Shown here: positions 1 through 64,000 of the stretch, one piece after another
Position numbering within the stretch: the first letter of the stretch is position 1
Layout of the letters: each line of letters starts with the position of its first letter
From: Acidobacteriaceae bacterium
GTDB taxonomy: Bacteria; Acidobacteriota; Terriglobia; Terriglobales; Acidobacteriaceae
DNA: 64,000 nucleotides
Direction of reading: 5' to 3'
Assembly (NCBI GenBank): GCA_003131315.1
Contig: PKUV01000035.1
Coordinates: 1 to 64,000 of the forward strand
Position numbers and translations under genes: made by a program
The notes under the pieces: model-generated
Databases searched by the model: none
Told to the model about the DNA's origin: nothing
Seen by the model: only the letters and a program-made list of their open reading frames with translations

Positions 1-162
1 CCAGATTCTCGTTCAGAGCCCTTTTTTCTTTGCGAACCATGTTTCTTGCAGACATGCTCATTGGACGCGCGGACGCTCGCCGCGTTAGCAAAGTGTGGTG
101 GAAGTTGCCGGAGTAACAATGTGGAAGTGTTTTGTCAGGAGTTCGGGCTATGTGGAAGAACT

Positions 163-193
163 GCAGATCCTTCGCTTCGCTCAGGATGACAAA
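163..193. repeat. Dispersed GC-rich repeat, family R2 (single arm)
   Basis: One arm of a repeat whose core on the other strand reads TGTCATCCTGAGCGAAGCGA. The same core recurs near 3269, 17811, 20528/20571, 33752 and 58029/58078. It lies in the 216-bp stretch downstream of the minus-strand MDR gene, where I see no gene. Confidence 0.85.
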
Positions 194-216
194 CGTATAG
201 AGTGTTGCAATAGCTG

Positions 217-1197
217 CTAACTGATCTTCAGCACAATCTTGCCGTAATTCTTGCCTTCCTGCATCAGGGTGTAGGCGGCGCGGGCTTCTTCCAGCGGGAA
301 AACTTTTCCGACCACGGGATGGAGCTTGCCGGCGGCCAGCCATTCTGAAAGCTGCTTCCACGCGGATTCCATGAGGGGGCGGTTCGCGCTCAGATACGAC
401 AGCCAAAGTCCGTGGACGCTGGCGCCTTTCGCGTAGAGAAGGCGGGTGTCGAGTAGGGGAGTTTCGCCGGTGGCGGCTCCGTAAACGATGACGCGTCCGA
501 AGTCGCGGACGCATTTGACGCTTTTTGCGACGTGCTCGCCGCCGAGCATTTCGAAAACCGCGTCAACGCCTTCGCCACGCGTGAGATCCTTGATCGCCTC
601 GGCGTAATCGCGCTGCTTGTAGTTGATGCCGTGTTGCAGGCCGAGGTCGCGCACTCGGGCGAGCTTATCGTCGGAGGAAGAAGTTCCGTACATTTCTATG
701 CCGAGAAGTTTTCCGATTTGCACGGCGGCGGTGCCGACTCCGCCGGCAACGGCATGAATCAGGACGCGGGCGCCGGCGGGCTTGTCGTTGGTCTTGTCGA
801 GCAAACCGGCCTTCCAGTAGGCGAAGTAGGCGGTGAAAAAATTTACGGGGAAAGCGGCGGCCTGTTCGGCGGTCCAATTGTCAGGGATGGGCCAGACGAG
901 GTTGCGTTGCGCCACCGTTTTTTCGGCGAAGGCGGCCCACTGGGTGTAGCCCATGACGCGACGTCCGCTGGAATCGTCGTTGCGCGTAAATTCGCGGCCG
1001 GCGAATTCGCGGCCGGCGGTGAGCGGCGGCTTGGGAGTGCCAGCGTATCCACCGCGCGCGGTTAGCAGATCGGCAAAGTTCAAGCCGCCCGCTTCGACTT
1101 TCACCAGAAGTTGCTCCGGCGCGGGATGCGCGTCGGGGACCTGCTGCAATTCGAGAACCTCGGGACCGCCGAAACGGGTGATGACGAGTGCTTTCAT
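217..1197 (-). CDS. Zinc-independent MDR family NADPH:quinone oxidoreductase-like protein
   Basis: The 326-aa product is a cytosolic medium-chain dehydrogenase/reductase of the quinone oxidoreductase branch. The N-terminal GroES-like half starts MKALVITRFGGPEVLEL, which is typical of this branch. The Rossmann half carries the nucleotide-binding stretch VLIHAVAGGVGTAAVQIGK near residues 145-163. The cysteine and histidine ligands of zinc alcohol dehydrogenases are not evident, so NADPH-dependent reduction of quinones or enones is the likely chemistry; the substrate cannot be read from sequence. The gene is divergent from moaA. No Shine-Dalgarno sequence precedes the ATG, but a TANNNT box (AGTTTA on the plus strand, 1204-1209) lies 6 nt upstream, compatible with a leaderless transcript. 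The length is normal for the family. Confidence 0.85.
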   Translation of the reverse strand: MKALVITRFGGPEVLELQQVPDAHPAPEQLLVKVEAGGLNFADLLTARGGYAGTPKPPLTAGREFAGREFTRNDDSSGRRVMGYTQWAAFAEKTVAQRNLVWPIPDNWTAEQAAAFPVNFFTAYFAYWKAGLLDKTNDKPAGARVLIHAVAGGVGTAAVQIGKLLGIEMYGTSSSDDKLARVRDLGLQHGINYKQRDYAEAIKDLTRGEGVDAVFEMLGGEHVAKSVKCVRDFGRVIVYGAATGETPLLDTRLLYAKGASVHGLWLSYLSANRPLMESAWKQLSEWLAAGKLHPVVGKVFPLEEARAAYTLMQEGKNYGKIVLKIS

Positions 1198-1615
1198 TCG
1201 GCCAGTTTAACAGTCCTGTGGCGATGGAGCGCGGGCGATGGTGGTTCCAAGGAAAGGGCAGTCTGATGTGACTGAGAAGGGGGTTGCGGCAAAGGGAGAA
1301 AGCTTGAACCACAGAGGGCACAGAGGAGCACAGGGGAAACCCTGCCGATGTGAAGCGCTGAGCTTAGGAGCCGCCAGCCCCTCGCCAGCGCGGACGGGGT
1401 CAGCCAGTGAGAAGCGGGTTCGCGGAGTTCGGCTTCGGCAGCTATAATGATGTCCGAGTTTCCGACCCCCGCGGCCTGGGAGATTCTCTGGCGGCGGGGG
1501 CGAGGGTTGCGTCGTTTGACAAGGTGCGATTCGAGGGTGCGGATGGAAACGTCTGCGCCTCCCGTGTTGGAAAGGAAACGCTCGCTGGGGTTGTGCCCGC
1601 CTGCTTGTTTCCTTC
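1198..1615. other. Intergenic region between divergent MDR gene and moaA
   Basis: There is no convincing gene here; the short open frames lack ribosome binding sites and overlap on both strands. It contains a CACAGAGG-type tandem stretch at about 1309-1340 that resembles one arm of the large inverted repeat at 30495-30582. The moaA-proximal end carries the 7-nt array annotated separately. I see no recognisable molybdenum cofactor riboswitch, but I cannot fold the RNA here. Confidence 0.6.
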
Positions 1616-1617
1616 CA

Positions 1618-1705
1618 ACATTTAGCACTTAGCATTTAGCACTTAGCCAAACCGGCTCGGCGCGCACGCTAGGTGCTAATTGCTAATTGCTAAGTGCTAA
1701 ATGCT
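1618..1705. repeat. 7-nt tandem array with inverted partner, running into the moaA start codon
   Basis: The left arm (1618-1648) is built of degenerate AGCACTT/AGCATTT units and the right arm (1674-1705) of TGCTAAT/TGCTAAG/TGCTAAA units in exact 7-nt register. The two arms are reverse complements with few mismatches. The A of the moaA ATG (1701) is the last base of one unit, so the start codon is part of the array. Confidence 0.9.
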
Positions 1706-2690
1706 GCTTACCGACAAATTCGGGCGCTCGATTCACGATCTGCGGATATCGATCACCGACCGCTGTAACTACCGGTGTGTGTACTGCCGGACGGGGACCA
1801 ACGGGGCGGCGTATGCGGAACTTCCGTTTGAAGATTACTTGCGAATGGCTCGGATATTGGTTGGGCTTGGGATCACGAAGATTCGATTGACGGGCGGCGA
1901 GCCTTTGCTGCGCAAAGGCATTGTGGAATTCGTCGGCGACCTCGCGAAGCTGCGCACCTTGGACGGCAGAAAGCCTGAAATTGCACTGACTACGAACGGC
2001 CATCTGCTGGCCGAGATCGCACAGCCGCTGAAAGACGCAGGACTCGACCGCGTGACGGTCAGCATGGACGCGGTGGATCCGGAGCGATTTGCGCGCATCA
2101 CGCGCGTGCCGAATGGATACGAGAGCGTGCTGGCGGGAGTTCGCGCATCGCGGCAGGCGAGGCTCGATCCGGTGAAAATCAACTGCGTGCTACTGCGCGG
2201 TTTCAATGAAGATCAGATTATTCCGTTCGGGATGTTCGCGCGGGAAGAGCGGGTGGCGGTGCGCTTCATCGAATTCATGCCGCTCGAAGAGGACCGCGTT
2301 TGGACACCGGAAATTGTGGTGACGCTCGATGAGATCGTCACCCGCATGTCGGAGTATCTGCCGCTGGAGGAGATTGCACACGAACGCAGCGAAACGGCGC
2401 GGCGATATCGCTTCTCCGATGGCGTGGGCGAGATTGGAATCATTGCGCCCGTGTCGCATCCGTTCTGCGGACACTGCAGCCGGATTCGCATCACCTCGGA
2501 TGGCAAGCTGCGTACGTGTTTATTTTCCGTGTGGGATCACGACCTGCATGAGTTGATGCGGCGCGGCGCGACGGACGAGAAGCTCACGGAGTTCATTGTG
2601 AAAGTGGTGGAGAAGAAAGAAGAGCGCCACCACATCGGGGAGCCGGGATTTGTGCCGGCGTCGCGGACGATGGTGCATATCGGAGGGTAG
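1701..2690 (+). CDS. moaA: GTP 3',8-cyclase MoaA
   Basis: This 329-aa radical SAM enzyme carries out the first step of molybdenum cofactor synthesis, GTP to 3',8-cyclo-GTP, in the cytosol. The N-terminal SAM cluster motif is C22-x3-C26-x2-C29 (CNYRCVYC), and a GGEPLLR motif follows. The C-terminal cluster motif is C256-x2-C259-x13-C273, as expected for MoaA. The protein ends in Gly-Gly (MVHIGG), the C-terminal pair known to matter for catalysis. No other moa genes adjoin it. The molybdoenzyme MsrP at 11958-12917 is a plausible client of the cofactor. The start is fixed by homology of the first residues. There is no Shine-Dalgarno sequence; the ATG lies in the last units of a 7-nt repeat array. 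Confidence 0.97.
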   Translation: MLLTDKFGRSIHDLRISITDRCNYRCVYCRTGTNGAAYAELPFEDYLRMARILVGLGITKIRLTGGEPLLRKGIVEFVGDLAKLRTLDGRKPEIALTTNGHLLAEIAQPLKDAGLDRVTVSMDAVDPERFARITRVPNGYESVLAGVRASRQARLDPVKINCVLLRGFNEDQIIPFGMFAREERVAVRFIEFMPLEEDRVWTPEIVVTLDEIVTRMSEYLPLEEIAHERSETARRYRFSDGVGEIGIIAPVSHPFCGHCSRIRITSDGKLRTCLFSVWDHDLHELMRRGATDEKLTEFIVKVVEKKEERHHIGEPGFVPASRTMVHIGG

Positions 2691-2823
2691 GCTGCTGCCG
2701 TGAGGAAAGGCGCGTCACCGCCGAGACGCAGAGTGCGCCGAGGATTCCCTCAAACTCAGCTCCCAGTAACCAGTTACCACGCCCATTTGTCGGTACCCAC
2801 CCTGATTGTTCTGGATGCGACGC

Positions 2824-2849
2824 TAAAGTCTATAGACCCGGGTGCCGAT
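2824..2849 (+). promoter_or_regulatory. Sigma-28 (FliA)-like promoter
   Basis: TAAAGTCT at 2824-2831 and GCCGAT at 2844-2849 closely match the flagellar sigma-28 consensus (TAAAGTTT / GCCGATAA), but the spacer between TAAA and GCCGAT is 16 rather than 15 nt. It would start transcription a few bases before the Shine-Dalgarno of the 2875 gene. Confidence 0.6.
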
Positions 2850-2874
2850 GGAGACCATTAGGGGGCACTCACAA

Positions 2875-3153
2875 ATGGCCAGTCCAGTAAGTAGTGCAAC
2901 GCATGTCCAAGCCCAGACTGCAGTTCAGCCGTCGGCAGCGCGCCAACCAGCGCCTGCACCGAAACCGCAGCCCGCGCCCGCAGCGAAAGCGCAGCCCGCA
3001 GTTACGGATACAGTTAAGATCAGCGCCGCTGCCCAAGCTCTGCAGGAAGCAACCGAGACTTCGGTTCAGACCACAAGGGAAGCCAGTTCTGGTGACGTGC
3101 AGGCCAAGGCGCTACTCGCGAGACAGGCGGCTGCTCACGCCATCACGAAGTAA
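2875..3153 (+). CDS. Small Ala/Pro/Gln-rich protein, possibly flagellar-associated
   Basis: The 92-aa product has a low-complexity Pro/Ala/Lys/Gln segment in its first half, followed by DTVKISAAAQAL and a Gln/Ala-rich helix. The DTVxxSxAAQAL motif resembles short motifs I associate with small flagellar or motility-linked proteins, but I do not recognise the family. I chose ATG 2875 over the upstream GTG 2842 because AGGGGG lies 10 nt before it and because 2842 falls inside the sigma-28-like promoter. No flagellar genes are in the window, so a motility link rests on promoter and motif alone. Nothing suggests a signal peptide or membrane segment. Confidence 0.65.
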   Translation: MASPVSSATHVQAQTAVQPSAARQPAPAPKPQPAPAAKAQPAVTDTVKISAAAQALQEATETSVQTTREASSGDVQAKALLARQAAAHAITK

Positions 3154-3268
3154 TTCATTGGAGAGGTAATTCATTCGGAAGCGATCTATCGAACCGAAGG
3201 ACGCGCGAACCATAGTAGGCTGGGAGGATCCCGTGTAAAGTTTGCGGTGAGTGTAGAGTATGCCAACT

Positions 3269-3322
3269 GCAGATCCCTCACTTCGTTCGGGATGACAATG
3301 GATAAGTTCGGGATGACAATGG
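3269..3322. repeat. Dispersed repeat family R2, diverged and partly duplicated
   Basis: A diverged copy of the R2 core (GATCCCTCACTTCGTTCGGG then ATGACAATGG) is followed by a second partial copy of its end at about 3306-3322. It lies between the small 2875 gene and the convergent 3371 gene. Confidence 0.7.
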
Positions 3323-3370
3323 GAAAGATTGTTTAGCGAGATAGGTAAGTTGGGAGCTAAGCAGACTGTC

Positions 3371-4060
3371 TCAGTAGAAAGAATCGTACTTCGTAACCGT
3401 CCAGCCGGAATCTTTCTTTTCTTCGGTCACTGAGAAGAGATCCTTGTAAGTTGCGTCCTGGCTGGGGCTGCTGTAACGCTGGCCTTTGTAGTGCAGAATC
3501 ACGAGCGGCGGCGCGTCTTCCCATTCCACCAGGTTCCAGGAAATCAGCGGGTGCTGGGCTTCGGAGTTACAGAGGAAGTCGGCGCGTTTCTTGCGGTAGT
3601 CCTTTTCCCACTGGGCGAGCAGTTTGCGGCAATTGCCGTCGCGCATCTCAGAGATAAAGCGATTGGCGGTGCGTTCGATGGTGCGATCGCGAAACGGATT
3701 CATGGTGATGCCGATCGGCATCTGGGTGAGAGGGTCGCGTTCCTCGGAGCGGGACAGAACCGGCGGCTGGTTGCTGAGCCAGTAGAGATAGCCGAGAAAC
3801 ACGAGCACGAGCAGGCCAGCGGAGCCCAGTGCGATGGCGAGATGGGCGCGGGAAAACTGCATCAGAAGAAGTTTGGGGGATGGGCGCGGCGACGGCAAGG
3901 TTACTTCAGATACTTCCGTAACTGGGTGCGGAGGCTCGGGCGCGTCGGCGGAAGACCGGCTGCCGAGCTTCGCTCGGCTTGGACGGACGAGGGTGTCCGT
4001 CCCTACGCAGGCGTCTCCCCACGGGCGTGTGACGGTCGGGCGCTGGTTTGTGTTTTCCAT
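3371..4060 (-). CDS. Membrane-anchored protein of unknown function
   Basis: The 229-aa product has one strong membrane segment at about residues 72-95 (ALGSAGLLVLVFLGYLYWL) and a C-terminal soluble domain of about 130 residues rich in charged and aromatic residues, probably periplasmic. I do not recognise the family. The first 66 residues are Arg/Pro-rich; residues about 10-40 are encoded by a dispersed GGGACGGACACCC-type palindrome, so the N-terminus may have been extended by a repeat. Met67 (codon ending at 3862) just before the membrane segment is an alternative start, but neither start has a clear Shine-Dalgarno sequence. The gene is divergent from the rimP-nusA-infB cluster. Confidence 0.7.
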   Translation of the reverse strand: MENTNQRPTVTRPWGDACVGTDTLVRPSRAKLGSRSSADAPEPPHPVTEVSEVTLPSPRPSPKLLLMQFSRAHLAIALGSAGLLVLVFLGYLYWLSNQPPVLSRSEERDPLTQMPIGITMNPFRDRTIERTANRFISEMRDGNCRKLLAQWEKDYRKKRADFLCNSEAQHPLISWNLVEWEDAPPLVILHYKGQRYSSPSQDATYKDLFSVTEEKKDSGWTVTKYDSFY

Positions 4061-4125
4061 ATTGGCGGCGTATAGTTAGAAACGAAAACTGTTGTGTCGT
4101 AGTGTCAGGATTGTCGAAGCACACC

Positions 4126-4147
4126 AGTGGGCGAAAGCCCACTTTTT
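4126..4147 (+). terminator. Intrinsic terminator or attenuator upstream of rimP
   Basis: AGTGGGC, a GAAA tetraloop, GCCCACT and then TTTTA form a 7-bp GC-rich stem followed by U residues. It points along the plus strand 60 bp before rimP, yet the nearest upstream gene is on the minus strand. It therefore looks more like an attenuator in the rimP leader than the end of a transcript. Confidence 0.65.
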
Positions 4148-4208
4148 AGTTTGGGCCGATTAGCTGGGATGGATTGGCACGGCGATTCGGACGCAAGTTG
4201 CTGAAAAC

Positions 4209-4733
4209 ATGGCTTTTGATCTGGATAAGGTCCGGCAGATTGCCGAGCGGGTGGCAGGCTCGAGCGGGCTGGAAGTGGTCGAAGTGGAAGTGTGCGGTGC
4301 GGGTAAGCACCGCATGCTGCGCGTCTTTATCGACCGGCCCGGAGCGCTGCCAGCGGCGGATCGTCCGGACGGCGTGACGCACGAAGATTGCTCGAAGTTC
4401 AGCCGGGAGTTTGGGACGATCGTCGACGTTGAGGATGCGTTGCCGGGCGGATCGTATGTGCTGGAGGTTTCTTCTCCGGGACTGGATCGCAAGCTGACGA
4501 AGGCGGCAGACTTTGAGCGCTTCCGTGGACAGCGCGTGAAGTTGATGACGCGGGAGCCGGTGAACAACAACCGGCATTTTGAAGGGAAGCTGGAAAGCTT
4601 CGAGAACGGAAAGCTGCTGCTGGATCTAAGCGCGGCGCGTAAGAAGAAGATGCGTCCGAAAGAAGGCGCGGCGACGAAGGTGGAAATTGAGTTGGCCAAT
4701 GTGGAGAAGGCCAATCTGGTACCGGAGATTTAG
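4209..4733 (+). CDS. rimP: Ribosome maturation factor RimP
   Basis: The 174-aa product assists 30S subunit maturation in the cytosol. The N-terminal alpha/beta domain includes GLEVVEVEVCGAGKHRMLRVFIDRP and the LEVSSPGLDRKL signature sits near residues 82-93; a C-terminal Sm-like domain follows. The length is normal. The order rimP-nusA-infB is the standard conserved cluster. The rimP stop codon is followed 7 bp later by a 7-nt repeat hairpin that fills the gap to nusA. The ATG has no strong Shine-Dalgarno sequence. Confidence 0.95.
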   Translation: MAFDLDKVRQIAERVAGSSGLEVVEVEVCGAGKHRMLRVFIDRPGALPAADRPDGVTHEDCSKFSREFGTIVDVEDALPGGSYVLEVSSPGLDRKLTKAADFERFRGQRVKLMTREPVNNNRHFEGKLESFENGKLLLDLSAARKKKMRPKEGAATKVEIELANVEKANLVPEI

Positions 4734-4740
4734 GAGCAAG

Positions 4741-4811
4741 GTGTCAGGTGTTAGGTCCCAGGTCTCAGGAAAAGCAAGTTCTGAGACCTGACACCTAAGA
4801 CCTGAGACCTG
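4741..4811. repeat. 7-nt tandem array hairpin filling the rimP-nusA gap
   Basis: The left arm 4741-4768 has four units of the GTGTCAG/GTCTCAG type. A 12-nt loop (4769-4780) follows, then a right arm 4781-4811 of CTGAGAC/CTGACAC/CTAAGAC units. The arms pair over about 28 bp with a few mismatches. The array starts 7 bp after the rimP stop and ends 9 bp before the nusA ATG; no Shine-Dalgarno sequence is visible in between. Confidence 0.95.
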
Positions 4812-4820
4812 AAAATTCAT

Positions 4821-6329
4821 ATGGCTAGTGAGCTTTACAACATTATCGAAGGGGTCAGCCGGGAAAAAGGCATTGATCCGCGGATTGTGGTGAGCGCAGT
4901 CGAGGACGCCATTGTGGTGGCCACGCGCAAATACTACAAGACGCAGGAGAACTTGCGCGCGGTGCTCGACAAAGAGAGCGGCAAGATTAGTGCGTATGCG
5001 GTGAAGTCGATCGTCGAGAATCCGGAGCAGGTGGAAGATCCGAATCTGCAGGTAACGGTGGAGCAGGCGCGGAAGCTGGATCCGAGCGCGGAAGCGGGCG
5101 GAGAGCTGCTGATCCCGAAAGTGACCGAAGGAATTCTGGGGCGGATTGCGGCGCAACTCGCGAAGCAAGTGATATTTCAGAAAGTGCGCGAGGCAGAACG
5201 CGACACGGTTTACAACGAATACATCGGGCATGTGAACGAGGTCGTGAATGCGACCGTGAAGCGGCTCGAGGGTCCAGACGTGATTCTCGATATCGGCAAG
5301 GCCGAAGCGCGGATGGGACGCAAGGAGCAGTCGCGGCTGGAATCGTTCGCGGTGGGCGAACGGATTCGGGTAGTGATCGTGCGGGTGGAAAAAGCGGTGA
5401 AAGGTCCGGGCGTGATCGCTTCGCGTTCGGCGCCGGAACTGGTGCAGCATCTGTTCCAGTCGGAAGTACCGGAAATTTATGACGGCACGGTGGTGATCCG
5501 GGCGATTGCGCGGGAAGCAGGCGAGCGCACGAAGATCGCGGTGATGTCGAAGGACAAGGACGTGGATGCGGTCGGAGCCTGCGTGGGCATGAAGGGTATG
5601 CGGGTGCAGTCGATCATCCGCGAGTTGCGCGGAGAAAAGATCGACATCATCGAGTATCACGAGGATCCGGTTACGTTCGCGGAGAAAGCGCTGCAGCCGG
5701 CGAAAGTGAGCCGGGTGACGATTGTAGATGCGGCGGACAAGCATTTGGAAGTGGTGGTGGACGATACGCAGCTCTCGCTGGCGATCGGGAAAAAAGGGCA
5801 GAACGTGCGGCTGGCGGCGAAGCTGCTGGGCTGGAAGATCGACATCAAGAGCGAAGAAGAAAAGCGGCAGGAAGTGGAACAGCAGATGTCGGCGCTGGTC
5901 ACGCAGACAGTAACTCCGCTGGAGAATGTTACGGGACTGGGCGAGGGGCTGGTCGAGAAACTGAAGGCGGCGGGCGTGAACACGGTGGAGTCGCTGGCCG
6001 ATATGACGCCGGAGCAACTGGAAGCGATTGAAGGCATTGGCCCGAAAACGGTGGAAAAAATCAGTATTGCGGTCAATAATTACTTCGCCACTCTGGATGG
6101 CGGCGAGGCAGTAGCCGACGCGGAACCGGAAAGCACCGAAGAAGCCGCCACCGAAGCGGCTTCCAGCGAGGAATCGCCGGCAGAAGGCGCGTTAGAAGCG
6201 GAGACGTTGGCCGCTGAAGCGGAGCCTGCCGAAACGGCGGCGGCAGAAGAAGTCGCCGCGCTTGCGACTGACGAAGCCCCGACCGCCGAGCCTGCGCCCG
6301 AAGAAGCCGTGGAAGACAAGCAGAGCTGA
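4821..6329 (+). CDS. nusA: Transcription termination/antitermination protein NusA
   Basis: The 502-aa product binds RNA polymerase and nascent RNA. Domains in order are the N-terminal polymerase-binding domain (1-125), S1 (about 135-200), KH1 and KH2 (about 205-350, ending with LSLAIGKKGQNVRLAAKLLGWKI), and a helix-hairpin-helix module (about 370-425, VTGLGEGLVEKLKAAGVNTVESLA). A tail of about 70 residues made almost only of Ala, Glu, Ser and Thr follows, with no known function. Many NusA proteins lack such a tail. The gene lies between rimP and infB, as is usual; the small ylxR gene often found between nusA and infB is absent. The start fits the family, but the upstream region is a repeat hairpin rather than a normal ribosome binding site. 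Confidence 0.97.
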   Translation: MASELYNIIEGVSREKGIDPRIVVSAVEDAIVVATRKYYKTQENLRAVLDKESGKISAYAVKSIVENPEQVEDPNLQVTVEQARKLDPSAEAGGELLIPKVTEGILGRIAAQLAKQVIFQKVREAERDTVYNEYIGHVNEVVNATVKRLEGPDVILDIGKAEARMGRKEQSRLESFAVGERIRVVIVRVEKAVKGPGVIASRSAPELVQHLFQSEVPEIYDGTVVIRAIAREAGERTKIAVMSKDKDVDAVGACVGMKGMRVQSIIRELRGEKIDIIEYHEDPVTFAEKALQPAKVSRVTIVDAADKHLEVVVDDTQLSLAIGKKGQNVRLAAKLLGWKIDIKSEEEKRQEVEQQMSALVTQTVTPLENVTGLGEGLVEKLKAAGVNTVESLADMTPEQLEAIEGIGPKTVEKISIAVNNYFATLDGGEAVADAEPESTEEAATEAASSEESPAEGALEAETLAAEAEPAETAAAEEVAALATDEAPTAEPAPEEAVEDKQS

Positions 6330-6420
6330 ACCTGGGAGCGTGGCGAGTTCGGAGTTGCATCCGGACCGAAGGCGCGGGCCTCGTCAGCCGGAAGCGAGAT
6401 TGCACAGGGATTTCATGAGG

Positions 6421-6466
6421 TTAGATATGCGAGCCTAGATATGCGACCTTAGATACGCGAGATTAG
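6421..6466 (+). repeat. 14-nt (2 x 7) tandem repeat between nusA and infB
   Basis: Three consecutive degenerate copies of TTAGATATGCGAGC lie at 6421-6434, 6435-6448 and 6449-6462, with a partial fourth. The 14-nt period is twice the 7-nt period of the other arrays. No inverted partner is visible nearby. Confidence 0.85.
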
Positions 6467-6493
6467 CGGCGCAAGAAGAGGAAACGACGGCGG

Positions 6494-9421
<2,928 letters not shown>

Positions 9422-9425
9422 AGGC

Positions 9426-9495
9426 AGTGGATAGTGGCCAGTGATTAGTTGATCCGTGCCTTGGGTTGGGCACGGAACACTCATCACTGACCACT
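9426..9495. repeat. 7-nt array hairpin between convergent infB and lipoprotein gene
   Basis: Units AGTGGAT, AGTGGCC, AGTGATT and AGTTGAT at 9426-9453 lead into a tight stem CCGTGCC-loop-GGGCACGG, then a complementary arm ending about 9495 (CACTCATCACTGACCACTT). The structure is nested, and its position between convergent genes suits a bidirectional terminator. Confidence 0.85.
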
Positions 9496-9514
9496 TTTGT
9501 TTCTAACCACTTTC

Positions 9515-11017
9515 CTACGGTTGCGTTTGCGCCCTGAACGCGCCGCTCATGTTGATTCCGGTATCTGCCTGTAGCACATACCCAGTGCTGTTCGTCGTCA
9601 GGTAAAGAACGATGTTGTTGGTAAAGCCGTTCAACTGAGTTGTTGTTCGACCGTTACTTGCTACCGAATAAGTGCCCGAGAAAGCATTGGGATTACTGCC
9701 ACCAACCAGTACATTTGAGTTTGGGTCGAAGAAGCTGGCTACGTAGTTGGTCCCCAGAGAACTCGTGCCGCTCGGAACCAGGGTCCCAACGCGATCTTTG
9801 AACAAGACGTCCACCCCGGTCGCGTCGAAGCCATCCATGAAGAATGCGGCTTGTGTGCTGAGGCTGGTGTTCGTGAAGGTGCCGCTTTGCTGATCGATCG
9901 TACCGTCTTCAACGTTGGTCCCGTTGAGTGCGATAGAGTAAGCCCGCGACGGGCTCACCATCCAGATATCACGCGTAAGGCCCCCTAGAATGAAGCTGCC
10001 AGATCCGTCGGAATTGATCGAATAGGTCCCGGTGGTCGTTACGTCGCTGGAGACAGAACCGTCCTGCACGGAATCGTAATTCGCAGCCGTGACGTTTACG
10101 GCGCCGTCGGTCGTAAAGACCCCCACAGTGTTAACAAAACCGGGCGTTATCGTCTCGCCGCTGCTGCCAAAAGCATACGAGCCGGAGAGTGAGGCGGCTG
10201 AGAACGTCACATTACTCTGCTGTTCGGCCAAGCCCACAGAAAGTATATTCGTTGTGGTATCCAGCAACAGGAACTTGCTCGAACTCACTACATAGTATTC
10301 GGCCTGGTGCGTGAGACCGTTCACCGTGTAACTAATGGTCCCCCGACCACCCGTGGGTGCGGTCATGCTACCGCCAGCGCCGATGGAGCCGGTAACTGGC
10401 GTTCCGTTTTGAACCATCACATATGAACCACTCACGGCGCCTGCGGAAATTGCCATCGCGCCCATCGTGGCGCTCACCTGCACGTCATGGGTGCGGAAGA
10501 CAAACGTTCCGGAGGGAATTGCGGTGGAGCTCTGCAGTTCCGCCGTACCAGCGCTGGTTCCGTTCCCGTCTTCTTCTTCCATGTAAAGGTGACCAGTATC
10601 ACTCAGGGTGATTCGAAACACCTCGAAACCTCCCGCCGTGAAATTGAACTGCAGGTCGCCCGTTCCATCACTGTTGATCTTATAGATACCGGTTACGGCA
10701 TTACCCGTAAAGGCCTGGGTAGTGCTCCCAACAGCTTCTACGAAGTCGTCCGTTCCCGCCGTGATATTTCCGTTACCGTCGGCCGTGAACACTCCGCCCT
10801 CGACGAAAAAATTGGCGGCAGCGTTTGTACCGTTGTTCAATCCATAGCCCTTTACGGTAAACGCATACGAGCCCTTCAGACTGGCATTACTGAAGCCCCC
10901 CTTGACCGGCACGGGACTTCCGCTGGAGCCGCAGCCGACTGTCAGAAGGATACCTGTCATCGCCGCCAGAACCATGAGCAGACGTCTGGCACATTTGGAG
11001 GAAGCAAGGGGATTCAT
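9515..11017 (-). CDS. Probable lipoprotein with duplicated beta-rich domain
   Basis: The 500-aa product starts with a basic stretch, a hydrophobic segment and LLTVGCGSS, a weak lipobox, so it is probably anchored to a membrane. The rest is Gly/Ser/Thr/Asn-rich and looks beta-stranded. At least two related blocks occur: one starts NASLKGSYAFTVKG near residue 43 and one AASLSGSYAFGSSGE near residue 275; both continue with xxGVFTxDG and xGxYxINSDGxG motifs. This points to internal duplication. I recognise the style from acidobacterial surface proteins but not a named family. Gene function is unknown. It converges on infB. Confidence 0.75.
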   Translation of the reverse strand: MNPLASSKCARRLLMVLAAMTGILLTVGCGSSGSPVPVKGGFSNASLKGSYAFTVKGYGLNNGTNAAANFFVEGGVFTADGNGNITAGTDDFVEAVGSTTQAFTGNAVTGIYKINSDGTGDLQFNFTAGGFEVFRITLSDTGHLYMEEEDGNGTSAGTAELQSSTAIPSGTFVFRTHDVQVSATMGAMAISAGAVSGSYVMVQNGTPVTGSIGAGGSMTAPTGGRGTISYTVNGLTHQAEYYVVSSSKFLLLDTTTNILSVGLAEQQSNVTFSAASLSGSYAFGSSGETITPGFVNTVGVFTTDGAVNVTAANYDSVQDGSVSSDVTTTGTYSINSDGSGSFILGGLTRDIWMVSPSRAYSIALNGTNVEDGTIDQQSGTFTNTSLSTQAAFFMDGFDATGVDVLFKDRVGTLVPSGTSSLGTNYVASFFDPNSNVLVGGSNPNAFSGTYSVASNGRTTTQLNGFTNNIVLYLTTNSTGYVLQADTGINMSGAFRAQTQP

Positions 11018-11134
11018 AAGACACTCCTGTCTATTTCTTAAGATGCTCTAACCCAGATTGTAGAAGAAAGTTTCGGTGGAAAAAAGTGGCGGGGACGTTT
11101 CCTCGGGGTGCGGGAAAGGTCGGGTGTCTATGCG

Positions 11135-11223
11135 CAGCCCCTGAAGGGGCATTCGTTTTAGAAGCGATGCGTGGTATCGCTAAAGCGATACCCTGATACA
11201 AAGCCTGAGTTTTCAGCAACCTG
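11135..11223. repeat. Dispersed palindromic element R1, copy 1
   Basis: The copy contains CCCCTGAAGGGG, then GGTATCGCTAAAGCGATACC followed by CTGATACAAAG, and ends TTTTCAGCAACCTG right at the msrQ stop codon. Related copies lie at about 23315, 41118 and 47028. Both palindromes would form short hairpins. Confidence 0.85.
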
Positions 11224-11862
11224 TTAGGCCTTGGTAACTTCCGCCCGACTCCGGGCCGGGGCTGGAATGGCGGGCTGCTGGCGCTTTTCGCCAACCCAGA
11301 CTCCCACGCGGTAGAGCAGCAGGATGCTGAGTACGACGCCGTACTCGATGGGCTTGCGGAGATCGGCCTTCACTAGCCAGGCATAATGCACCACCGCCAG
11401 GATTCCCGTGAAATAGATCAGGCGGTGCAGGCGCTGCCAGTTCTTGCCGCCCAGGCGGCGAATCGACCATGCGGTCGACGTCAAGGCCAGGGGGATCAGG
11501 AGGACGAAGGCGGAGAATCCTACGGTGATGAATCGGCGCTTAGCGATGTCTTTCAACATTTCATGGATATCGAAAAACTTGTCGAGCCAGATGTAGGTCA
11601 GAAAGTGCAGCGTACCGTAGAAGAATGCGAACAGTCCGGTCATGCGGCGGACGCCGATCAGCCAGTATTGACGTGTGATCCGGCGGAGAGGCGTGATCGA
11701 GAGAGTGGTGAGAACAAGGATCAGCGTCCAGTCGCCGGTCGAGTGCGTGATGAACTCGATGGGATTGGCGCCCAGGCCGTCATGCAGCGCTTTCCACGCC
11801 AGGCGTGCCAGCGGGACGAGCGCGGCGAGGAAGAGCGCGAGTTTTGTGAAACGGAGGGTCAT
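11224..11862 (-). CDS. msrQ: MsrQ, heme-binding membrane subunit of the MsrPQ methionine sulfoxide reductase
   Basis: The 212-aa integral membrane protein of the ferric-reductase-like family passes electrons from the quinone pool or flavin to periplasmic MsrP. Five or six hydrophobic segments are visible. Candidate heme histidines lie in FFYGTLHFLTYIW and in LHRLIYFTGILAVVHYAW. I place the start at ATG 11862 (MTLRFTKLALF); an in-frame extension to 11901 would translate repeat DNA. That ATG overlaps the last unit of a 7-nt array. It lies directly downstream of msrP, the usual pairing. Confidence 0.93.
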   Translation of the reverse strand: MTLRFTKLALFLAALVPLARLAWKALHDGLGANPIEFITHSTGDWTLILVLTTLSITPLRRITRQYWLIGVRRMTGLFAFFYGTLHFLTYIWLDKFFDIHEMLKDIAKRRFITVGFSAFVLLIPLALTSTAWSIRRLGGKNWQRLHRLIYFTGILAVVHYAWLVKADLRKPIEYGVVLSILLLYRVGVWVGEKRQQPAIPAPARSRAEVTKA

Positions 11863-11958
11863 TTGTAATTTGTGATTTGTAATTGGTAATCTAAACCCCA
11901 CAACCGGTGTTCAGCGCGGGTTTAAATTACAAATTACAAATTGCCAATTACAAATTCC
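11861..11958. repeat. 7-nt array hairpin filling the msrP-msrQ gap exactly
   Basis: ATTTGTA-type units run from 11861 to 11888 and AAATTAC-type units from 11924 to 11958, in exact 7-nt register and complementary to each other. The array begins inside the msrQ start codon and ends at the msrP stop codon, so it makes up almost the whole intergenic stretch. Confidence 0.93.
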
Positions 11959-12917
11959 TAGAAGTTCTTCTTCAGGTCCATGCCGGAATAGAGGCTCGCC
12001 ACCTGGTCGTAACCATTGAACATCAGGGTCGGCCGCTTGAGGAATTCACCCAGGCGGCGTTCCTTGGCCTGGCTCCAGCGCGGATGGTCGACGTTGGGAT
12101 TCACGTTCGAATAGAAGCCGTATTCGCTGGAGGCGGACTGTTGCCACGTGTTCATGGGCTGGTCGTCGGTGAAGCGGATGCGGACGATCGACTTCGCGCT
12201 TTTGAATCCGTACTTCCATGGAAGCACGATGCGGAGTGGCGCGCCGTCTTGATTCGGGAGCACTTCGCCGTACATACCGAAACAGAGCAGGGCGAGCGGA
12301 TGCATGGCCTCGTCCATGCGGAGACCCTCGACATAAGGCCACTTCAATACGCTGGTGCGCTGGCCGGGCATTTGTTTGGGATCGTACAAGGTAGTGAACT
12401 CGACAAATTTGGCTTTCGGCAGAGGGTCGGCGCGCTTGATCAGTTCGCTCAGGGAAAATCCGACCCATGGCACGACGATCGACCAGCCCTCGACACAGCG
12501 ATGCCGGTAGATGCGCTCTTCGGGGGCAGCCATCTTGAGGATCGCGTCGACGTCGAGCACATGCTTTTTCTTGACCTGACCGTCGATGGTCACCGTCCAG
12601 GGACGAGTCTTAAAATTCTTCGCGAGGTCGGCAGGCCCCTCTTTGTCGGTGGAGAATTCGTAGAAATTGTTGTAGCTGGTGACATCCTTGTAGGGCGTTT
12701 CCTTTTCCGTCGTGCTGAAAGGGCTTTTCTGGAGGCCATCAATTTTGGCATTGGCGTGGGCGGTGAGCGAGGGCGCAACAAAATCACGGAAGGCGACACT
12801 AGTGACGGCGGCCGCGCCGGCGATCGCTGCGCCGGCCAGGAAGCTGCGCCGGTTCAGGTAGGTCGCTTTGGGAGTAATTTCAGAAGACGGAATCGCAGCC
12901 GGTTTCCCGATCAGCAT
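11958..12917 (-). CDS. msrP: MsrP, periplasmic molybdopterin methionine sulfoxide reductase
   Basis: The 319-aa catalytic subunit reduces methionine sulfoxide in periplasmic proteins. A Tat signal is visible ([18 protein letters not shown], residues 21-38), as needed for export of a folded Mo enzyme. The sulfite-oxidase fold follows, with the likely Mo-ligating Cys141 in [21 protein letters not shown] precedes the ATG on the minus strand by a few bases. It is the first gene of a two-gene operon with msrQ. It needs molybdopterin, for which moaA lies about 9 kb away. Confidence 0.95.
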
Positions 12918-13034
12918 TGCTCACCCCGATTGAAGTACGCACGGCAGGCCGACATGGATGGGTCCGATGCCGAGAGCCCACAGTTGAGTATAGGACGCGG
13001 AGGCGGGGGAAAAGTTGCACCCGCTGGGCCGAGG

Positions 13035-15602
<2,568 letters not shown>

Positions 15603-15712
15603 ACAGTCCTTTCCCAGAGTGCACTGACGATAGTGCGATGTTAAGCGGGCCGGGTTATCCGCCGATAGTTACCGCAGTAATGGAGGTTTCAAATCGGGAA
15701 AAGCAGAAAGAC

Positions 15713-16105
15713 TCAGGAGGCGTTCGCCAACACTACGCAGACCTGGCGCAGGATCAGCTTCTGCTCGTCGGTCACGACCAGAAATTCGAATCCGCAGCGC
15801 AGCCCTTTGCTATAACGCACCACGGCTCGCACCTTCATGATGTGCGGCGGGAGCGGGATGAGAAACTCCAGGGAAACAACTTCGCCGGCTTGCAACTCAC
15901 CGCTGAGGGTCGCCCCGATGCCGTCCAAGCCGAGTTCGCTGGTTCGGCCCCAGCATGTGGTGGTCAGGCCCTCGCGAAACACCGACACCTGAATGCGCAC
16001 GTCAAAACGATAACGAGAGAAACGCCGCAACTGCCGGTGAGCCTTGGCGGTCGCCTGTGCGTGGTCGCTCAATCCAGATTCTCCATTGCAGATCTCGTCT
16101 TTCAA
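15713..16105 (-). CDS. PilZ-domain protein
   Basis: The 130-aa product is almost only a PilZ domain. The N-terminal basic RRFSRYRFDVRIQV fits the RxxxR part of the c-di-GMP motif. The second motif, normally (D/N)xSxxG, reads SELGLDGIG and is imperfect, so c-di-GMP binding is uncertain. A C-terminal VVRYSKGLRCGFEF completes the barrel. The start appears to be TTG (16105), with only a weak purine-rich stretch before it. It precedes the hybrid kinase on the same strand by about 110 bp and may be co-transcribed. Confidence 0.8.
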   Translation of the reverse strand: MKDEICNGESGLSDHAQATAKAHRQLRRFSRYRFDVRIQVSVFREGLTTTCWGRTSELGLDGIGATLSGELQAGEVVSLEFLIPLPPHIMKVRAVVRYSKGLRCGFEFLVVTDEQKLILRQVCVVLANAS

Positions 16106-16490
16106 ATCTTCGTTTTCGACCCGCTTTTCCTAAGCACGAGGAGAAAAGGGGATCAACCTTCGCCGACTTTCCGAGTTTGGGCTGATGAAACTCCCTGCCT
16201 TGCGATTGTGCTTCAGCGCAGGACTGTCCTCAACGGCATCAAAGTGCATGTACCAAGGAAGTGAGCGTTCCGGCGAGGGGAGTGGCCGCCGCATTGCCAC
16301 GATTGCGCATCTTTTTTCAGTCGCCTGTCTTTTTTTTCAGTTTTCGAGACGGTATTTGAACGGCATTTGGCGGGGGTTCACGCGTAAAGCTGCGTAAAGA
16401 CGCGTGACAGACGCTCGGTGGGCATCTAACATCGGGAGTGGGCTGCTGGGGATGCGCTGCCGGAGCCGCGCTGGAGTAATCCGAATTCTT
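16106..16490. other. Intergenic region between divergent PilZ and 16491 genes
   Basis: I see no supported gene. It holds two T-rich stretches at about 16310-16345 and a short GCGTAAA/GACGCGT repetition near 16380-16405. Promoters for both flanking genes should lie here, but I cannot point to clear -35/-10 boxes. Confidence 0.5.
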
Positions 16491-17219
16491 ATGTCTTACC
16501 GCTCAAATGCCGCCGAAGCCTGGTATCCCGACCCGCAGTCCACCGCGGCACAGCCGGAGAGTCCGCTGGATTTGCTCCCGCCGTCGAGCCTGACGCAGCC
16601 GCTCTGGAGGTCGCTGGTCGGCAATCTGCGCGATACCTTCGCGCCGGCGAAACTACCGCCGCTCGAACTCACGTCGCGGCCGGTGAATGTTGGCCTGCTG
16701 CTTGGGGAGCGTCTGCGCCTGCCTTGGTTTCGCACGGTGTTCACCAGCATCGGGGACGTGATCTCGCCGGAAACACTGCCGCCGCTTGAACTTGAATCGC
16801 GGGCGGTCGATGTCGGTGAACTCATCACCGATCAGCTTAGCCACTTCTGGTGGGGCTCGCTGCTGCGGAATTTGGCCGATCGCGTCTCGCCGGAAACAAT
16901 GCCCGCCCTCAATCTGACTTCCAAGCCGATTCTGGACATCATTCCGAAGTCATGGATCCTGCTGCCGTTGTGGTCGGAAGTCGTGGACACGCCGAAGGTG
17001 TTTTATCCCGACAAGCCGAAGCCGGCCGATGCGGTGAGGCCAGTCAATCTGCAACCGGCGGCGTTGCCGGCCGAAAAGCTGGAGGCTCTGATCACCGAAC
17101 CCACCGCCGCCGACCTGCTGCGCGACCTGCGCCGCTCGCGCATTCGGCAGAGAATCTGGATCGGGCTGGCGACCGCACAAATCCTCTACATGGCCGCGAT
17201 GGCTTTAGGGAAACTCTGA
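16491..17219 (+). CDS. Tail-anchored protein with a triplicated ~60-residue motif
   Basis: The 242-aa product contains three tandem copies, about 60 residues apart, of a motif reading roughly LPPLELTSRPVNVGxLLxxxLxxxWxxxxxxxxxDxxSPE; the LELTSRPV, LELESRAV and LNLTSKPI cores are the clearest. It ends in one hydrophobic segment (IWIGLATAQILYMAAMALGKL), so the bulk should face the cytosol. I do not recognise the family. I prefer ATG 16491 (MSYRSNAAEAW) to the upstream in-frame ATG 16404; GGAG lies 14 nt before it. Confidence 0.65.
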   Translation: MSYRSNAAEAWYPDPQSTAAQPESPLDLLPPSSLTQPLWRSLVGNLRDTFAPAKLPPLELTSRPVNVGLLLGERLRLPWFRTVFTSIGDVISPETLPPLELESRAVDVGELITDQLSHFWWGSLLRNLADRVSPETMPALNLTSKPILDIIPKSWILLPLWSEVVDTPKVFYPDKPKPADAVRPVNLQPAALPAEKLEALITEPTAADLLRDLRRSRIRQRIWIGLATAQILYMAAMALGKL

Positions 17220-17234
17220 TTGAAGAAAGGGAGT

Positions 17235-17308
17235 GAGGTCAGAGGTTAGAGGTCAGATTGCAGAGGTTAAATCTGTTCAGTTCTGCAATCTGACCTCTGA
17301 CCTCACTC
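17235..17308. repeat. 7-nt array hairpin between convergent genes
   Basis: Units GAGGTCA, GAGGTTA, GAGGTCA, GATTGCA and GAGGTTA run in register from 17235 to 17269. The complement follows at 17281-17308, ending just before the stop codon of the 17309 gene. Almost the same sequence occurs at 34551-34642. Its place between convergent genes suits a two-way terminator. Confidence 0.93.
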
Positions 17309-17704
17309 TTACTGTCTCAACCCCATCCAGCCTTCGGCAATCACCATGGAATTTCCGGGGTTGCGAGAATCGTACTTCACTGAGGTCAGCAGGCCGAGCC
17401 GGCAGGAATGTAGATTGATCCACTGCCGAAGATAGGTGACGTCCTGTGAGGCCTCATAGGAAACGCCGGCTACGTCATACTGGTAAATCAGCATGGTGGC
17501 GGGGCGGTTCGTCTCCATCGTGATTTCCTGGACATCAATCACCGTGCCATCGGTGATGCGCCCGACCGTATTCAGCCAGATGCGGCGTTCGTGCTCGACC
17601 TCGTTCGCGGGTTTGGATTTGCGGTGCAGCAGGGCGTAGCTGGCAACGGCCAAGCCAATCGTGCCCAGTGCAAGTGTGTAGAGACGAAGCGAAATCATTT
17701 GCAA
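17309..17704 (-). CDS. DUF3592-like membrane protein
   Basis: The 131-aa product has an N-terminal membrane segment (LYTLALGTIGLAVASYALL) and a soluble part with TDGTVIDVQEI, YQYDVAGVSYEASQDV and VKYDSRNPGNSMV. That spacing resembles DUF3592-type proteins, which carry a small beta domain of unknown function. It converges on the tail-anchored protein gene. No Shine-Dalgarno sequence is evident. Confidence 0.6.
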   Translation of the reverse strand: MQMISLRLYTLALGTIGLAVASYALLHRKSKPANEVEHERRIWLNTVGRITDGTVIDVQEITMETNRPATMLIYQYDVAGVSYEASQDVTYLRQWINLHSCRLGLLTSVKYDSRNPGNSMVIAEGWMGLRQ

Positions 17705-17810
17705 ACGGAACCTGAACCTTTCAATCTACTTTCAGCATAAGCTGTAACCTCTCTCACCGCCAAGGGCACCAAGGTGCACGGGAATGTACCGGAAGTGTGG
17801 ACGGAAGGAA

Positions 17811-17842
17811 TTGTCATCCCGAGTGAAGCGAGGGATCCGCAA
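17811..17842. repeat. Dispersed repeat family R2, single copy
   Basis: TTGTCATCCCGAGTGAAGCG followed by AGGGATCCGCAA is a diverged R2 copy. It lies just downstream of the minus-strand 17873 gene. Confidence 0.8.
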
Positions 17843-17872
17843 TGTTTTCTATCCCCTGAGTTGTTTTGTTTT

Positions 17873-18610
17873 CTACGCGCGGCGGCGATAGTAAATGTTG
17901 AATTCGAATCCGGGGTTGGGCGGGAAGATTTCGGCGATCTTGCGCAGCCGTTCGGCCATCGGGGCCGGTGCGAGCAGCGGATAATCGCGCTCGCGCAGAT
18001 CGTGGTAATCGACGTCGAGGTAGAGCGAGAGCAGGTAGATCGAAATCGCATCCGCGAAGCTGGCGGCAAGGTACTCGTTTTTAAATTTCTCCGCGTCAGG
18101 ACCGTGGGCCGTGGCGAGCTTGCGCGCCTCCCATGCGTCGAGTGAAGTTTCGCCGCGCACACCGGACTCCACTTGCTGCCAGGCCAGGTCGGCGAAATTC
18201 TGGGACACGCCTGCGCGTTCGACCAGCGCGTGCCCGACGTTGATGTAGAACTCGAACGCCACCGAAAATTTGTCGTCCATCAAGCGGGTCGAGATGAAGA
18301 CGCACTGCGCATCGCCGAGAGTCAGGTTGCGATGGCAAACCGCGTTGTCACTGAGCGCAACGTCGTAGCGGTCGGCAATCACGGTCTCATCGCCCTGGGT
18401 CACGGTGAGCGGCACGAAGTAGTACGCCTTGCGGATGAGCGCGGCGGCCACCGGCACTGGCACCACAGCAACCATGCGGTCGAGATCGTTGTCGGCAACG
18501 GTAATCTCGCCCGAGCGGGCGTAGCAGATGCCATTCGGCGCCTGTGAAACCGGGCTGCTTTGCACGATCTCCGCCGGGCTGCGGACGATCGCGGAGGCGG
18601 TTTGCGACAT
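17873..18610 (-). CDS. Conserved-looking protein of unknown function
   Basis: The 245-aa product is soluble and has no motif I recognise. It includes AVVPVPVAAALIRKAYYFVPLTVTQGD, an acidic helical middle and a C-terminal LRERDYPLLAPAPMAERLRKIAEIFPPNPGFEF. I chose Met at 18610 (MSQTASAIVRSPAEIVQ), because the 42 residues upstream in the open frame are Arg-rich and look non-coding. It is divergent from the toxin-antitoxin pair. Confidence 0.65.
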   Translation of the reverse strand: MSQTASAIVRSPAEIVQSSPVSQAPNGICYARSGEITVADNDLDRMVAVVPVPVAAALIRKAYYFVPLTVTQGDETVIADRYDVALSDNAVCHRNLTLGDAQCVFISTRLMDDKFSVAFEFYINVGHALVERAGVSQNFADLAWQQVESGVRGETSLDAWEARKLATAHGPDAEKFKNEYLAASFADAISIYLLSLYLDVDYHDLRERDYPLLAPAPMAERLRKIAEIFPPNPGFEFNIYYRRRA

Positions 18611-18770
18611 GGAAGCATTGTAGCGCACGGCCGCACGGCGGCGACGGACGTTGGAAAGTCGGGTGCTCCATCTTTCGCGCTTTTCGGAAGGTGGAATTCC
18701 ACAACCGTGTCCCTCTGGGGATTTTGAGAACCTCAAACCCCAAGCTGGAAACGGAGCTTTCGGCCGGGGA

Positions 18771-18776
18771 TATAAT
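18771..18776 (+). promoter_or_regulatory. Consensus -10 box 7 nt before the antitoxin start (leaderless)
   Basis: A perfect TATAAT is followed by CTAGGGC and the ATG at 18784. The transcription start would fall at or next to the A of the ATG. No -35 match is obvious. The same 7-nt spacing is seen at thiL (ACTATA on the plus strand, 42193-42198). Confidence 0.6.
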
Positions 18777-18783
18777 CTAGGGC

Positions 18784-19020
18784 ATGATGCAGGAAGCTCA
18801 GGAATTGCTCAAGAAGGCCCTTGCCTTACCCGACAAGGAGCGAGCGGATCTGGCTGGCAGTTTGATCGACAGCCTGGACGACACCGTCGATGAAAATGCG
18901 GAAGCCGCCTGGCAGGAAGAGATCGTTCGCCGCCTCGAAGAGGTTCGATCTGGAAAGGTGAAGACGACTTCATGGAACGACGTCCGGCAGAAGGGGCGTA
19001 CCTTGCTCCATGGCCAGTAA
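18784..19020 (+). CDS. Antitoxin of the RelB/addiction-module family
   Basis: The 78-aa product fits the short addiction-module component family paired with ParE/RelE toxins: LLKKALALPDKERADLAGSLIDSL is the helical N-terminal motif and WQEEIVRRLEEVRSGKV the C-terminal part that wraps the toxin. It overlaps the toxin gene by 11 bp, the usual arrangement. A consensus -10 box ends 7 nt before the ATG. The complex should repress its own promoter, but no operator palindrome is obvious. Confidence 0.88.
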   Translation: MMQEAQELLKKALALPDKERADLAGSLIDSLDDTVDENAEAAWQEEIVRRLEEVRSGKVKTTSWNDVRQKGRTLLHGQ

Positions 19021-19309
19021 GCCGCTTGAATTTCATCCGAAAGCGGAACAGGAGTATCTGGCGGCTTTGGCGTGGTACCAGGAACGAAGCCCGACTGCGG
19101 CGATTAGCTTCGAAAGCGCATTTGATCGAGCGATAAGAACAATCGGAGAAGCTCCCCATCGCTGGCCGATCTATCTCACCGGCTGCAGAAGATACACGCT
19201 CCACCAATTTCCATTCATCGTTGTGTACTCGACTTTTGCTTCCCACACTGTCGTTCTGGCAATCGCCCATGGGCACCGGCGCCCGGGCTACTGGAGAGAC
19301 CGCATATGA
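19010..19309 (+). CDS. ParE/RelE-family toxin
   Basis: The 99-aa product reads LEFHPKAEQEYLAALAWYQERSPTAA in its first helix pair, the typical ParE/RelE start. GCRRYTLHQFPFIVVYSTFA and VVLAIAHGHRRPGYW form the conserved beta sheet and C-terminal motif. ParE members poison gyrase and RelE members cut mRNA on the ribosome; the target cannot be assigned here. It overlaps the antitoxin gene by 11 bp and looks intact. Confidence 0.88.
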   Translation: MASKPLEFHPKAEQEYLAALAWYQERSPTAAISFESAFDRAIRTIGEAPHRWPIYLTGCRRYTLHQFPFIVVYSTFASHTVVLAIAHGHRRPGYWRDRI

Positions 19310-19387
19310 CACGTTCAAATCAGGGCGGCTGGTGAATATGTCGAACGATGATCGCGAGGGTCTGGACCGATGGTGTAGCTTAGGAAT

Positions 19388-19684
19388 ATGGAGAAAACGA
19401 GTTCGGGCGGGCCGCGCTGGACCGGGATTCCGGTGCGCGTATTCGCGATGACGTTTCTGTTAACCCTGCTGTCGTTTGCGGTCGCGCTTTTGCTGAGCAT
19501 TATGGGGACCGTGGTGTACTCGCAGGTGAAGCACGTCGCGCCCAACCTGACGTTCGCGTACCGGCACATCGCGTTTCCGTTCGCGATCACCGTGGGTGCG
19601 ATCGTGCTCGTGCTGTTGCTGCTGATGGAAGTTCGGAACTACCGGCGGCGGAAGACGCTGGAAGGGATCGAGCGCGTGAGTTGA
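19388..19684 (+). CDS. Small two-helix membrane protein
   Basis: The 98-aa product has two strong hydrophobic segments, VFAMTFLLTLLSFAVALLLS and HIAFPFAITVGAIVLVLLLL, then a basic end (EVRNYRRRKTLEGIERVS). The family is not recognised. AGGAAT precedes the ATG. It lies 16 bp before the glutamine amidotransferase gene and may share its transcript. Confidence 0.7.
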   Translation: MEKTSSGGPRWTGIPVRVFAMTFLLTLLSFAVALLLSIMGTVVYSQVKHVAPNLTFAYRHIAFPFAITVGAIVLVLLLLMEVRNYRRRKTLEGIERVS

Positions 19685-19700
19685 ACATAGTAAGTTAGAC

Positions 19701-20519
19701 ATGGCTGAGTTGAAGATGGGCGAGCTGAAAACGACCGCGCCGCATATTGCCATTCCCGTGCCGCATTCCGGTGATCGCGAGTACGCCGAGCGCGCGCTGC
19801 CGCCGTATGAAGAAGCGGTGCGCGGGGCCGGCGGAGAGCCGGTGCGCATCGAACTGGACCAGACGCCGGTTCAGGTGATGAAGCAGATCGAGCGCTGCGA
19901 CGCCGTTCTGCTGCCCGGTAGCCGGGCGGATGTCGATCCGCGGAAGTACAGTGCGGATCGCCACGAGAAGACGGCGCCCGCTGACGCCAAACGAAACATG
20001 GTTGACGAGCTGCTACTACACGATGCATACAAAACGCATAAGCCCGTGCTGTGCATCTGCTATGGACTGCAGTCGTTGAATGTGTACCGGTCGGGATCGC
20101 TGGTGCAGCACATCGAGTCGGCGATCAACCACAGCGCCGGACGGGCGGTAGCGAAAGCGCACACGGTAAAGATCGAGCCGGAATCGAGACTGGCGGAGAT
20201 TGTGGGCGCGAGCAAGACGGTTGCCGTGAATTCTTCGCATCACCAATCAGCGGACGCAGCGGGCGACGGGTTGCGCGTGGTGGCGCGTTCCGCTGAAGAC
20301 GGAATCATCGAAGCTCTGGAAGGAACCGCTCCCGGACATTTTGTGCTGGCGGTGCAGTGGCATCCGGAGCGGAGTGTGAACGATGGGCCGGAGCTGGCAG
20401 AGTCCGCGAAGTCGATCTTCCGCGCTTTTATCCAGGCGGCTAGAGCCAAGCACGCGGAGTTGGCGAGAGAGTTTGAGTCTGCCCGCAGCCAGTGTAGTGT
20501 CCCGAAGTTCTTGGCATAA
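19701..20519 (+). CDS. Class I glutamine amidotransferase, gamma-glutamyl-GABA hydrolase (PuuD)-like
   Basis: The 272-aa cytosolic peptidase C26-type hydrolase has its nucleophile in LCICYGLQSLNV, with the His/Glu of the triad in VQWHPERS. The residue after the nucleophile is Tyr, where PuuD and most relatives have Arg (CRG). The N-terminal HIAIPVPHSGDREYAERALPPYEEAVR fits the family. In other bacteria it cuts gamma-glutamyl-GABA in putrescine breakdown, but no other putrescine genes are near, so the substrate stays open. The C-terminal 30 residues extend beyond the usual end. Confidence 0.85.
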   Translation: MAELKMGELKTTAPHIAIPVPHSGDREYAERALPPYEEAVRGAGGEPVRIELDQTPVQVMKQIERCDAVLLPGSRADVDPRKYSADRHEKTAPADAKRNMVDELLLHDAYKTHKPVLCICYGLQSLNVYRSGSLVQHIESAINHSAGRAVAKAHTVKIEPESRLAEIVGASKTVAVNSSHHQSADAAGDGLRVVARSAEDGIIEALEGTAPGHFVLAVQWHPERSVNDGPELAESAKSIFRAFIQAARAKHAELAREFESARSQCSVPKFLA

Positions 20520-20527
20520 ATCCACAC

Positions 20528-20603
20528 TGTCATACTGAGCGAAGCGAAGGACCTGTAGTTCGCCGCAAAAAGCAGGTCCTTCGCTTCGCTCAGGATGACA
20601 AAA
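20528..20603. repeat. R2 repeat as an inverted pair
   Basis: TGTCATACTGAGCGAAGCGA and onward at 20528-20556 faces its reverse complement at 20571-20603. The arms are near-perfect and 14 nt apart. It lies between convergent genes and may serve as a transcription terminator. Confidence 0.9.
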
Positions 20604-20613
20604 TTAAAGTTAG

Positions 20614-21093
20614 TTAGCTTCGTTTCAGCAAAACCATTGCATTCGCAATCGCGGCGTTTTCGGTGCCCATGCCTTCCGGCGTTTTTGCTTTGATACCGAC
20701 ACAGTCCGCGGGAATTCCGCACAACTCGGCGACGTGTTTGCGAATCGCGTCCGCATGCGGACCGATTTTTGGAGCGGAGAGGATCAGCGTGGAATCCAGG
20801 TTCATGAGTTCGTAGCCCGCGGTCTTGACGCGCTGCAACGCCTCGCGCAGAAACAAGGCGGAGTCGGTGTTTTTCCACTGCGGATCGGAAGGCGGAAACA
20901 GCGATCCAATGTCGGGACCGGCGATGGCGCCGAGCAGCGCGTCGGTAATTGCGTGCAGTAGGACGTCGCCGTCGGAATGGCCGCCGAGACCTTGGTCGTG
21001 CGGCAGAGTCACGCCACCGATCTTGAGCGGAATGCCGGGCTTGAATTCGTGCGAGTCCCAACCGTAGCCGATGCGCATTTCAGGCTTCCGCAT
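20614..21093 (-). CDS. ispF: 2-C-methyl-D-erythritol 2,4-cyclodiphosphate synthase
   Basis: The 159-aa enzyme of the non-mevalonate isoprenoid pathway closes CDP-ME 2-phosphate into the cyclodiphosphate. The metal ligands lie in GYGWDSHEF near the N-terminus and in GLGGHSDGDVLLHAITDALLGA, with the conserved GDIGxxFP motif as GPDIGSLFPPSD. It is downstream of ispD on the same strand with an 8-bp gap, as is usual. The length is normal. Confidence 0.97.
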   Translation of the reverse strand: MRKPEMRIGYGWDSHEFKPGIPLKIGGVTLPHDQGLGGHSDGDVLLHAITDALLGAIAGPDIGSLFPPSDPQWKNTDSALFLREALQRVKTAGYELMNLDSTLILSAPKIGPHADAIRKHVAELCGIPADCVGIKAKTPEGMGTENAAIANAMVLLKRS

Positions 21094-21101
21094 TTTAGGT
21101 A

Positions 21102-21848
21102 TCAGGGTCTGATCCCGTCTTCGTGTTTCAGATAGAACTCTGCCAGTTCCATATCCGCTGGGGTGGTGATTTTTATGTTGCGCGGCGAGCCCATGACGAC
21201 TACGACGGGCAGGCCGGCGCGCTCGATCAGCGAAGCCTCGTCGGTACCGAGGAAGCCGTCGGCGACGGCGGCGTCAAAGGCTTTCTTCAGGATGTCGTAG
21301 CGAAAGCCCTGCGGAGTTTGCGCCATCACGATGCTCGCGCGCGGGATGGTGGCTTTGATGAGCGCGCCGTCCGCGGTTCGTTCCACCTGTTTCACCGTGT
21401 CCACGGCGGGCCAGCCCGCGATGGCGGCTCCATGTTTGTGCGCGGCCTCGATCACATGGCCAATGATTTCGGGCGTAACAAACGGGCGAACGGCATCGTG
21501 CACCAGGACGATGTCTTCCGGATCGGCCGCTGTGCGGGCCAGGGCGCTGGCCACCGAGTCCTGACGATGCTCGCCGCCTTCGACCATTTGCAGGCGCTTG
21601 CTCAGGATTTCCGGGTACTGCTTTTCGACCTGGGTGCGAAAGCCGGCAATTTCGTCCGGGCGTAGAGCGACGATGATTTCGTAGACGGCAGGGGCGGCAA
21701 CGAACTTACGCAGCGTGTGGACAAGAATGGGCACGCCACCCAGTTCTTTGAACTGCTTGGTCGGCGCTTTTTTTCTAGACTTCGCGGCCGAGGGCGGGGC
21801 CATGCGCGTGCCCAGTCCGGCCGCCGGAACAATGACAAACACCTTCAT
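21102..21848 (-). CDS. ispD: 2-C-methyl-D-erythritol 4-phosphate cytidylyltransferase
   Basis: The 248-aa enzyme links CTP to methylerythritol 4-phosphate, the step before IspE. The nucleotide-binding start VIVPAAGLGTRM is extended by a Lys/Ala/Ser-rich loop (PPSAAKSRKKAPTKQFKEL), longer than in most IspD proteins. VLVHDAVRPFV and a later AxxTPQGFRYD-type motif are conserved. I chose ATG 21848 (MKVFVIVPAAG); 11 extra upstream residues are possible. A TATACT box lies 10 nt before this ATG on the minus strand, with no Shine-Dalgarno sequence. It precedes ispF in an operon. Confidence 0.95.
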   Translation of the reverse strand: MKVFVIVPAAGLGTRMAPPSAAKSRKKAPTKQFKELGGVPILVHTLRKFVAAPAVYEIIVALRPDEIAGFRTQVEKQYPEILSKRLQMVEGGEHRQDSVASALARTAADPEDIVLVHDAVRPFVTPEIIGHVIEAAHKHGAAIAGWPAVDTVKQVERTADGALIKATIPRASIVMAQTPQGFRYDILKKAFDAAVADGFLGTDEASLIERAGLPVVVVMGSPRNIKITTPADMELAEFYLKHEDGIRP

Positions 21849-21893
21849 AGGGGCGATCAGTATAGTACAGGGTTTGGGCATAACGCCCAGAGC

Positions 21894-23012
21894 CTAGTCG
21901 GCTGCCCGGTCGGCCACCGCCGGCGTTTGCTTTTTTGCCGGGTCGGAGGGTGCTCCACTGGTTCCCGTCGCCGGAGACACGGCCACCGGAGACGGCGACG
22001 CTCCTTTGGGATCGTGGCGGCCCGTCGCGCGCTCATCCCACTTGCCAAAGATCATCTTGCCCGCGGTGGTTTGCAGGACCGAGGTTACCGAGATGTCAAT
22101 GGTCTTGCCAATCATCTTGCGCGCGTTATCGACGACCACCATGGTGCCGTCATCGAGATAGGCGACGCCCTGGTTGTACTCTTTTCCTTCCTTCAGAATG
22201 AATACCCGCATCACTTCGCCGGGTAGAACGATCGGCTTGAGCGAGTTGGCCAGTTCATTGATGTTGAGCACGGCCACGCCCTGCAACTGGGCGACTTTGT
22301 TGAGGTTGAAGTCGTTGGTGATGATCTTGCCTTCATACAGCTTGGCCAGTTCGATGAGCTTCATATCGACTTCGCGGACGGTGGGGAAGTCGTCTTCCAC
22401 GATCTGGATCTGGACGGAAGCCGTTTTCTGGAGACGCTGCAGGATGTCGAGGCCGCGGCGGCCGCGATTGCGTTTGAGCGAGTCGGCGGAATCGGCCACC
22501 AGTTGCAATTCGCGGAGCACGAACTGCGGGATCACAATCAGGCCGTCGAGGAAACCGGTCTCGGCGATGTCGGCGATGCGGCCGTCAATAATGACGCTGG
22601 TGTCGAGGATCTTGAAACTCTTCTTGCCCGACTTTTCGCCGCCGAAGATTCCGCCGAGCGCCGCCAGATTGAGCATGTCGCCTTTGTTGGCGCCGACCGC
22701 CAATCCCACGTAGGCCATCACCAGCATGACCATGATCTGCAGGAAACTTTGCATGGGGCTCGGAGAGACGCTGTTGCGAATGACGAGCGCGAAAAGATAA
22801 GCACCGACGATGCCAAGCACGCTGCCGATGGCGGCTCCAATCAGGCGCTTCAGGCTCATCACGCGCAACCTCCACTCGAACACGATGATGGCGACGCCGA
22901 TCAGCAGACCGACGGCGGCATCCATGTTTTTGGGCAGGTTAAACGGATGAATGAGAAAGCAGATGACACCGACGATGAGGACAAACAAAAGGCGTATAAG
23001 TACGACGTCCAC
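21894..23012 (-). CDS. PIN/TRAM-domain membrane protein (YacL family)
   Basis: The 372-aa product has four N-terminal membrane segments (residues 1-115), then a PIN nuclease domain ([22 protein letters not shown] with the acidic active-site residues, and [12 protein letters not shown]), then a TRAM RNA-binding domain (about 285-340, [20 protein letters not shown]). The last 45 residues are low-complexity Pro/Ala/Ser. In other bacteria this family often sits beside ispD-ispF, as here. The cellular role is not well defined. I prefer GTG 23012 because AGAGAGG precedes it by 8 nt; an in-frame GTG at 23039 lacks one. Confidence 0.9.
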
Positions 23013-23223
23013 GAGTAAGACCTCTCTCGGGGAAGGCACCGCTCTAGCGATTCCCGCCCCCGCCGGTCGTCCAGGGCGAATGATATTTAAGATCCCTGCG
23101 CCAGCGTTCTAATTCGCGGAGCGGTATGAAATGAGAACGTGCCCCGCGCCCGGTCATAGCCGGGTTACTGCAAAAGTATCGGGAGCAGTATATACCCGGT
23201 TGAGAAGGGCAACCAGCCTCTCG

Positions 23224-23471
23224 CCTTTGGCCTTTAGCTCTTGGCTTTTGGCTTATAGCTTTTGGCATTTAGAGCGCGGGCTTCCCCGCGAGCCGATCGC
23301 TCTTTGACGCGGCTCCTGAAGGGGCGGTGATTTTGGCGAACTTGCGGCATCGCTAAAGCGATGCCCTGATACGAAGGTGACGCGAAACTGAGACGCGAAA
23401 CTGTTATGCGAAACGCGAGTTTTGCCGCAACTTGCTGGGTGTGATCGGCTAAATGCTAAGAGCTAAGAGCC
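23224..23471. repeat. 7-nt arrays as distant inverted arms with an R1 element between them
   Basis: Seven degenerate units of CTTTTGG type run in exact register from 23224 to 23272. A complementary array of GCTAAGA type lies at 23447-23471. The 174 bp between them hold a dispersed R1 element, so the R1 copy seems to have landed in the loop. The rest of 23013-23475 shows no gene. Confidence 0.8.
23315..23436. repeat. Dispersed palindromic element R1, copy 2
   Basis: The copy contains CTCCTGAAGGGG, GGCATCGCTAAAGCGATGCC and CTGATACGAAGG, then two GACGCGAAACTG direct repeats, and ends with TTTTGCCGCAACTTGC, like the other copies. Confidence 0.85.
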
Positions 23472-23475
23472 TTCT

Positions 23476-23597
23476 TTACATCCCGTCGTAATTCGGGCCG
23501 CCGCCGCCCTCGGGCGGAACCCATGTAATGATCTGGTAGGATCCTGAATGTCGCAGGTCTTGCAGTGCGCGCGCTTCGCGGGATTCAGGCGGATGCG
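23476..23597 (-). pseudogene. C-terminal relic of ETF:ubiquinone oxidoreductase
   Basis: Read on the minus strand from 23597, one frame gives RIRLNPAKRAHCKTCDIQD; after a one-base loss at about 23539-23540 the next frame gives YQIITWVPPEGGGGPNYDGM and a TAA stop. Together these match the conserved C-terminal 4Fe-4S segment of ETF-QO (the family has NxxNCVHCKTCDIKDP and a W-x-x-PEGGGGPxYxGM end). A stop codon directly precedes the fragment, and one cluster cysteine is replaced by Arg. The bulk of the gene is gone. It lies 60 bp upstream of an intact, unrelated membrane Fe-S oxidoreductase thought to do the same job. Confidence 0.85.
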
Positions 23598-23657
23598 CTA
23601 GTGCATCGGGAACTGCGGCTACGTTAGACTGTGGGGTCGCCTGGAGGCATCCCTAGT

Positions 23658-25520
23658 ATGAACTGGCCGGGACGAGTCGTCCTGCTCATCGCCATTTGCG
23701 TTTCGCTGTTTCTGTTTTGGCGGAAGTTCGGCGCAGCCCTGCGTACGATCCTGGCATCGAAGCCGGACGCCGACTTCCAACTGCGGCCCATTGGCCCGCG
23801 TATCCGCAAAGTGCTCTGGGAGGTGGCCGCGCAGGGACTGGTCATTGCCCAGAGGCCGCTGCCCGGCCTGGCGCATGCCTTTGTGTTCTGGGGCTTCTGC
23901 GTTTTCGCGCTGGTGACGCTCAACCACTTCGCCGAAGGATTCGGCCTGGGCTTCTTGTCCCATGGCGGCTTCTCGCGTTTTTATTTCCTGTTTGCCGGCG
24001 TGTTCGCCGTGGCCGTGGCCGTCTCGATCGCGGCGCTGGCCTTCCGCCGGTTCGTCCTCCGGCCGAAATGGCTCGAGCCGCTGTCTCCGGAATCTGGCCT
24101 GATCGCTTTCCTGATTTTCGCCTTGATGATCACCTACCTGGCCAAGTTCTGGGTGCCGGAAGGCAGCGTGGCGGCTTGGACGGTGTGGTGGGCGCACACG
24201 CTGATGCTCCTGTTTTTCTTGCCGCTGATTCCCGGCACCAAGCACATGCACCTCGTGCTGAGCCCGTTGACGGTGTTTCTGGAGCGCGACGGCTTCAGCC
24301 GCATCCCGCCGCTGGTGGGCGACGAAGATTTCGGCCTCGACACCGGCAAGGATCTGACCCGGATCGCCAGTCTGCAGGCCTACACCTGCGTCGAGTGTGG
24401 CCGCTGCACCGAACACTGCCCGGCCAATATCACCGGAAAGATTCTGGATCCCAAACAGATCGTTTTGGGCACCCGGCATTACCTGCAAGAGTTCGGGCCG
24501 CAGAGCAGTGAACCGCTGCTCGGCAAACATCTTTCCATGGAAGCGGCCTTCCAGTGCACCACCTGCGGGGCCTGCGAGTTCCAGTGCCCGGTGGGCATCC
24601 AGCACCTGCCGTTGATCGTGGGTCTGCGGCGCGGCGCGGTGAATACCGGCAAGTGGGACAACAGTCATGGCGGCGAGCTGTTCATCACGCTCGAGCGCCA
24701 CGGCAATGCGCTGGGGTTCCCGCCGTCCGAACGCGAAAAATTCATCGAGAAGAACGGCCTGCCGTACTTCGACGGAACCCAGGAATACTGCCTGTGGATG
24801 GGGTGCCTGGGATCGTATGACCCGAATGGCCGGAAGATTCTGCTGGCGCTGGTCGAGGTGCTGCGTTACCTGGGCATCGGCTTCGGCGTTCTGCGCCAGG
24901 AGAAGTGCACCGGCGATCCCGTGCGGCGCCTGGGCAACGATTATCTGTTCGGCGAATTGGCTCAGGGAAACCTGGAACAGATACGCGAGGGCGGGGTGAA
25001 GAAAATGGTTTCGATCTGCCCGCACTGCGTGCGCACCATGGGCGTGGATTGGAAGGAGCACGGCGGCAGCATTGCCATCGAGCACCACAGCGAGTTGCTC
25101 GCCCGCTACCAGGACAAACTGCCGCCCGCCCTGGAAGAGCAGAAGAGCATGGTGTTTCACGATGCCTGCTACCTGGGGAGATATCGCGGCGTGTATGACG
25201 AGCCGCGCGAGGTGATTGCGCGCTACGGGCAGGTGGTGGATCCGCCGCGGGCGCGCGAACGCGGCTTCTGCTGTGGCGGCGGCGGTGGTTTAATGTTCCT
25301 GGGAGAAGAGTCGGGCAAGCGCGTCAACCTGGAGCGCGCCCAGGAGCTGGTGGCAACGGGCGCAAGCGTGGTCGCCGCAGCCTGCCCGTTCTGCAACTCG
25401 ATGCTGCGCGACGGATTGGCGGCGGTCACCGCCACCCCGCCGGAGTTGCTCGACGTCGCCCAGATCGTGGCCGCAGCCATCGCGAAAACCAGCCCGCAAA
25501 AGACAGCCGGCGGGGACTAG
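23658..25520 (+). CDS. Membrane Fe-S/CCG-domain oxidoreductase, probable ETF:menaquinone oxidoreductase
   Basis: The 620-aa product has an N-terminal membrane domain of about five helices (residues 1-215, nitrate-reductase-gamma-like), then two 4Fe-4S motifs (CVECGRCTEHCPAN and CTTCGACEFQCPVG), then two CCG-type domains (CLWMGCLGSYD..., and DACYLGRYRGVYDEPRE with CCGGGGGLM). This is the architecture of the HdrD-like proteins proposed to pass electrons from electron-transferring flavoprotein to menaquinone. EtfBA are encoded 18 kb away at 43635-45470. GGAGG precedes ATG 23658; a GTG at 23631 would add nine unlikely residues. The gene is complete. Confidence 0.88.
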   Translation: MNWPGRVVLLIAICVSLFLFWRKFGAALRTILASKPDADFQLRPIGPRIRKVLWEVAAQGLVIAQRPLPGLAHAFVFWGFCVFALVTLNHFAEGFGLGFLSHGGFSRFYFLFAGVFAVAVAVSIAALAFRRFVLRPKWLEPLSPESGLIAFLIFALMITYLAKFWVPEGSVAAWTVWWAHTLMLLFFLPLIPGTKHMHLVLSPLTVFLERDGFSRIPPLVGDEDFGLDTGKDLTRIASLQAYTCVECGRCTEHCPANITGKILDPKQIVLGTRHYLQEFGPQSSEPLLGKHLSMEAAFQCTTCGACEFQCPVGIQHLPLIVGLRRGAVNTGKWDNSHGGELFITLERHGNALGFPPSEREKFIEKNGLPYFDGTQEYCLWMGCLGSYDPNGRKILLALVEVLRYLGIGFGVLRQEKCTGDPVRRLGNDYLFGELAQGNLEQIREGGVKKMVSICPHCVRTMGVDWKEHGGSIAIEHHSELLARYQDKLPPALEEQKSMVFHDACYLGRYRGVYDEPREVIARYGQVVDPPRARERGFCCGGGGGLMFLGEESGKRVNLERAQELVATGASVVAAACPFCNSMLRDGLAAVTATPPELLDVAQIVAAAIAKTSPQKTAGGD

Positions 25521-25532
25521 GGCGGCCCGGCC

Positions 25533-26606
25533 TCAGACCCGGCTTTCCGCGATCGCCTCACGAATTGCCTGCAACACTCCATCCATCTGTCTGGGCGTCC
25601 CGACGGTGATCCGAACACATCCGTCGCAGCCTGGGTTTGCCGATGAATCGCGGACCAGAACGCCGCGGCGCTGCATTGACTCCACGAATGTTTTCGCTTT
25701 CACACCTACTCGCACAAGAACGAAGTTCGTCTGGCTTGGCCAGAAGCGTAGGCCCAGTTCGTCGAACAATTGCGCCAGCCGCTCGCGGCCCTGCTTCACC
25801 TGCGCTACGTGATCGCTCACGAACGCCTGGTCCGCCAGCGCCTCTTCGAGGCAAGCGAGCGCTACGGCATTCACATTGAATGGCAGGCAGAACCGCCGCA
25901 GGTAGCCGATCTGCTCCGCCGCACCGGTCAGCACTCCCAGGCGCAGGCCGGCAAGTCCATAGGCTTTGGAAAACGTACGGGCGACGAACAGGTTCGGATG
26001 GCGCGCCAGGTCCGGGATCATGGTTTCGCCGATCATGGTCTCGCCGCAAAACTCGAAATAGGCTTCGTCGATCAGCACTGCCGCATCAGGCGCCGATTCT
26101 GCAATCCTCAACAAGTCCGCACGCGGAGCCGCCAGGCCGGAGGGGTTGTTGGGATTCGCGATTACGATCACCCGGGTGCGCGGCGAAATACGAGCCAGGA
26201 AATCGGCGCCAGGAAGCGCCAGGTTCTCGCCCGACTGCAGCCGAACCACCGACGCCCCAAGCGCCTCGCCCAGCATCGGATACTCCACGAACGTCGGGTC
26301 GGCAAACAGCAACTCGTCGCCTGGATCGAGGTAGTTTGTAAAGAGCAGCGACAGCGCCTCATCCATTCCGTTGGTGAGCAACACCTGATCGGACGCGATG
26401 CCCAGGAAATTCGCGATCAGCCGCTCGCCAACCTCGCGCTCTGGATACAGCGACACCTCGGCCGCCGAGAGCGAGCGCAGCCGCGCCAGCACGCGCGGCG
26501 AGCATCCGGCCATGCTCTCGTTGAGATCGAGACTCAGCCCGGCGCGGCTCACGATGGGCGAGTGGTACGGACTCAGGGCGGCAATCGATTCACGGGGCTT
26601 CAGCAT
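25533..26606 (-). CDS. hisC: Histidinol-phosphate aminotransferase-like PLP enzyme
   Basis: The 357-aa class I/II aminotransferase has the HisC features: LDLNESMAG near the N-terminus, TNGMDEALSLL, NPNNPSG, LIDEAYFEF and the PLP lysine in RTFSKAYGLAGLRLG. The C-terminal arginine for the substrate phosphate or carboxylate lies in CVRITVGT. The usual reaction turns imidazole-acetol phosphate into histidinol phosphate. No other his genes adjoin it, so a related aminotransferase role remains possible. It converges on the Fe-S oxidoreductase with a 12-bp gap. Confidence 0.85.
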   Translation of the reverse strand: MLKPRESIAALSPYHSPIVSRAGLSLDLNESMAGCSPRVLARLRSLSAAEVSLYPEREVGERLIANFLGIASDQVLLTNGMDEALSLLFTNYLDPGDELLFADPTFVEYPMLGEALGASVVRLQSGENLALPGADFLARISPRTRVIVIANPNNPSGLAAPRADLLRIAESAPDAAVLIDEAYFEFCGETMIGETMIPDLARHPNLFVARTFSKAYGLAGLRLGVLTGAAEQIGYLRRFCLPFNVNAVALACLEEALADQAFVSDHVAQVKQGRERLAQLFDELGLRFWPSQTNFVLVRVGVKAKTFVESMQRRGVLVRDSSANPGCDGCVRITVGTPRQMDGVLQAIREAIAESRV

Positions 26607-26721
26607 GGGCTACAGGCAAATGAAATGTGCGTAAATGGAATGGTGAACATGACGCGATGAGTTTACTTGATGAGTCCACGACGGCGCAGCAGATCGCGGT
26701 GGAGCAACTTCCTTCGGCTGC

Positions 26722-26928
26722 TCATTCCTCATCTTTGTATCTTTCATGCCGCCGCGCAAACTTCACCGCTGCAAAGATCACCGTGCAGATCGCGAAATCC
26801 ACCAGCAGGCCCCAGTCTTCCTTGAAAAGCGCATGCCGCGCCACCGCTGGCAGATGTGGCATGACGAGGAAGTAGATCGCGTTGCCCGCGAGCACGGCCA
26901 CGAGCGCGTCGAGAAAATTCTTCATCAT
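26722..26928 (-). CDS. Small two-helix membrane protein
   Basis: The 68-aa product (from MMKNFLDAL) has hydrophobic segments ALVAVLAGNAIYFLVMPHLP and LLVDFAICTVIFAAVKFA, then a charged end ARRHERYKDEE. The open frame extends upstream into the region overlapping the recG start, but that part looks non-coding. The family is not recognised. It is divergent from recG. Confidence 0.6.
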   Translation of the reverse strand: MMKNFLDALVAVLAGNAIYFLVMPHLPAVARHALFKEDWGLLVDFAICTVIFAAVKFARRHERYKDEE

Positions 26929-26987
26929 TGGGTTCTTGATCCTGCTCTTGCCCAAGCCGGCCTCCGCTCCTGCTAACATCCTTTGAG

Positions 26988-29207
26988 ATGCTGGAACCGT
27001 CCACTCCAGTGCAGTACGTGAAAGGCATCGGCCCACGCCTGGCCGAGGTCCTTGCCGCCAAGGATATTGCAACCGTCGACGACCTGCTGCACTACCTGCC
27101 CTTCCGCTACGAAGACCGGCTGAACCCGCGTTCGGTCGCCGAACTGCGCGCCGGAGAGATGGCGACGGTGATCGCCGAAGTCCGCAACTCGGGGCTGTTT
27201 CGCACGCGCCGCATGCCCATCTTCCAACTCACGGTCGGCCAGGGTCGCACCCGGCTGAAGTGTATATGGTTCAACGCTGCGTATCTTCAGGACCGCTTCC
27301 AGGCCGGACAGATGGTGGCGCTCTACGGCAAGGTCGAAGAGGATCGCGACGGTCAACTGCAGATCATGCAGCCGCAATTCGAGATTCTTGGCGACATCAA
27401 CGAAGAAGGCGGCGCCGACGAGGCCGAAAAAAAGGCGGCCGCCTCGCTCGAGATTGGACGGATTGTTCCGATTTACGAATCGACCGGCCAGGGCAAACTC
27501 ACGCCGCGCTGGTTCCGGCGCATTATCCGATGGACGTTGGACAATTTGAGTCCCGATCTTCCCGATCCAATCCCGGCTGCGGTGCGCGCACATTTGAGCC
27601 TGGTGTCTCCGCGCCAAGCGTTGTCGAAGGTTCACTGGCCCGATGCCGGCGAAAGCTTTACCGATCTGCAATCGTCGCGCACGTCGGCACATATCCGGCT
27701 GATTTTCGATGAACTATTTTTCATCGAACTCGGACTGGAACTCAAGCGGCGCGAGCAGAAGGCGCAAACCGGAATCGCCTTTCAGCTTAACGATGGCGTT
27801 CGCGCGGCGATCAAGAAGATACTGCCGTTCCATCCGACCGCTGCCCAGAAGCGAGTGCTGAAGGAAATCGCCACCGACATGCAGACGCCGTGCCCCATGC
27901 GGCGTCTGCTGCAGGGCGACGTGGGATCGGGCAAAACCATCGTTGCGTTTCAAGCCGCGATCATCGCCATTGAAAACGGCTACCAGGTCGCGTTGATGGC
28001 GCCCACCGAAATCCTGGCGCAGCAACATTATTTTTCCGCCCGCCAGATTCTCGAAAGAGCCGGATACCGCATCGTGCTCCTGACCGGCTCGCTCGAACCG
28101 GACCGCAAACGCGACGTGCGCCGCCACATCGCGCAAGGGAACGCGCAACTCGTCATCGGGACGCACGCGCTGATTCAGGATCGCGTCGAATTTGAGAAGC
28201 TCGGCTTGGTCGTCGTTGACGAGCAACACCGCTTCGGCGTGATGCAACGGCTGAAGCTGATGAAGAAGTCGGACGATCGTGGAGCGACGGGCGTCTCGCC
28301 CGTCAAGCCGGGCGGGGACGCCCGGCGCTCCACCGAACCCAAGCCCACCGAACCCGAGCCCGACGTCTTGGTGATGACGGCCACGCCCATCCCGCGTACG
28401 CTCGCCCTCACTCTCTACGGCGACCTTGACATCTCGGTGCTCGACGAACTTCCGCCGGGACGCACGCCGGTTGTCACCCGCTCCCTGCCCGACGAGCGCG
28501 CTCCCGAAGTCTGGGACTTCGTCCGCAAGCAGATCGGCGCCGGGCATCAGGCCTACGTCGTCTATCCGGTGATTGAGGAGAACGAAGAGCGCGAACTGAA
28601 GGCCGCACAGCAGATGCATCGGCAGTTGCGGGAAAAGATTTTCCCCAACCTTCATGTTGGTTTGCTGCATGGCCGTCTTGATGCCGACGAAAAAGAGCAT
28701 GTAATGCGCGAATTTCAACAGGGCAAGATCGAAATTCTGGTCGCTACAACGGTGATCGAAGTCGGCGTCGACGTCCCCAACGCGACCGTCATGGTGATCG
28801 AGCACGCCGACCGCTTTGGCTTGGCGCAGCTCCATCAGTTGCGCGGACGCATCGGCCGCGGCGCGGCGAAATCTTACTGTGTGCTCATGCGCGGTGGGAA
28901 GGTTTCCGAAGAAGGCGAACGCCGCCTCGACGCCATGGTGCGCACGAGCGACGGTTTCCAGATCGCGGAACTTGATCTCGAACTGCGAGGCCCCGGCGAA
29001 TTTTTCGGGACTAAGCAGGCGGGCATCCCAAGCTTCCGCGTTGCCAACATCATCCGCGATCGCCAACTGCTCGAAGCCGCTAAACGCGAGGCTGCCTTCG
29101 TGATCTCCGGGCCGAATCCCGAAATATCGAAAGAAGAGATCGATCGGGCCCTCAAGCAAATGCGGTCGCGCTGGGCGCTCACTTACGGGCTGGTTGAAGT
29201 GGGGTAG
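26988..29207 (+). CDS. recG: ATP-dependent DNA helicase RecG
   Basis: The 739-aa helicase remodels stalled forks and recombination intermediates. The N-terminal wedge/OB part begins VKGIGPRLAEVLAAKDIATVDDLLHYLP. The helicase domains have GDVGSGKT at 310-317, DEQH at 411-414, TATPIPRTL from 464 and QLRGRIGRG further on. The stretch between DEQH and TATPIPR is about 23 residues longer than in E. coli RecG. The extra DNA is a dispersed palindrome (28281-28331) plus two 15-nt direct repeats, all in frame. The loop lies between motifs II and III; whether activity is kept is unknown, but all motifs are intact. Confidence 0.97.
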   Translation: MLEPSTPVQYVKGIGPRLAEVLAAKDIATVDDLLHYLPFRYEDRLNPRSVAELRAGEMATVIAEVRNSGLFRTRRMPIFQLTVGQGRTRLKCIWFNAAYLQDRFQAGQMVALYGKVEEDRDGQLQIMQPQFEILGDINEEGGADEAEKKAAASLEIGRIVPIYESTGQGKLTPRWFRRIIRWTLDNLSPDLPDPIPAAVRAHLSLVSPRQALSKVHWPDAGESFTDLQSSRTSAHIRLIFDELFFIELGLELKRREQKAQTGIAFQLNDGVRAAIKKILPFHPTAAQKRVLKEIATDMQTPCPMRRLLQGDVGSGKTIVAFQAAIIAIENGYQVALMAPTEILAQQHYFSARQILERAGYRIVLLTGSLEPDRKRDVRRHIAQGNAQLVIGTHALIQDRVEFEKLGLVVVDEQHRFGVMQRLKLMKKSDDRGATGVSPVKPGGDARRSTEPKPTEPEPDVLVMTATPIPRTLALTLYGDLDISVLDELPPGRTPVVTRSLPDERAPEVWDFVRKQIGAGHQAYVVYPVIEENEERELKAAQQMHRQLREKIFPNLHVGLLHGRLDADEKEHVMREFQQGKIEILVATTVIEVGVDVPNATVMVIEHADRFGLAQLHQLRGRIGRGAAKSYCVLMRGGKVSEEGERRLDAMVRTSDGFQIAELDLELRGPGEFFGTKQAGIPSFRVANIIRDRQLLEAAKREAAFVISGPNPEISKEEIDRALKQMRSRWALTYGLVEVG
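28281..28331. repeat. Palindromic element R3 inserted in frame within recG
   Basis: An outer pair GGAGC/GCTCC encloses two hairpins, GACGGGCG/CGCCCGTC and GCCGGGCG/CGCCCGGC. It encodes about 17 residues (RGATGVSPVKPGGDARRS). A reverse-oriented copy lies outside genes at 38697-38750. Two 15-nt direct repeats (ACCGAACCCAAGCCC type) follow at 28332-28361. Confidence 0.9.
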
Positions 29208-29442
29208 GGCTCAGCTCATCAAGGTGCCCGTTTGAGCGTGAGTGGTGTAATGGTGATATTTCGCCAACAAAAATGGGATCGAAAGTTGCCTGAAGCCGTC
29301 ACCTCCAAATTGGACACGCGTGAGGATTCAGCGTAGTCTTGAGAGTGAGTGAGCAGTTCGTCTCCTCTTTCAGGTCCCCTGAACTAAGTCAGTTCATCTG
29401 AAGTACCTTCCTCTTAGTCCGCAGCACCCAGGAGGTTTCCTA
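29208..29442. other. Intergenic region before the DUF2934-type gene
   Basis: No gene is seen. TTGGAC at about 29313 with TAGTCT 18 nt downstream is a weak promoter candidate for the following small gene. The stretch is more AT-rich than its surroundings. Confidence 0.35.
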
Positions 29443-29676
29443 ATGATTGATTCCAAGGCTAACAAACAACCGCAGCCAAAGATTGTCGTAGGCCCGAAAA
29501 GCTCTAGTCCGAAAAGCTCTACCGGCAATGTGGCGATAATGCCAGACACTGTCCCATCACAAGACAGGATAAGAGTACGGGCCTATGAGCTGTATCAAAG
29601 CCGTGGTCGTGAACCCGGCCAAGACGAACGGGACTGGCTCCGCGCCGAGCGGGAGATCCTCAAACGGGAGCGGTAA
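29443..29676 (+). CDS. DUF2934 family small protein
   Basis: The 77-aa product has a polar Ser/Lys/Pro-rich first half and the DUF2934 helix IRVRAYELYQSRGREPGQDERDWLRAEREIL. Members are common in acidobacteria and proteobacteria; their role is unknown. AGGAGG lies 7 nt before the ATG. It stands alone between recG and another small gene on the same strand. Confidence 0.85.
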   Translation: MIDSKANKQPQPKIVVGPKSSSPKSSTGNVAIMPDTVPSQDRIRVRAYELYQSRGREPGQDERDWLRAEREILKRER

Positions 29677-29730
29677 AAGAACCACATCCACCGCCTCCCG
29701 TGAATCTGCTGGAGGGCTGGAGGGATAGCC

Positions 29731-29991
29731 ATGGATTGCTTACTCTGCAAGGATCTGGAACGAGCTTTTGAAGCTAGGCGTAGCAAGTACATCGAGGCCT
29801 GTTCCGCTGCGTATTATCGGGTCAGCACGGAGCTTGCGGCCTACGATAACGTCGAGATGGAGCGCGCCAAGAGCGACTTGGAAGAGCACCAGTTGGTATG
29901 CGTCTCCGCCGCTAAAGTGAGACAGTCTGGACCAAGGGCCTCACGGGCATGTCTCGACTCTACGCCGGGGCGGCATGCTGGAGACATTTAA
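29731..29991 (+). CDS. Small protein with N-terminal CxxC, function unknown
   Basis: The 86-aa product starts MDCLLCKDLERAFEARRSKYIEACSAAYYRVSTELAAYDNVEME and is helical and charged, with a CxxC that could bind metal. The last 25 residues are low in helix propensity and may reflect a worn-out 3' end. GGAGGG precedes the ATG. It lies 54 bp after the DUF2934 gene and may share its transcript. Confidence 0.6.
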   Translation: MDCLLCKDLERAFEARRSKYIEACSAAYYRVSTELAAYDNVEMERAKSDLEEHQLVCVSAAKVRQSGPRASRACLDSTPGRHAGDI

Positions 29992-30196
29992 TAACCGAAT
30001 CCGGGTCACCTGTTTGAAGACAGCGCGGATAGTTGATGTAATCAGGCAATTTAACCAACCTACACCGAACGGCCATTAGATGAGATAGCTTCTCTGGTCT
30101 TCCGCTGCGGTAAAAGAGCGAACCGCAGAGCTCGCCGAGAAATTGCGCTGAAAACGCAGCCCTGGCCAGCAGAACGCGCCGCCCAACCGGCTCCAT

Positions 30197-30224
30197 CCCG
30201 CGATGGTTCTGCTATGATCGCGGG
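30197..30224 (+). promoter_or_regulatory. 8-bp inverted repeat overlapping a possible -10 box
   Basis: CCCGCGAT at 30197-30204 and ATCGCGGG at 30217-30224 are perfect complements, 12 nt apart. TATGAT (30213-30218) within it resembles a -10 box for the small gene at 30273. It could be an operator or a leader hairpin; no regulator is nearby. Confidence 0.4.
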
Positions 30225-30272
30225 AGGGCCGGGAAAACCGGCGGACTGCACCCTTCACCAGGAGTTTTCATC

Positions 30273-30485
30273 ATGGAAATGCCCGTTCTTCCCCTGGGCT
30301 CCCGCCGCAACGAAGACATCGCGCTCGACCTCATGAAATTCATTGCCATGACAACCGGCTATGGCAAGACCGCTGGGGCCGGAGTCGGCTTCCAGGGTAC
30401 CGGTGCGGCCGACAAGCCCGAGGATTACGCCGCCCATCTGCTGGAACTCTACGGCCGGTGTTTGCAGTCGGTGGGCGGCAAGTAA
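30273..30485 (+). CDS. Small conserved-looking protein of unknown function
   Basis: The 70-aa product reads MEMPVLPLGSRRNEDIALDLMKFIAMTTGYGKT and ends LLELYGRCLQSVGGK, without membrane or signal features. CAGGAG lies 10 nt before the ATG, and the codon use matches neighbouring genes, so I take it as real. I do not recognise the family. A possible promoter with an inverted repeat precedes it. The large inverted repeat at 30495 follows its stop and may end the transcript. Confidence 0.7.
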   Translation: MEMPVLPLGSRRNEDIALDLMKFIAMTTGYGKTAGAGVGFQGTGAADKPEDYAAHLLELYGRCLQSVGGK

Positions 30486-30494
30486 GCCAAACTC

Positions 30495-30582
30495 TTCACC
30501 ACAGGGGGGCACAGAGGAACACAGGGGACACCCATCGCGAAATGGTTTTACCCTGTGTTCCTCTGTGCCCCCCTGTGGTGAA
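30495..30582. repeat. Perfect 32-bp inverted repeat of CACAGAGG type
   Basis: The left arm 30495-30526 begins TTCACCACAGGGGGGCACAG. The right arm 30551-30582 is its exact reverse complement, 24 nt away. The arms are built of roughly 10-nt CACAGNGGNN units. A related single arm lies at about 1309-1340. Confidence 0.93.
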
Positions 30583-30640
30583 GAACTCCGTTGATTGCAG
30601 TAATGCGCGTCCGGTAACCCCTTGCCGCTGAACCTCTTCG

Positions 30641-30670
30641 TTGACAAGCGCGTCGCGGCTGGGCTATTCT
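30641..30670 (+). promoter_or_regulatory. rplM: Sigma-70-type promoter for rplM-rpsI
   Basis: TTGACA at 30641-30646 and TATTCT at 30665-30670, with an 18-nt spacer. It leaves a leader of about 120 nt before the rplM ATG, long enough for a regulatory structure of the ribosomal-protein kind; no known leader motif was recognised by eye. Confidence 0.7.
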
Positions 30671-30798
30671 AAATGTCTTTGGAAGTGAAGTGGAAGTCCT
30701 GCGGCTGCCCGCCTGGAACACCTAGCGCGCGTTCTGCGTGGATTGATTAGGGCACTCAGCGGTCTTCATAGCGTTCGTTAAGTTCTGGGAGATTTCCG

Positions 30799-31230
30799 AT
30801 GTCAACCTATTTCCCGAAAGAAGGGGATATTACGCGTAAGTGGTTTGTGGTGGACGCAACCGGGCTACCGCTCGGCCGTCTCGCCTCGCGCGTAGCCCGC
30901 ATTCTGATCGGTAAAGAGAACCCCAAGTACACGCCGTTTATCGACACCGGCGACCACGTGGTCATCATCAACGCCGAGAAGATCAAGATCACCGGCATGA
31001 AGGCTGATCAGAAGGTCTATCACCGCTACACCGGGTATCCCGGTGGACTGCGCTCCGAAGAACTGAAGAAGCGCATGGTCCGCAAGCCGGAACTGGTGAT
31101 TGAAGACGCCGTGTCGCGCATGCTTCCCAAGAACAAACTGGGCAAGCAAATGTTTACGAAGCTGAAGGTGTACCGAGGCGACAAGCACCCGCACGAGGCA
31201 CAGAAGCCGGAAGCGAAAGTGTTTGCGTAG
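30799..31230 (+). CDS. rplM: Large ribosomal subunit protein uL13
   Basis: The 143-aa protein is normal for the family: [22 protein letters not shown] near the N-terminus, [17 protein letters not shown] and [11 protein letters not shown]-type sequence in the middle ([19 protein letters not shown]), then [20 protein letters not shown] at the end. GGGAG lies just before the ATG. It is first in the usual rplM-rpsI pair and is followed by 7-nt arrays. Confidence 0.98.
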
Positions 31231-31233
31231 CAA

Positions 31234-31343
31234 GGTCTCAGGTGTCAGGTCTTAGGTTTCAGGGGGCTGACACTAGGAAAACTTGGAAAGGTGATAAGCA
31301 CCTGGGTTGGCTGAATGCTGACGGCTGAGTGCTGAGGGCTTAA
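31234..31343. repeat. Two 7-nt arrays filling the rplM-rpsI gap
   Basis: GGTCTCA, GGTGTCA, GGTCTTA and GGTTTCA run from 31234 to 31261 right after the rplM stop. A second array GCTGAAT, GCTGACG, GCTGAGT, GCTGAGG (31310-31337) runs up to the rpsI ATG at 31344. The GAGG of the last unit is spaced to act as the rpsI ribosome binding site. The first array shares its units with the one before nusA. Confidence 0.92.
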
Positions 31344-31739
31344 ATGGCAGAACTGGTGCAATACTACGGAACCGGACGCCGCAAGACGGCGATCGCGCGC
31401 GTTTTTCTTCGTCCTGGCAGCGGCGAGTTCAAGGTCAACGGCAAAGCGTTCGATGAATACTTTGTGACGCCCTCGCAGCGCATCAGCGCGAAGCTACCGC
31501 TGGTGTCGACCGATACCGCGGCCAACTTCAACGTGCTGGCGAATGTGTGCGGCGGCGGAGTCGCTGGACAAGCCGATGCGGTGCGCCTGGGTATCACGCG
31601 CGCGCTCATGCTGTTCAACGCTGAATTTCGCAAGAAGCTCAAGGCGGAAGGCATGGTGACTCGTGACCCGCGCGCCAAAGAGCGCAAGAAGTACGGACAG
31701 AAGGGCGCACGAAAGCGCTTCCAGTTCTCGAAGCGGTAA
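31344..31739 (+). CDS. rpsI: Small ribosomal subunit protein uS9
   Basis: The 131-aa protein starts [21 protein letters not shown] and ends in the conserved basic tail [17 protein letters not shown], which contacts P-site tRNA. The length is normal. It follows rplM, as in most bacteria. The upstream stretch is a 7-nt array whose last GAGG, 6 nt before the ATG, seems to be the Shine-Dalgarno sequence. Confidence 0.98.
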
Positions 31740-31744
31740 AAATT

Positions 31745-31804
31745 GTCGTTGGTCGTTAGTCGATGGTCGTTCGCAAACGACTAGCGACCAACGACGAACG
31801 ACTG
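31745..31804. repeat. 7-nt array hairpin after rpsI
   Basis: GTCGTTG, GTCGTTA, GTCGATG and GTCGTTC (31745-31772), then GCAA, then ACGACTA, GCGACCA, ACGACGA and ACGACTG (31777-31804). The arms are complementary in register with a 4-nt loop. The array begins 5 bp after the rpsI stop. Confidence 0.95.
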
Positions 31805-31909
31805 GTTTTATGTGTTCAATTCATCCCCCCACCTCCCCGAGATGGGGTGGACGGGAATGGCAATCCGGGGCCTTTTAGTGTCCGGATGCAGACCAACTGA
31901 GGAGGTTGA

Positions 31910-32857
31910 TTGGCAAACATCACGATGAAGGAGTTGCTCGAAGCAGGCGTTCACTTCGGGCACCAGACCAAGCGGTGGAACCCCAAGATGAAGGAGTTCA
32001 TCTTTGGTGAGCGCAATGGTATCTACATTATCGATCTGCAGAAGACGCTGAAGATGTTCAAGGAAGCGTCGAAATTCGTGCAGGACCTGGCCGCAGATGG
32101 AAGAATCATCCTCTTCGTTGGCACCAAGCGCCAGGCACAGGACGCAATTGCCGAAGAGGCGCAGCGCTGCTCGATGTACTACGTGAACCAGCGCTGGCTC
32201 GGTGGCCTTCTGACCAATTGGATCACCGTACAGAAATCCGTGAAGCGGCTCAAGGAACTCGACGAAATGGCCACCGATGGCCGTTACGATCTGCTCCCGA
32301 AGAAGGAAGTGATCAAGCTCGAGCGCGAGCGCAAGCACCTGGAGGCCAATCTGGCCGGCATCAAGAACATGACACGCTTGCCGGATGCGATCTTCGTCAT
32401 CGATTCGAATAAAGAGCAGATCGCGGTGCGCGAATCGCGCAAGCTGGGCATCCCCGTGGTCGCCGTGGTCGACACGAACTGCGACCCGAGCGAAGTGGAT
32501 TACGTGATACCGGGCAACGACGACGCACTACGGGCGATCCGGCTGTTCACCTCGAAGATATCGGAGTCGATTGCCGAGGGCGTTCATGCCAGGGACGACA
32601 AGCAGATGGCGGACATTCAGGCGGTGGCAGAGCCCGAACCGGTCGTCGCAGCTCCGGTCGCTGAAGCCGTGGTTGCCGAAGTCCCAGCCGAAGTCGCAGT
32701 CGAAGTCGTAGCCGAAGACGCAACTGCCGCTCCAACTACGGGACCCGAAGGCGAAGAGATACGCATGGAAGACGTGCTTGGCAAGGGCACGCGCAAGCGT
32801 CCCTCAGCTGCGACCGAAGACGTCGACGAGTTGCAGGCGGAAACGCGGCGGTTCTAG
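31910..32857 (+). CDS. rpsB: Small ribosomal subunit protein uS2 with C-terminal extension
   Basis: The 315-aa protein matches S2 over residues 1-235 ([32 protein letters not shown]-like [32 protein letters not shown]). It then has about 80 extra residues of Ala/Val/Glu/Pro-rich sequence ending in a charged patch. The start is most likely TTG at 31910, since AGGAGG ends 4 nt before it and the first residues align with other S2 proteins; the next ATG would cut five residues. It begins the rpsB-tsf-pyrH-frr order. Confidence 0.97.
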
Positions 32858-32867
32858 CCAAAACGCA

Positions 32868-32980
32868 GGTTTCAAGGTTTCAAGGTTGCATAGTTTCAGT
32901 GTTGCAATCTTGATAGGTTCTCTGATTGGCCCTCCAACTGACCCTCCTTGAAACTCTGAAACCTTGAAACTCTGAAACCC
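32868..32980. repeat. 8-nt array hairpin between rpsB and tsf
   Basis: GGTTTCAA-type units (32868-32908) face CTTGAAAC/TCTGAAAC units (about 32948-32979). Here the period is 8 nt rather than 7. The arms are complementary and separated by about 40 nt. The right arm ends 10 bp before the tsf ATG at 32990. Confidence 0.9.
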
Positions 32981-32989
32981 GAGGTTCTA

Positions 32990-33670
32990 ATGAGCACCAC
33001 TATGGCAAACATTTCTGCTGCCCAGGTTAAAGATCTCCGCGAAAAAACCGGAGCGCCCATGATGGACTGCAAGCACGCCCTGACCGAAGCGAAAGGCGAT
33101 CTGGAACAGGCGATCGTCCTCTTGCGCAAGAAGGGCGTGTCTGTCGCTGCGAAGAAAGCGGCGCGCGTGACCAGCGAAGGCTCGGTGGCCCACTACATTC
33201 ACGCCGGCGGCAAGATCGGCGTGCTGGTCGAGGTCAACTGCGAAAGCGACTTTGTGGCCCGAACCGACGACTTCAAGGAACTCATCCACGACATCGCCAT
33301 GCACATTGCGGCGAGCGATCCGAAGTTCGTCCGGAAAGAAGACGTCACGCCGGAAGCCTTTGAGCGCGAGAAGGACATTTATCGCGCCCAGGCCGCTGCC
33401 ACCGGCAAGCCCGCTCCCGTGGTCGAAAAGATCGTGGCTGGCAAGATGGAAAAGTTCTACGAAGAGGTTTGCCTGCTCGATCAGCCCTTCATCAAAGACC
33501 AGACCATCAGCATCGCGCAGCTTATCGCCGCCAAGGTGGGCAAGCTCGGCGAGAATATCGCCGTGCGGCGTTTTGCCCGCTTCAAAGTCGGCGATGTCAC
33601 CGCTACTGTGGCCTTCGTCAGCACCAAGCCGGATGAGGGTGGCGAGGCGTCTGCGCCGGTTGCAAAGTAG
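32990..33670 (+). CDS. tsf: Elongation factor Ts
   Basis: The 226-aa protein exchanges nucleotide on EF-Tu. The UBA-like start [35 protein letters not shown] and the core [22 protein letters not shown] are clear. It is of the short EF-Ts type, with a compact second half. ATG 33002 (MANISAAQ) is an alternative start; neither has a strong Shine-Dalgarno sequence. It follows rpsB as usual. Confidence 0.97.
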
Positions 33671-33751
33671 CAGCCGAATAATTCAGGGGCGCTGCGGCGC
33701 CCCTTTTGATTTATGCTCTCCCAAGGCAGCTTCGCTCGATCCACTCTGCGC

Positions 33752-33783
33752 TGTCATCCTGAGCGAAGCGAAGGACCTGTGCA
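33752..33783. repeat. Dispersed repeat family R2 in the tsf-pyrH gap
   Basis: One complete R2 arm, TGTCATCCTGAGCGAAGCGA continuing to AAGGACCTGTGCA. It splits an otherwise standard operon gap. Confidence 0.9.
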
Positions 33784-33803
33784 TTTGGGTCTGCCACGCG
33801 GCT

Positions 33804-33831
33804 ACTGATAACCGGGAACTGAGAACTTTCA
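33804..33831 (+). repeat. 7-nt array running into the pyrH start codon
   Basis: Units ACTGATA, ACCGGGA, ACTGAGA and ACTTTCA are in register; the last A is the A of the pyrH ATG. The units match the right arm of the array between etfB and etfA (44671-44691). No inverted partner is close by. Confidence 0.8.
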
Positions 33832-34547
33832 TGCCCACCGCTGTCTTCAAGCGCATCTTGCTAAAAATCTCCGGCGAAGCTCTTGCCGCCACTCAAGGCT
33901 TCGGCGTCGACACCACCCGCATTCATGAAGTCGCGGCTGAACTTGCCGATGTACACAGTCTCGGCATCCAGATGGCGATCGTTGTCGGCGGTGGCAATTT
34001 CTTCCGCGGGGTTGCCGACCAGGCCAAGGACATGGATCGCGTTTCCGCCGATCACATGGGCATGCTGGCCACCGTCATCAACGCCCTTGCCTTGCAGGAC
34101 GCTCTCGAAAAACAGAACGTCTTCACCCGCGTGCAGACGGCCATCGAGATGAATCAGGTTGCCGAGCCCTTCATCCGCCGTCGCGCCATCCGGCATCTTG
34201 AAAAAGGACGCGTCGTCATCTTCGCCGGCGGCACCGGCAACCCGTATTTTTCGACCGATACGGCCGCCTCGCTGCGCGCCATGGAAATCAAAGCCGATGC
34301 CATCCTCAAAGCCACCAAAGTGGACGGCATCTACGACGCCGACCCGATGAAAGTGAAGGATGCCAAGAAGTTTTCGCAACTTACCTACATGGACGTTCTG
34401 AAGCTGGGCCTCAAGGTGATGGACTCGACCGCCATCTCGTTGTGCAAGGACAACAATCTGCCCATCATCGTTTTCAACCTGAACCAGCGCGGCAATATCC
34501 GTCGAGTCGTGCTCGGCGAAAAGATCGGCTCGCTGGTCAGCGCGTAG
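33831..34547 (+). CDS. pyrH: UMP kinase
   Basis: The 238-aa hexameric kinase makes UDP from UMP. It starts [14 protein letters not shown] and has the Gly-rich [10 protein letters not shown], the UMP-binding [21 protein letters not shown] and the end [23 protein letters not shown]. The frame is open much further upstream, through the region of tsf, but homology fixes the start at ATG 33831. That ATG follows a 7-nt array instead of a clear ribosome binding site. Confidence 0.97.
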
Positions 34548-34550
34548 GAA

Positions 34551-34642
34551 AGGTCAGAGGTTAGAGGTCAGATTGCAGAGGTAGAACCATGACATATCCC
34601 TCGGGTTCTTACCTCTGCAATCTGACCTCTAACCTCTGACCT
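34551..34642. repeat. Perfect 33-bp 7-nt array hairpin between pyrH and frr
   Basis: AGGTCAG, AGGTTAG, AGGTCAG and ATTGCAG plus AGGTA (34551-34583) have an exact reverse complement at 34610-34642. It is nearly identical to the hairpin at 17235-17308, so this unit set exists in at least two copies. Confidence 0.96.
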
Positions 34643-34698
34643 CAGTCTTGGGGTTATAATTCACGGTTCTGATATCAAAACATTGGGAGCTGAGAGAG

Positions 34699-35271
34699 AT
34701 GGCTCATCCTGCCCTGAAAGAAGTCTACGCAACACTGAAGACGCGCATGGAGAAAGCGGTGGAAGACTTCCGCCGCGAAATGGCCGCCACGCGCACCGGA
34801 CGAGCGAACGTTCACATGCTCGACACCGTTTCGGTCGACTACTACGGGTCGCAGATGCCGCTCAACCAGATCGCCCAGATTCACGCGCCCGAGCCGCAAA
34901 TGATCACGGTGCAGCCGTTCGATCCGTCACAGCTTGCGGCGATCGAGAAGGCCATCCGCAGCGCCGACCTCGGCCTCAACCCGATGAACGACGGCAAACT
35001 TGTGCGCGTGCCCGTGCCGGCGCTCACCGAAGAGCGCCGCAAGGATATGGTCAAGCACCTGCACCGGATTCTCGAAGAGCATCGCACCGCGATACGCAAC
35101 ATCCGCCGCGACGGCAACGACGCCATCAAGAAGACGCTGAAAGACAAGAAAATTGCCGAGGATGACGAGAAGCGCGCGCTCGACGAAATCCAGAAGCTCA
35201 CCGACGACGAAATCAAGAAGATGGAAGAGATGAGCAAAGCCAAAGAAAAGGAAGTCTTGGAGTTCAACTAG
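34699..35271 (+). CDS. frr: Ribosome recycling factor
   Basis: The 190-aa protein splits post-termination ribosomes with EF-G. Conserved parts are MEKAVEDFRREMAATRTGRANVHMLD, LNQIAQIHAPEPQMITVQPFD and the helical hairpin end with PALTEERRKDMVKHL. GAGAGAG precedes the ATG. It keeps the standard order after pyrH. Confidence 0.98.
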   Translation: MAHPALKEVYATLKTRMEKAVEDFRREMAATRTGRANVHMLDTVSVDYYGSQMPLNQIAQIHAPEPQMITVQPFDPSQLAAIEKAIRSADLGLNPMNDGKLVRVPVPALTEERRKDMVKHLHRILEEHRTAIRNIRRDGNDAIKKTLKDKKIAEDDEKRALDEIQKLTDDEIKKMEEMSKAKEKEVLEFN

Positions 35272-35273
35272 AA

Positions 35274-35338
35274 CCAGTACCCAGTTGCCAGTACCCAGAA
35301 AAACCGGGGTCTGGGTACTGGCAACTGGGTACTGGCAA
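35274..35338. repeat. 7-nt array hairpin after frr
   Basis: CCAGTAC, CCAGTTG and CCAGTAC (35274-35294) face CTGGGTA, CTGGCAA, CTGGGTA and CTGGCAA (35311-35338). It starts 3 bp after the frr stop. Confidence 0.93.
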
Positions 35339-35542
35339 CGCGCATTGCCCTTATGATCTGGGGATGAAGCGCGTCGTCCACGCCGCCTACTCGCACGATT
35401 CAGCCCCGGCGGCCACAATATCAATGTGCTAACCTCAGAAAAACTTACTGACATGGGCAACGCGGCGACGTTCTATTCCGTCTGTGTTGAGGTAGAACTT
35501 TTTCGAGCGTGACTTTTGGGGAGAAATTCAAGGAGGAAACCG

Positions 35543-35591
35543 CTTTTGGCTCTTGGCCCTTGGCTTTTAGCTAAAAGCCAAGAGCCAAGAG
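35543..35591. repeat. Loop-free palindromic 7-nt array upstream of bamA
   Basis: CTTTTGG, CTCTTGG, CCCTTGG and CTTTTAG switch at 35570/35571 into CTAAAAG, CCAAGAG and CCAAGAG. The symmetry axis falls exactly between two units. The unit is the same type as at 23224-23272. Confidence 0.93.
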
Positions 35592-35700
35592 CGATTTTCT
35601 CCGCCTTGGACGGTTCTCACTCTCTACCGTATAATTACCGTTTTCCCAACTCTAGTTTTTCGAGGTAGTTGCGATTCATCGTCGTCATCATGCTATCCCT

Positions 35701-38625
35701 GTGCGTGCCCCGCGACTCGGCCACAACGCGGGCCCGCAGAGAGACCTTCCTTGGTCTCCATCTTCTTCCACCACAAGAGTTTGGAAGCATAGTTTTGTCT
35801 GGAATCGTTTCCTCTGTTTGTTGGCGCTTTTGCTTCTGGCTGCCCCCGTTATCGGCCAGCAGGATCTCATCGTCGGCATCACCGTCCACGGCAACCGCCG
35901 CATCCCCGCCGACACGGTCAAGGCCCGCATCTTCAGCAAGGTCGGCGACGTCTACGACACCTCCGCCATCGAACGCGACTTCAACGCCCTCTGGAACACG
36001 GGCTACTTTGAGGACATCCGCTTTGAGCGTGAGCAGAGCGCCAAAGGTTGGATTCTTCACGTCTACCTCAAAGAGCGGCCCACCATCCGCGAGATCAGCT
36101 ACACCGGCCTGAATGCGGTTTCCACCAGCGACGTGCTCGACCGGTTCAAGGAGCGCAAGGTCGGACTCTCGGTCGAGAACCAGTACGATCCCACGAAGAT
36201 CAAGAAGGCCGAAGTTACCCTGAAACAACTGCTCGCCGAGCACGGGCGTCAGTTTGCCACCATCCGCACCGAAGTCCGTCCCATTCCGCCCGCCGCCGTT
36301 GGCATCACTTTCGTCATCCGCGAGGGGCCCAAGGTCAAGGTTGGGCGCATTCGCTTCCGGGGCAACAAACACGTCAATGAACGCACGCTGCGTGCGGCCA
36401 TGAAGAACCTCAAGCCCATCGGCATCCCGCGCTCCATCTTCCTGGAAAACATCTTCGCCAAGACCTACGACGCCACCAAACTCGAAGAAGATACCGAACG
36501 CGTCCGCGCGGAGTACCAGAACCGCGGCTACTTCAAGGTGCTGGTGGACGACCCCAAAACCGAGATCCACGACACCGGACACACGGGCTTCCACGTTCCG
36601 TGGGTCCAGCCGGGGCTGGGGAAATCCGTCGATATCACCATGCCGATCGAGGAGGGTGAGCGCTACCACCTCGGCACCATCACCTTCAAGAACAACAAAG
36701 CCATCCCGAACGCCGCCGCCTTGCGCAGCCTTTTCCCCATGAAGGACGGCGACATTTTCAGCCGCGAAAAAATCGCCAAGGGTCTCGAGAACCTGCGCAA
36801 AGCCTACGGCGAAGCGGGCTACATTAACTTCACTTCCGTCCCCGACACTAAGTTCGACGACGAGAAGAAGACCGTAAATCTGGAAGTCGACGTGGACGAA
36901 GGCAAGCAGTTCTACGTGCGCCGCATCGAGTTCCAGGGCAACACCACCACCCGCGACAAAGTCATCCGCCGCGAAGTTGCACTGGAAGAAGGCCAGATCT
37001 ACAACTCGCGTTACTGGGAACTGAGCCTGATGCGCCTGAACCAGCTCGGCTATTTCGAGCAGCTCAAGCCCGACGATCCCAATACCACCGAACGCCACCT
37101 CGACGAAAAGGCCGGCACCGTCGATCTCACCCTGAAGGTCAAGGAAAAGGGGAAGAACAGCATCGGACTGCAAGGCGGCGTCAGCGGTCTGGCCGGCGCC
37201 TTTGTTGGCATCAATTACAGCACCAACAACTTTCTTGGATTGGGCGAGACGCTCTCCGTGCAGGCCAGCCTCGGCAGCCGCCAGCGCGACCTGGTGTTCG
37301 GATTCACCGAGCCCTACTTGTTTGACCGGCCCATGCAGGCTGGCTTCAACGTCTATACCCGGAAGACCAGCTATGACCAAGCGCGGCAGTATGCCATTTC
37401 AACCGGACAGAATCTGAACCTGCCCTCGGCCTACCTGCAGAACCTGCAGAACTACTCGCAATCCAGTACCGGCTTGAGCCTGAGCTTAAGTTATCCGCTG
37501 CGCCGTTCCTTCAAGCGCTTCGGCATCAGCTACTCGTTCGACCGCTCTTCGCTGGTCGCCGTCAGTAACGCTTCCAAACTGTTGTTCGAGAATCTCAACT
37601 TTCGAGGCATCACCGGTCCCAACGCGCTCAACGGCATCGTCACCAGCAAGATCACACCCAGCTTCACCATGAACACCCTCGATGCGGCCTACGCGCCCCA
37701 CCATGGCAAGAGCCTGTTCATCGGCGGGGAGTTCTCCGGTCTCGGCGGCACGGTTCACACCATCCGGCCCATCGTCCAGTACAAACAGTTTTTCCCCATG
37801 CAGAAACGCCGCAATGCCCTTGGTTACAATGTTCAGGCTTCGTTTATCACGGGCTACGGTGGGATCGTTGCGCCCCCATTTGAACGATCCTACCTCGGTG
37901 GCGAAAATGATCTGCGCGGTTTCGACACCCGCACCGTCTCTCCCATCGCCTACCTGCCCAGCGCCCAGGCCGTGGCCCTCAGGAACCAGGATGGAACGTT
38001 CGTTCCCGCCAATCCCCGGTTCCCAGTATTTACAAACTCCTCAGGAGGGTGCGCCAGTAACTGCTGGAATATCCCGGTTCCGTACTATCAACTCGTAACT
38101 CCCGGCGGCGATCTCAGTTTGCACGGCAACCTTGAATACCGCATCACCATTGCCGGGCCAGTCGCCATCGCGCCCTTTGTCGATATGGGCATCGATCCGA
38201 TCCTGCGTACCTCGCAGTTGCAGACCAACCAGGTCCAATACGACACCCTGATAAGCACTCTGTTCGGCTGTCCGACACTGACCCCGGCGTACAGCTGTTC
38301 CGGCGGGCAAATAATTAACAAAAAATTCTTGCCGCAAAATCTCAACCCGGTTCCTGGCACCAACTGGGTTCCGCGCATGTCCACCGGGATCGAATTGCAG
38401 ACGATGCTTCCGGTCGTCAATGCGCCCTTCCGCATTTACTATGCCTACAACGCCCTGCGCCTCGACAGCAGCGCAACGCCGTCCGTGCAGATCACCCGCG
38501 ACATGTTCCCCAGCGGCGCAGCTGGCCTCTATACCTACCAGACCACGCTCTCGACCCTTGGCTCCAGATACACTCTCCGGGAACCAAGAAAAACCTTCCG
38601 CTTCTCCGTGGCTACAACGTTCTAA
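35701..38625 (+). CDS. bamA: Outer membrane protein assembly factor BamA
   Basis: The 974-aa product has five POTRA domains (about 55-490) and a C-terminal 16-strand barrel of the surface antigen family, including the lid-lock type GGENDLRGFDTR near residue 730. It ends in Phe (FRFSVATTF), as outer membrane barrels do. A signal peptide core FLCLLALLLLAAPVIGQQ lies at residues 38-55, so the first 35 or so residues are surplus: GTG 35701 is the outermost plausible start and no better one with a ribosome binding site is visible before the signal core. The lower barrel has long loops with two cysteine pairs (CASNC, CPTLTPAYSC). It follows the translation cluster. Confidence 0.93.
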   Translation: MRAPRLGHNAGPQRDLPWSPSSSTTRVWKHSFVWNRFLCLLALLLLAAPVIGQQDLIVGITVHGNRRIPADTVKARIFSKVGDVYDTSAIERDFNALWNTGYFEDIRFEREQSAKGWILHVYLKERPTIREISYTGLNAVSTSDVLDRFKERKVGLSVENQYDPTKIKKAEVTLKQLLAEHGRQFATIRTEVRPIPPAAVGITFVIREGPKVKVGRIRFRGNKHVNERTLRAAMKNLKPIGIPRSIFLENIFAKTYDATKLEEDTERVRAEYQNRGYFKVLVDDPKTEIHDTGHTGFHVPWVQPGLGKSVDITMPIEEGERYHLGTITFKNNKAIPNAAALRSLFPMKDGDIFSREKIAKGLENLRKAYGEAGYINFTSVPDTKFDDEKKTVNLEVDVDEGKQFYVRRIEFQGNTTTRDKVIRREVALEEGQIYNSRYWELSLMRLNQLGYFEQLKPDDPNTTERHLDEKAGTVDLTLKVKEKGKNSIGLQGGVSGLAGAFVGINYSTNNFLGLGETLSVQASLGSRQRDLVFGFTEPYLFDRPMQAGFNVYTRKTSYDQARQYAISTGQNLNLPSAYLQNLQNYSQSSTGLSLSLSYPLRRSFKRFGISYSFDRSSLVAVSNASKLLFENLNFRGITGPNALNGIVTSKITPSFTMNTLDAAYAPHHGKSLFIGGEFSGLGGTVHTIRPIVQYKQFFPMQKRRNALGYNVQASFITGYGGIVAPPFERSYLGGENDLRGFDTRTVSPIAYLPSAQAVALRNQDGTFVPANPRFPVFTNSSGGCASNCWNIPVPYYQLVTPGGDLSLHGNLEYRITIAGPVAIAPFVDMGIDPILRTSQLQTNQVQYDTLISTLFGCPTLTPAYSCSGGQIINKKFLPQNLNPVPGTNWVPRMSTGIELQTMLPVVNAPFRIYYAYNALRLDSSATPSVQITRDMFPSGAAGLYTYQTTLSTLGSRYTLREPRKTFRFSVATTF

Positions 38626-38629
38626 GAGC

Positions 38630-38817
38630 AGCTATCAGCTATCAGCCGTCAGTTCTCCGTTCGTGATTGCTGCTATTGTCGATGCCCGCTTGCTGGTGGA
38701 GAGCTGGGCGTCCCCGCCCGGCAGGACGGGCGAGACGCCCGTCCCTCCACTTGCGATCATGAGCAGGTTTTTCTGGGAAGTCTTTACTGAAAGCTGATAA
38801 CTGAAAGCTGACAGCTA
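38630..38817. repeat. 7-nt array arms around an R3 palindrome, between convergent genes
   Basis: AGCTATC, AGCTATC and AGCCGTC units (38630-38650) face CTGAAAG, CTGATAA, CTGAAAG and CTGACAG units (38787-38814). The right arm ends at the stop codon of the radical SAM gene. The 136-nt loop contains an R3 element. Confidence 0.9.
38697..38750. repeat. Palindromic element R3, intergenic copy
   Basis: GTGGAGAGCTGGGCGTCCCC and onward to GACGCCCGTCCCTCCAC is the reverse orientation of the element inside recG, with the same two inner hairpins and closing outer stem. Confidence 0.9.
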
Positions 38818-39834
38818 TTCGATGTGCACCAGTCCGCTCGCAGGCTCGGACGCCGGTGCTGGCCGTTGCGGTGCGCGCCATGCATCCAGGACCGACACCT
38901 GGTGCACGCACGATACCGTGCAATGCGGCGCGCACGGCTTCTCCGTATGGAACTCACGGCGTATATCGGCAAGCGTGTATTTCTCCAACGGAATGCCCGG
39001 GTACCCGCGCTGCTGCGAGCAGTAATGCACCAGCCCGTCCTCGCAAATGTAGAGGTAGCGCGCCCCGGCACGGCAGCGCCACTGATTCGGGCGCCCCAGC
39101 GCGATGTTGTCCTGAAACGCATTCACGCGTGTGAAGCTGCGTTTCTCCAGTCCCTTCATCTCGTGGTAGACGCGCCGTTCTTCGTCGTTCAAGGGCTGCA
39201 CCTGTCCCGAGCCGTCGTGAATGATTCCCACGGTCGAGCTGAACCCCAGCTCCAGCGCGCGCTTGCCGATGGTGAGCGCGTCCTGCGGATGGCTCACCCC
39301 GCCGCCCACCACCGAATTGATATTCACGTGAAAATCCGCGTGCTCGGCCAGCAGTTGCAGCTTGCGGTCAAGCACCTTCAGGCTTTTCTTCGAAACTTCG
39401 TCGGGATTGACGTTATCAATCGAAATCTGCAGCCACTCCAGACCCGCGCGGTTCAGCCGCTGGATGCGGTCCGCGGTCAGCAGATAACCGTTTGTGATCA
39501 GCCCCGACACGATCCTGCGTTTCCGCATGTGGTGAATAATGTCATCCAGTTGCGGATGCAGCATCGGTTCGCCGCCGCTGATCGTGATCACGGAAGTGCC
39601 GAGATCGCCCAGTCGATCCACCCGTCGCAACATCTGCTCGGTCGGCACCGGCTTGGAAAAATCGTCGAACTCGTTGCAGTAGGTGCAGGCCAGATTGCAG
39701 CGCCGGATCGGGATCAGGTGCGCCAGCAGAGGATGGTCCGTCGACGCTACGGCCTTCAGGATTTGCCACAATCCATGAACGTTCCGTTCCGCCGCCTTGA
39801 GTTTGCGGCGCAATGCCACTGACCTGGTTGTCAT
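38815..39834 (-). CDS. Radical SAM protein with SPASM-like C-terminus
   Basis: The 339-aa product has the radical SAM cluster motif CNLACTYC near residues 48-55 and SGGEPMLH near 90. The C-terminal cysteines ([19 protein letters not shown] and [10 protein letters not shown]) suggest extra Fe-S clusters. Such proteins modify peptides or lipid precursors; no precursor peptide or partner gene is seen. The first residues are basic. The neighbours do not help to assign a substrate. Confidence 0.85.
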
Positions 39835-39951
39835 CGAAGATTGACCAACCTCAATTTCATCATTTCATCACCCCAACCTGCCAAGTGCCTAATTTACCGC
39901 AGTATTCGGCGGAAAAGCAGGGTCGAATGGCAATTCGGCCCCACCCGCCCA

Positions 39952-40365
39952 TCAACCAGCTTCTTCACCAACCTTTTCGTGTCCCGCCGCGTCCAGTGCC
40001 ACCACCGCCTGCTCCAGGTTCTCGCGCTTGATCAGCACATAATCCGTATCAAACGTCGAAATCGCGAAGATCGGGATCTGCGCTTCCGCCAGCGGTTGCA
40101 CAAACGACGCCAGCACGCCGGTCATCGAAAACGGAAACGGCCCTTCGAGCTTCAGCGCCACCCATCCGCGCTCGGCGGGCGTGCCGTCCGGCATTCGATC
40201 TTCCGTGCAGACGTCTTCCGTGCAAACAATGGAAAGCTCATCGCGCGTGCGGACCACGCAGAAAAATCCGCCCTCCAGCGCCCAGGCAGGAATGCAAGCA
40301 TCGAAGGCAAGCCGGCACACCGCCAGCCGCTCCCCCAGAACGCGGTATTTCAAATTGTGAGGCAA
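39952..40365 (-). CDS. ACT-domain (CASTOR-like) regulatory protein
   Basis: The product of up to 137 aa reads LKYRVLGERLAVCRL, WVALKLEGPFPFSMTGVLASFVQPLAEAQIPIFAISTFDTDYVLIKRENLEQAV, the CASTOR-like double-ACT fold. It probably binds an amino acid. The start is likely TTG, either 40365 or 40353, giving MKYRVLGERLA. A 12-15 nt direct repeat near 40198-40226 encodes VCTEDVCTED, a small recent duplication. No Shine-Dalgarno sequence is visible. Confidence 0.75.
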   Translation of the reverse strand: MPHNLKYRVLGERLAVCRLAFDACIPAWALEGGFFCVVRTRDELSIVCTEDVCTEDRMPDGTPAERGWVALKLEGPFPFSMTGVLASFVQPLAEAQIPIFAISTFDTDYVLIKRENLEQAVVALDAAGHEKVGEEAG

Positions 40366-40464
40366 TTAAGAAAGGAAGGTTACTACATCAGCCCGCGAGC
40401 CGCGACCAAGTGCTGCGCGTCACGTACTGCCATCAAGCGCTCGCTAACAGCTGAACCCTCGCGC

Positions 40465-41037
40465 CTACTGCATACTCCCGCCCATCGGCACGTACCGGAA
40501 CTTCTTCCCGTCGAAGAACAAGGCAGAGCTATCTTCCATTTCGCCCGCTTCTTCAACGTATACCGCTTCGATCGTTTTCTTTCTCAGCTTCATTTTTCTA
40601 ACGGAGAGCGTCCGAAACGGTAAATTCACAATCACGTACTTCGCTTTCGGAGCTACCGATCGCCAGCCGTCCGGCCCCGCGCCATGAATGATCAGCACCA
40701 CCAGCCCCCGCCGCTCCGGAACGGGCTCGCTGAACGTGGTCGTCACCTTGGGGTCGCCATAGCCAAAAAAGTCGTAGTAGGGATCCATCACCGTGTAATT
40801 GTGCTCCGCTTGATCCAGCAGCGGATTCTTGCAGCGCGCCGCAATCACCACGTCTTCCACGCCGTCGCCGTCCAGATCGCCGAACACGGCTCCAACCTCG
40901 GGCACCAGCGTGAACTCCTTGCCAAACTGCTGTTGCACGAACTCGTTATCCACCTTGCGAGCCGCCGGTGGCCCCTGCCCGAAAGCTGGAATCAAAATCG
41001 CGACACTGAACGCCAGGAGTAAAGATACTTTTCGCAT
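40465..41037 (-). CDS. Secreted protein of unknown function with FG-GAP-like motif
   Basis: The 190-aa product has a signal peptide (MRKVSLLLAFSVAILIPAFGQ) and a soluble part with GDLDGDGVEDVVIAA, a calcium-binding FG-GAP/VCBS-type motif, in a single copy. The rest is beta-rich. The family is not recognised. It probably acts in the periplasm. Confidence 0.75.
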   Translation of the reverse strand: MRKVSLLLAFSVAILIPAFGQGPPAARKVDNEFVQQQFGKEFTLVPEVGAVFGDLDGDGVEDVVIAARCKNPLLDQAEHNYTVMDPYYDFFGYGDPKVTTTFSEPVPERRGLVVLIIHGAGPDGWRSVAPKAKYVIVNLPFRTLSVRKMKLRKKTIEAVYVEEAGEMEDSSALFFDGKKFRYVPMGGSMQ

Positions 41038-41117
41038 GGGTCTACTCTAGTCCCCCGTTGTCACCACCGGCAGGTAACGAAAGTCACCTCCCGTGGTTGC
41101 GGAAAAAATTCGGCTGT

Positions 41118-41195
41118 CGAGTGCCCAACCCCTAAAGGGGCATCTGATTTCGAAGACTTTCGGCATCGCTAAAGCGATGCCCTGATACGAAACCC
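41118..41195. repeat. Dispersed palindromic element R1, copy 3
   Basis: CCCCTAAAGGGG, GGCATCGCTAAAGCGATGCC and CTGATACGAAACC in the same order as the other copies. A 7/8-nt array follows directly. Confidence 0.88.
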
Positions 41196-41197
41196 TG

Positions 41198-41240
41198 AAA
41201 TTACCAAATTGCAAATTACTAAATTACTAAATTACAAATT
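41198..41240. repeat. 7/8-nt AAATTAC array over the thiL stop codon
   Basis: Units of AAATTAC/AAATTACT/AAATTGC type run across the last two codons and stop codon of thiL (minus strand). The period alternates between 7 and 8. The units match those in the msrP-msrQ gap. Confidence 0.8.
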
Positions 41241-42185
41241 GCCCCTGAAGTGCTCCCATCCCCCGGCCTCGATCGGCCGCTGCTTCCCATCCGCCTCGAT
41301 CAGCCTTATTCCCGCGGATTGCGTGGTCCGCCCGATCCGCGTCACTCGGACTCCCGCCACCGACGAGGGAACCGCCGCCGCGGACGTAAACAGCAGTTCG
41401 TAATCGTCGCCGCCGTGCAACGCCAACTCGAGCGCGACCCGCTTTTTCCCCAGCCCAACCTGCGCCCGCGGAATCGCCTCCGCTTCGATCTCCGCGCCCA
41501 CGTGGCTTTCCTTGCAAATGTGTTCGAGGTCAGTGGAAAGCCCGTCACTCAAATCAATCATGGCCGAAGCCATTCCGCGCTGGCGCAGCCGTTGGCCCAC
41601 CGCAACGCGCGCCAGGGGACGGAAGTGCCGGAAATACTCCGCTCCCACGGGCTTCGATTCCGCCAGCCGCGCCAGCGCCGCCGCTGACCCGCCGAGCTCC
41701 CCGGTCACATAAATCTGCTCGCCCGCCTTCGCCCCCGACCGCAGCACTGCCTTTCCCTTCGGCACCGAGCCCACCACCACGATGTCCGCCTGGATCCCGC
41801 CTGCCGACTGCGCCGTGTCCCCACCTGCCAGCGGAACCTTGAACTCTTCCGCTAGATCCAGCAGTCCCTTCAGGAAGCGGTCCACCCACTTCTGCGGAAC
41901 GTCGCCCGCGACGGCCAGGGACAAGAATGCCGCCCGCGGCTCGCCACCCATGGCCGCTATGTCGCTCAGCCCGCGCGTCAAGCAGCGCCGCCCCACCAGC
42001 TCTGGACGGTGCCAATCTCGCCGGAAATGCACCTTCTCGATGGTGAAGTCGGTGGTCACCAGCAACTCGTGTCCCGGAGGAACGCGCAGCACCGCGCAGT
42101 CATCCCCGATGCCCGTCACCACCGACTGCCCTCCGCGGGCAGAGCGGCGGATCTGCTTAATCAGCTTCTTTTCCCTAAGTGGCAT
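41232..42185 (-). CDS. thiL: Thiamine-monophosphate kinase
   Basis: The 317-aa cytosolic kinase makes thiamine diphosphate from the monophosphate. The PurM-like fold shows IGDDCAVLRVPPGHELLVTTDFTIEKVHFRRDW, GDIAAMG-like SDIAAMGGEPRAAFLSLA and LSDGLSTDLEHICKES. I chose ATG 42185 (MPLREKKLIKQ); 36 upstream residues in the frame look non-coding. A TATAGT box ends 7 nt before this ATG, with no Shine-Dalgarno sequence, so the message may be leaderless. The last codons lie in a repeat array. Confidence 0.95.
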   Translation of the reverse strand: MPLREKKLIKQIRRSARGGQSVVTGIGDDCAVLRVPPGHELLVTTDFTIEKVHFRRDWHRPELVGRRCLTRGLSDIAAMGGEPRAAFLSLAVAGDVPQKWVDRFLKGLLDLAEEFKVPLAGGDTAQSAGGIQADIVVVGSVPKGKAVLRSGAKAGEQIYVTGELGGSAAALARLAESKPVGAEYFRHFRPLARVAVGQRLRQRGMASAMIDLSDGLSTDLEHICKESHVGAEIEAEAIPRAQVGLGKKRVALELALHGGDDYELLFTSAAAVPSSVAGVRVTRIGRTTQSAGIRLIEADGKQRPIEAGGWEHFRGNL

Positions 42186-42551
42186 GCCGATCACTATACC
42201 CCGGCTTCCATTACCATGGGTGCCCGCTCTGGCACCGAGAAGCGGGCGACTGATCCCCTTACCGCAGTAATCTGTCCGGATGGGCACCGCCAATTACCCT
42301 GCCTTGGTAACCGTTCAAAAGGGCGTAGTGAGGTTGACAGGGGGAATCAGGTTTGTTACCGTTTAACTCGCCGTTCACATATTTTGCCGAACCAAGTACT
42401 GCAACGTGAATCAGTTGCAGCGAACTTGGATTTCGGTTTGCCTGGTTCCGTGGTTTTGGGAAGAGCCAGCCTGCACCTGACGCGGCTGGTGGAATCAGGA
42501 TTCCGAGCCCGAGCATGACAGTTCCGCTCTGGCAGGATTCCGAAGCAAAAT
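42186..42551. other. Intergenic region between divergent thiL and M23 peptidase genes
   Basis: No gene is supported. TTGACA at 42334-42339 is followed 17 nt later by TACCGT, a weak promoter candidate for the peptidase gene. TATAGT of the thiL promoter is on the minus strand (42193-42198). No repeat family is seen, which is unusual for a gap this long in the window. Confidence 0.45.
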
Positions 42552-43484
42552 TTGTACCCCGGAAGTAGGATATTGCGTAAACGTTTCTACATATTTTTCG
42601 TAGCTCGCGACGAAGCCGGACAGCTTCGCAAGATCTCCATTCCCGTCCAATACCTCTACGTTCTTCTGGCCGGGGCGGCTATTGGCGCGCTCTGCCTCAC
42701 GGGAATCGCCAGCTCTTATACCCGGATGCTGCAAAAAGTGGCCCACTTCAACCAGCTCCGTACCGAGCAAGCCCAGCTCAAGGACCGCTATTCGCGTTTG
42801 GAACAGGTCGCCAAGGAACGGGACATTCAGGTAGCTTCTCTCGGCTCACTGGCCAGCGAAGTTTCCGCACTTTACGGCCTTAAGTCCGATCCGGCGATGG
42901 TGGCTGCCTCGACCGAGCAGATTCAAGAAGCGCAGGTGCATTCTTCGCTCGACCAGCTTTATGCGTTGAAGCACACAGCGCTGAGCGGCGCAGCCAGCGT
43001 CGGCATCTCACTCGGCCTCACCAAGAACTCCACCACGGCCGATTGGGTCCGCGCCAACTCGGCTCCGAACCTCTGGCCGGTCGAAGGCCAGGTCACCGGC
43101 TCCTTCGGCGAGCGCATCGATCCGTTTAACGGAGAAGGCGCCTTCCATTCCGGTGTCGATATTTCCGCCAGTGTCGGCTCGCCCGTGATCGCTCCTGCCG
43201 ACGGCCTCGTTACTTTCGCCGACTTTCAGGGTGGCTACGGACGCGCCATCATGGTCGACCACGGACACGGCATCACCACGCGCTACGGCCACCTTTCCAG
43301 CTTCGCCGTCACCGCCGGACAATACATCCACCGCGGCGACACCATCGGCTATGTCGGCTTAAGCGGACGCTCCACCGGCCCCCATCTCCACTACGAAGTC
43401 CGCATCAACGACGCCCCGGTAAATCCCTACAAATATCTGCGCCTGACCATGGCACACCTCGGCGGCTTCGCTGCGGGCTCGTAA
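42552..43484 (+). CDS. M23-family peptidoglycan endopeptidase, membrane-anchored
   Basis: The product of up to 310 aa has one N-terminal membrane segment (VQYLYVLLAGAAIGALCLTGIA), a coiled coil (QLRTEQAQLKDRYSRLEQVAKERD) and a C-terminal LytM domain. The zinc and catalytic motifs are HSGVDISA (HxxxD) and HLHYE (HxH), so it should be active in the periplasm on peptide cross-links. The start is uncertain: TTG 42552 or TTG 42573 (MRKRFYIFF); neither has a good ribosome binding site. Confidence 0.88.
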   Translation: MYPGSRILRKRFYIFFVARDEAGQLRKISIPVQYLYVLLAGAAIGALCLTGIASSYTRMLQKVAHFNQLRTEQAQLKDRYSRLEQVAKERDIQVASLGSLASEVSALYGLKSDPAMVAASTEQIQEAQVHSSLDQLYALKHTALSGAASVGISLGLTKNSTTADWVRANSAPNLWPVEGQVTGSFGERIDPFNGEGAFHSGVDISASVGSPVIAPADGLVTFADFQGGYGRAIMVDHGHGITTRYGHLSSFAVTAGQYIHRGDTIGYVGLSGRSTGPHLHYEVRINDAPVNPYKYLRLTMAHLGGFAAGS

Positions 43485-43523
43485 TCTCGAAAGTTTTTCA
43501 GGAAAATGCGTCAGGAAAAGTGT

Positions 43524-43550
43524 GGTGCGGACACTCTTGTCCGCGTGAAC
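43524..43550. repeat. Short dispersed palindrome of GCGGACACTC type
   Basis: GTGCGGACACTCTTGTCCGC is a 6-bp hairpin related to the GGGACGGACACCCTCGTCCG palindrome inside the 3371 gene (about 3986-4005). It lies after the M23 gene and may aid termination. Confidence 0.6.
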
Positions 43551-43599
43551 TGTTGCTTGCCTGAGTGGGTGCCCCATGGAGAACTGCTTGATTTCATTC

Positions 43600-43634
43600 C
43601 TTGAAACCCTGAAACCCTGAAACCTTGAAACCTG
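43600..43634. repeat. 8-nt CTTGAAAC array at the etfA stop
   Basis: CTTGAAAC, CCTGAAAC, CCTGAAAC and CTTGAAAC are in exact 8-nt register and end at the etfA stop codon (minus strand). The units match the right arm of the rpsB-tsf array. No close partner is seen. Confidence 0.88.
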
Positions 43635-44621
43635 CTACGCTTTCGCCTTCTTGATTTCCTCAATCAGCGGCGGCACGATGTCGAACAAGTTTCCGACCAC
43701 GGCATAGTCCGCAATCTCAAAAATCGGCGCCTCGGAGTCTTTGTTAATGGCCACGATGCTCCGGGAACCCTTCATGCCGACCATATGCTGGATCGCCCCC
43801 GAGATTCCCAGCGCCAGATACAGCTTCGGGGCGACCGTCTGTCCCGACGATCCGACCTGCCGGTCCATCGGCAACCATCCGTTATCGCAGATCGGACGCG
43901 ATGCCGCGAGCTCACCGCCCAGCGCGTCCGCCAACTGCTTTGCCAGCTCGATGTTTTTCTGCTCCTTGATACCGCGCCCCACCGACACGATAATCTCAGC
44001 CTGCGTTAAATCCACCGCCTGCTTGGCTTCCTTGAAAACTTCCTGGGGCTTGTTCCGCACCACGCCATCCGGAACATCGACACTTACCGTCTCAATCGGC
44101 GCCGCCACTGCACCCGCTTCGACTTTATCGGCGCGGAACGAGCCGTTCTGAAATGTCACAAAGCAAGGCTCCGAGCCCGCAAAACTCACGTCGGCCACAA
44201 ACTTCCCCTGAAACATTTGCCGCGTGAACAGCGGCTTCCCGCCTTCATACCTGAACCCGATCACGTCGGTGATGGCCGTGGTTTGCATGGCCGTTGCCAG
44301 CTTCGGCACAAAATCCCGCACCTGGTACGTATGCGGCATCAATACCAGTTTCGCCGGATGCTTCCCCAGGAACTCCTTCAACGCGTGGGCGAACGCGTCA
44401 GGAGTGTAGGGCTCGAGCCTGACCGACTCGATGTCATACACTTTGGCGACCTTCTTCGCCGCCACGTCGCCCGCGATCGCAGCTACGCCGGAGCCCACCA
44501 CCGCGGCCTCCAGCGTCCATCCAGTCTGAGCGGCGATCGCCTGCCCAGCCGTAATCGTCTCCCACGAGACGCGGTTCAGTTTTCCTTCGCGCTGTTCAAC
44601 GACTACAAGAATTGTGTCCAT
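43635..44621 (-). CDS. etfA: Electron transfer flavoprotein alpha subunit
   Basis: The 328-aa subunit carries the FAD of the EtfAB dimer, which collects electrons from acyl-CoA dehydrogenases. The C-terminal FAD motif is clear: GSSGQTVAPKLYLALGISGAIQHMVGM and INKDSEAPIFEIADYAVVGNLFDIVPPL. The length is normal. It is downstream of etfB in an operon. The likely membrane partner in this genome is the Fe-S oxidoreductase at 23658-25520, since an ETF-QO relic lies beside that gene. Confidence 0.96.
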   Translation of the reverse strand: MDTILVVVEQREGKLNRVSWETITAGQAIAAQTGWTLEAAVVGSGVAAIAGDVAAKKVAKVYDIESVRLEPYTPDAFAHALKEFLGKHPAKLVLMPHTYQVRDFVPKLATAMQTTAITDVIGFRYEGGKPLFTRQMFQGKFVADVSFAGSEPCFVTFQNGSFRADKVEAGAVAAPIETVSVDVPDGVVRNKPQEVFKEAKQAVDLTQAEIIVSVGRGIKEQKNIELAKQLADALGGELAASRPICDNGWLPMDRQVGSSGQTVAPKLYLALGISGAIQHMVGMKGSRSIVAINKDSEAPIFEIADYAVVGNLFDIVPPLIEEIKKAKA

Positions 44622-44626
44622 AAAGT

Positions 44627-44691
44627 CAGTTCTCAGTTCTCGGTTCTCAGAAACAGCCCAAGTTCTTTAACTGAGAACTGGGAACTGAGAA
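44627..44691. repeat. 7-nt array hairpin filling the etfB-etfA gap
   Basis: CAGTTCT, CAGTTCT and CGGTTCT (44627-44647) face CTGAGAA, CTGGGAA and CTGAGAA (44671-44691). It lies inside a two-gene operon, so a strong terminator there would uncouple etfA from etfB. Confidence 0.94.
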
Positions 44692-44699
44692 CTTTGCTT

Positions 44700-45470
44700 T
44701 CAAATTACCCGCAGTTCATTTTTCAGCTTTTCCACCAACTTCTTCGCCACTTCCGCCGGAGGCCCTTCCAGGAACTCTGTGTTTTTCGATTTCTGCGGTA
44801 CGTGCAGCCTCTCGATCTTCTGCAAATTTCCGCCCATGGCCGACTGCACCTCGGCCATCGTCACCTTGCGCATTGGTTTCCCCTTCGCCTGCTTGATCCC
44901 GATCAGCGTCGCATAGCGCAGCTTGTTAATCCCCGACTGGATCGTCAACACCGCCGGCAAAGGCATGTCGACAAACTGAAAGAACCCGGCTTCCAGTTCC
45001 CGCTTCACTCGGATGCCGCCGTCGGTTTTTTCAATCTGCATGATGATGGTCGCGTGCGGCAATCCAAGAATCTGCGCCAGAATCACGCCCGTCTGCGCAT
45101 ATCCGTAATCGTCCGACTGCAAGCCGGTAAAGATCAGGTCAAACTTCTCATCCTTGATGGCCGCCGCGATGGCCCGCGCCGTGTTGTAGGCATCGAGCCC
45201 GACAAAAGCATCGTCCTCGAGATGGATCGCCCGGTCCGCGCCCTTCGCCAGCGCCTCGCGCAACACCTGCAACGACCGCGCCGGGCCAGCGGTGACGACC
45301 ACCACTTCGCCCGTGTGCTTTTCCTTCTGCCGTAACGCCTCTTCGAGCGCGAATGCGTCCGGCTCATTGACTTCGTAGGAAACATCTTCGCGGATCCACG
45401 TCCCCGCATCATTCAGCTTCAGCGGAGCGTCTTTCTGCGGCACCTGCTTCATGCAGACCAAAATCTTCAC
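44700..45470 (-). CDS. etfB: Electron transfer flavoprotein beta subunit
   Basis: The 256-aa subunit has the family start MKILVCMKQVPQKDAPLKLN and the EtfB signature VKRELEAGFFQFVDMPLPAVLTIQSGINKLRYATLIGIKQAKGKP. It binds AMP and contacts acyl-CoA dehydrogenases through its loop. The start is GTG with GGGAG about 9 nt upstream. It is the first gene of the etfBA operon. Confidence 0.96.
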   Translation of the reverse strand: MKILVCMKQVPQKDAPLKLNDAGTWIREDVSYEVNEPDAFALEEALRQKEKHTGEVVVVTAGPARSLQVLREALAKGADRAIHLEDDAFVGLDAYNTARAIAAAIKDEKFDLIFTGLQSDDYGYAQTGVILAQILGLPHATIIMQIEKTDGGIRVKRELEAGFFQFVDMPLPAVLTIQSGINKLRYATLIGIKQAKGKPMRKVTMAEVQSAMGGNLQKIERLHVPQKSKNTEFLEGPPAEVAKKLVEKLKNELRVI

Positions 45471-45486
45471 GGATCGACTCCCATTC

Positions 45487-45589
45487 TCGTTGTTCGTTGT
45501 TCGCCGTTCGCAAATGCAGATACAACCGTAGATTAAGTTCCGAGCCCCGATCGACTAGCGAACGACGAACAGCGAATAGCGAACGACGC
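45487..45589. repeat. 7-nt array hairpin upstream of etfB
   Basis: TCGTTGT, TCGTTGT and TCGCCGT plus TCGCAAA (45487-45514) face CTAGCGA, ACGACGA, ACAGCGA, ATAGCGA and ACGACGC (45555-45589). The right arm ends one base before the stop codon of the 45591 gene. The units are the same type as after rpsI. Confidence 0.92.
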
Positions 45590-45590
45590 C

Positions 45591-45866
45591 CTACTCCAAA
45601 AACGCGACGCTCTGCACGCTCGTAATCTCAAATCGCTTGCGGCAGCGCATGTTCTTGCACATCATCATGTCGTCGCGGCGCAGCATGTAGGACTGAGCCT
45701 TGGCGAACTTGGCGCGGTCGCGATCGTCGGCGCGTGGCGGCAGACTTTTCTTCTTCGTGCGCACCAGCCACTGAATCTCGTACTCCGCCGACTCATGGCA
45801 ATGCGGACAACTCAAATTTGCCGGCTTCTTATCGGACCGTTCGTCAAAAAATTCACGCTCATCCAT
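45591..45866 (-). CDS. Small zinc-ribbon-like protein
   Basis: The 91-aa product has CPHCHESAEYEIQW and later CKNMRCRKRFE, two cysteine pairs placed like a zinc ribbon, with a basic linker between. It has no membrane segment. A role in nucleic acid or protein binding is likely but not assigned. It lies upstream of etfB on the same strand. Confidence 0.65.
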   Translation of the reverse strand: MDEREFFDERSDKKPANLSCPHCHESAEYEIQWLVRTKKKSLPPRADDRDRAKFAKAQSYMLRRDDMMMCKNMRCRKRFEITSVQSVAFLE

Positions 45867-46065
45867 AAATTAGGCTCTCGGCTTTCGGCTAACGCGGCGC
45901 GTGTCTTCGCCTTCGCGTGTTTGCGAAAGGTTGGAACTCCACGCCAACCTGAGATTATTGCACTTTTGCGCATCGAATGTGCGAAGATGCGGATGGCCTT
46001 CGATCAGAGGACTTGCCGCGTTTTCTCTGTGAAGCTTCGAAATTCCGGAAGCCAGTATCACGACC

Positions 46066-46230
46066 ATGCCGCGCAAGCGCAAGAAAAAAATCTTCTCCGC
46101 CGCCAAGATCGTCCGCGAAATGGCTCGCGAACGCGTCGGCAGTCCCAAACCTTCCCAGCTCGTCGCCGCGAAGAAGACGAAGCCCGAGAGGCACAAGCCC
46201 ACGCTGGGCAAGCTGCTAACCGATGAGTAG
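46066..46230 (+). CDS. 54-residue very basic protein
   Basis: The frame begins MPRKRKKKIFSAAKIVREMA and ends HKPTLGKLLTDE, then TAG. About a third of the residues are Lys or Arg. The ordered mix of a basic start, an amphipathic helix and a conserved-looking end suggests a real DNA- or RNA-binding protein rather than chance. No strong ribosome binding site is visible. It is divergent from the zinc-ribbon gene. Confidence 0.55.
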   Translation: MPRKRKKKIFSAAKIVREMARERVGSPKPSQLVAAKKTKPERHKPTLGKLLTDE

Positions 46231-46264
46231 TCGAAAGAGGCTGGCGGAGTGAACGCTCCGCCTC

Positions 46265-46927
46265 TCACTGGAACGTTGCTACCACGCCGGCTCCGCCGGT
46301 CGGGACGGTGACGGTGCAGGCGTTTCCCTGAGTCGTAGTGCAGCCCGTCCAACTCAGGAAAGTATCACCCGTAGCGGGCGTGGCCGTAAGTGCGATCGAA
46401 GCGCCAACCGGGACCACGGCTATGCATGAAACCTTCGGGCAGTTGATACCGTACGTCAGGCTGGTGACCGTTCCAGTCCCGCTTGGTGAGATCTGCACGC
46501 TTAACGTGGCTTCCGTGCCGCCGCCCGGGCAGGTCGGATCGGTCGGATCGTTCACGGTTGCTGTCGCATAGGCAACCACGATGTTCGACGCACCGCCAGT
46601 GCCCTCGGGAAGAGTCGCCGAGATATTCGAGACGCCGCACGAGTTCCCTGACGGAGAAAACTTGCCGGGAGTCGACATCGCGACCACCCCGTCGTCAGTC
46701 TTCCAAGTCGCCTGGCTGGTCACGTCTTTCTGCGCCGGAGGATGCATATAAATGCCAGTCGCGGCGTACTGTGTCCATAACGCTGTATCCGGCGCCCCGA
46801 AAGTAGATGCCGGGGGCGTGATCGCAAGGCTCACCAGCTTCTGATCGTGCCCGCAACTCGGCAGGCTTAATGCCGCTCCCACTGCCACCAGCGCACCCAT
46901 CGCGAGCCCAATATAACTCCGCTTCAT
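46265..46927 (-). CDS. Lipoprotein with Ig-like and InlB B-repeat-like domains
   Basis: The 220-aa product has a lipoprotein signal (MKRSYIGLAMGALVAVGAALSLPSC). An Ig-like part follows (LVSLAITPPASTFGAPDTALW... VTSQATWKTDDGVVAM), then a C-terminal divergent B-repeat (IALTATPATGDTFLSWTGCTTTQGNACTVTVP). Two cysteine pairs may form disulfides. Met 46927 is preferred to a start 21 bp upstream because it begins the signal peptide. Its function is unknown. Confidence 0.75.
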   Translation of the reverse strand: MKRSYIGLAMGALVAVGAALSLPSCGHDQKLVSLAITPPASTFGAPDTALWTQYAATGIYMHPPAQKDVTSQATWKTDDGVVAMSTPGKFSPSGNSCGVSNISATLPEGTGGASNIVVAYATATVNDPTDPTCPGGGTEATLSVQISPSGTGTVTSLTYGINCPKVSCIAVVPVGASIALTATPATGDTFLSWTGCTTTQGNACTVTVPTGGAGVVATFQ

Positions 46928-47027
46928 ACCCACCGCCCCTGGAGGCAAGTTTCGGCCTGCCCGCTCGTCAGATTAGGGAAAGATGAAATCTAGCGGAAGA
47001 ACCCACAAAAAGCAAGAATGGGGAGCC

Positions 47028-47136
47028 TGTTGCTCAGCCGCTAAAGGGCGTCAGGTTTTGAATTGTTGGCATCGCTAAAGCGATGCCCTGATACGAAGCC
47101 TCTTTTTGCGGCGAAGTTCGAGTTTTCCGCAGCCTG
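47028..47136. repeat. Dispersed palindromic element R1, copy 4
   Basis: CCGCTAAAGGGC, then GGCATCGCTAAAGCGATGCC and CTGATACGAAGCC, ending GTTTTCCGCAGCCTG at the cusA-like stop codon. Copy 1 also ends exactly at a stop codon (msrQ). Confidence 0.88.
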
Positions 47137-50100
47137 CTAATCCACGTGCTCGCCTTCTTCAACGAACTCCAGTTCTGACGGGGGTAGCTTATCGCCGGGG
47201 CGCGCCCAGAAAACATAGAGGGTGGGCATCAGGACCAGGCTGACGATGAGTTCGACGATCAGGCCTCCGACGATGACGATGGCGAAGGGGCGCTGCGAGT
47301 CGGAGCCGATGTCGTGCGACATGGCGGCGGGGAGCAGGCCAAGAGTTGCGACCAGCATGGTCATCATGATGGGGCGGAGACGAAGCTCCGCGCCTTCTTT
47401 GGCGGCTTGCCGCGGGTCCATGCCGCGGGTGCGCAGTTGGTTGATGTATTCGACCATGATGACGCCGATTTCCACGGAGACGCCAGTCAACGCGAGGAAA
47501 CCGAGTCCGGAGGACACAGAGAAGTGCGTGCCCGTGGCGAGCAGCGAGAGCACGCCGCCAAGGGGCGAAAGCGAGACCACGGCGAAGATGAGGCCGACCC
47601 ATTTCCAGGAGTTGAACATGGAGTACAGGATGAAAGCCATGAGCAGCAAGGTGACCGGCACGATGATGGCGAGTCTCTTGTTAGCGCGCTGCTGGCTTTC
47701 GTATTCGCCGGTCCAGTCGAGATGGTAACCCTCGGGAAGTTTGACTTTTTCGCCGACCTGTTCGATGGCATCGCGAACCGTGCTGCCGAGGTCGCGGCCG
47801 CGAACGCTGTATTTGATGGCGATATAGCGTGAGTTGCCTTCGCGATAGATGGAGGACGCGCCGTCTTCGAGCTTGACGTCGCAGAGCTGGCCGAGCGAAA
47901 CGCGCTCGCCGGAGGGCGCCAGGATGCGGATGTTCTCGATGTCTTCGACGGTTTTGCGGTAGGGCTCCTGGTAGCGGACAGTGAGATCGTAACGCTGCTC
48001 GCCGATCAGGATCTGGCTGACGGCCTTGCCGCCGACCGCGGTTTCGACCGCGTCCTGCACATCGCTGACGTTGATGCCGAAGCGATCGGCAGCGGCGCGG
48101 TTCACGGCGAGATTGACGTTGGGCTGGCCGCGGACCTGGAAGGTGCCGAGATCGGCGACGCCGGGAATCTTGCTCATGACGTCCTGCATCTCGTCTGCTT
48201 TCTGCTCCAGCGTCTTGAGATCGCGGCCAAAGAGTTTGACGGCAAGTTCACCCTTGACGCCGCTGACGGCTTCCTCGACGTTGTCGGAGATGGGCTGAGA
48301 AAAGTTCCAGTCGACGCCGGGAATCTGGCTGAGAGATTTGTCCATGGCGTCGATGAGTTGTTCTTTGGTACGGTACTCGGCGCGCCACTTGGAGCGAGGC
48401 AGCAGATCGACGAAGAATTCCGTGTTGTAGAAACCGCTGGCATCGCTGCCATCGTCGGGCCGGCCGACCTGGCTGACGATCTGCTTCACTTCGGGGAATT
48501 GGGCGAGAATGGAGCGGCCGCGCTTGGTGACTGCGATTCCGGTGGTGGGGCCGGCGCTGGGGGCGAGTGTGCCGCGGACCCAGATCGCGCCTTCATCGAG
48601 GTGCGGGAGAAATTCGGAGCCGACGATTCCGCTGAAGAAAAGGAACAGCATAAACGCGATGGCGGCCACTCCCAGGCCGAGCGTGAACTTCAAGTGATCG
48701 AAGCACCAGTCGAGCTGGCGGCGGTAGGCGCTCTGCATGATGCTCATCATCGGGTTCCGCCATTCCTTGATTTTGCCGTCGCGGAAGACGAGGTGGCAGA
48801 GCACGGGCGCGATCAGCAGCGCGAACAGAAGAGCGCCGAGCAGGGCGAAGGCTACGGTCCAGGCCATGGGGCGGAACAGGCGGCCTTCGACGCGCTGCAG
48901 GGTGAAGATGGGCAGATAGGAAACGATGATGATGATGCGGGCGAAGAAGACCGGCTTCTGCACTTCGTGGGCGGCGGAAGCGATCACTTCGAGAAAAGTT
49001 TTCTTCCGTTGAGAAAACTCGACGTGGCGCATGATGTTTTCCACCATGACCACGGAGCCGTCCACGACCATGCCGAAATCGAGCGCGCCAAGCGAAAGAA
49101 GATTCGCCGGGATATGACTGAGATCGAGAAGAATGGCGGCGAAAAGCAGTGCGAAGGGAATCGTGATGGTGACGATCAGCGCGCTGCGAACGTTCCCCAG
49201 GAAAATAAAAAGGATGAGCGTAACCAAAATCACGCCGTCGGTGAGATTTCGCAGAACCGTGTGGGTGGTGTAGTGCACCAGGTCGCTGCGGTCGAGATGG
49301 GGAATGAACTTTACGCCCTGTGGTAACAGTTGTGTGTTGAGTTCGTTGATCTTGGCGTGGAGCGCGTCGAGCGTGGCGTCGGCTTCGGCGCCTTTGCGGA
49401 GAAGAACGATGCCTTCGACCACGTCTTCGTCGTCGATGACGGTGCCGTCTTCGCTGCGAATTGTTTTTCCGAGCTGGCCGAGACGAATCTTGGGCGCTTG
49501 CACGACGATGGCGATGTCGCGGACGCGGACGGGCGTTCCATTCACGCTCTTGACGACGGTGGCGGCGATGTCGCCGGTGGTCTGCATCAGGCCGACAGCG
49601 CGCACGTTGAGCGCCTGCTGGCCGCGTTCGATGAATCCGCCACCGGCGTTGGTGTTGTTGTTAGCGAGCGCCTGCTCGACCTGGGCCAGCGACAATCCGT
49701 AGGAAACCAGCTTGCCAGGATCGACCTGCACCTGATATTCGCGGGTTGGGCCGCCGAAGATGTTGACGTCGACCACGTTGGGCACGGATTTCAGTTGGTT
49801 GAGCACGAACCAGTCGGCGAGAGTTTTGAGCTCCATCGCGTCATAGCGCGGATTCGCGCTCTTGAGGGTAAAGAACATGATCTGGCCGGTGGGGCTGTAG
49901 TCGGGGCCGAGGCCGGCGTTCACGTTAGTGGGCAGCGTTACCTGCTGCAGGCGGTCGAGCACTTCCTGACGCGCGTTGAAGGTGGAGATTTCGTCGTCGT
50001 AAATGATGGTGACGACCGAGAGGCCGGCGAGCGACACCGAACGCAGATGGGTTTTGTGGGGAACGCCGTTCAGGCTGACTTCGAGCGGGACGGTGATCTG

Positions 50101-50289
50101 CTGTTCGACTTCTTCGGCAGCGTGGCCGGGCCACTGCGTGATGATCTGCGTGTAAGTGTCGGCGACGTCGGGATAGGCCTCGATGGGCAGATTGCGGAAC
50201 GAAATGATGCCCCAGATGAACAGCACCAGCGCCACGCTGAGTATCAGGATGCGGTTGCGCAGGGCGAAATCGATAAGAAGACGAATCAT
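47137..50289 (-). CDS. Heavy-metal efflux RND pump (CzcA/CusA family)
   Basis: The 1050-aa inner membrane pump has twelve membrane helices and two large periplasmic loops. The proton-relay acids of the HME class are present in TM4: D404, D410 and E417 in DFGMVVDGSVVMVEN, close to D402/D408/E415 of CzcA. The exported ion (zinc/cobalt/cadmium or copper/silver) cannot be told. It is last of a three-gene operon and overlaps the adaptor gene by 4 bp. Confidence 0.95.
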   Translation of the reverse strand: MIRLLIDFALRNRILILSVALVLFIWGIISFRNLPIEAYPDVADTYTQIITQWPGHAAEEVEQQITVPLEVSLNGVPHKTHLRSVSLAGLSVVTIIYDDEISTFNARQEVLDRLQQVTLPTNVNAGLGPDYSPTGQIMFFTLKSANPRYDAMELKTLADWFVLNQLKSVPNVVDVNIFGGPTREYQVQVDPGKLVSYGLSLAQVEQALANNNTNAGGGFIERGQQALNVRAVGLMQTTGDIAATVVKSVNGTPVRVRDIAIVVQAPKIRLGQLGKTIRSEDGTVIDDEDVVEGIVLLRKGAEADATLDALHAKINELNTQLLPQGVKFIPHLDRSDLVHYTTHTVLRNLTDGVILVTLILFIFLGNVRSALIVTITIPFALLFAAILLDLSHIPANLLSLGALDFGMVVDGSVVMVENIMRHVEFSQRKKTFLEVIASAAHEVQKPVFFARIIIIVSYLPIFTLQRVEGRLFRPMAWTVAFALLGALLFALLIAPVLCHLVFRDGKIKEWRNPMMSIMQSAYRRQLDWCFDHLKFTLGLGVAAIAFMLFLFFSGIVGSEFLPHLDEGAIWVRGTLAPSAGPTTGIAVTKRGRSILAQFPEVKQIVSQVGRPDDGSDASGFYNTEFFVDLLPRSKWRAEYRTKEQLIDAMDKSLSQIPGVDWNFSQPISDNVEEAVSGVKGELAVKLFGRDLKTLEQKADEMQDVMSKIPGVADLGTFQVRGQPNVNLAVNRAAADRFGINVSDVQDAVETAVGGKAVSQILIGEQRYDLTVRYQEPYRKTVEDIENIRILAPSGERVSLGQLCDVKLEDGASSIYREGNSRYIAIKYSVRGRDLGSTVRDAIEQVGEKVKLPEGYHLDWTGEYESQQRANKRLAIIVPVTLLLMAFILYSMFNSWKWVGLIFAVVSLSPLGGVLSLLATGTHFSVSSGLGFLALTGVSVEIGVIMVEYINQLRTRGMDPRQAAKEGAELRLRPIMMTMLVATLGLLPAAMSHDIGSDSQRPFAIVIVGGLIVELIVSLVLMPTLYVFWARPGDKLPPSELEFVEEGEHVD

Positions 50290-51452
50290 TTCCCCTGCTC
50301 CGAAGCTGCGGTGGAGAACACGAGCGCGTTGGCGACGACTTCGTCTCCCGCCTTGGCCCCCTGCTGGATTTGCTGCAGGCCGTCGGGCAGACCGGAAGTC
50401 TGCACTTCGAGGCGGCGGAAGGAGTTGGCGGTCTCCTTGCGGAAGATCCAGTCTTTATCCTGCAGTCGCATGATGGCGGTCGCGGGTACGATGAGGTGCG
50501 GTTTCTGTTTGCGCGAGCGGAAAGTAGCCACGGCGAACATGCCGGGGCGGAAAGCGCCATCGCGATTGGCGAGCACGATGCGGACCTTGGCGGAGCGCGT
50601 GTTGGGATCGAGGACGCGCGAGACGTCGCTGACGCTCCCTTTGAAGACGCGGTCGGGGAAGGCGTTGAGGCGGACCTCGGCAGGATCGCCGATGTGAACG
50701 TCGCCGAGATCGTTTTCGTAGACATCACAGACCACCCAGACGTTCGAGAGATCGGCAATCGTAAATAGGTTGGGCGTGTTGTCCAGACTCTTGATGCCTT
50801 CGAATCCGGCAACATTCTGCTCGACGATGGTCCCGGCTACCGGGGCGCGCAGTTCGATCATGGTGCTGGGGTGGGCGGGATCTCCGCCGAGAACGCGCAG
50901 GCGGCTTTCGGCGGTCTGCCGATCCGATTTGGCTTTGGCGTCGGCGTTCTCGGCGACTTCCAAATCCTTCTGCGCGAGCGCGCCCTTCGAGTAGAGCAGT
51001 TGGGCGCGGTCGAGGGCCTTGGCGGCCAGTGCTTCGTCGGCGGAAGCCTTGTGGTAGTCGCCCATGGCTCCGGCGAGGTCGGGGCTGGAAATCACAAGCA
51101 GCTCCTGGCCTTTTTTCACGTAGGCGCCGAGCCGAACTTTGAGGTCGACGACGCGCCCCGAGCCTAGCGAGGTGACGTGGATGGTCTTGTTCACGTCGGG
51201 CTGGATGGTTCCGTTGGCTTTCAGTTCCGTGGGCAGGTCGCGACTTTCCACCTTGACGGTTTGGAACAGTTCCGGGTGGTCGATGGTCAGGAGGTTCGGA
51301 TCGACTGTGATTTCCTGTTTGGTGGGTGCGGCCTTGGTGTCGTTGGAGCAGGCCACCGAAACGGCGAGCAGAGCCAGGCACAGCAGAAAGGCTGCGACCG
51401 CGCCGCATTGGGCGGCTCTTGAACTTAAGAAGTATTTCGCTTGCGATGTCAT
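50286..51452 (-). CDS. RND efflux periplasmic adaptor (CusB/CzcB type)
   Basis: The 388-aa adaptor is probably a lipoprotein: LLCLALLAVSVACSND gives a lipobox with Cys35. Lipoyl-like halves flank an alpha-helical hairpin (MGDYHKASADEALAAKALDRAQLLYSKGALAQKDLEVAE), and a beta-barrel and membrane-proximal domain follow. It links the pump to the outer membrane channel. It overlaps both neighbours by 4 bp, which suggests translational coupling. Confidence 0.94.
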   Translation of the reverse strand: MTSQAKYFLSSRAAQCGAVAAFLLCLALLAVSVACSNDTKAAPTKQEITVDPNLLTIDHPELFQTVKVESRDLPTELKANGTIQPDVNKTIHVTSLGSGRVVDLKVRLGAYVKKGQELLVISSPDLAGAMGDYHKASADEALAAKALDRAQLLYSKGALAQKDLEVAENADAKAKSDRQTAESRLRVLGGDPAHPSTMIELRAPVAGTIVEQNVAGFEGIKSLDNTPNLFTIADLSNVWVVCDVYENDLGDVHIGDPAEVRLNAFPDRVFKGSVSDVSRVLDPNTRSAKVRIVLANRDGAFRPGMFAVATFRSRKQKPHLIVPATAIMRLQDKDWIFRKETANSFRRLEVQTSGLPDGLQQIQQGAKAGDEVVANALVFSTAASEQGK

Positions 51453-52720
51453 GGGATTACCTCGCGGCCCACGGCTAGATTTAATTGGCTGGCGGCGGAC
51501 AGATAGGAGCCGACCAGGTTCACGTAGGCCAGTTGCACGGTGCGGTATTCACCCTGGGCGCTGAGAAAGTCCAGTAGTGAAGCTCCTCCGTGCTGATAGG
51601 AAAAGGCGATGGTGTCGCGGACGCGCACTGACTGTTGCAGGTACCTGGTTTTGTATGGCTGCAGCAAGTTCACGGTGCTGGCCACGATGGCATAGCCGGA
51701 GTCTACGTCGCTGAACACCTGTGCTTCGGCGGCGTCGCGCAATCTCTCATTGCGCGCGATATCAAGCTGCGTGCGCAGTTTCTCGCCTTGATTGCGGTCG
51801 AACACTCGGAGAGGGATGGAGACATTGGCCCCGAGCGTATAGCGGCCCCACACGTTGTTGAACGCGGGGTTGTACGAATACCAGGTGCCGAAGGTCGGAT
51901 CGGTCGAGCCGTTCGCAACCGCCAGCTTGTGGTCGGTTTGGGCTTTGTCCACGGCTTCGATGGCCGCCTTCAAGTCCGGCCGTGTATCCAGAGCAATCTT
52001 GCGGAACTCATCACGCGGCAAGAGTTGGTCGCTGAAATCGAACGTCCCGCTCAGGTCGAATTGCTCAATCGGAGTGCGGTCGTTCAGAAGCGTGAGCAGC
52101 GTTATCTTTGCGGTGCGCAGGTTGACGTCGGCGGTTTCCAGGTCTGACTCATACTGCACGCGCTGCAACTCCAGCCGGTCGAGATCGATCTGCGCGATAT
52201 CACCGGCCTGGAAACGAGTTCTACTGATGTCGAGCACATGGTCGTAATAGGCCAGGTTGTCCTTCGCCAGTTGCAATACCGTCTTGGCCTGTAGCATCGA
52301 CACAAGTGCGCTGCGCAAGGTGAAGAGCAGAGTTCTATCTAAGTCGGCATGACTCGACTCGGCGATCAGAGTCCCCTTTTCCGCGCTTTCCAGGCGTAAC
52401 TCCCGCTTGTGCTGCCGTTCGTGCAGATAGTTAATGCCTGGCACAAGCTGTGTGCCGGTGAGCGGCATCCAGTGTCCCTTGTACGGAGCGACTTGAATTC
52501 CATCCGTCGACAGACCGACCTGGGGGTTTGGGCGCAGATACGCGGTGATCTCCTCTGCCTTGGACTCATCGACGTTCAGCTTGTCGGCCAGCAGGGTAGG
52601 GTTGTTCTGCTCAAATCGCAGGCGGACCTCTTCCCAGGTGAGGGTCTGCTGCGCCGAGGCGCTGAGGGCCGCTGCGACCAATAGCGATGCGACCAGACTG
52701 AAATTGTGAAACTTGAACAT
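51449..52720 (-). CDS. TolC-family outer membrane efflux protein
   Basis: The 423-aa channel has a signal peptide (NFSLVASLLVAAALSASAQQ) and two OEP repeats of long helices, for example ADVNLRTAKITLLTLLNDRTPIEQFDL and LRTQLDIARNERLRDAAEAQVFSDV. CGGAG lies 6 nt before ATG 52720; a longer frame to 52759 is less likely. It is the first gene of the operon channel-adaptor-pump. Confidence 0.93.
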   Translation of the reverse strand: MFKFHNFSLVASLLVAAALSASAQQTLTWEEVRLRFEQNNPTLLADKLNVDESKAEEITAYLRPNPQVGLSTDGIQVAPYKGHWMPLTGTQLVPGINYLHERQHKRELRLESAEKGTLIAESSHADLDRTLLFTLRSALVSMLQAKTVLQLAKDNLAYYDHVLDISRTRFQAGDIAQIDLDRLELQRVQYESDLETADVNLRTAKITLLTLLNDRTPIEQFDLSGTFDFSDQLLPRDEFRKIALDTRPDLKAAIEAVDKAQTDHKLAVANGSTDPTFGTWYSYNPAFNNVWGRYTLGANVSIPLRVFDRNQGEKLRTQLDIARNERLRDAAEAQVFSDVDSGYAIVASTVNLLQPYKTRYLQQSVRVRDTIAFSYQHGGASLLDFLSAQGEYRTVQLAYVNLVGSYLSAASQLNLAVGREVIP

Positions 52721-52822
52721 CGCGAACTCCGTGCGCATCGGGAAAAGTGGAACGCCCAATGCGCGTGACTGCGAAAAATCCTCAGGATTTTTCGGACCAA
52801 CAAAATAAGACTGACTTCGGAT

Positions 52823-53257
52823 TTACAGCGAAGTTGGAGGATTGGAGGGAGGAGCGCGGCCTGCGGGTGCAGGGGCAGAGAAAGTTCTGAGCGTTTGCGG
52901 CATGAACGGGAGAACCGTGCCGATCTGCTCGACCGCGGGCGTCAGAGAAGCGGAACTGGGCAGAACAGGTTGAGAAGAATGAGTCAGCGCATGAAGTGTG
53001 CAAGCGCGATGGCCGGCATGGCGGAAGGCGCGCTCCGACTCTTCCATCTCGGGTCGCATGGCGTGCAGGTCGTCGCTGATCGAGATCACGGGGAACAGCA
53101 GAACAAATACGCAGCCGAGAGCGCACAGGAAGACGAGCGGGTGCGCTGCCGGACTTCCTGCTGGAACACCCCAACCGGTCGAAGCAGTCCGTCGCCGCCA
53201 CAGCAGATAAGCGGGCGGCAGCAGGGAGAGCCAACAGAGATTAAGAAAAAGCTCCAT
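52823..53257 (-). CDS. Small membrane protein upstream of the efflux operon
   Basis: The 144-aa product starts MELFLNLCWLSLLPPAYLLW and has a second hydrophobic segment, PLVFLCALGCVFVLLFPVISI, then a soluble tail with DDLHAMRPEMEESERAFRHAGHRACTLHAL. The Met/His/Cys content of this tail could bind metal. The position about 100 bp before the channel gene on the same strand suggests a shared operon. The family is not named here. Confidence 0.65.
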   Translation of the reverse strand: MELFLNLCWLSLLPPAYLLWRRRTASTGWGVPAGSPAAHPLVFLCALGCVFVLLFPVISISDDLHAMRPEMEESERAFRHAGHRACTLHALTHSSQPVLPSSASLTPAVEQIGTVLPFMPQTLRTFSAPAPAGRAPPSNPPTSL

Positions 53258-53392
53258 ACAAAATGCCCGGGAGTTTGGAGCATACACGACGATCCTAACC
53301 CGGTACAACTGCCTCAAGATAATCAGGATAGCACAGAGACGGCAAGTGACTTGCGTACCTGTCTCGTACCTGCCAGGGGGGGGCAAAGGCCG

Positions 53393-54061
53393 CTAAGGTC
53401 CCTGCGTTACCTGCAAAGGCTGAGGTGTTTGGAGTCTCTGGCGAAGGATGGCTTTCCGGGTGAGGATTTCAGCAATGGCATCGGCGTGGATCACGTAGGC
53501 GCCGTGGGGTAGCGTGTTGCCAAAGGGAATTTGAACGCTGGTAGCGCCGGCTTTCATCGGGAAATGCTCGTAGCCGATGGCCGTCGCTCGCCCGTTGTCG
53601 GCGACGGCCACAATGATGATGGTCAGATCGAAGTCGTCCTTGGAACCGTTGGAGAGTTGGACGACGCCGTCAATCCGGTTGTCGCGGACCTTTGGTGGTT
53701 GAAGCCATTCGATCAACAGAGAAGCGGTGACCACCGCCCGGAACTCCTTGTTAATAGTGTGCGCGGGATGGCCGGAGTCTTCGACTTTTAAGGTGAACGT
53801 GACAGCCCCGGGCTTGGTGGGGCGTCCAGCCAGGAGGCCTTCCGGGGTGAGCGTGATTCCTTCGGGAAGATCGCCGCTGGCAACGCTCCAGACATAGGGC
53901 AGAACGCCGCCGCTGGCATGAAGAAGAATGTGAAATTCCACGCCTGCGTCGAGTGGGGGCAGAGCTTCGTCCACAACGGCGAGTGGGGGAGCCTGCGCGG
54001 CAAGCAGACTGCAGAAACAAATCAGGATCGCAAAGAGCCGAATGGTTTGTGTGAAATTCAT
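53393..54061 (-). CDS. Secreted protein with putative Ig (He_PIG-like) domain
   Basis: The 222-aa product has a signal peptide (IRLFAILICFCSLLAAQ) and a He_PIG-like domain (GGVLPYVWSVASGDLPEGITLTPEGLLAGRPTKPGAVTFTLKVEDSG). A second beta domain of unknown type follows. The start is Met 54061; an upstream extension of 23 basic residues is unlikely. It is divergent from the DUF3857 gene with a 48-bp gap. Confidence 0.75.
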   Translation of the reverse strand: MNFTQTIRLFAILICFCSLLAAQAPPLAVVDEALPPLDAGVEFHILLHASGGVLPYVWSVASGDLPEGITLTPEGLLAGRPTKPGAVTFTLKVEDSGHPAHTINKEFRAVVTASLLIEWLQPPKVRDNRIDGVVQLSNGSKDDFDLTIIIVAVADNGRATAIGYEHFPMKAGATSVQIPFGNTLPHGAYVIHADAIAEILTRKAILRQRLQTPQPLQVTQGP

Positions 54062-54109
54062 CTTGGTGCGTTTGATTTTACGCTGGGCACGGCGTAAAAG
54101 AACTGCAAT

Positions 54110-57100
54110 ATGTCCTATCGTGTGTCGCACGTTGTGGTCGGCTTCTTACTCGTCTGCTCGCTCGTCTGCTCAATGAGCGCGGATGCTCTGGGGCAGGCTT
54201 CAGCTTCATCCAGGCAGAAAACGAATGACGCTGAAGAGGCTGCGGTCTTCGAACGAATCTTAAATCGTGCCCACTTTGAAAACGACGGAACAGAAGTGAG
54301 CGAGACCGAGGCCGTGGTTCGGATTCAGAGCCAGGCGGGCGTGGAAGAATTCGGCCAACTGGTTTTCGGATACTCATCGGCGACCGAGAAGTTGGAGGTC
54401 GAATATGTCCGGGTGCGCAAGCCGGACGGGCAGGTCGTGGTGACGCCGGAGTCGACGGCGCAGGATTTCGCTCCCGATGTGCTGAAAGAAGCTCCGATGT
54501 ACAGCGACTACCGGCAGCGGCATATTTCCGTGGCGGCGCTGCAGCCCGGGGACACCCTGGAATACCGCACCGTGACACGGGTTCTGACGCCGCTGGCCGC
54601 AGGACATTTCTGGTACGAACATTCATTTCCGAAGGGAGTGGCGGTCAACGAAGATCGGTTGGAGATTGACATTCCGAAGGCGCGCGAAGTGAAGCTCAAG
54701 ACACCGACGCGAAAGCCCGAGATTCAGGAGACTGGAGACCGGCGCGTTTACACCTGGGTGGTGAAGGACATCCAACCGGAACGCGACAAAGATAACGATG
54801 AGATGGATGAGGACACCGGTCCGGATGTGCAGTTGACGACTTTCACCGACTGGAAGCAGGTGGCGCAATGGTATGCAAAGCTGCAGGGCGAGCGCATGAC
54901 GGTTGACGACAATGTGCGCAAAAAAGCCCTGGAGCTCACCAAGGGAGCGGACACGCCCACGGAGAAGGCGCGGCGGCTCTATGATTTCGTAGCGCGGAAT
55001 GTGCGATACGTGAGCATCTCGCTCGGAATCGGTCGGTATCAGCCGCACTCCGCCTCGGACGTTCTGCAGAACGGTTACGGCGACTGCAAGGATAAACACA
55101 CATTGCTTTCCGCGCTGCTGCGGGCGGAGGGAATTCAGAGTTATCCGGTGCTGATCGGCAGCACGCGCAAACTGGATGCGGATGTTCCCTCGCCGGCACA
55201 GTTCGATCACGTGATCACGGCGGCGCGGCTAGGAACGGGGCTGACCTGGCTGGATACGACTCCTGAAGTTACGCCTTATGGGCTGATTCTTTACCAGTTG
55301 CGAAACAAACAAGCGGTGGTGGCGTCGGAGGATAGCGAGGGAGGCTTGCAGCGGACGCCGGCGGATTCGCCGATCAAGACCTTCGTGCACTTCACGCTCG
55401 ACGGCAAATTTAGCGAGTTCGGCGCGCTTGATGCGACGCTTGAGTTCACGGCCCAGGGAGATCGCGATTGGCCGATGCGTGCAAGCTTTCGGCGATTCTC
55501 GCAGGCGCAGTGGAAGGATTTTGTGAAAGTCCTCTCTGCGAATTGGGGCTTGCCGGGCGACGTCGATGACGTGCAGCTCGATCCCATCGAGGACACGAGC
55601 AAGCCGTTTCACCTGAAGTATCATCTGCGCCAGGACCGGTATTTTGTAGTGCCATCGACGAGCGTGAATTTTCGTCCGATCCCGCCGCTGGGAATGCCCG
55701 CGATTCGAGCTTCGGGAAAGAGCAAGGAGCCGCTGGACATCGGCCCCGCGGGTGAAATGGACTACCGGGTCCGCTTGCAGTTTCCCTCCAACTACACGGT
55801 GCACACGCCGACCGCGGTGAAAATGTCGCGAGATTATGGGGACTATTCATCGACCTACTCGCAGAACAAAGGAATTCTGGAAGGCGAGCGCAAACTGAAC
55901 GTGAAGATGAATGCGCTGGCGGCGGCGCGGCGTGCGGACTACGAATCGTTTCGCAATGCAACGCAAAGCGATCAAGACCAGCTGTTGTCGTGCACGATCC
56001 TGACGCCGTCGGGGCAAGGGGCGGAGACGGCGGCTTCGAAGATGGAAGGAACTCCCGTGGAGCTGCACAAAGCGGGAGTGAAAGCGCTGCAGAGCAAGGA
56101 TTATCGCGGGGCGATTGACCTGCTGAAGCGCGCGGTGGACGCGGATGCGAGCCTGAAAGACGAGTGGTATGACTTGGGACTGGCATACGCCGGAGCCAAC
56201 CATCATGCGGAGGCGATCGGCGCGTTCCGCAAGCAGATCGAACTGGATCCGAATCACAAGCACGCGAATGGCGACCTGGCGATGGAACTGCAGCAAACCG
56301 GGAAGACGGAAGACGCGATCGCGGCTTATCGCAAGCAGCTCGAGACGGCTCCGTACGAGAAAACGACGCACAAGAATCTCGGCTTGTTGCTGGCGCAGCT
56401 GGGACGGGATGCCGACGCGCGCACCGAACTGGAAGCGGCTGCCGCGATTCCTCCGGATGATCCGGAAACGAAGCTGGCGCTGGCGCAGGTGTATGGGCGG
56501 CTGGGAGAGAACACGCAGGCGCAAGAGTTGATGAAGGGACTGACGGGCAGCGCGGGCGCGGATGCAGGCCCGGATATTTACGCGTCGGCGTTGAAGGACG
56601 ACATTGATCCGGCGCAGACCGAGACCGATGCGCAGCAGGTTCTCTACGACATTGGAGGACAGTTCGACTCGGGCGAGTTGGACCGGCTGGGTCCGTCGGC
56701 GTTTTCGTCGATGCGACTGGTGGCGCTGGCCTGGTCGCGGATCGGATGGGCGAAATTCAAGCGCGGCGAAAATCTGGCAGCAATGCAGTTTCTCACGTCG
56801 GCGTGGCTCTTGAGCCAGTCGGGGACGGTCGGCAACCGGCTCGGGCAGGTCCTTGAAAAGCAAGGCCAGCCGGAGAAGGCGCGTCATATGTATGCGCTAG
56901 CCGTAGTTGCGGGCGGTAGCGACGTGCAGGATTCGCGGGCGCGGTTGGCGAAGTTGGCTGGCGATCCCGGTGCGGCGGAGAAAGATATCGCACAGGCGCC
57001 CGCGGACTTAGCGCAGGCACGCACGGTGAAGCTCGAGCCGATCACCGGCAAGCCAGTTTCGGCGCGATTCAATCTCGTGTTCGACAGCTCCCCGCGTCCC

Positions 57101-57289
57101 GAGCGTGCCGAGTTTGTTGACGGCGACGAAAGCCTGCGTTCGGCAAGCGAGCAACTGCGGGAGAAGGACTTCCCGGTGAGATTTCCGGATGTGTCGTCGG
57201 TGAAAATCGTGCGCCGTGGGCTGTTGAGCTGCGGCGCTTCGGGTTGCGCCATTGAGCTGCTGCCTATCGAGAAGGAATCTTCCCGCTGA
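54110..57289 (+). CDS. DUF3857/transglutaminase-like/TPR protein
   Basis: The 1059-aa product has a signal peptide (VVVGFLLVCSLVCSMSADALGQ), an N-terminal DUF3857 domain (about 60-240), a transglutaminase-like core with the triad C326 (NGYGDCKDKH), H367 (FDHVITAAR) and D382 (WLDTTPE), a beta-rich DUF part, then TPR repeats (about 655-800, GVKALQSKDYRGAIDLLKRAV onward). A C-terminal 90-residue domain ends SCGASGCAIELLPIE. Such proteins are likely periplasmic peptidases or cross-linkers of unknown substrate. Confidence 0.88.
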   Translation: MSYRVSHVVVGFLLVCSLVCSMSADALGQASASSRQKTNDAEEAAVFERILNRAHFENDGTEVSETEAVVRIQSQAGVEEFGQLVFGYSSATEKLEVEYVRVRKPDGQVVVTPESTAQDFAPDVLKEAPMYSDYRQRHISVAALQPGDTLEYRTVTRVLTPLAAGHFWYEHSFPKGVAVNEDRLEIDIPKAREVKLKTPTRKPEIQETGDRRVYTWVVKDIQPERDKDNDEMDEDTGPDVQLTTFTDWKQVAQWYAKLQGERMTVDDNVRKKALELTKGADTPTEKARRLYDFVARNVRYVSISLGIGRYQPHSASDVLQNGYGDCKDKHTLLSALLRAEGIQSYPVLIGSTRKLDADVPSPAQFDHVITAARLGTGLTWLDTTPEVTPYGLILYQLRNKQAVVASEDSEGGLQRTPADSPIKTFVHFTLDGKFSEFGALDATLEFTAQGDRDWPMRASFRRFSQAQWKDFVKVLSANWGLPGDVDDVQLDPIEDTSKPFHLKYHLRQDRYFVVPSTSVNFRPIPPLGMPAIRASGKSKEPLDIGPAGEMDYRVRLQFPSNYTVHTPTAVKMSRDYGDYSSTYSQNKGILEGERKLNVKMNALAAARRADYESFRNATQSDQDQLLSCTILTPSGQGAETAASKMEGTPVELHKAGVKALQSKDYRGAIDLLKRAVDADASLKDEWYDLGLAYAGANHHAEAIGAFRKQIELDPNHKHANGDLAMELQQTGKTEDAIAAYRKQLETAPYEKTTHKNLGLLLAQLGRDADARTELEAAAAIPPDDPETKLALAQVYGRLGENTQAQELMKGLTGSAGADAGPDIYASALKDDIDPAQTETDAQQVLYDIGGQFDSGELDRLGPSAFSSMRLVALAWSRIGWAKFKRGENLAAMQFLTSAWLLSQSGTVGNRLGQVLEKQGQPEKARHMYALAVVAGGSDVQDSRARLAKLAGDPGAAEKDIAQAPADLAQARTVKLEPITGKPVSARFNLVFDSSPRPERAEFVDGDESLRSASEQLREKDFPVRFPDVSSVKIVRRGLLSCGASGCAIELLPIEKESSR

Positions 57290-57308
57290 ACGTTCCGTAG
57301 TTTCCTCC

Positions 57309-57333
57309 GTGGAGACGCGGCTTGCCGCGTCTC
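57309..57333. repeat. Short palindrome GAGACGCGG-loop-CCGCGTCTC
   Basis: A perfect 9-bp stem with a CTTG loop 20 bp after the stop of the DUF3857 gene. No T run follows, so it may be a dispersed element rather than an intrinsic terminator. Confidence 0.7.
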
Positions 57334-57449
57334 TACTGTCATCCGTTTGTTTACAGTCACGTTCCGACTGCCCGGTCCCGTGCGGCCTCCCCTCGACGCA
57401 TCCGCATCGACTCCGATAATCTAGTGAGTTCTGTAAGGAGGTCCTGCCC

Positions 57450-58007
57450 ATGCGGGAGGCCGTCGAACGACTGTGGCCGGAAATTCAGTGGATCAGCGAT
57501 TCCAAGCTTCGGGAGCAGGTGACGCAAGCCTGGATGAAGGCGCTCGAGCGCAGTCCCCTGAAGGCCGATGACCTGAATCGGATTCCTTTTACTCTGCTCG
57601 TTCCGAATTGTCCGATCACATTCATGGAACACAAGCGCTGCGTGGTGCATATTGCGCGCGACAGCGCGAAGGCGATGACGGACTTCATGGGCCGAGCGCT
57701 GCCGATCGACGCGGACGTGGTGATTGCAGGCGCGATCCTGGCCGACGTCGGTAAATTGCTGGAGTATGAGATCGGCGAGGACGGCAAGAGCCGGCAAAGC
57801 GAGCGCGGAGAAGCCTTGCGGCATCCGTTTACTGGAGTCGCGCTGGCGATGGAGTGCGGCGTGCCGGACGCGGTGTGCCACATCATCGCCGCGCACGCAG
57901 CCGAAGGCGACTTGGTGAAGCGCACGACCGAAGCGTTCATTGTGCATCACGCGGATTTCATGGCGTTTTTGCCGTTCAAGAATCCGAAGAATGTGAAGGT
58001 AAAGTGA
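57450..58007 (+). CDS. HD-superfamily-like protein with altered HD motif
   Basis: The 185-aa product looks like an HD phosphohydrolase: EHKRCVVHIARDSAKAM, then AGAILADVGKLLEYE, HPFTGVALAMECG and IIAAHAAEGD. The diagnostic His-Asp doublet reads Ala-Asp (LADVGK), so one metal ligand is missing. Activity may be lost or use other residues. AAGGAGG lies 8 nt before the ATG. It precedes the MmgE/PrpD gene with a repeat hairpin in between. Confidence 0.78.
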   Translation: MREAVERLWPEIQWISDSKLREQVTQAWMKALERSPLKADDLNRIPFTLLVPNCPITFMEHKRCVVHIARDSAKAMTDFMGRALPIDADVVIAGAILADVGKLLEYEIGEDGKSRQSERGEALRHPFTGVALAMECGVPDAVCHIIAAHAAEGDLVKRTTEAFIVHHADFMAFLPFKNPKNVKVK

Positions 58008-58028
58008 AGAACAAAATTCTTGAATTGT

Positions 58029-58110
58029 TTGTCATCCTGAGCGAAGCGAAGGACCTGCTTTTCTGGCAAACGGGATGAAAGCAGGTCCTTCGCTTCGCTC
58101 AGGATGACAA
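58029..58110. repeat. R2 repeat as a perfect 33-bp inverted pair
   Basis: TTGTCATCCTGAGCGAAGCG and onward at 58029-58061 has an exact reverse complement at 58078-58110, with a 16-nt loop. It fills most of the gap between the HD-like gene and the MmgE/PrpD gene. Confidence 0.96.
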
Positions 58111-58137
58111 TTCAATTGATTGGTTGAGGAGAAACCA

Positions 58138-59619
58138 GTGTCCATGGGCATGCAAGGCAACACCAAAGAAACCATCACCGCGACCATGTCCCGCTGGGCG
58201 GCGGGGCTTGAATACAAGCAGCTCTCGCAGGCCGCGGTGTACCAGGCCAAGCGCTTCCTGCTCGATTCGGTGGGCTGCGCTCTGGGCGGATATCGGCAGC
58301 ATGACGTGATCATTGCGCTTGAAGTGCTGAAGGAGATTGCCGGGCGCGGGCCGGCGACCGTGATCGGAACGGGTCAGAAGATGGATGCAGTTTCGGCGTC
58401 GCTGGCGAATGCCCTGATGATCCGCTGCATGGATTACAACGACATTTACTGGAAGCAGGATCCGTCGCATCCCTCCGATATTTTTCCGGCCGCAATGGCG
58501 TGTTGCGAGCGCGCCAAAAGCGATGGCAAGGAATTGATCGTTGGGTTTGTGTTGGGCCACGAGTTCGAAATGCGCTTGTGCGAAGCGGCGTTTCCGGGCA
58601 TCCGCGAGCGCGGCTGGCATCATGCCACGCTAACAGCTTTTGTCTCGCCTATCGTTGCGGGGCGCGCGCTGCACTTGAGCTGGGAACAAATTCAACATGC
58701 CATCGGGATTTCGGCTTCGCGGCATTGCACGATGGGCGCGGTGACCGCGGGCAAGCTTACGATGATGAAGAATACTGTCGATCCCATGGCGACGCAAAGC
58801 GGCGTTCTGGCGGCTCTGCTGGCCGAGAGGGGCTACACCGGTCCCGAGCACGTGATCGACGGCAAGGAAGGATTGGTGCACTGCTACGGTCCGGAGTGGA
58901 AACAGAATTTGCTGACCGACGGACTCGGCGAGTCGTGGCGTATCACGCAGTGTGGGATGAAATTTTTTCCGACGGAGGCACTGACGCATGCACCGATTTC
59001 GGCGGTGCTGGATCTGGTGAAGAACAACGATCTGCATCCGGATCAAGTGGAGAAGATTCAGATCCGGTCGCTGGCGCGAGCGGCTGACATTCTTTCTGAC
59101 CCGAGCAAATACGATCCGCATACCAAGGAGACGGCGGACCATTCGCTGCCCTACGTGATAGCAGCGGCGCTGGTGGACCGGCAAGTGACGCCGGCGCAAT
59201 TCGAGATGAAGAAGATCATGGACCCGACGATTCGCGCACAGCTGAAAAAAGTGGAAGTCGTAGCGGATCCAGAGATCGAGAAGGTTTTTCCGGCGCTGCA
59301 GCGGGTGATTGTAAACATCACAGCCATCGACGGACGGAAATTCTCGAAGCAACTGGACTATCCGAAGGGCGATCCGCGAAATCCGCTGAGCGATGCCGAG
59401 ATCGAAGAAAAATTCCGGACGCTGGCAGAGGGCGTGCTTTCCGCAAAGGCGCAGGACAAGCTGATTGACGCGATTTCGAATCTGGAGAACTGCGGGTCAG
59501 TTTCGAAGTTGATGGCGCTGATGAAGGCGGACGTGAAGAAGAAGGTGGCGCACAGCAAAGCGAAGGCTGTGAAGCCAAAAGTGAAAGCAGTCAAGCAGGC
59601 TAGCGAGACGCGTCGTTAG
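58138..59619 (+). CDS. MmgE/PrpD family dehydratase-like protein
   Basis: The 493-aa protein belongs to the family of 2-methylcitrate dehydratase and cis-aconitate decarboxylase. Conserved parts are FLLDSVGCALGGY, MIRCMDYNDIYWKQDPSHPSDIFPAAMA, ISASRHCTMGAVTAGKLTMMKN and MKFFPTEALTHAPISAVLDLV. A Lys/Ala-rich tail of 30 residues is added. GAGGAG lies 6 nt before GTG 58138, which I prefer to ATG 58144. In a cluster with homoaconitase- and isocitrate-dehydrogenase-like genes, it may dehydrate a tricarboxylate, but the substrate is not proven. Confidence 0.9.
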   Translation: MSMGMQGNTKETITATMSRWAAGLEYKQLSQAAVYQAKRFLLDSVGCALGGYRQHDVIIALEVLKEIAGRGPATVIGTGQKMDAVSASLANALMIRCMDYNDIYWKQDPSHPSDIFPAAMACCERAKSDGKELIVGFVLGHEFEMRLCEAAFPGIRERGWHHATLTAFVSPIVAGRALHLSWEQIQHAIGISASRHCTMGAVTAGKLTMMKNTVDPMATQSGVLAALLAERGYTGPEHVIDGKEGLVHCYGPEWKQNLLTDGLGESWRITQCGMKFFPTEALTHAPISAVLDLVKNNDLHPDQVEKIQIRSLARAADILSDPSKYDPHTKETADHSLPYVIAAALVDRQVTPAQFEMKKIMDPTIRAQLKKVEVVADPEIEKVFPALQRVIVNITAIDGRKFSKQLDYPKGDPRNPLSDAEIEEKFRTLAEGVLSAKAQDKLIDAISNLENCGSVSKLMALMKADVKKKVAHSKAKAVKPKVKAVKQASETRR

Positions 59620-59647
59620 CCGGGAACTAAGTGTGCAGGAGTAACTC

Positions 59648-60115
59648 ATGGCGGATCTGAAACAGACGATTGCATCAAGCCTAACGGCGCGTTACAAGAA
59701 ACTGGCAGCCATGGTTCGCGAACTGGCGGCGCCTTTGAGCGACGAGCAGTTCTGGACCAAACCCATCGCATTAGGCAACAGCTTTGGCCACCTCGTGCTG
59801 CACCTCACGGGCAACTTGAATTACTACATCGGGGCGCAGATTGCGGCGACGGGCTATGTGCGCGATCGCCCGCTGGAGTTTTCCGACGCGACGCACCCGT
59901 CCAAGGCGGAGGTGTTGCAGAAATTCGATCAGGCGATTGAGATGGTGCTCGGCGCGATCGGCAGCCAGTCGGCGGAAGACTGGTCAAAAGAATACACGGC
60001 AGTTGGCGCGGATGCCCGCGACCGGTTCGAAATGGTTCTGCAGTGCGCGACGCATCTGCATCACCACATTGGGCAGATGATGTATCTCGGATTCGAGTTG
60101 AAGCGGAAGGGTTAA
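59648..60115 (+). CDS. DinB-family protein
   Basis: The 155-aa four-helix protein has the DinB metal-site histidines in NSFGHLVLHLTGNLNYYIG and THLHHHIGQMMYLG. Members are metal-dependent thiol transferases or have unknown roles. GCAGGAG precedes the ATG. It lies between the MmgE/PrpD and homoaconitase-like genes with short gaps, so co-transcription is likely, though its role there is unclear. Confidence 0.88.
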   Translation: MADLKQTIASSLTARYKKLAAMVRELAAPLSDEQFWTKPIALGNSFGHLVLHLTGNLNYYIGAQIAATGYVRDRPLEFSDATHPSKAEVLQKFDQAIEMVLGAIGSQSAEDWSKEYTAVGADARDRFEMVLQCATHLHHHIGQMMYLGFELKRKG

Positions 60116-60132
60116 GTTATCGGGAGTTCATC

Positions 60133-62079
60133 ATGGGTCAAACCATCGTTGAAAAGATCGCGCAGAAACACATGACAGAGGGCCCGGCGCGGCCGCTTCG
60201 GACAGGGGATTTCCTGTCGATTCGTCCGCACCGCTGCATGACACACGACAACACGTCGGCGGTGATGAGCAAGTTCAAGGGCATCGGCGCGAAGAAGGTG
60301 AAAGATTCGCAGCAGCTCACGTTCGCGCTCGATCACGACATCCAGAATCAGGATGAAGCGAATCTGAAGAAGTACCTCGCGATTGAAGCATTCGCGAAAG
60401 AGCAGGGCGTGGATTTCTATCCTGCCGGGTCGGGCATCGGGCACCAGATCATGGTCGAGCACGGGTACGTGGTCCCCGGTTCATTCGTGGTCGCATCGGA
60501 TTCGCATTCCAATATGTATGGCGCGCTGGGTGCGATCGGAACGCCGATCGTTCGTACCGATGCGGCGGCGGTGTGGGCCACGGGAGAATTCTGGTGGCAG
60601 ATTCCGCGGTCGATTCAGGTTGTGCTCGAAGGCAAGTTGCCGGACGGCGTCACCGGCAAGGACGTCATTATCACTTTGTGCGGGCTCTATAACCACGACG
60701 AGTGCCTGAATGCGGCGGTCGAGTTCACGGGGCCGGGAGTCGGGTCGCTCTCGATGGACGCGCGGCTTTCGATTTCGAATATGACGACGGAGTGGGGACC
60801 GCTCGTGGGCTGGTTTCCGGTGGACGTGATCACGATCCAGTATTTGCGCGGTGTTCACCGGCGGCTCAAAGCGATGGGTACGGAGCGGTTTTCAGAAAAA
60901 GACATCGAGAGCTGGGAGAAGAATCCTGCGGTGCCGGATGCGGACGCGATCTATGCGGCGCGGATAACGCTCGATCTCGGGCAAGTGACGCCGCACGTGT
61001 CGGGACCCGACACGGTGCAGGCGATGCAGTCGCTGGCTGAAATTGAGCGGAAGAAAGTTGCGATCCAGAAGGCGTATCTGATTTCTTGCGTGAATTCGCG
61101 GCTGGAAGATTTGGCCGCGGCGGCGAAAGTGCTCAAAGGTCAGAAAGTTGCCTCGGGCGTGAAGTTCTACCTGAGCGCGGCCAGCAAGTGGGTGCAGGAA
61201 GAAGCTGAGAGGCGTGGCATCTGGCAGACGTTGATGGATGCGGGCGCGCAGCCGCTGCCGTCGGGTTGCGGACCGTGCATTGGGCTGGGCGTGGGGTTGC
61301 TTGAGGCGGGCGAGGTTGGGATCTCGGCGACGAATCGAAACTTCAAGGGCCGCATGGGATCACGCGATGCGAAGTGTTACCTGGCGAGTCCGGAAGTAGT
61401 GGCGGCGTCGGCGGTGGCGGGTTATATTCGCGGGCCGCATGAGTTCGCGAATCGCGCGCCGCAACGTGCCTACATCGAATTGGCGTCGGCGTCGGGCGGG
61501 GCAGAGAAAGTTGAAATCCTGGCGGGCTTTCCGCAGCGCGTGAGGGGGCGGCTGGTGTTCATGCCGCAGGATAACGTCAACACCGATGCGATTTACGGCA
61601 AGGACTACACCTATCGCGACGAAATGACTCCGGAAATGATGGCGAAGGTGGTGATGGAGAACTACGATCCACAGTTCGCCGCGCGCACGAATACGGGCGA
61701 CGTGATCGTCAGCCAGTTCAACTTTGGTACGGGGTCGAGCCGCGAACAAGCAGTCACGTGCCTGAAGGCGAAAGGAATTCCGCTGGTGATCGCAGCCAGC
61801 TTCTCGCAGACCTATCTGCGGAATGCGTTCAACAATGGCTTTTTGTGTATCGAAGTGCCGGAATTTGTGGCGCGTGTGCGCGAGCAGTTTGCGACGGAGA
61901 TCGCGGCGAAGCAGAAAACAGTTATTCCCGGCGACGAGATCGGCATTGATTTCACGTCGAGTACGATTAGTTGGCGCGGAGAGAAGTTTACGTTCCCGGC
62001 CCTGGGCAGCGTGCCGCAGTCGCTGGTGATCGCCGGTGGAGTGGAGAATCTGGTGGCGAAGCGACTGGGCGTGGCTTAG
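60133..62079 (+). CDS. Aconitase-superfamily hydratase resembling fungal homoaconitase
   Basis: The 648-aa protein carries both the Fe-S domains and the swivelling small domain in one chain. Cluster cysteines are C319 (LISCVNSRLEDL), C379 and C382 (SGCGPCIGLG). The small-domain active-site Arg is R537 in FNFGTGSSREQA. Details fit Lys4-type homoaconitase better than citrate aconitase: AVEFTGPG, NMTTEWGPLVGWFPVD (aconitases have NMSAEYG), and NTDAIYGKDYTYRDEMTPEMM...VMENYD. GGGAG lies 7 nt before ATG 60133. The product could hydrate homoaconitate or a related tricarboxylate. Confidence 0.85.
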   Translation: MGQTIVEKIAQKHMTEGPARPLRTGDFLSIRPHRCMTHDNTSAVMSKFKGIGAKKVKDSQQLTFALDHDIQNQDEANLKKYLAIEAFAKEQGVDFYPAGSGIGHQIMVEHGYVVPGSFVVASDSHSNMYGALGAIGTPIVRTDAAAVWATGEFWWQIPRSIQVVLEGKLPDGVTGKDVIITLCGLYNHDECLNAAVEFTGPGVGSLSMDARLSISNMTTEWGPLVGWFPVDVITIQYLRGVHRRLKAMGTERFSEKDIESWEKNPAVPDADAIYAARITLDLGQVTPHVSGPDTVQAMQSLAEIERKKVAIQKAYLISCVNSRLEDLAAAAKVLKGQKVASGVKFYLSAASKWVQEEAERRGIWQTLMDAGAQPLPSGCGPCIGLGVGLLEAGEVGISATNRNFKGRMGSRDAKCYLASPEVVAASAVAGYIRGPHEFANRAPQRAYIELASASGGAEKVEILAGFPQRVRGRLVFMPQDNVNTDAIYGKDYTYRDEMTPEMMAKVVMENYDPQFAARTNTGDVIVSQFNFGTGSSREQAVTCLKAKGIPLVIAASFSQTYLRNAFNNGFLCIEVPEFVARVREQFATEIAAKQKTVIPGDEIGIDFTSSTISWRGEKFTFPALGSVPQSLVIAGGVENLVAKRLGVA

Positions 62080-62091
62080 ATTGCGAGCAAC

Positions 62092-62427
62092 ATGAACCAG
62101 AGAGCAAAGTTCACCTACCGTGATTTCTACGATGTCCCGAGGATGATAGTCCTCAATCACCGAGGGCAGAAGCTACTACTTGACTGCAAGTTCGATGATT
62201 CGCTGGATGACTACCCAGCAACGTACAGGCTTTACATTCTGCCCCCGGAGATCGCTGAAAACAGCGAGACATCTTGGGCGTCGATGCCGTCCAAAGCTGT
62301 CAGGTACGTGGGCGAGATTCCAGTAAGCCATGTCGTCTCCGATCACACCAAGAGGGCAGAACTAGAAACAAGTGTTATTGACAGTTTACTCATCGGGCCA
62401 ACTCCCGCCCGACAAGAAGGAGCAATT
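62092..62427 (+). CDS. Open reading segment of unknown function in frame with the dehydrogenase
   Basis: About 112 codons starting MNQRAKFTYRDFYDVPRMIV read without a stop into the dehydrogenase start. The sequence is protein-like (VLNHRGQKLLLDCKFDDSLDDYPATYRLYILPPE) and lower in GC than its neighbours. Either the dehydrogenase can be made with this N-terminal extension, or this is a foreign segment whose stop was lost. A clear internal ribosome binding site at 62416-62421 argues that the dehydrogenase alone is the main product. No family recognised. Confidence 0.45.
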
Positions 62428-63630
62428 ATGGCGAAATACACAGTCATTACTATGCCGGGAGACGGCATTGGAAACCAGGTTCTACCGGAATCATTGCGGG
62501 TTTTGAAGGCCGTCGGCTTTGACGCTGAATACATTCATGCCGATATCGGATGGGATTGCTGGTGCGCGCAGGGCAATGCGTTGCCCGACCGGACGATCGA
62601 GTTACTAACCAAGCATAAGTTGGGATTGTTTGGCGCGATTACTTCCAAGCCAAACAAAGCGGCCCAGGCGGAGCTTAAACCCGAACTGCAGGGGAAGGGT
62701 TACGTTTATTACTCGCCGATCGTAACCATGCGACAGAAGTTCAATCTCGATATCTGCATGAGGCCGTGCGCCGGATTCGCCGGCAATGCGCTGAACTATA
62801 TTCGCAAAAAGGCGGATGGCGGCTACGGCGAGCTTGGTTTCGACGAACCCAAGATTGACACCACCGTGTTCCGGCAGGGCACGGAGGGCTTGTACGCGGG
62901 TGTGGAGTGGACGAACCCTCCCGAGAACGTACGCGCCGCGTTGAACAGCCACACCAGGTTCAAGGCCTTTGCCAGCGTGCCCGGGCCGGAGATCGCGGTG
63001 AGTTGCCGCATCATCACCCGCAAGGCGGCCCAGCGCATCGTGACCTCGGCTTTCGAATATGCGAAGAAGCGCGGGTTCAAGGGCGTGACGATTTGCGAGA
63101 AGCCGAATGTGGTGCGCGAGACTTCAGGCATGATGGAAGAAGTGGCAAAAGAGGTTGCGAAGAATTATCCGGGGATTGCGCTTTGGTCCACGAACATTGA
63201 CGCGCAACTGATGTGGCTGAACAAGAATCCCGAGGAGTACAACGTAATCGTGTCCTCGAATCTGTTCGGCGACATTCTGTCCGACGCGTTCGCGGGGCTG
63301 GTGGGCGGGCTGGGATTCGCGGCGTCCGGCAACATTGGGGATGACGTGGCCGTATTCGAGCCGACACACGGATCCGCGCCGAAGTATGCCGAGCTGAATC
63401 CGCCCATCGTGAATCCAATTGCGATGATTCTTTCGGCGGCGATGATGCTCGATCATGTTGGCGAAGACGAGAAGGCGAATCGCATCCGCGAAGCGATTGC
63501 GGATGTAGTGCGTGAAGGGAAGGTGCGGACATACGATATGATGCGCTTTACGGGTGGCCCGAAAGCGATCAGTCAGGGTGCGGCTTCGACGGTGCAGATG
63601 ACGGACGCGATTTTGGAGAAACTGAAATAA
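62428..63630 (+). CDS. Isocitrate/homoisocitrate dehydrogenase-family enzyme
   Basis: The 400-aa beta-decarboxylating dehydrogenase starts YTVITMPGDGIGNQVLPESL. Where E. coli isocitrate dehydrogenase has S113-L-N115, this has S96-P97-I98 (SPIVTMRQKF), as I recall for fungal homoisocitrate dehydrogenase. The coenzyme site reads GSAPKYAE with K319-Y320, the pair that in E. coli favours NADP. AAGGAG lies 6 nt before ATG 62428, though the frame is open 112 codons further. The preceding gene is homoaconitase-like, which supports a shared substrate. Confidence 0.85.
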   Translation: MAKYTVITMPGDGIGNQVLPESLRVLKAVGFDAEYIHADIGWDCWCAQGNALPDRTIELLTKHKLGLFGAITSKPNKAAQAELKPELQGKGYVYYSPIVTMRQKFNLDICMRPCAGFAGNALNYIRKKADGGYGELGFDEPKIDTTVFRQGTEGLYAGVEWTNPPENVRAALNSHTRFKAFASVPGPEIAVSCRIITRKAAQRIVTSAFEYAKKRGFKGVTICEKPNVVRETSGMMEEVAKEVAKNYPGIALWSTNIDAQLMWLNKNPEEYNVIVSSNLFGDILSDAFAGLVGGLGFAASGNIGDDVAVFEPTHGSAPKYAELNPPIVNPIAMILSAAMMLDHVGEDEKANRIREAIADVVREGKVRTYDMMRFTGGPKAISQGAASTVQMTDAILEKLK

Positions 63631-63663
63631 CCCGCGAGTTGAGGATCTCGAGTTGAGGAAATT

Positions 63664-64000
63664 ATGAGCAGCGCTGTCGAGACTACGTCCCCGCGTTCTG
63701 CCGAGGCAGGCCATTGGGGCACAGAAGTTCGGTCGGACGTGCACGTCGCCTTTGAGGCGCGGGACAGCGGCGGGGTCGAGATCTCACTGGAGTCGCGCGT
63801 TGCGCCCTATTACGGCAGCGCGATTCTGGAACAGACGCGAGAAGTTCTGGGCGAACTCGGAGTGAAGCACGCGCGGGTTGCGATTCATGATGAAGGCGCG
63901 CTGCCCTTTGTTATCGCGGCTCGCATCGAGGCCGCGGCCAGGCGCGCAGGGATCGCGCTTGGCAAGCGCTCGCTGCCGGAGCAGCATCCGCTGCCGCCAC
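63664..64000 (+). CDS. CitD-type citrate lyase acyl carrier, cut by the window end
   Basis: The 112 visible residues contain the CitD fold: GTEVRSDVHVAFEARDSGGVEIS, ESRVAPYYGSAILEQTREVLGELGVKHARVAIHDEGALPFVIAARIEAAARRAG. Ser24 in VRSD is the likely site for the phosphoribosyl-dephospho-CoA arm. The frame stays open past the usual CitD length of about 95-100, so it may be fused to a CitE-like lyase domain beyond the window. GAGG lies 5 nt before the ATG. It is the last gene of the tricarboxylate cluster seen here. Confidence 0.8.
   Translation, partial: MSSAVETTSPRSAEAGHWGTEVRSDVHVAFEARDSGGVEISLESRVAPYYGSAILEQTREVLGELGVKHARVAIHDEGALPFVIAARIEAAARRAGIALGKRSLPEQHPLPP

Follow-up and report, generated by a model that had tools for sequence, protein, structure and literature searches.

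Inverted pairs of heptamer arrays follow stop codons and reach into start codons in a Terriglobales genome

Introduction

Xanthomonas genomes carry GGGAATC repeats, degenerate 7-nt tandem arrays with 70-75 inverted pairs per genome, which are mostly intergenic between co-directional genes, lie 28 nt from the upstream ORF and 160 nt from the downstream ORF, and occur at different genes in two related species (PMC4692102). Intergenic arrays of the heptamer TAACTGA are found by start codons in Beggiatoaceae and Cyanobacteria, including those of ribosomal protein genes; few ribosome-binding sites accompany them, and the largest class of arrays ends 1 nt upstream of the start (PMC4679880). REP/BIME palindromes are present as many dispersed intergenic copies, a share of which lie no more than 15 nt from a stop codon (PMC12306157). 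At the level of mechanism, hairpins with matched stems are known to arise and persist through template switching (PMC8794818).

Here, we analyse the arrays in a 64-kb stretch of a Terriglobales genome (the window), and extend the analysis to a larger part of the same genome and to its relatives. A sequence-only reading of the window had described the start codons of moaA, msrQ, rpsI and pyrH as built into 7-nt arrays, had suggested that these arrays either hold the start in a hairpin and so set translation or have grown right up to a fixed start, and had proposed a comparison with orthologues lacking the array. We observed that the arrays of the window come as inverted pairs, a feature absent from that reading. 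No published description of such pairs in Acidobacteriota was found in the open-access literature.

Results

The moaA start codon lies within one arm of an inverted pair

The array at moaA, GCTAGGTGCTAATTGCTAATTGCTAAGTGCTAAATGCT, spans approximately 1668-1706 and belongs to an inverted pair placed between the Moco riboswitch and the gene (Table 1). By inverted-repeat search, the arms at 1616-1647 and 1675-1706 are 91% complementary. The sequence at the start reads ...TGCTAATTGCTAATTGCTAAGTGCTAA ATG CTG CTT..., with the ATG (1701-1703) inside the array and an in-frame TAA directly 5' of it (1698-1700). A start-candidate scan found no other ATG, GTG or TTG in the first 12 codons; given the TAA and the lack of any other candidate, the ATG at 1701 must be the MoaA start, and the protein read from it is a MoaA of the radical SAM type. 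The placement of this start within a heptamer array in the sequence-only reading was therefore correct. In the proposed comparison with array-less orthologues, two relatives without an array (L023 and L024) use the identical moaA ATG.

The minimum-energy and centroid structures predicted for the moaA leader RNA agree in forming a hairpin between the arms, which has the A and U of the AUG at its foot. We compared moaA leaders from 81 Terriglobales: in about one third a clear pair ends at the start or close to it, about half have no array, and the arrays abut the start codon across the order. moaA is a special case, in that the upstream boundary of its pair is the Moco riboswitch and not a stop codon.

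Table 1. Array pairs and associated features of the window
Feature	Position	Strand	Basis or remark
Moco (molybdenum/tungsten cofactor) riboswitch aptamer, 5' of moaA	1448-1593	+	Rfam RF01055, 59.5 bits against a gathering score of 36
moaA pair, 5' arm, unit TTAGCAC/TTAGCAT	1616-1647	+	Inverted repeat with 1675-1706; TRF period 7
moaA pair, 3' arm, unit TGCTAAA/TGCTAAT, across moaA start codon	1668-1706	+	Period-7 score 21; inverted repeat
moaA, ATG within 3' arm, sole possible start	1701-2690	+	PF06463 and PF04055; start candidates
Pair AGGTGTC/CTGAGAC, 5 nt 3' of upstream stop, 10 nt 5' of nusA ATG (4821)	4739-4812	+	Repeat scans; NusA domains
Pair ATTTGTA/AAATTAC filling the gap from the upstream gene (11958-12917) to msrQ; 2-nt overlap with msrQ ATG	11861-11956	-	PF01794 for the MsrQ-like protein
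Pair GAGGTCA between convergent genes	17231-17308	.	Inverted-repeat scan
rplM-rpsI gap: AGGTCTC array just 3' of rplM stop, GCTGAGT array just 5' of rpsI ATG (31344)	31233-31340	+	Arms of different families
Pair GTCGTTG/CGACTAG, 5 nt 3' of rpsI stop	31745-31803	+	Inverted-repeat scan
rpsB-tsf gap filled by an 8-nt relative of the pairs (AGGTTTCA/TGAAACTC)	32861-32986	+	Repeat scans
Short GGAACTGAGAACTT remnant before pyrH ATG (33831), no array	33812-33831	+	Period scan and congener comparison
Perfect pair AGGTCAGAGGTTAGAGGTCAGATTGCAGAGGTA, 3 nt 3' of pyrH stop	34551-34642	+	Inverted-repeat scan
Perfect pair CCAGTACCCAGTTGCCAGTACCCAGA, 2 nt 3' of a stop	35274-35335	+	Inverted-repeat scan
Heptamer pair GGCTCTTGGCC/AGCCAAGAGCC	35532-35602	+	Inverted-repeat scan
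Pair AGTTCTC/GAGAACT filling the gap of two co-directional ETF-domain genes	44626-44693	-	Repeat scans; Pfam

Arrays at msrQ and rpsI, and a remnant at pyrH

The arms before msrQ (11861-11898 and 11918-11955) occupy the whole gap to the upstream gene. As the sequence-only reading had proposed, the msrQ ATG (11860-11862, minus strand) overlaps the terminal unit of its array, having two bases in common with the array at 11861-11890. This ATG is conserved, or moved by one codon, in most congeners; an upstream GTG at 11901, which is not conserved among congeners, was rejected as the start. At one related locus (L307), the junction before msrQ is nearly empty, reading TAG-a-ATG. For rpsI, the GAGG said to be supplied by an array unit is present, as GAGGG at 31334-31338 within the last unit, but this motif occurs in few of 23 congeners, and we rejected it as a conserved ribosome-binding site. 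By contrast with these cases, neither TRF nor a period scan called an array at the pyrH start. The ATG had been read as sharing its A with an ACTTTCA unit; however, ACTTTCA does not recur as a repeat unit, what stands before the codon amounts to only about two degenerate heptamers (GGAACTG AGAACTT), and pyrH was discarded as an array case.

Several other elements were seen in the window. Midway through the rplM-rpsI gap, nearly all congeners retain a GGAAAGGT-like box (31285-31292 in the window), while the flanking arrays vary. A block 5' of rpsB at 31818-31909 (AATTCATCCCCCCACCTCCCC...GGGGTGGACGGGAATGG...CCGG..CCGGATGCAGACC) is strongly conserved at 23/23 congener loci, has no Rfam match at gathering score, and contains heptamer arrays in the loop of its CCGG stem in several congeners; an S2 leader RNA not yet catalogued is one possible reading of it. 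Period-8 arrays (GGTTTCAA) at 32861-32986 and 43599-43633 are placed like the 7-nt pairs and are common in congeners, and arrays of the CACAGAGG type with a 10-nt period, at 1310-1337 and 30510-30577, are a different repeat class. A dispersed 20-nt palindrome, GGCATCGCTAAAGCGATGCC, occurs at four sites (11173, 23346, 41162 and 47068), and a dispersed element, TCCTGAGCGAAGCGAAGGACC, occurs at 166, 20533-20595, 33757 and 58035-58104, partly as facing pairs, and also in congener gaps.

Heptamer pairs are anchored at upstream stop codons

We measured the abundance and placement of arrays in 1.92 Mb, about one third, of the 6.0 Mb Terriglobales genome (a MAG), for which genes were called with a simple composition-based caller, gene starts are computed, and the thresholds for "paired" were set for this analysis. 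The first 0.71 Mb contained 39 intergenic period-7 arrays, as compared to none in shuffled intergenic DNA; period 7 was dominant, with period 14 due to alternating units. Across the 1.92 Mb there were 151 intergenic inverted repeats, and 42 of these had 7-periodic arms (heptamer pairs); shuffles yielded neither. Thirty-six heptamer pairs lie in co-directional gaps, two in convergent and four in divergent gaps, a significant preference for co-directional gaps (36/585 versus 6/309 other gaps; Fisher p 0.004). With regard to intrinsic terminators, for which a GC-rich stem with a T run behind it and frequent occurrence in convergent gaps would be expected, only 2/144 convergent gaps have pairs, and no T run follows the arms in the sequences inspected.

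With every element placed randomly inside the gap in which it occurs, 18.6 of the 36 co-directional pairs would be expected to fall within 16 nt of the upstream stop codon, and the same number within 16 nt of the downstream start. We observed 31 at stops (p<0.0005) and 16 at starts, with median distances of 5 nt after the stop and 22.5 nt before the start. Two of the 36 overlap the start codon, as compared to 10.2 at random. Relatives, with the moaA locus left out, gave 18/21 pairs at stops and 6/21 at starts, against a random expectation of 10.8 each. Non-periodic inverted repeats in the 1.92 Mb showed no stop anchoring. The position statistics of this genome and its relatives thus led us to reject start-anchored regulatory repeats. 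The arrays belong to stop codons, and starts are met as gaps are short; anchoring at stops rather than starts indicates that contact with the start is mostly a side effect of short intergenic gaps. An SD-like motif was found in 1/17 genes with an arm no more than 12 nt from the start, as compared to 40% of genes elsewhere (p 0.002).

Unit families are replaced rapidly at orthologous junctions

The arrays fall into recurring unit families, among them AATTTGT, AGGTCTC, AGTTCTC, GAGGTCA, AGCTCTT, TTAGCAC and GTCGTTG, that recur across loci of the genome. The whole genome contains 69 matches to the AGGTSTC pattern (AGGTSTCAGGTSTCAGG) and 49 to the GTCGTTN pattern (GTCGTTNGTCGTTNGTCG), with no matches to the reversed control patterns. 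Identical units are found patchily in distant Acidobacteriota, where gap-filling pairs also occur (L269, L271 and L272). One distant Acidobacteriota genome (G165) has more than 200 AGGTCTC pattern matches; at 20 of its loci (L275-L294) we observed many long heptamer arrays, mostly unpaired, that drift between heptamers within one array (TGATGCC to TGAGACC).

Species differ in the family they carry at a given locus, as seen at moaA, rplM-rpsI, rpsI-rpsB and the msrQ gap, and one genome (G004) has no pair 3' of rpsI. On a moaA gene tree of the 81 Terriglobales, we counted at least 28 changes of family and at least 21 changes of presence, these exact counts being soft because only 23/78 inner branches are strongly supported. 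Two sisters on this tree (L063 and L096; support 95) have different families. The start was moved by one codon, or turned to GTG or TTG, with some families. At moaA, ATG is used with the TGCTAAA family in 12/15 cases and with the GTCGTTG family in 1/12, the remaining 11/12 having GTG or TTG; this clear trend amounted to only 3.4 concordant independent tree pairs versus 0.1 and was not significant. Arms of different families are retained at rplM-rpsI in the window and in several congeners.

The arms change together, with no G·U signature

We compared the predicted pairing of each pair's own arms with that of arms swapped between orthologues. Own arms paired better (-33.5 versus -28.4 kcal/mol; 0/5000 permutations), indicating that the arms change together. 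Selection on the mRNA would favour G·U mismatches, with which an RNA stem can cope, over A·C, and the two were about equally frequent in arms from co-directional gaps (67 G·U, 68 A·C). By contrast, the GAAA-capped stem of the Moco aptamer, used as a control from the same leaders, had 75 G·U and 5 A·C (Fisher p 4e-12 for the comparison). Start-abutting pairs of this genome had 5 G·U and 16 A·C. The moaA arms alone showed a weak lean towards G·U (42 G·U and 23 A·C), with p 0.025 uncorrected and orthologues that are not independent. The overall 67:68 ratio favours a process that acts at the level of DNA and treats both strands alike, as slippage combined with copying between arms would, rather than selection acting on a hairpin in the mRNA. 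Hence, the proposal that a hairpin holds the start and sets translation is unsupported as a selected function. An RNA-level constraint at moaA is possible, given the lean towards G·U and the start-abutting arrays across the order. Local effects on translation are likewise possible, as arrays do replace Shine-Dalgarno sites and the moaA start type tends to follow the family.

Discussion

The pairs lie mainly in co-directional gaps a few nucleotides after the stop codon, turn over fast, have arms that change together, and carry no G·U signature. We conclude that the start-codon arrays are probably the 3' arms of heptamer-array palindromes, in each of which a short spacer separates two blocks of degenerate 7-nt repeats in opposite orientation, and that a DNA-level process probably makes and maintains these palindromes. 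Each arm would be lengthened in 7-nt steps by repeat slippage, and copying of one arm from the other by way of a DNA hairpin (template switching, or quasipalindrome correction) would keep the two matched, with families spreading between loci by some further route. Growth would halt where a stop or start codon would break. In short gaps, the 3' arm would end at or absorb the next start, selection keeping some start there, and a start at an arm would be without a Shine-Dalgarno site, whose position the arm has taken. Several observations count against parts of this model: the moaA arms lean towards G·U, and arrays abut the moaA start across the order; simple arm copying does not explain the arms of different families at rplM-rpsI; and the same families in distant Acidobacteriota require a spreading route. 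The suggestion that arrays grew up to a fixed start is in part retained. Stops are preferred sites and starts are not, and congeners without the array begin moaA at the same ATG; however, the start is not strictly fixed, having shifted by one codon or become GTG or TTG with some families. A bolder form of the DNA-level reading, which we consider rather unlikely, is that a dedicated fast process in Acidobacteriota rewrites matched palindromes at junctions, both arms together, repeatedly overwriting starts and stops of core genes (moaA, rpsI and msrQ), changing the start type and removing Shine-Dalgarno sites upon family swaps.

The patchy recurrence of families across many loci and distant genera might instead reflect mobile palindromes, for which a dedicated enzyme would target stop/start junctions and families would be replaced by repeated insertion. 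Consistent with this, some copies share both arm and spacer-proximal sequence (e.g. AGGAAAACC and ATTGCAGAGGT). However, the arms show continuous variation in their length and in their units, as slippage would produce, and the 11 Y1 transposase genes (Y1_Tnp) of this genome are flanked by other, non-heptameric palindromes; we think mobility of this kind unlikely. Heptamer arrays near these 11 genes were at background level only, and on that basis we rejected REP elements mobilised by Y1 transposases of this genome.

It is also conceivable, though we judge it quite improbable, that the arrays exert translational control, the paired arrays folding in the mRNA to hide the start, with opening of the fold setting initiation; at moaA, the pair would be the expression platform of the riboswitch. 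The predicted position of the AUG at the hairpin foot, the third of Terriglobales moaA leaders with a clear pair at or near the start, the lean of the moaA arms towards G·U and the displacement of SD sites by arrays all point in this direction. Against it, there is no genome-wide preference for starts, the start-abutting pairs of this genome lack a G·U signature, and about half of the moaA leaders are array-less, with many switches of family and presence, unlike a conserved expression platform. A REP-like 3'-end device, a hairpin no more than 15 nt from the stop that makes ribosomes stall or shields the upstream mRNA and is kept whatever its sequence, would fit the closeness of pairs to stops, their rarity between convergent genes and the down-regulation of translation reported, with reference to earlier work, for REPs of E. 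coli at most 15 nt away from a stop (PMC12306157), but the lack of a G·U signature in arm mismatches and the common occurrence of hairpin-less orthologues make it very doubtful.

A DNA-level origin has consequences for how such sequences are read. Covariation is usually taken as proof of a functional RNA; the present case, in which long matched stems with apparent covariation in core-operon leaders and junctions nevertheless have no G·U signature of a selected RNA, is therefore a warning. Comparing the G·U:A·C ratio with that of a genuine riboswitch stem from these leaders provides a simple test. In addition, a repeat process would here overwrite the start codons and ribosome-binding sites of core genes, and sets of strains offer a direct way of testing where bacterial heptamer repeats come from.

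Among known systems, the GGGAATC heptamers of Xanthomonas come closest. As in that system, the arrays described here are degenerate, intergenic and arranged in inverted pairs (42 in 1.92 Mb), and the pairs are mostly co-directional (36/42) and nearer to the upstream ORF. By contrast, Xanthomonas has one G-rich unit with G-quadruplex potential, whereas there are many families here, none with G-tracts, and no GGGA tract units (GGGANTN) were found among them. Moreover, the units here are replaced at orthologous sites with the two arms in concord, and the arrays reach start and stop codons. The TAACTGA repeats resemble our arrays in being heptamers beside starts with few ribosome-binding sites; however, they have one fixed unit and are direct, unpaired and start-anchored, whereas we observed many units in inverted pairs anchored at stops, and arrays ending at starts did not exceed chance in this genome (16/36 versus 18.6; 2/36 versus 10.2 for overlap) or in relatives (6/21).

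Like REP/BIME elements, the pairs are palindromes with many copies per genome close to the upstream stop (31/36 within 16 nt). REP/BIME elements have no tandem heptamers and are linked to RAYTs; by contrast, the pairs here are built of heptamers and have no link to Y1 transposases. With template-switch (quasipalindrome) hairpins they would share matched stems produced by DNA-level copying between arms; those hairpins were described for the stems of RNA genes (PMC8794818), whereas the arms here are also tandem arrays growing by 7 nt. Within the literature found, we saw no description of three features: the range of unit families, the concordant replacement of both arms at orthologous junctions, and the entry of arrays into start and stop codons.
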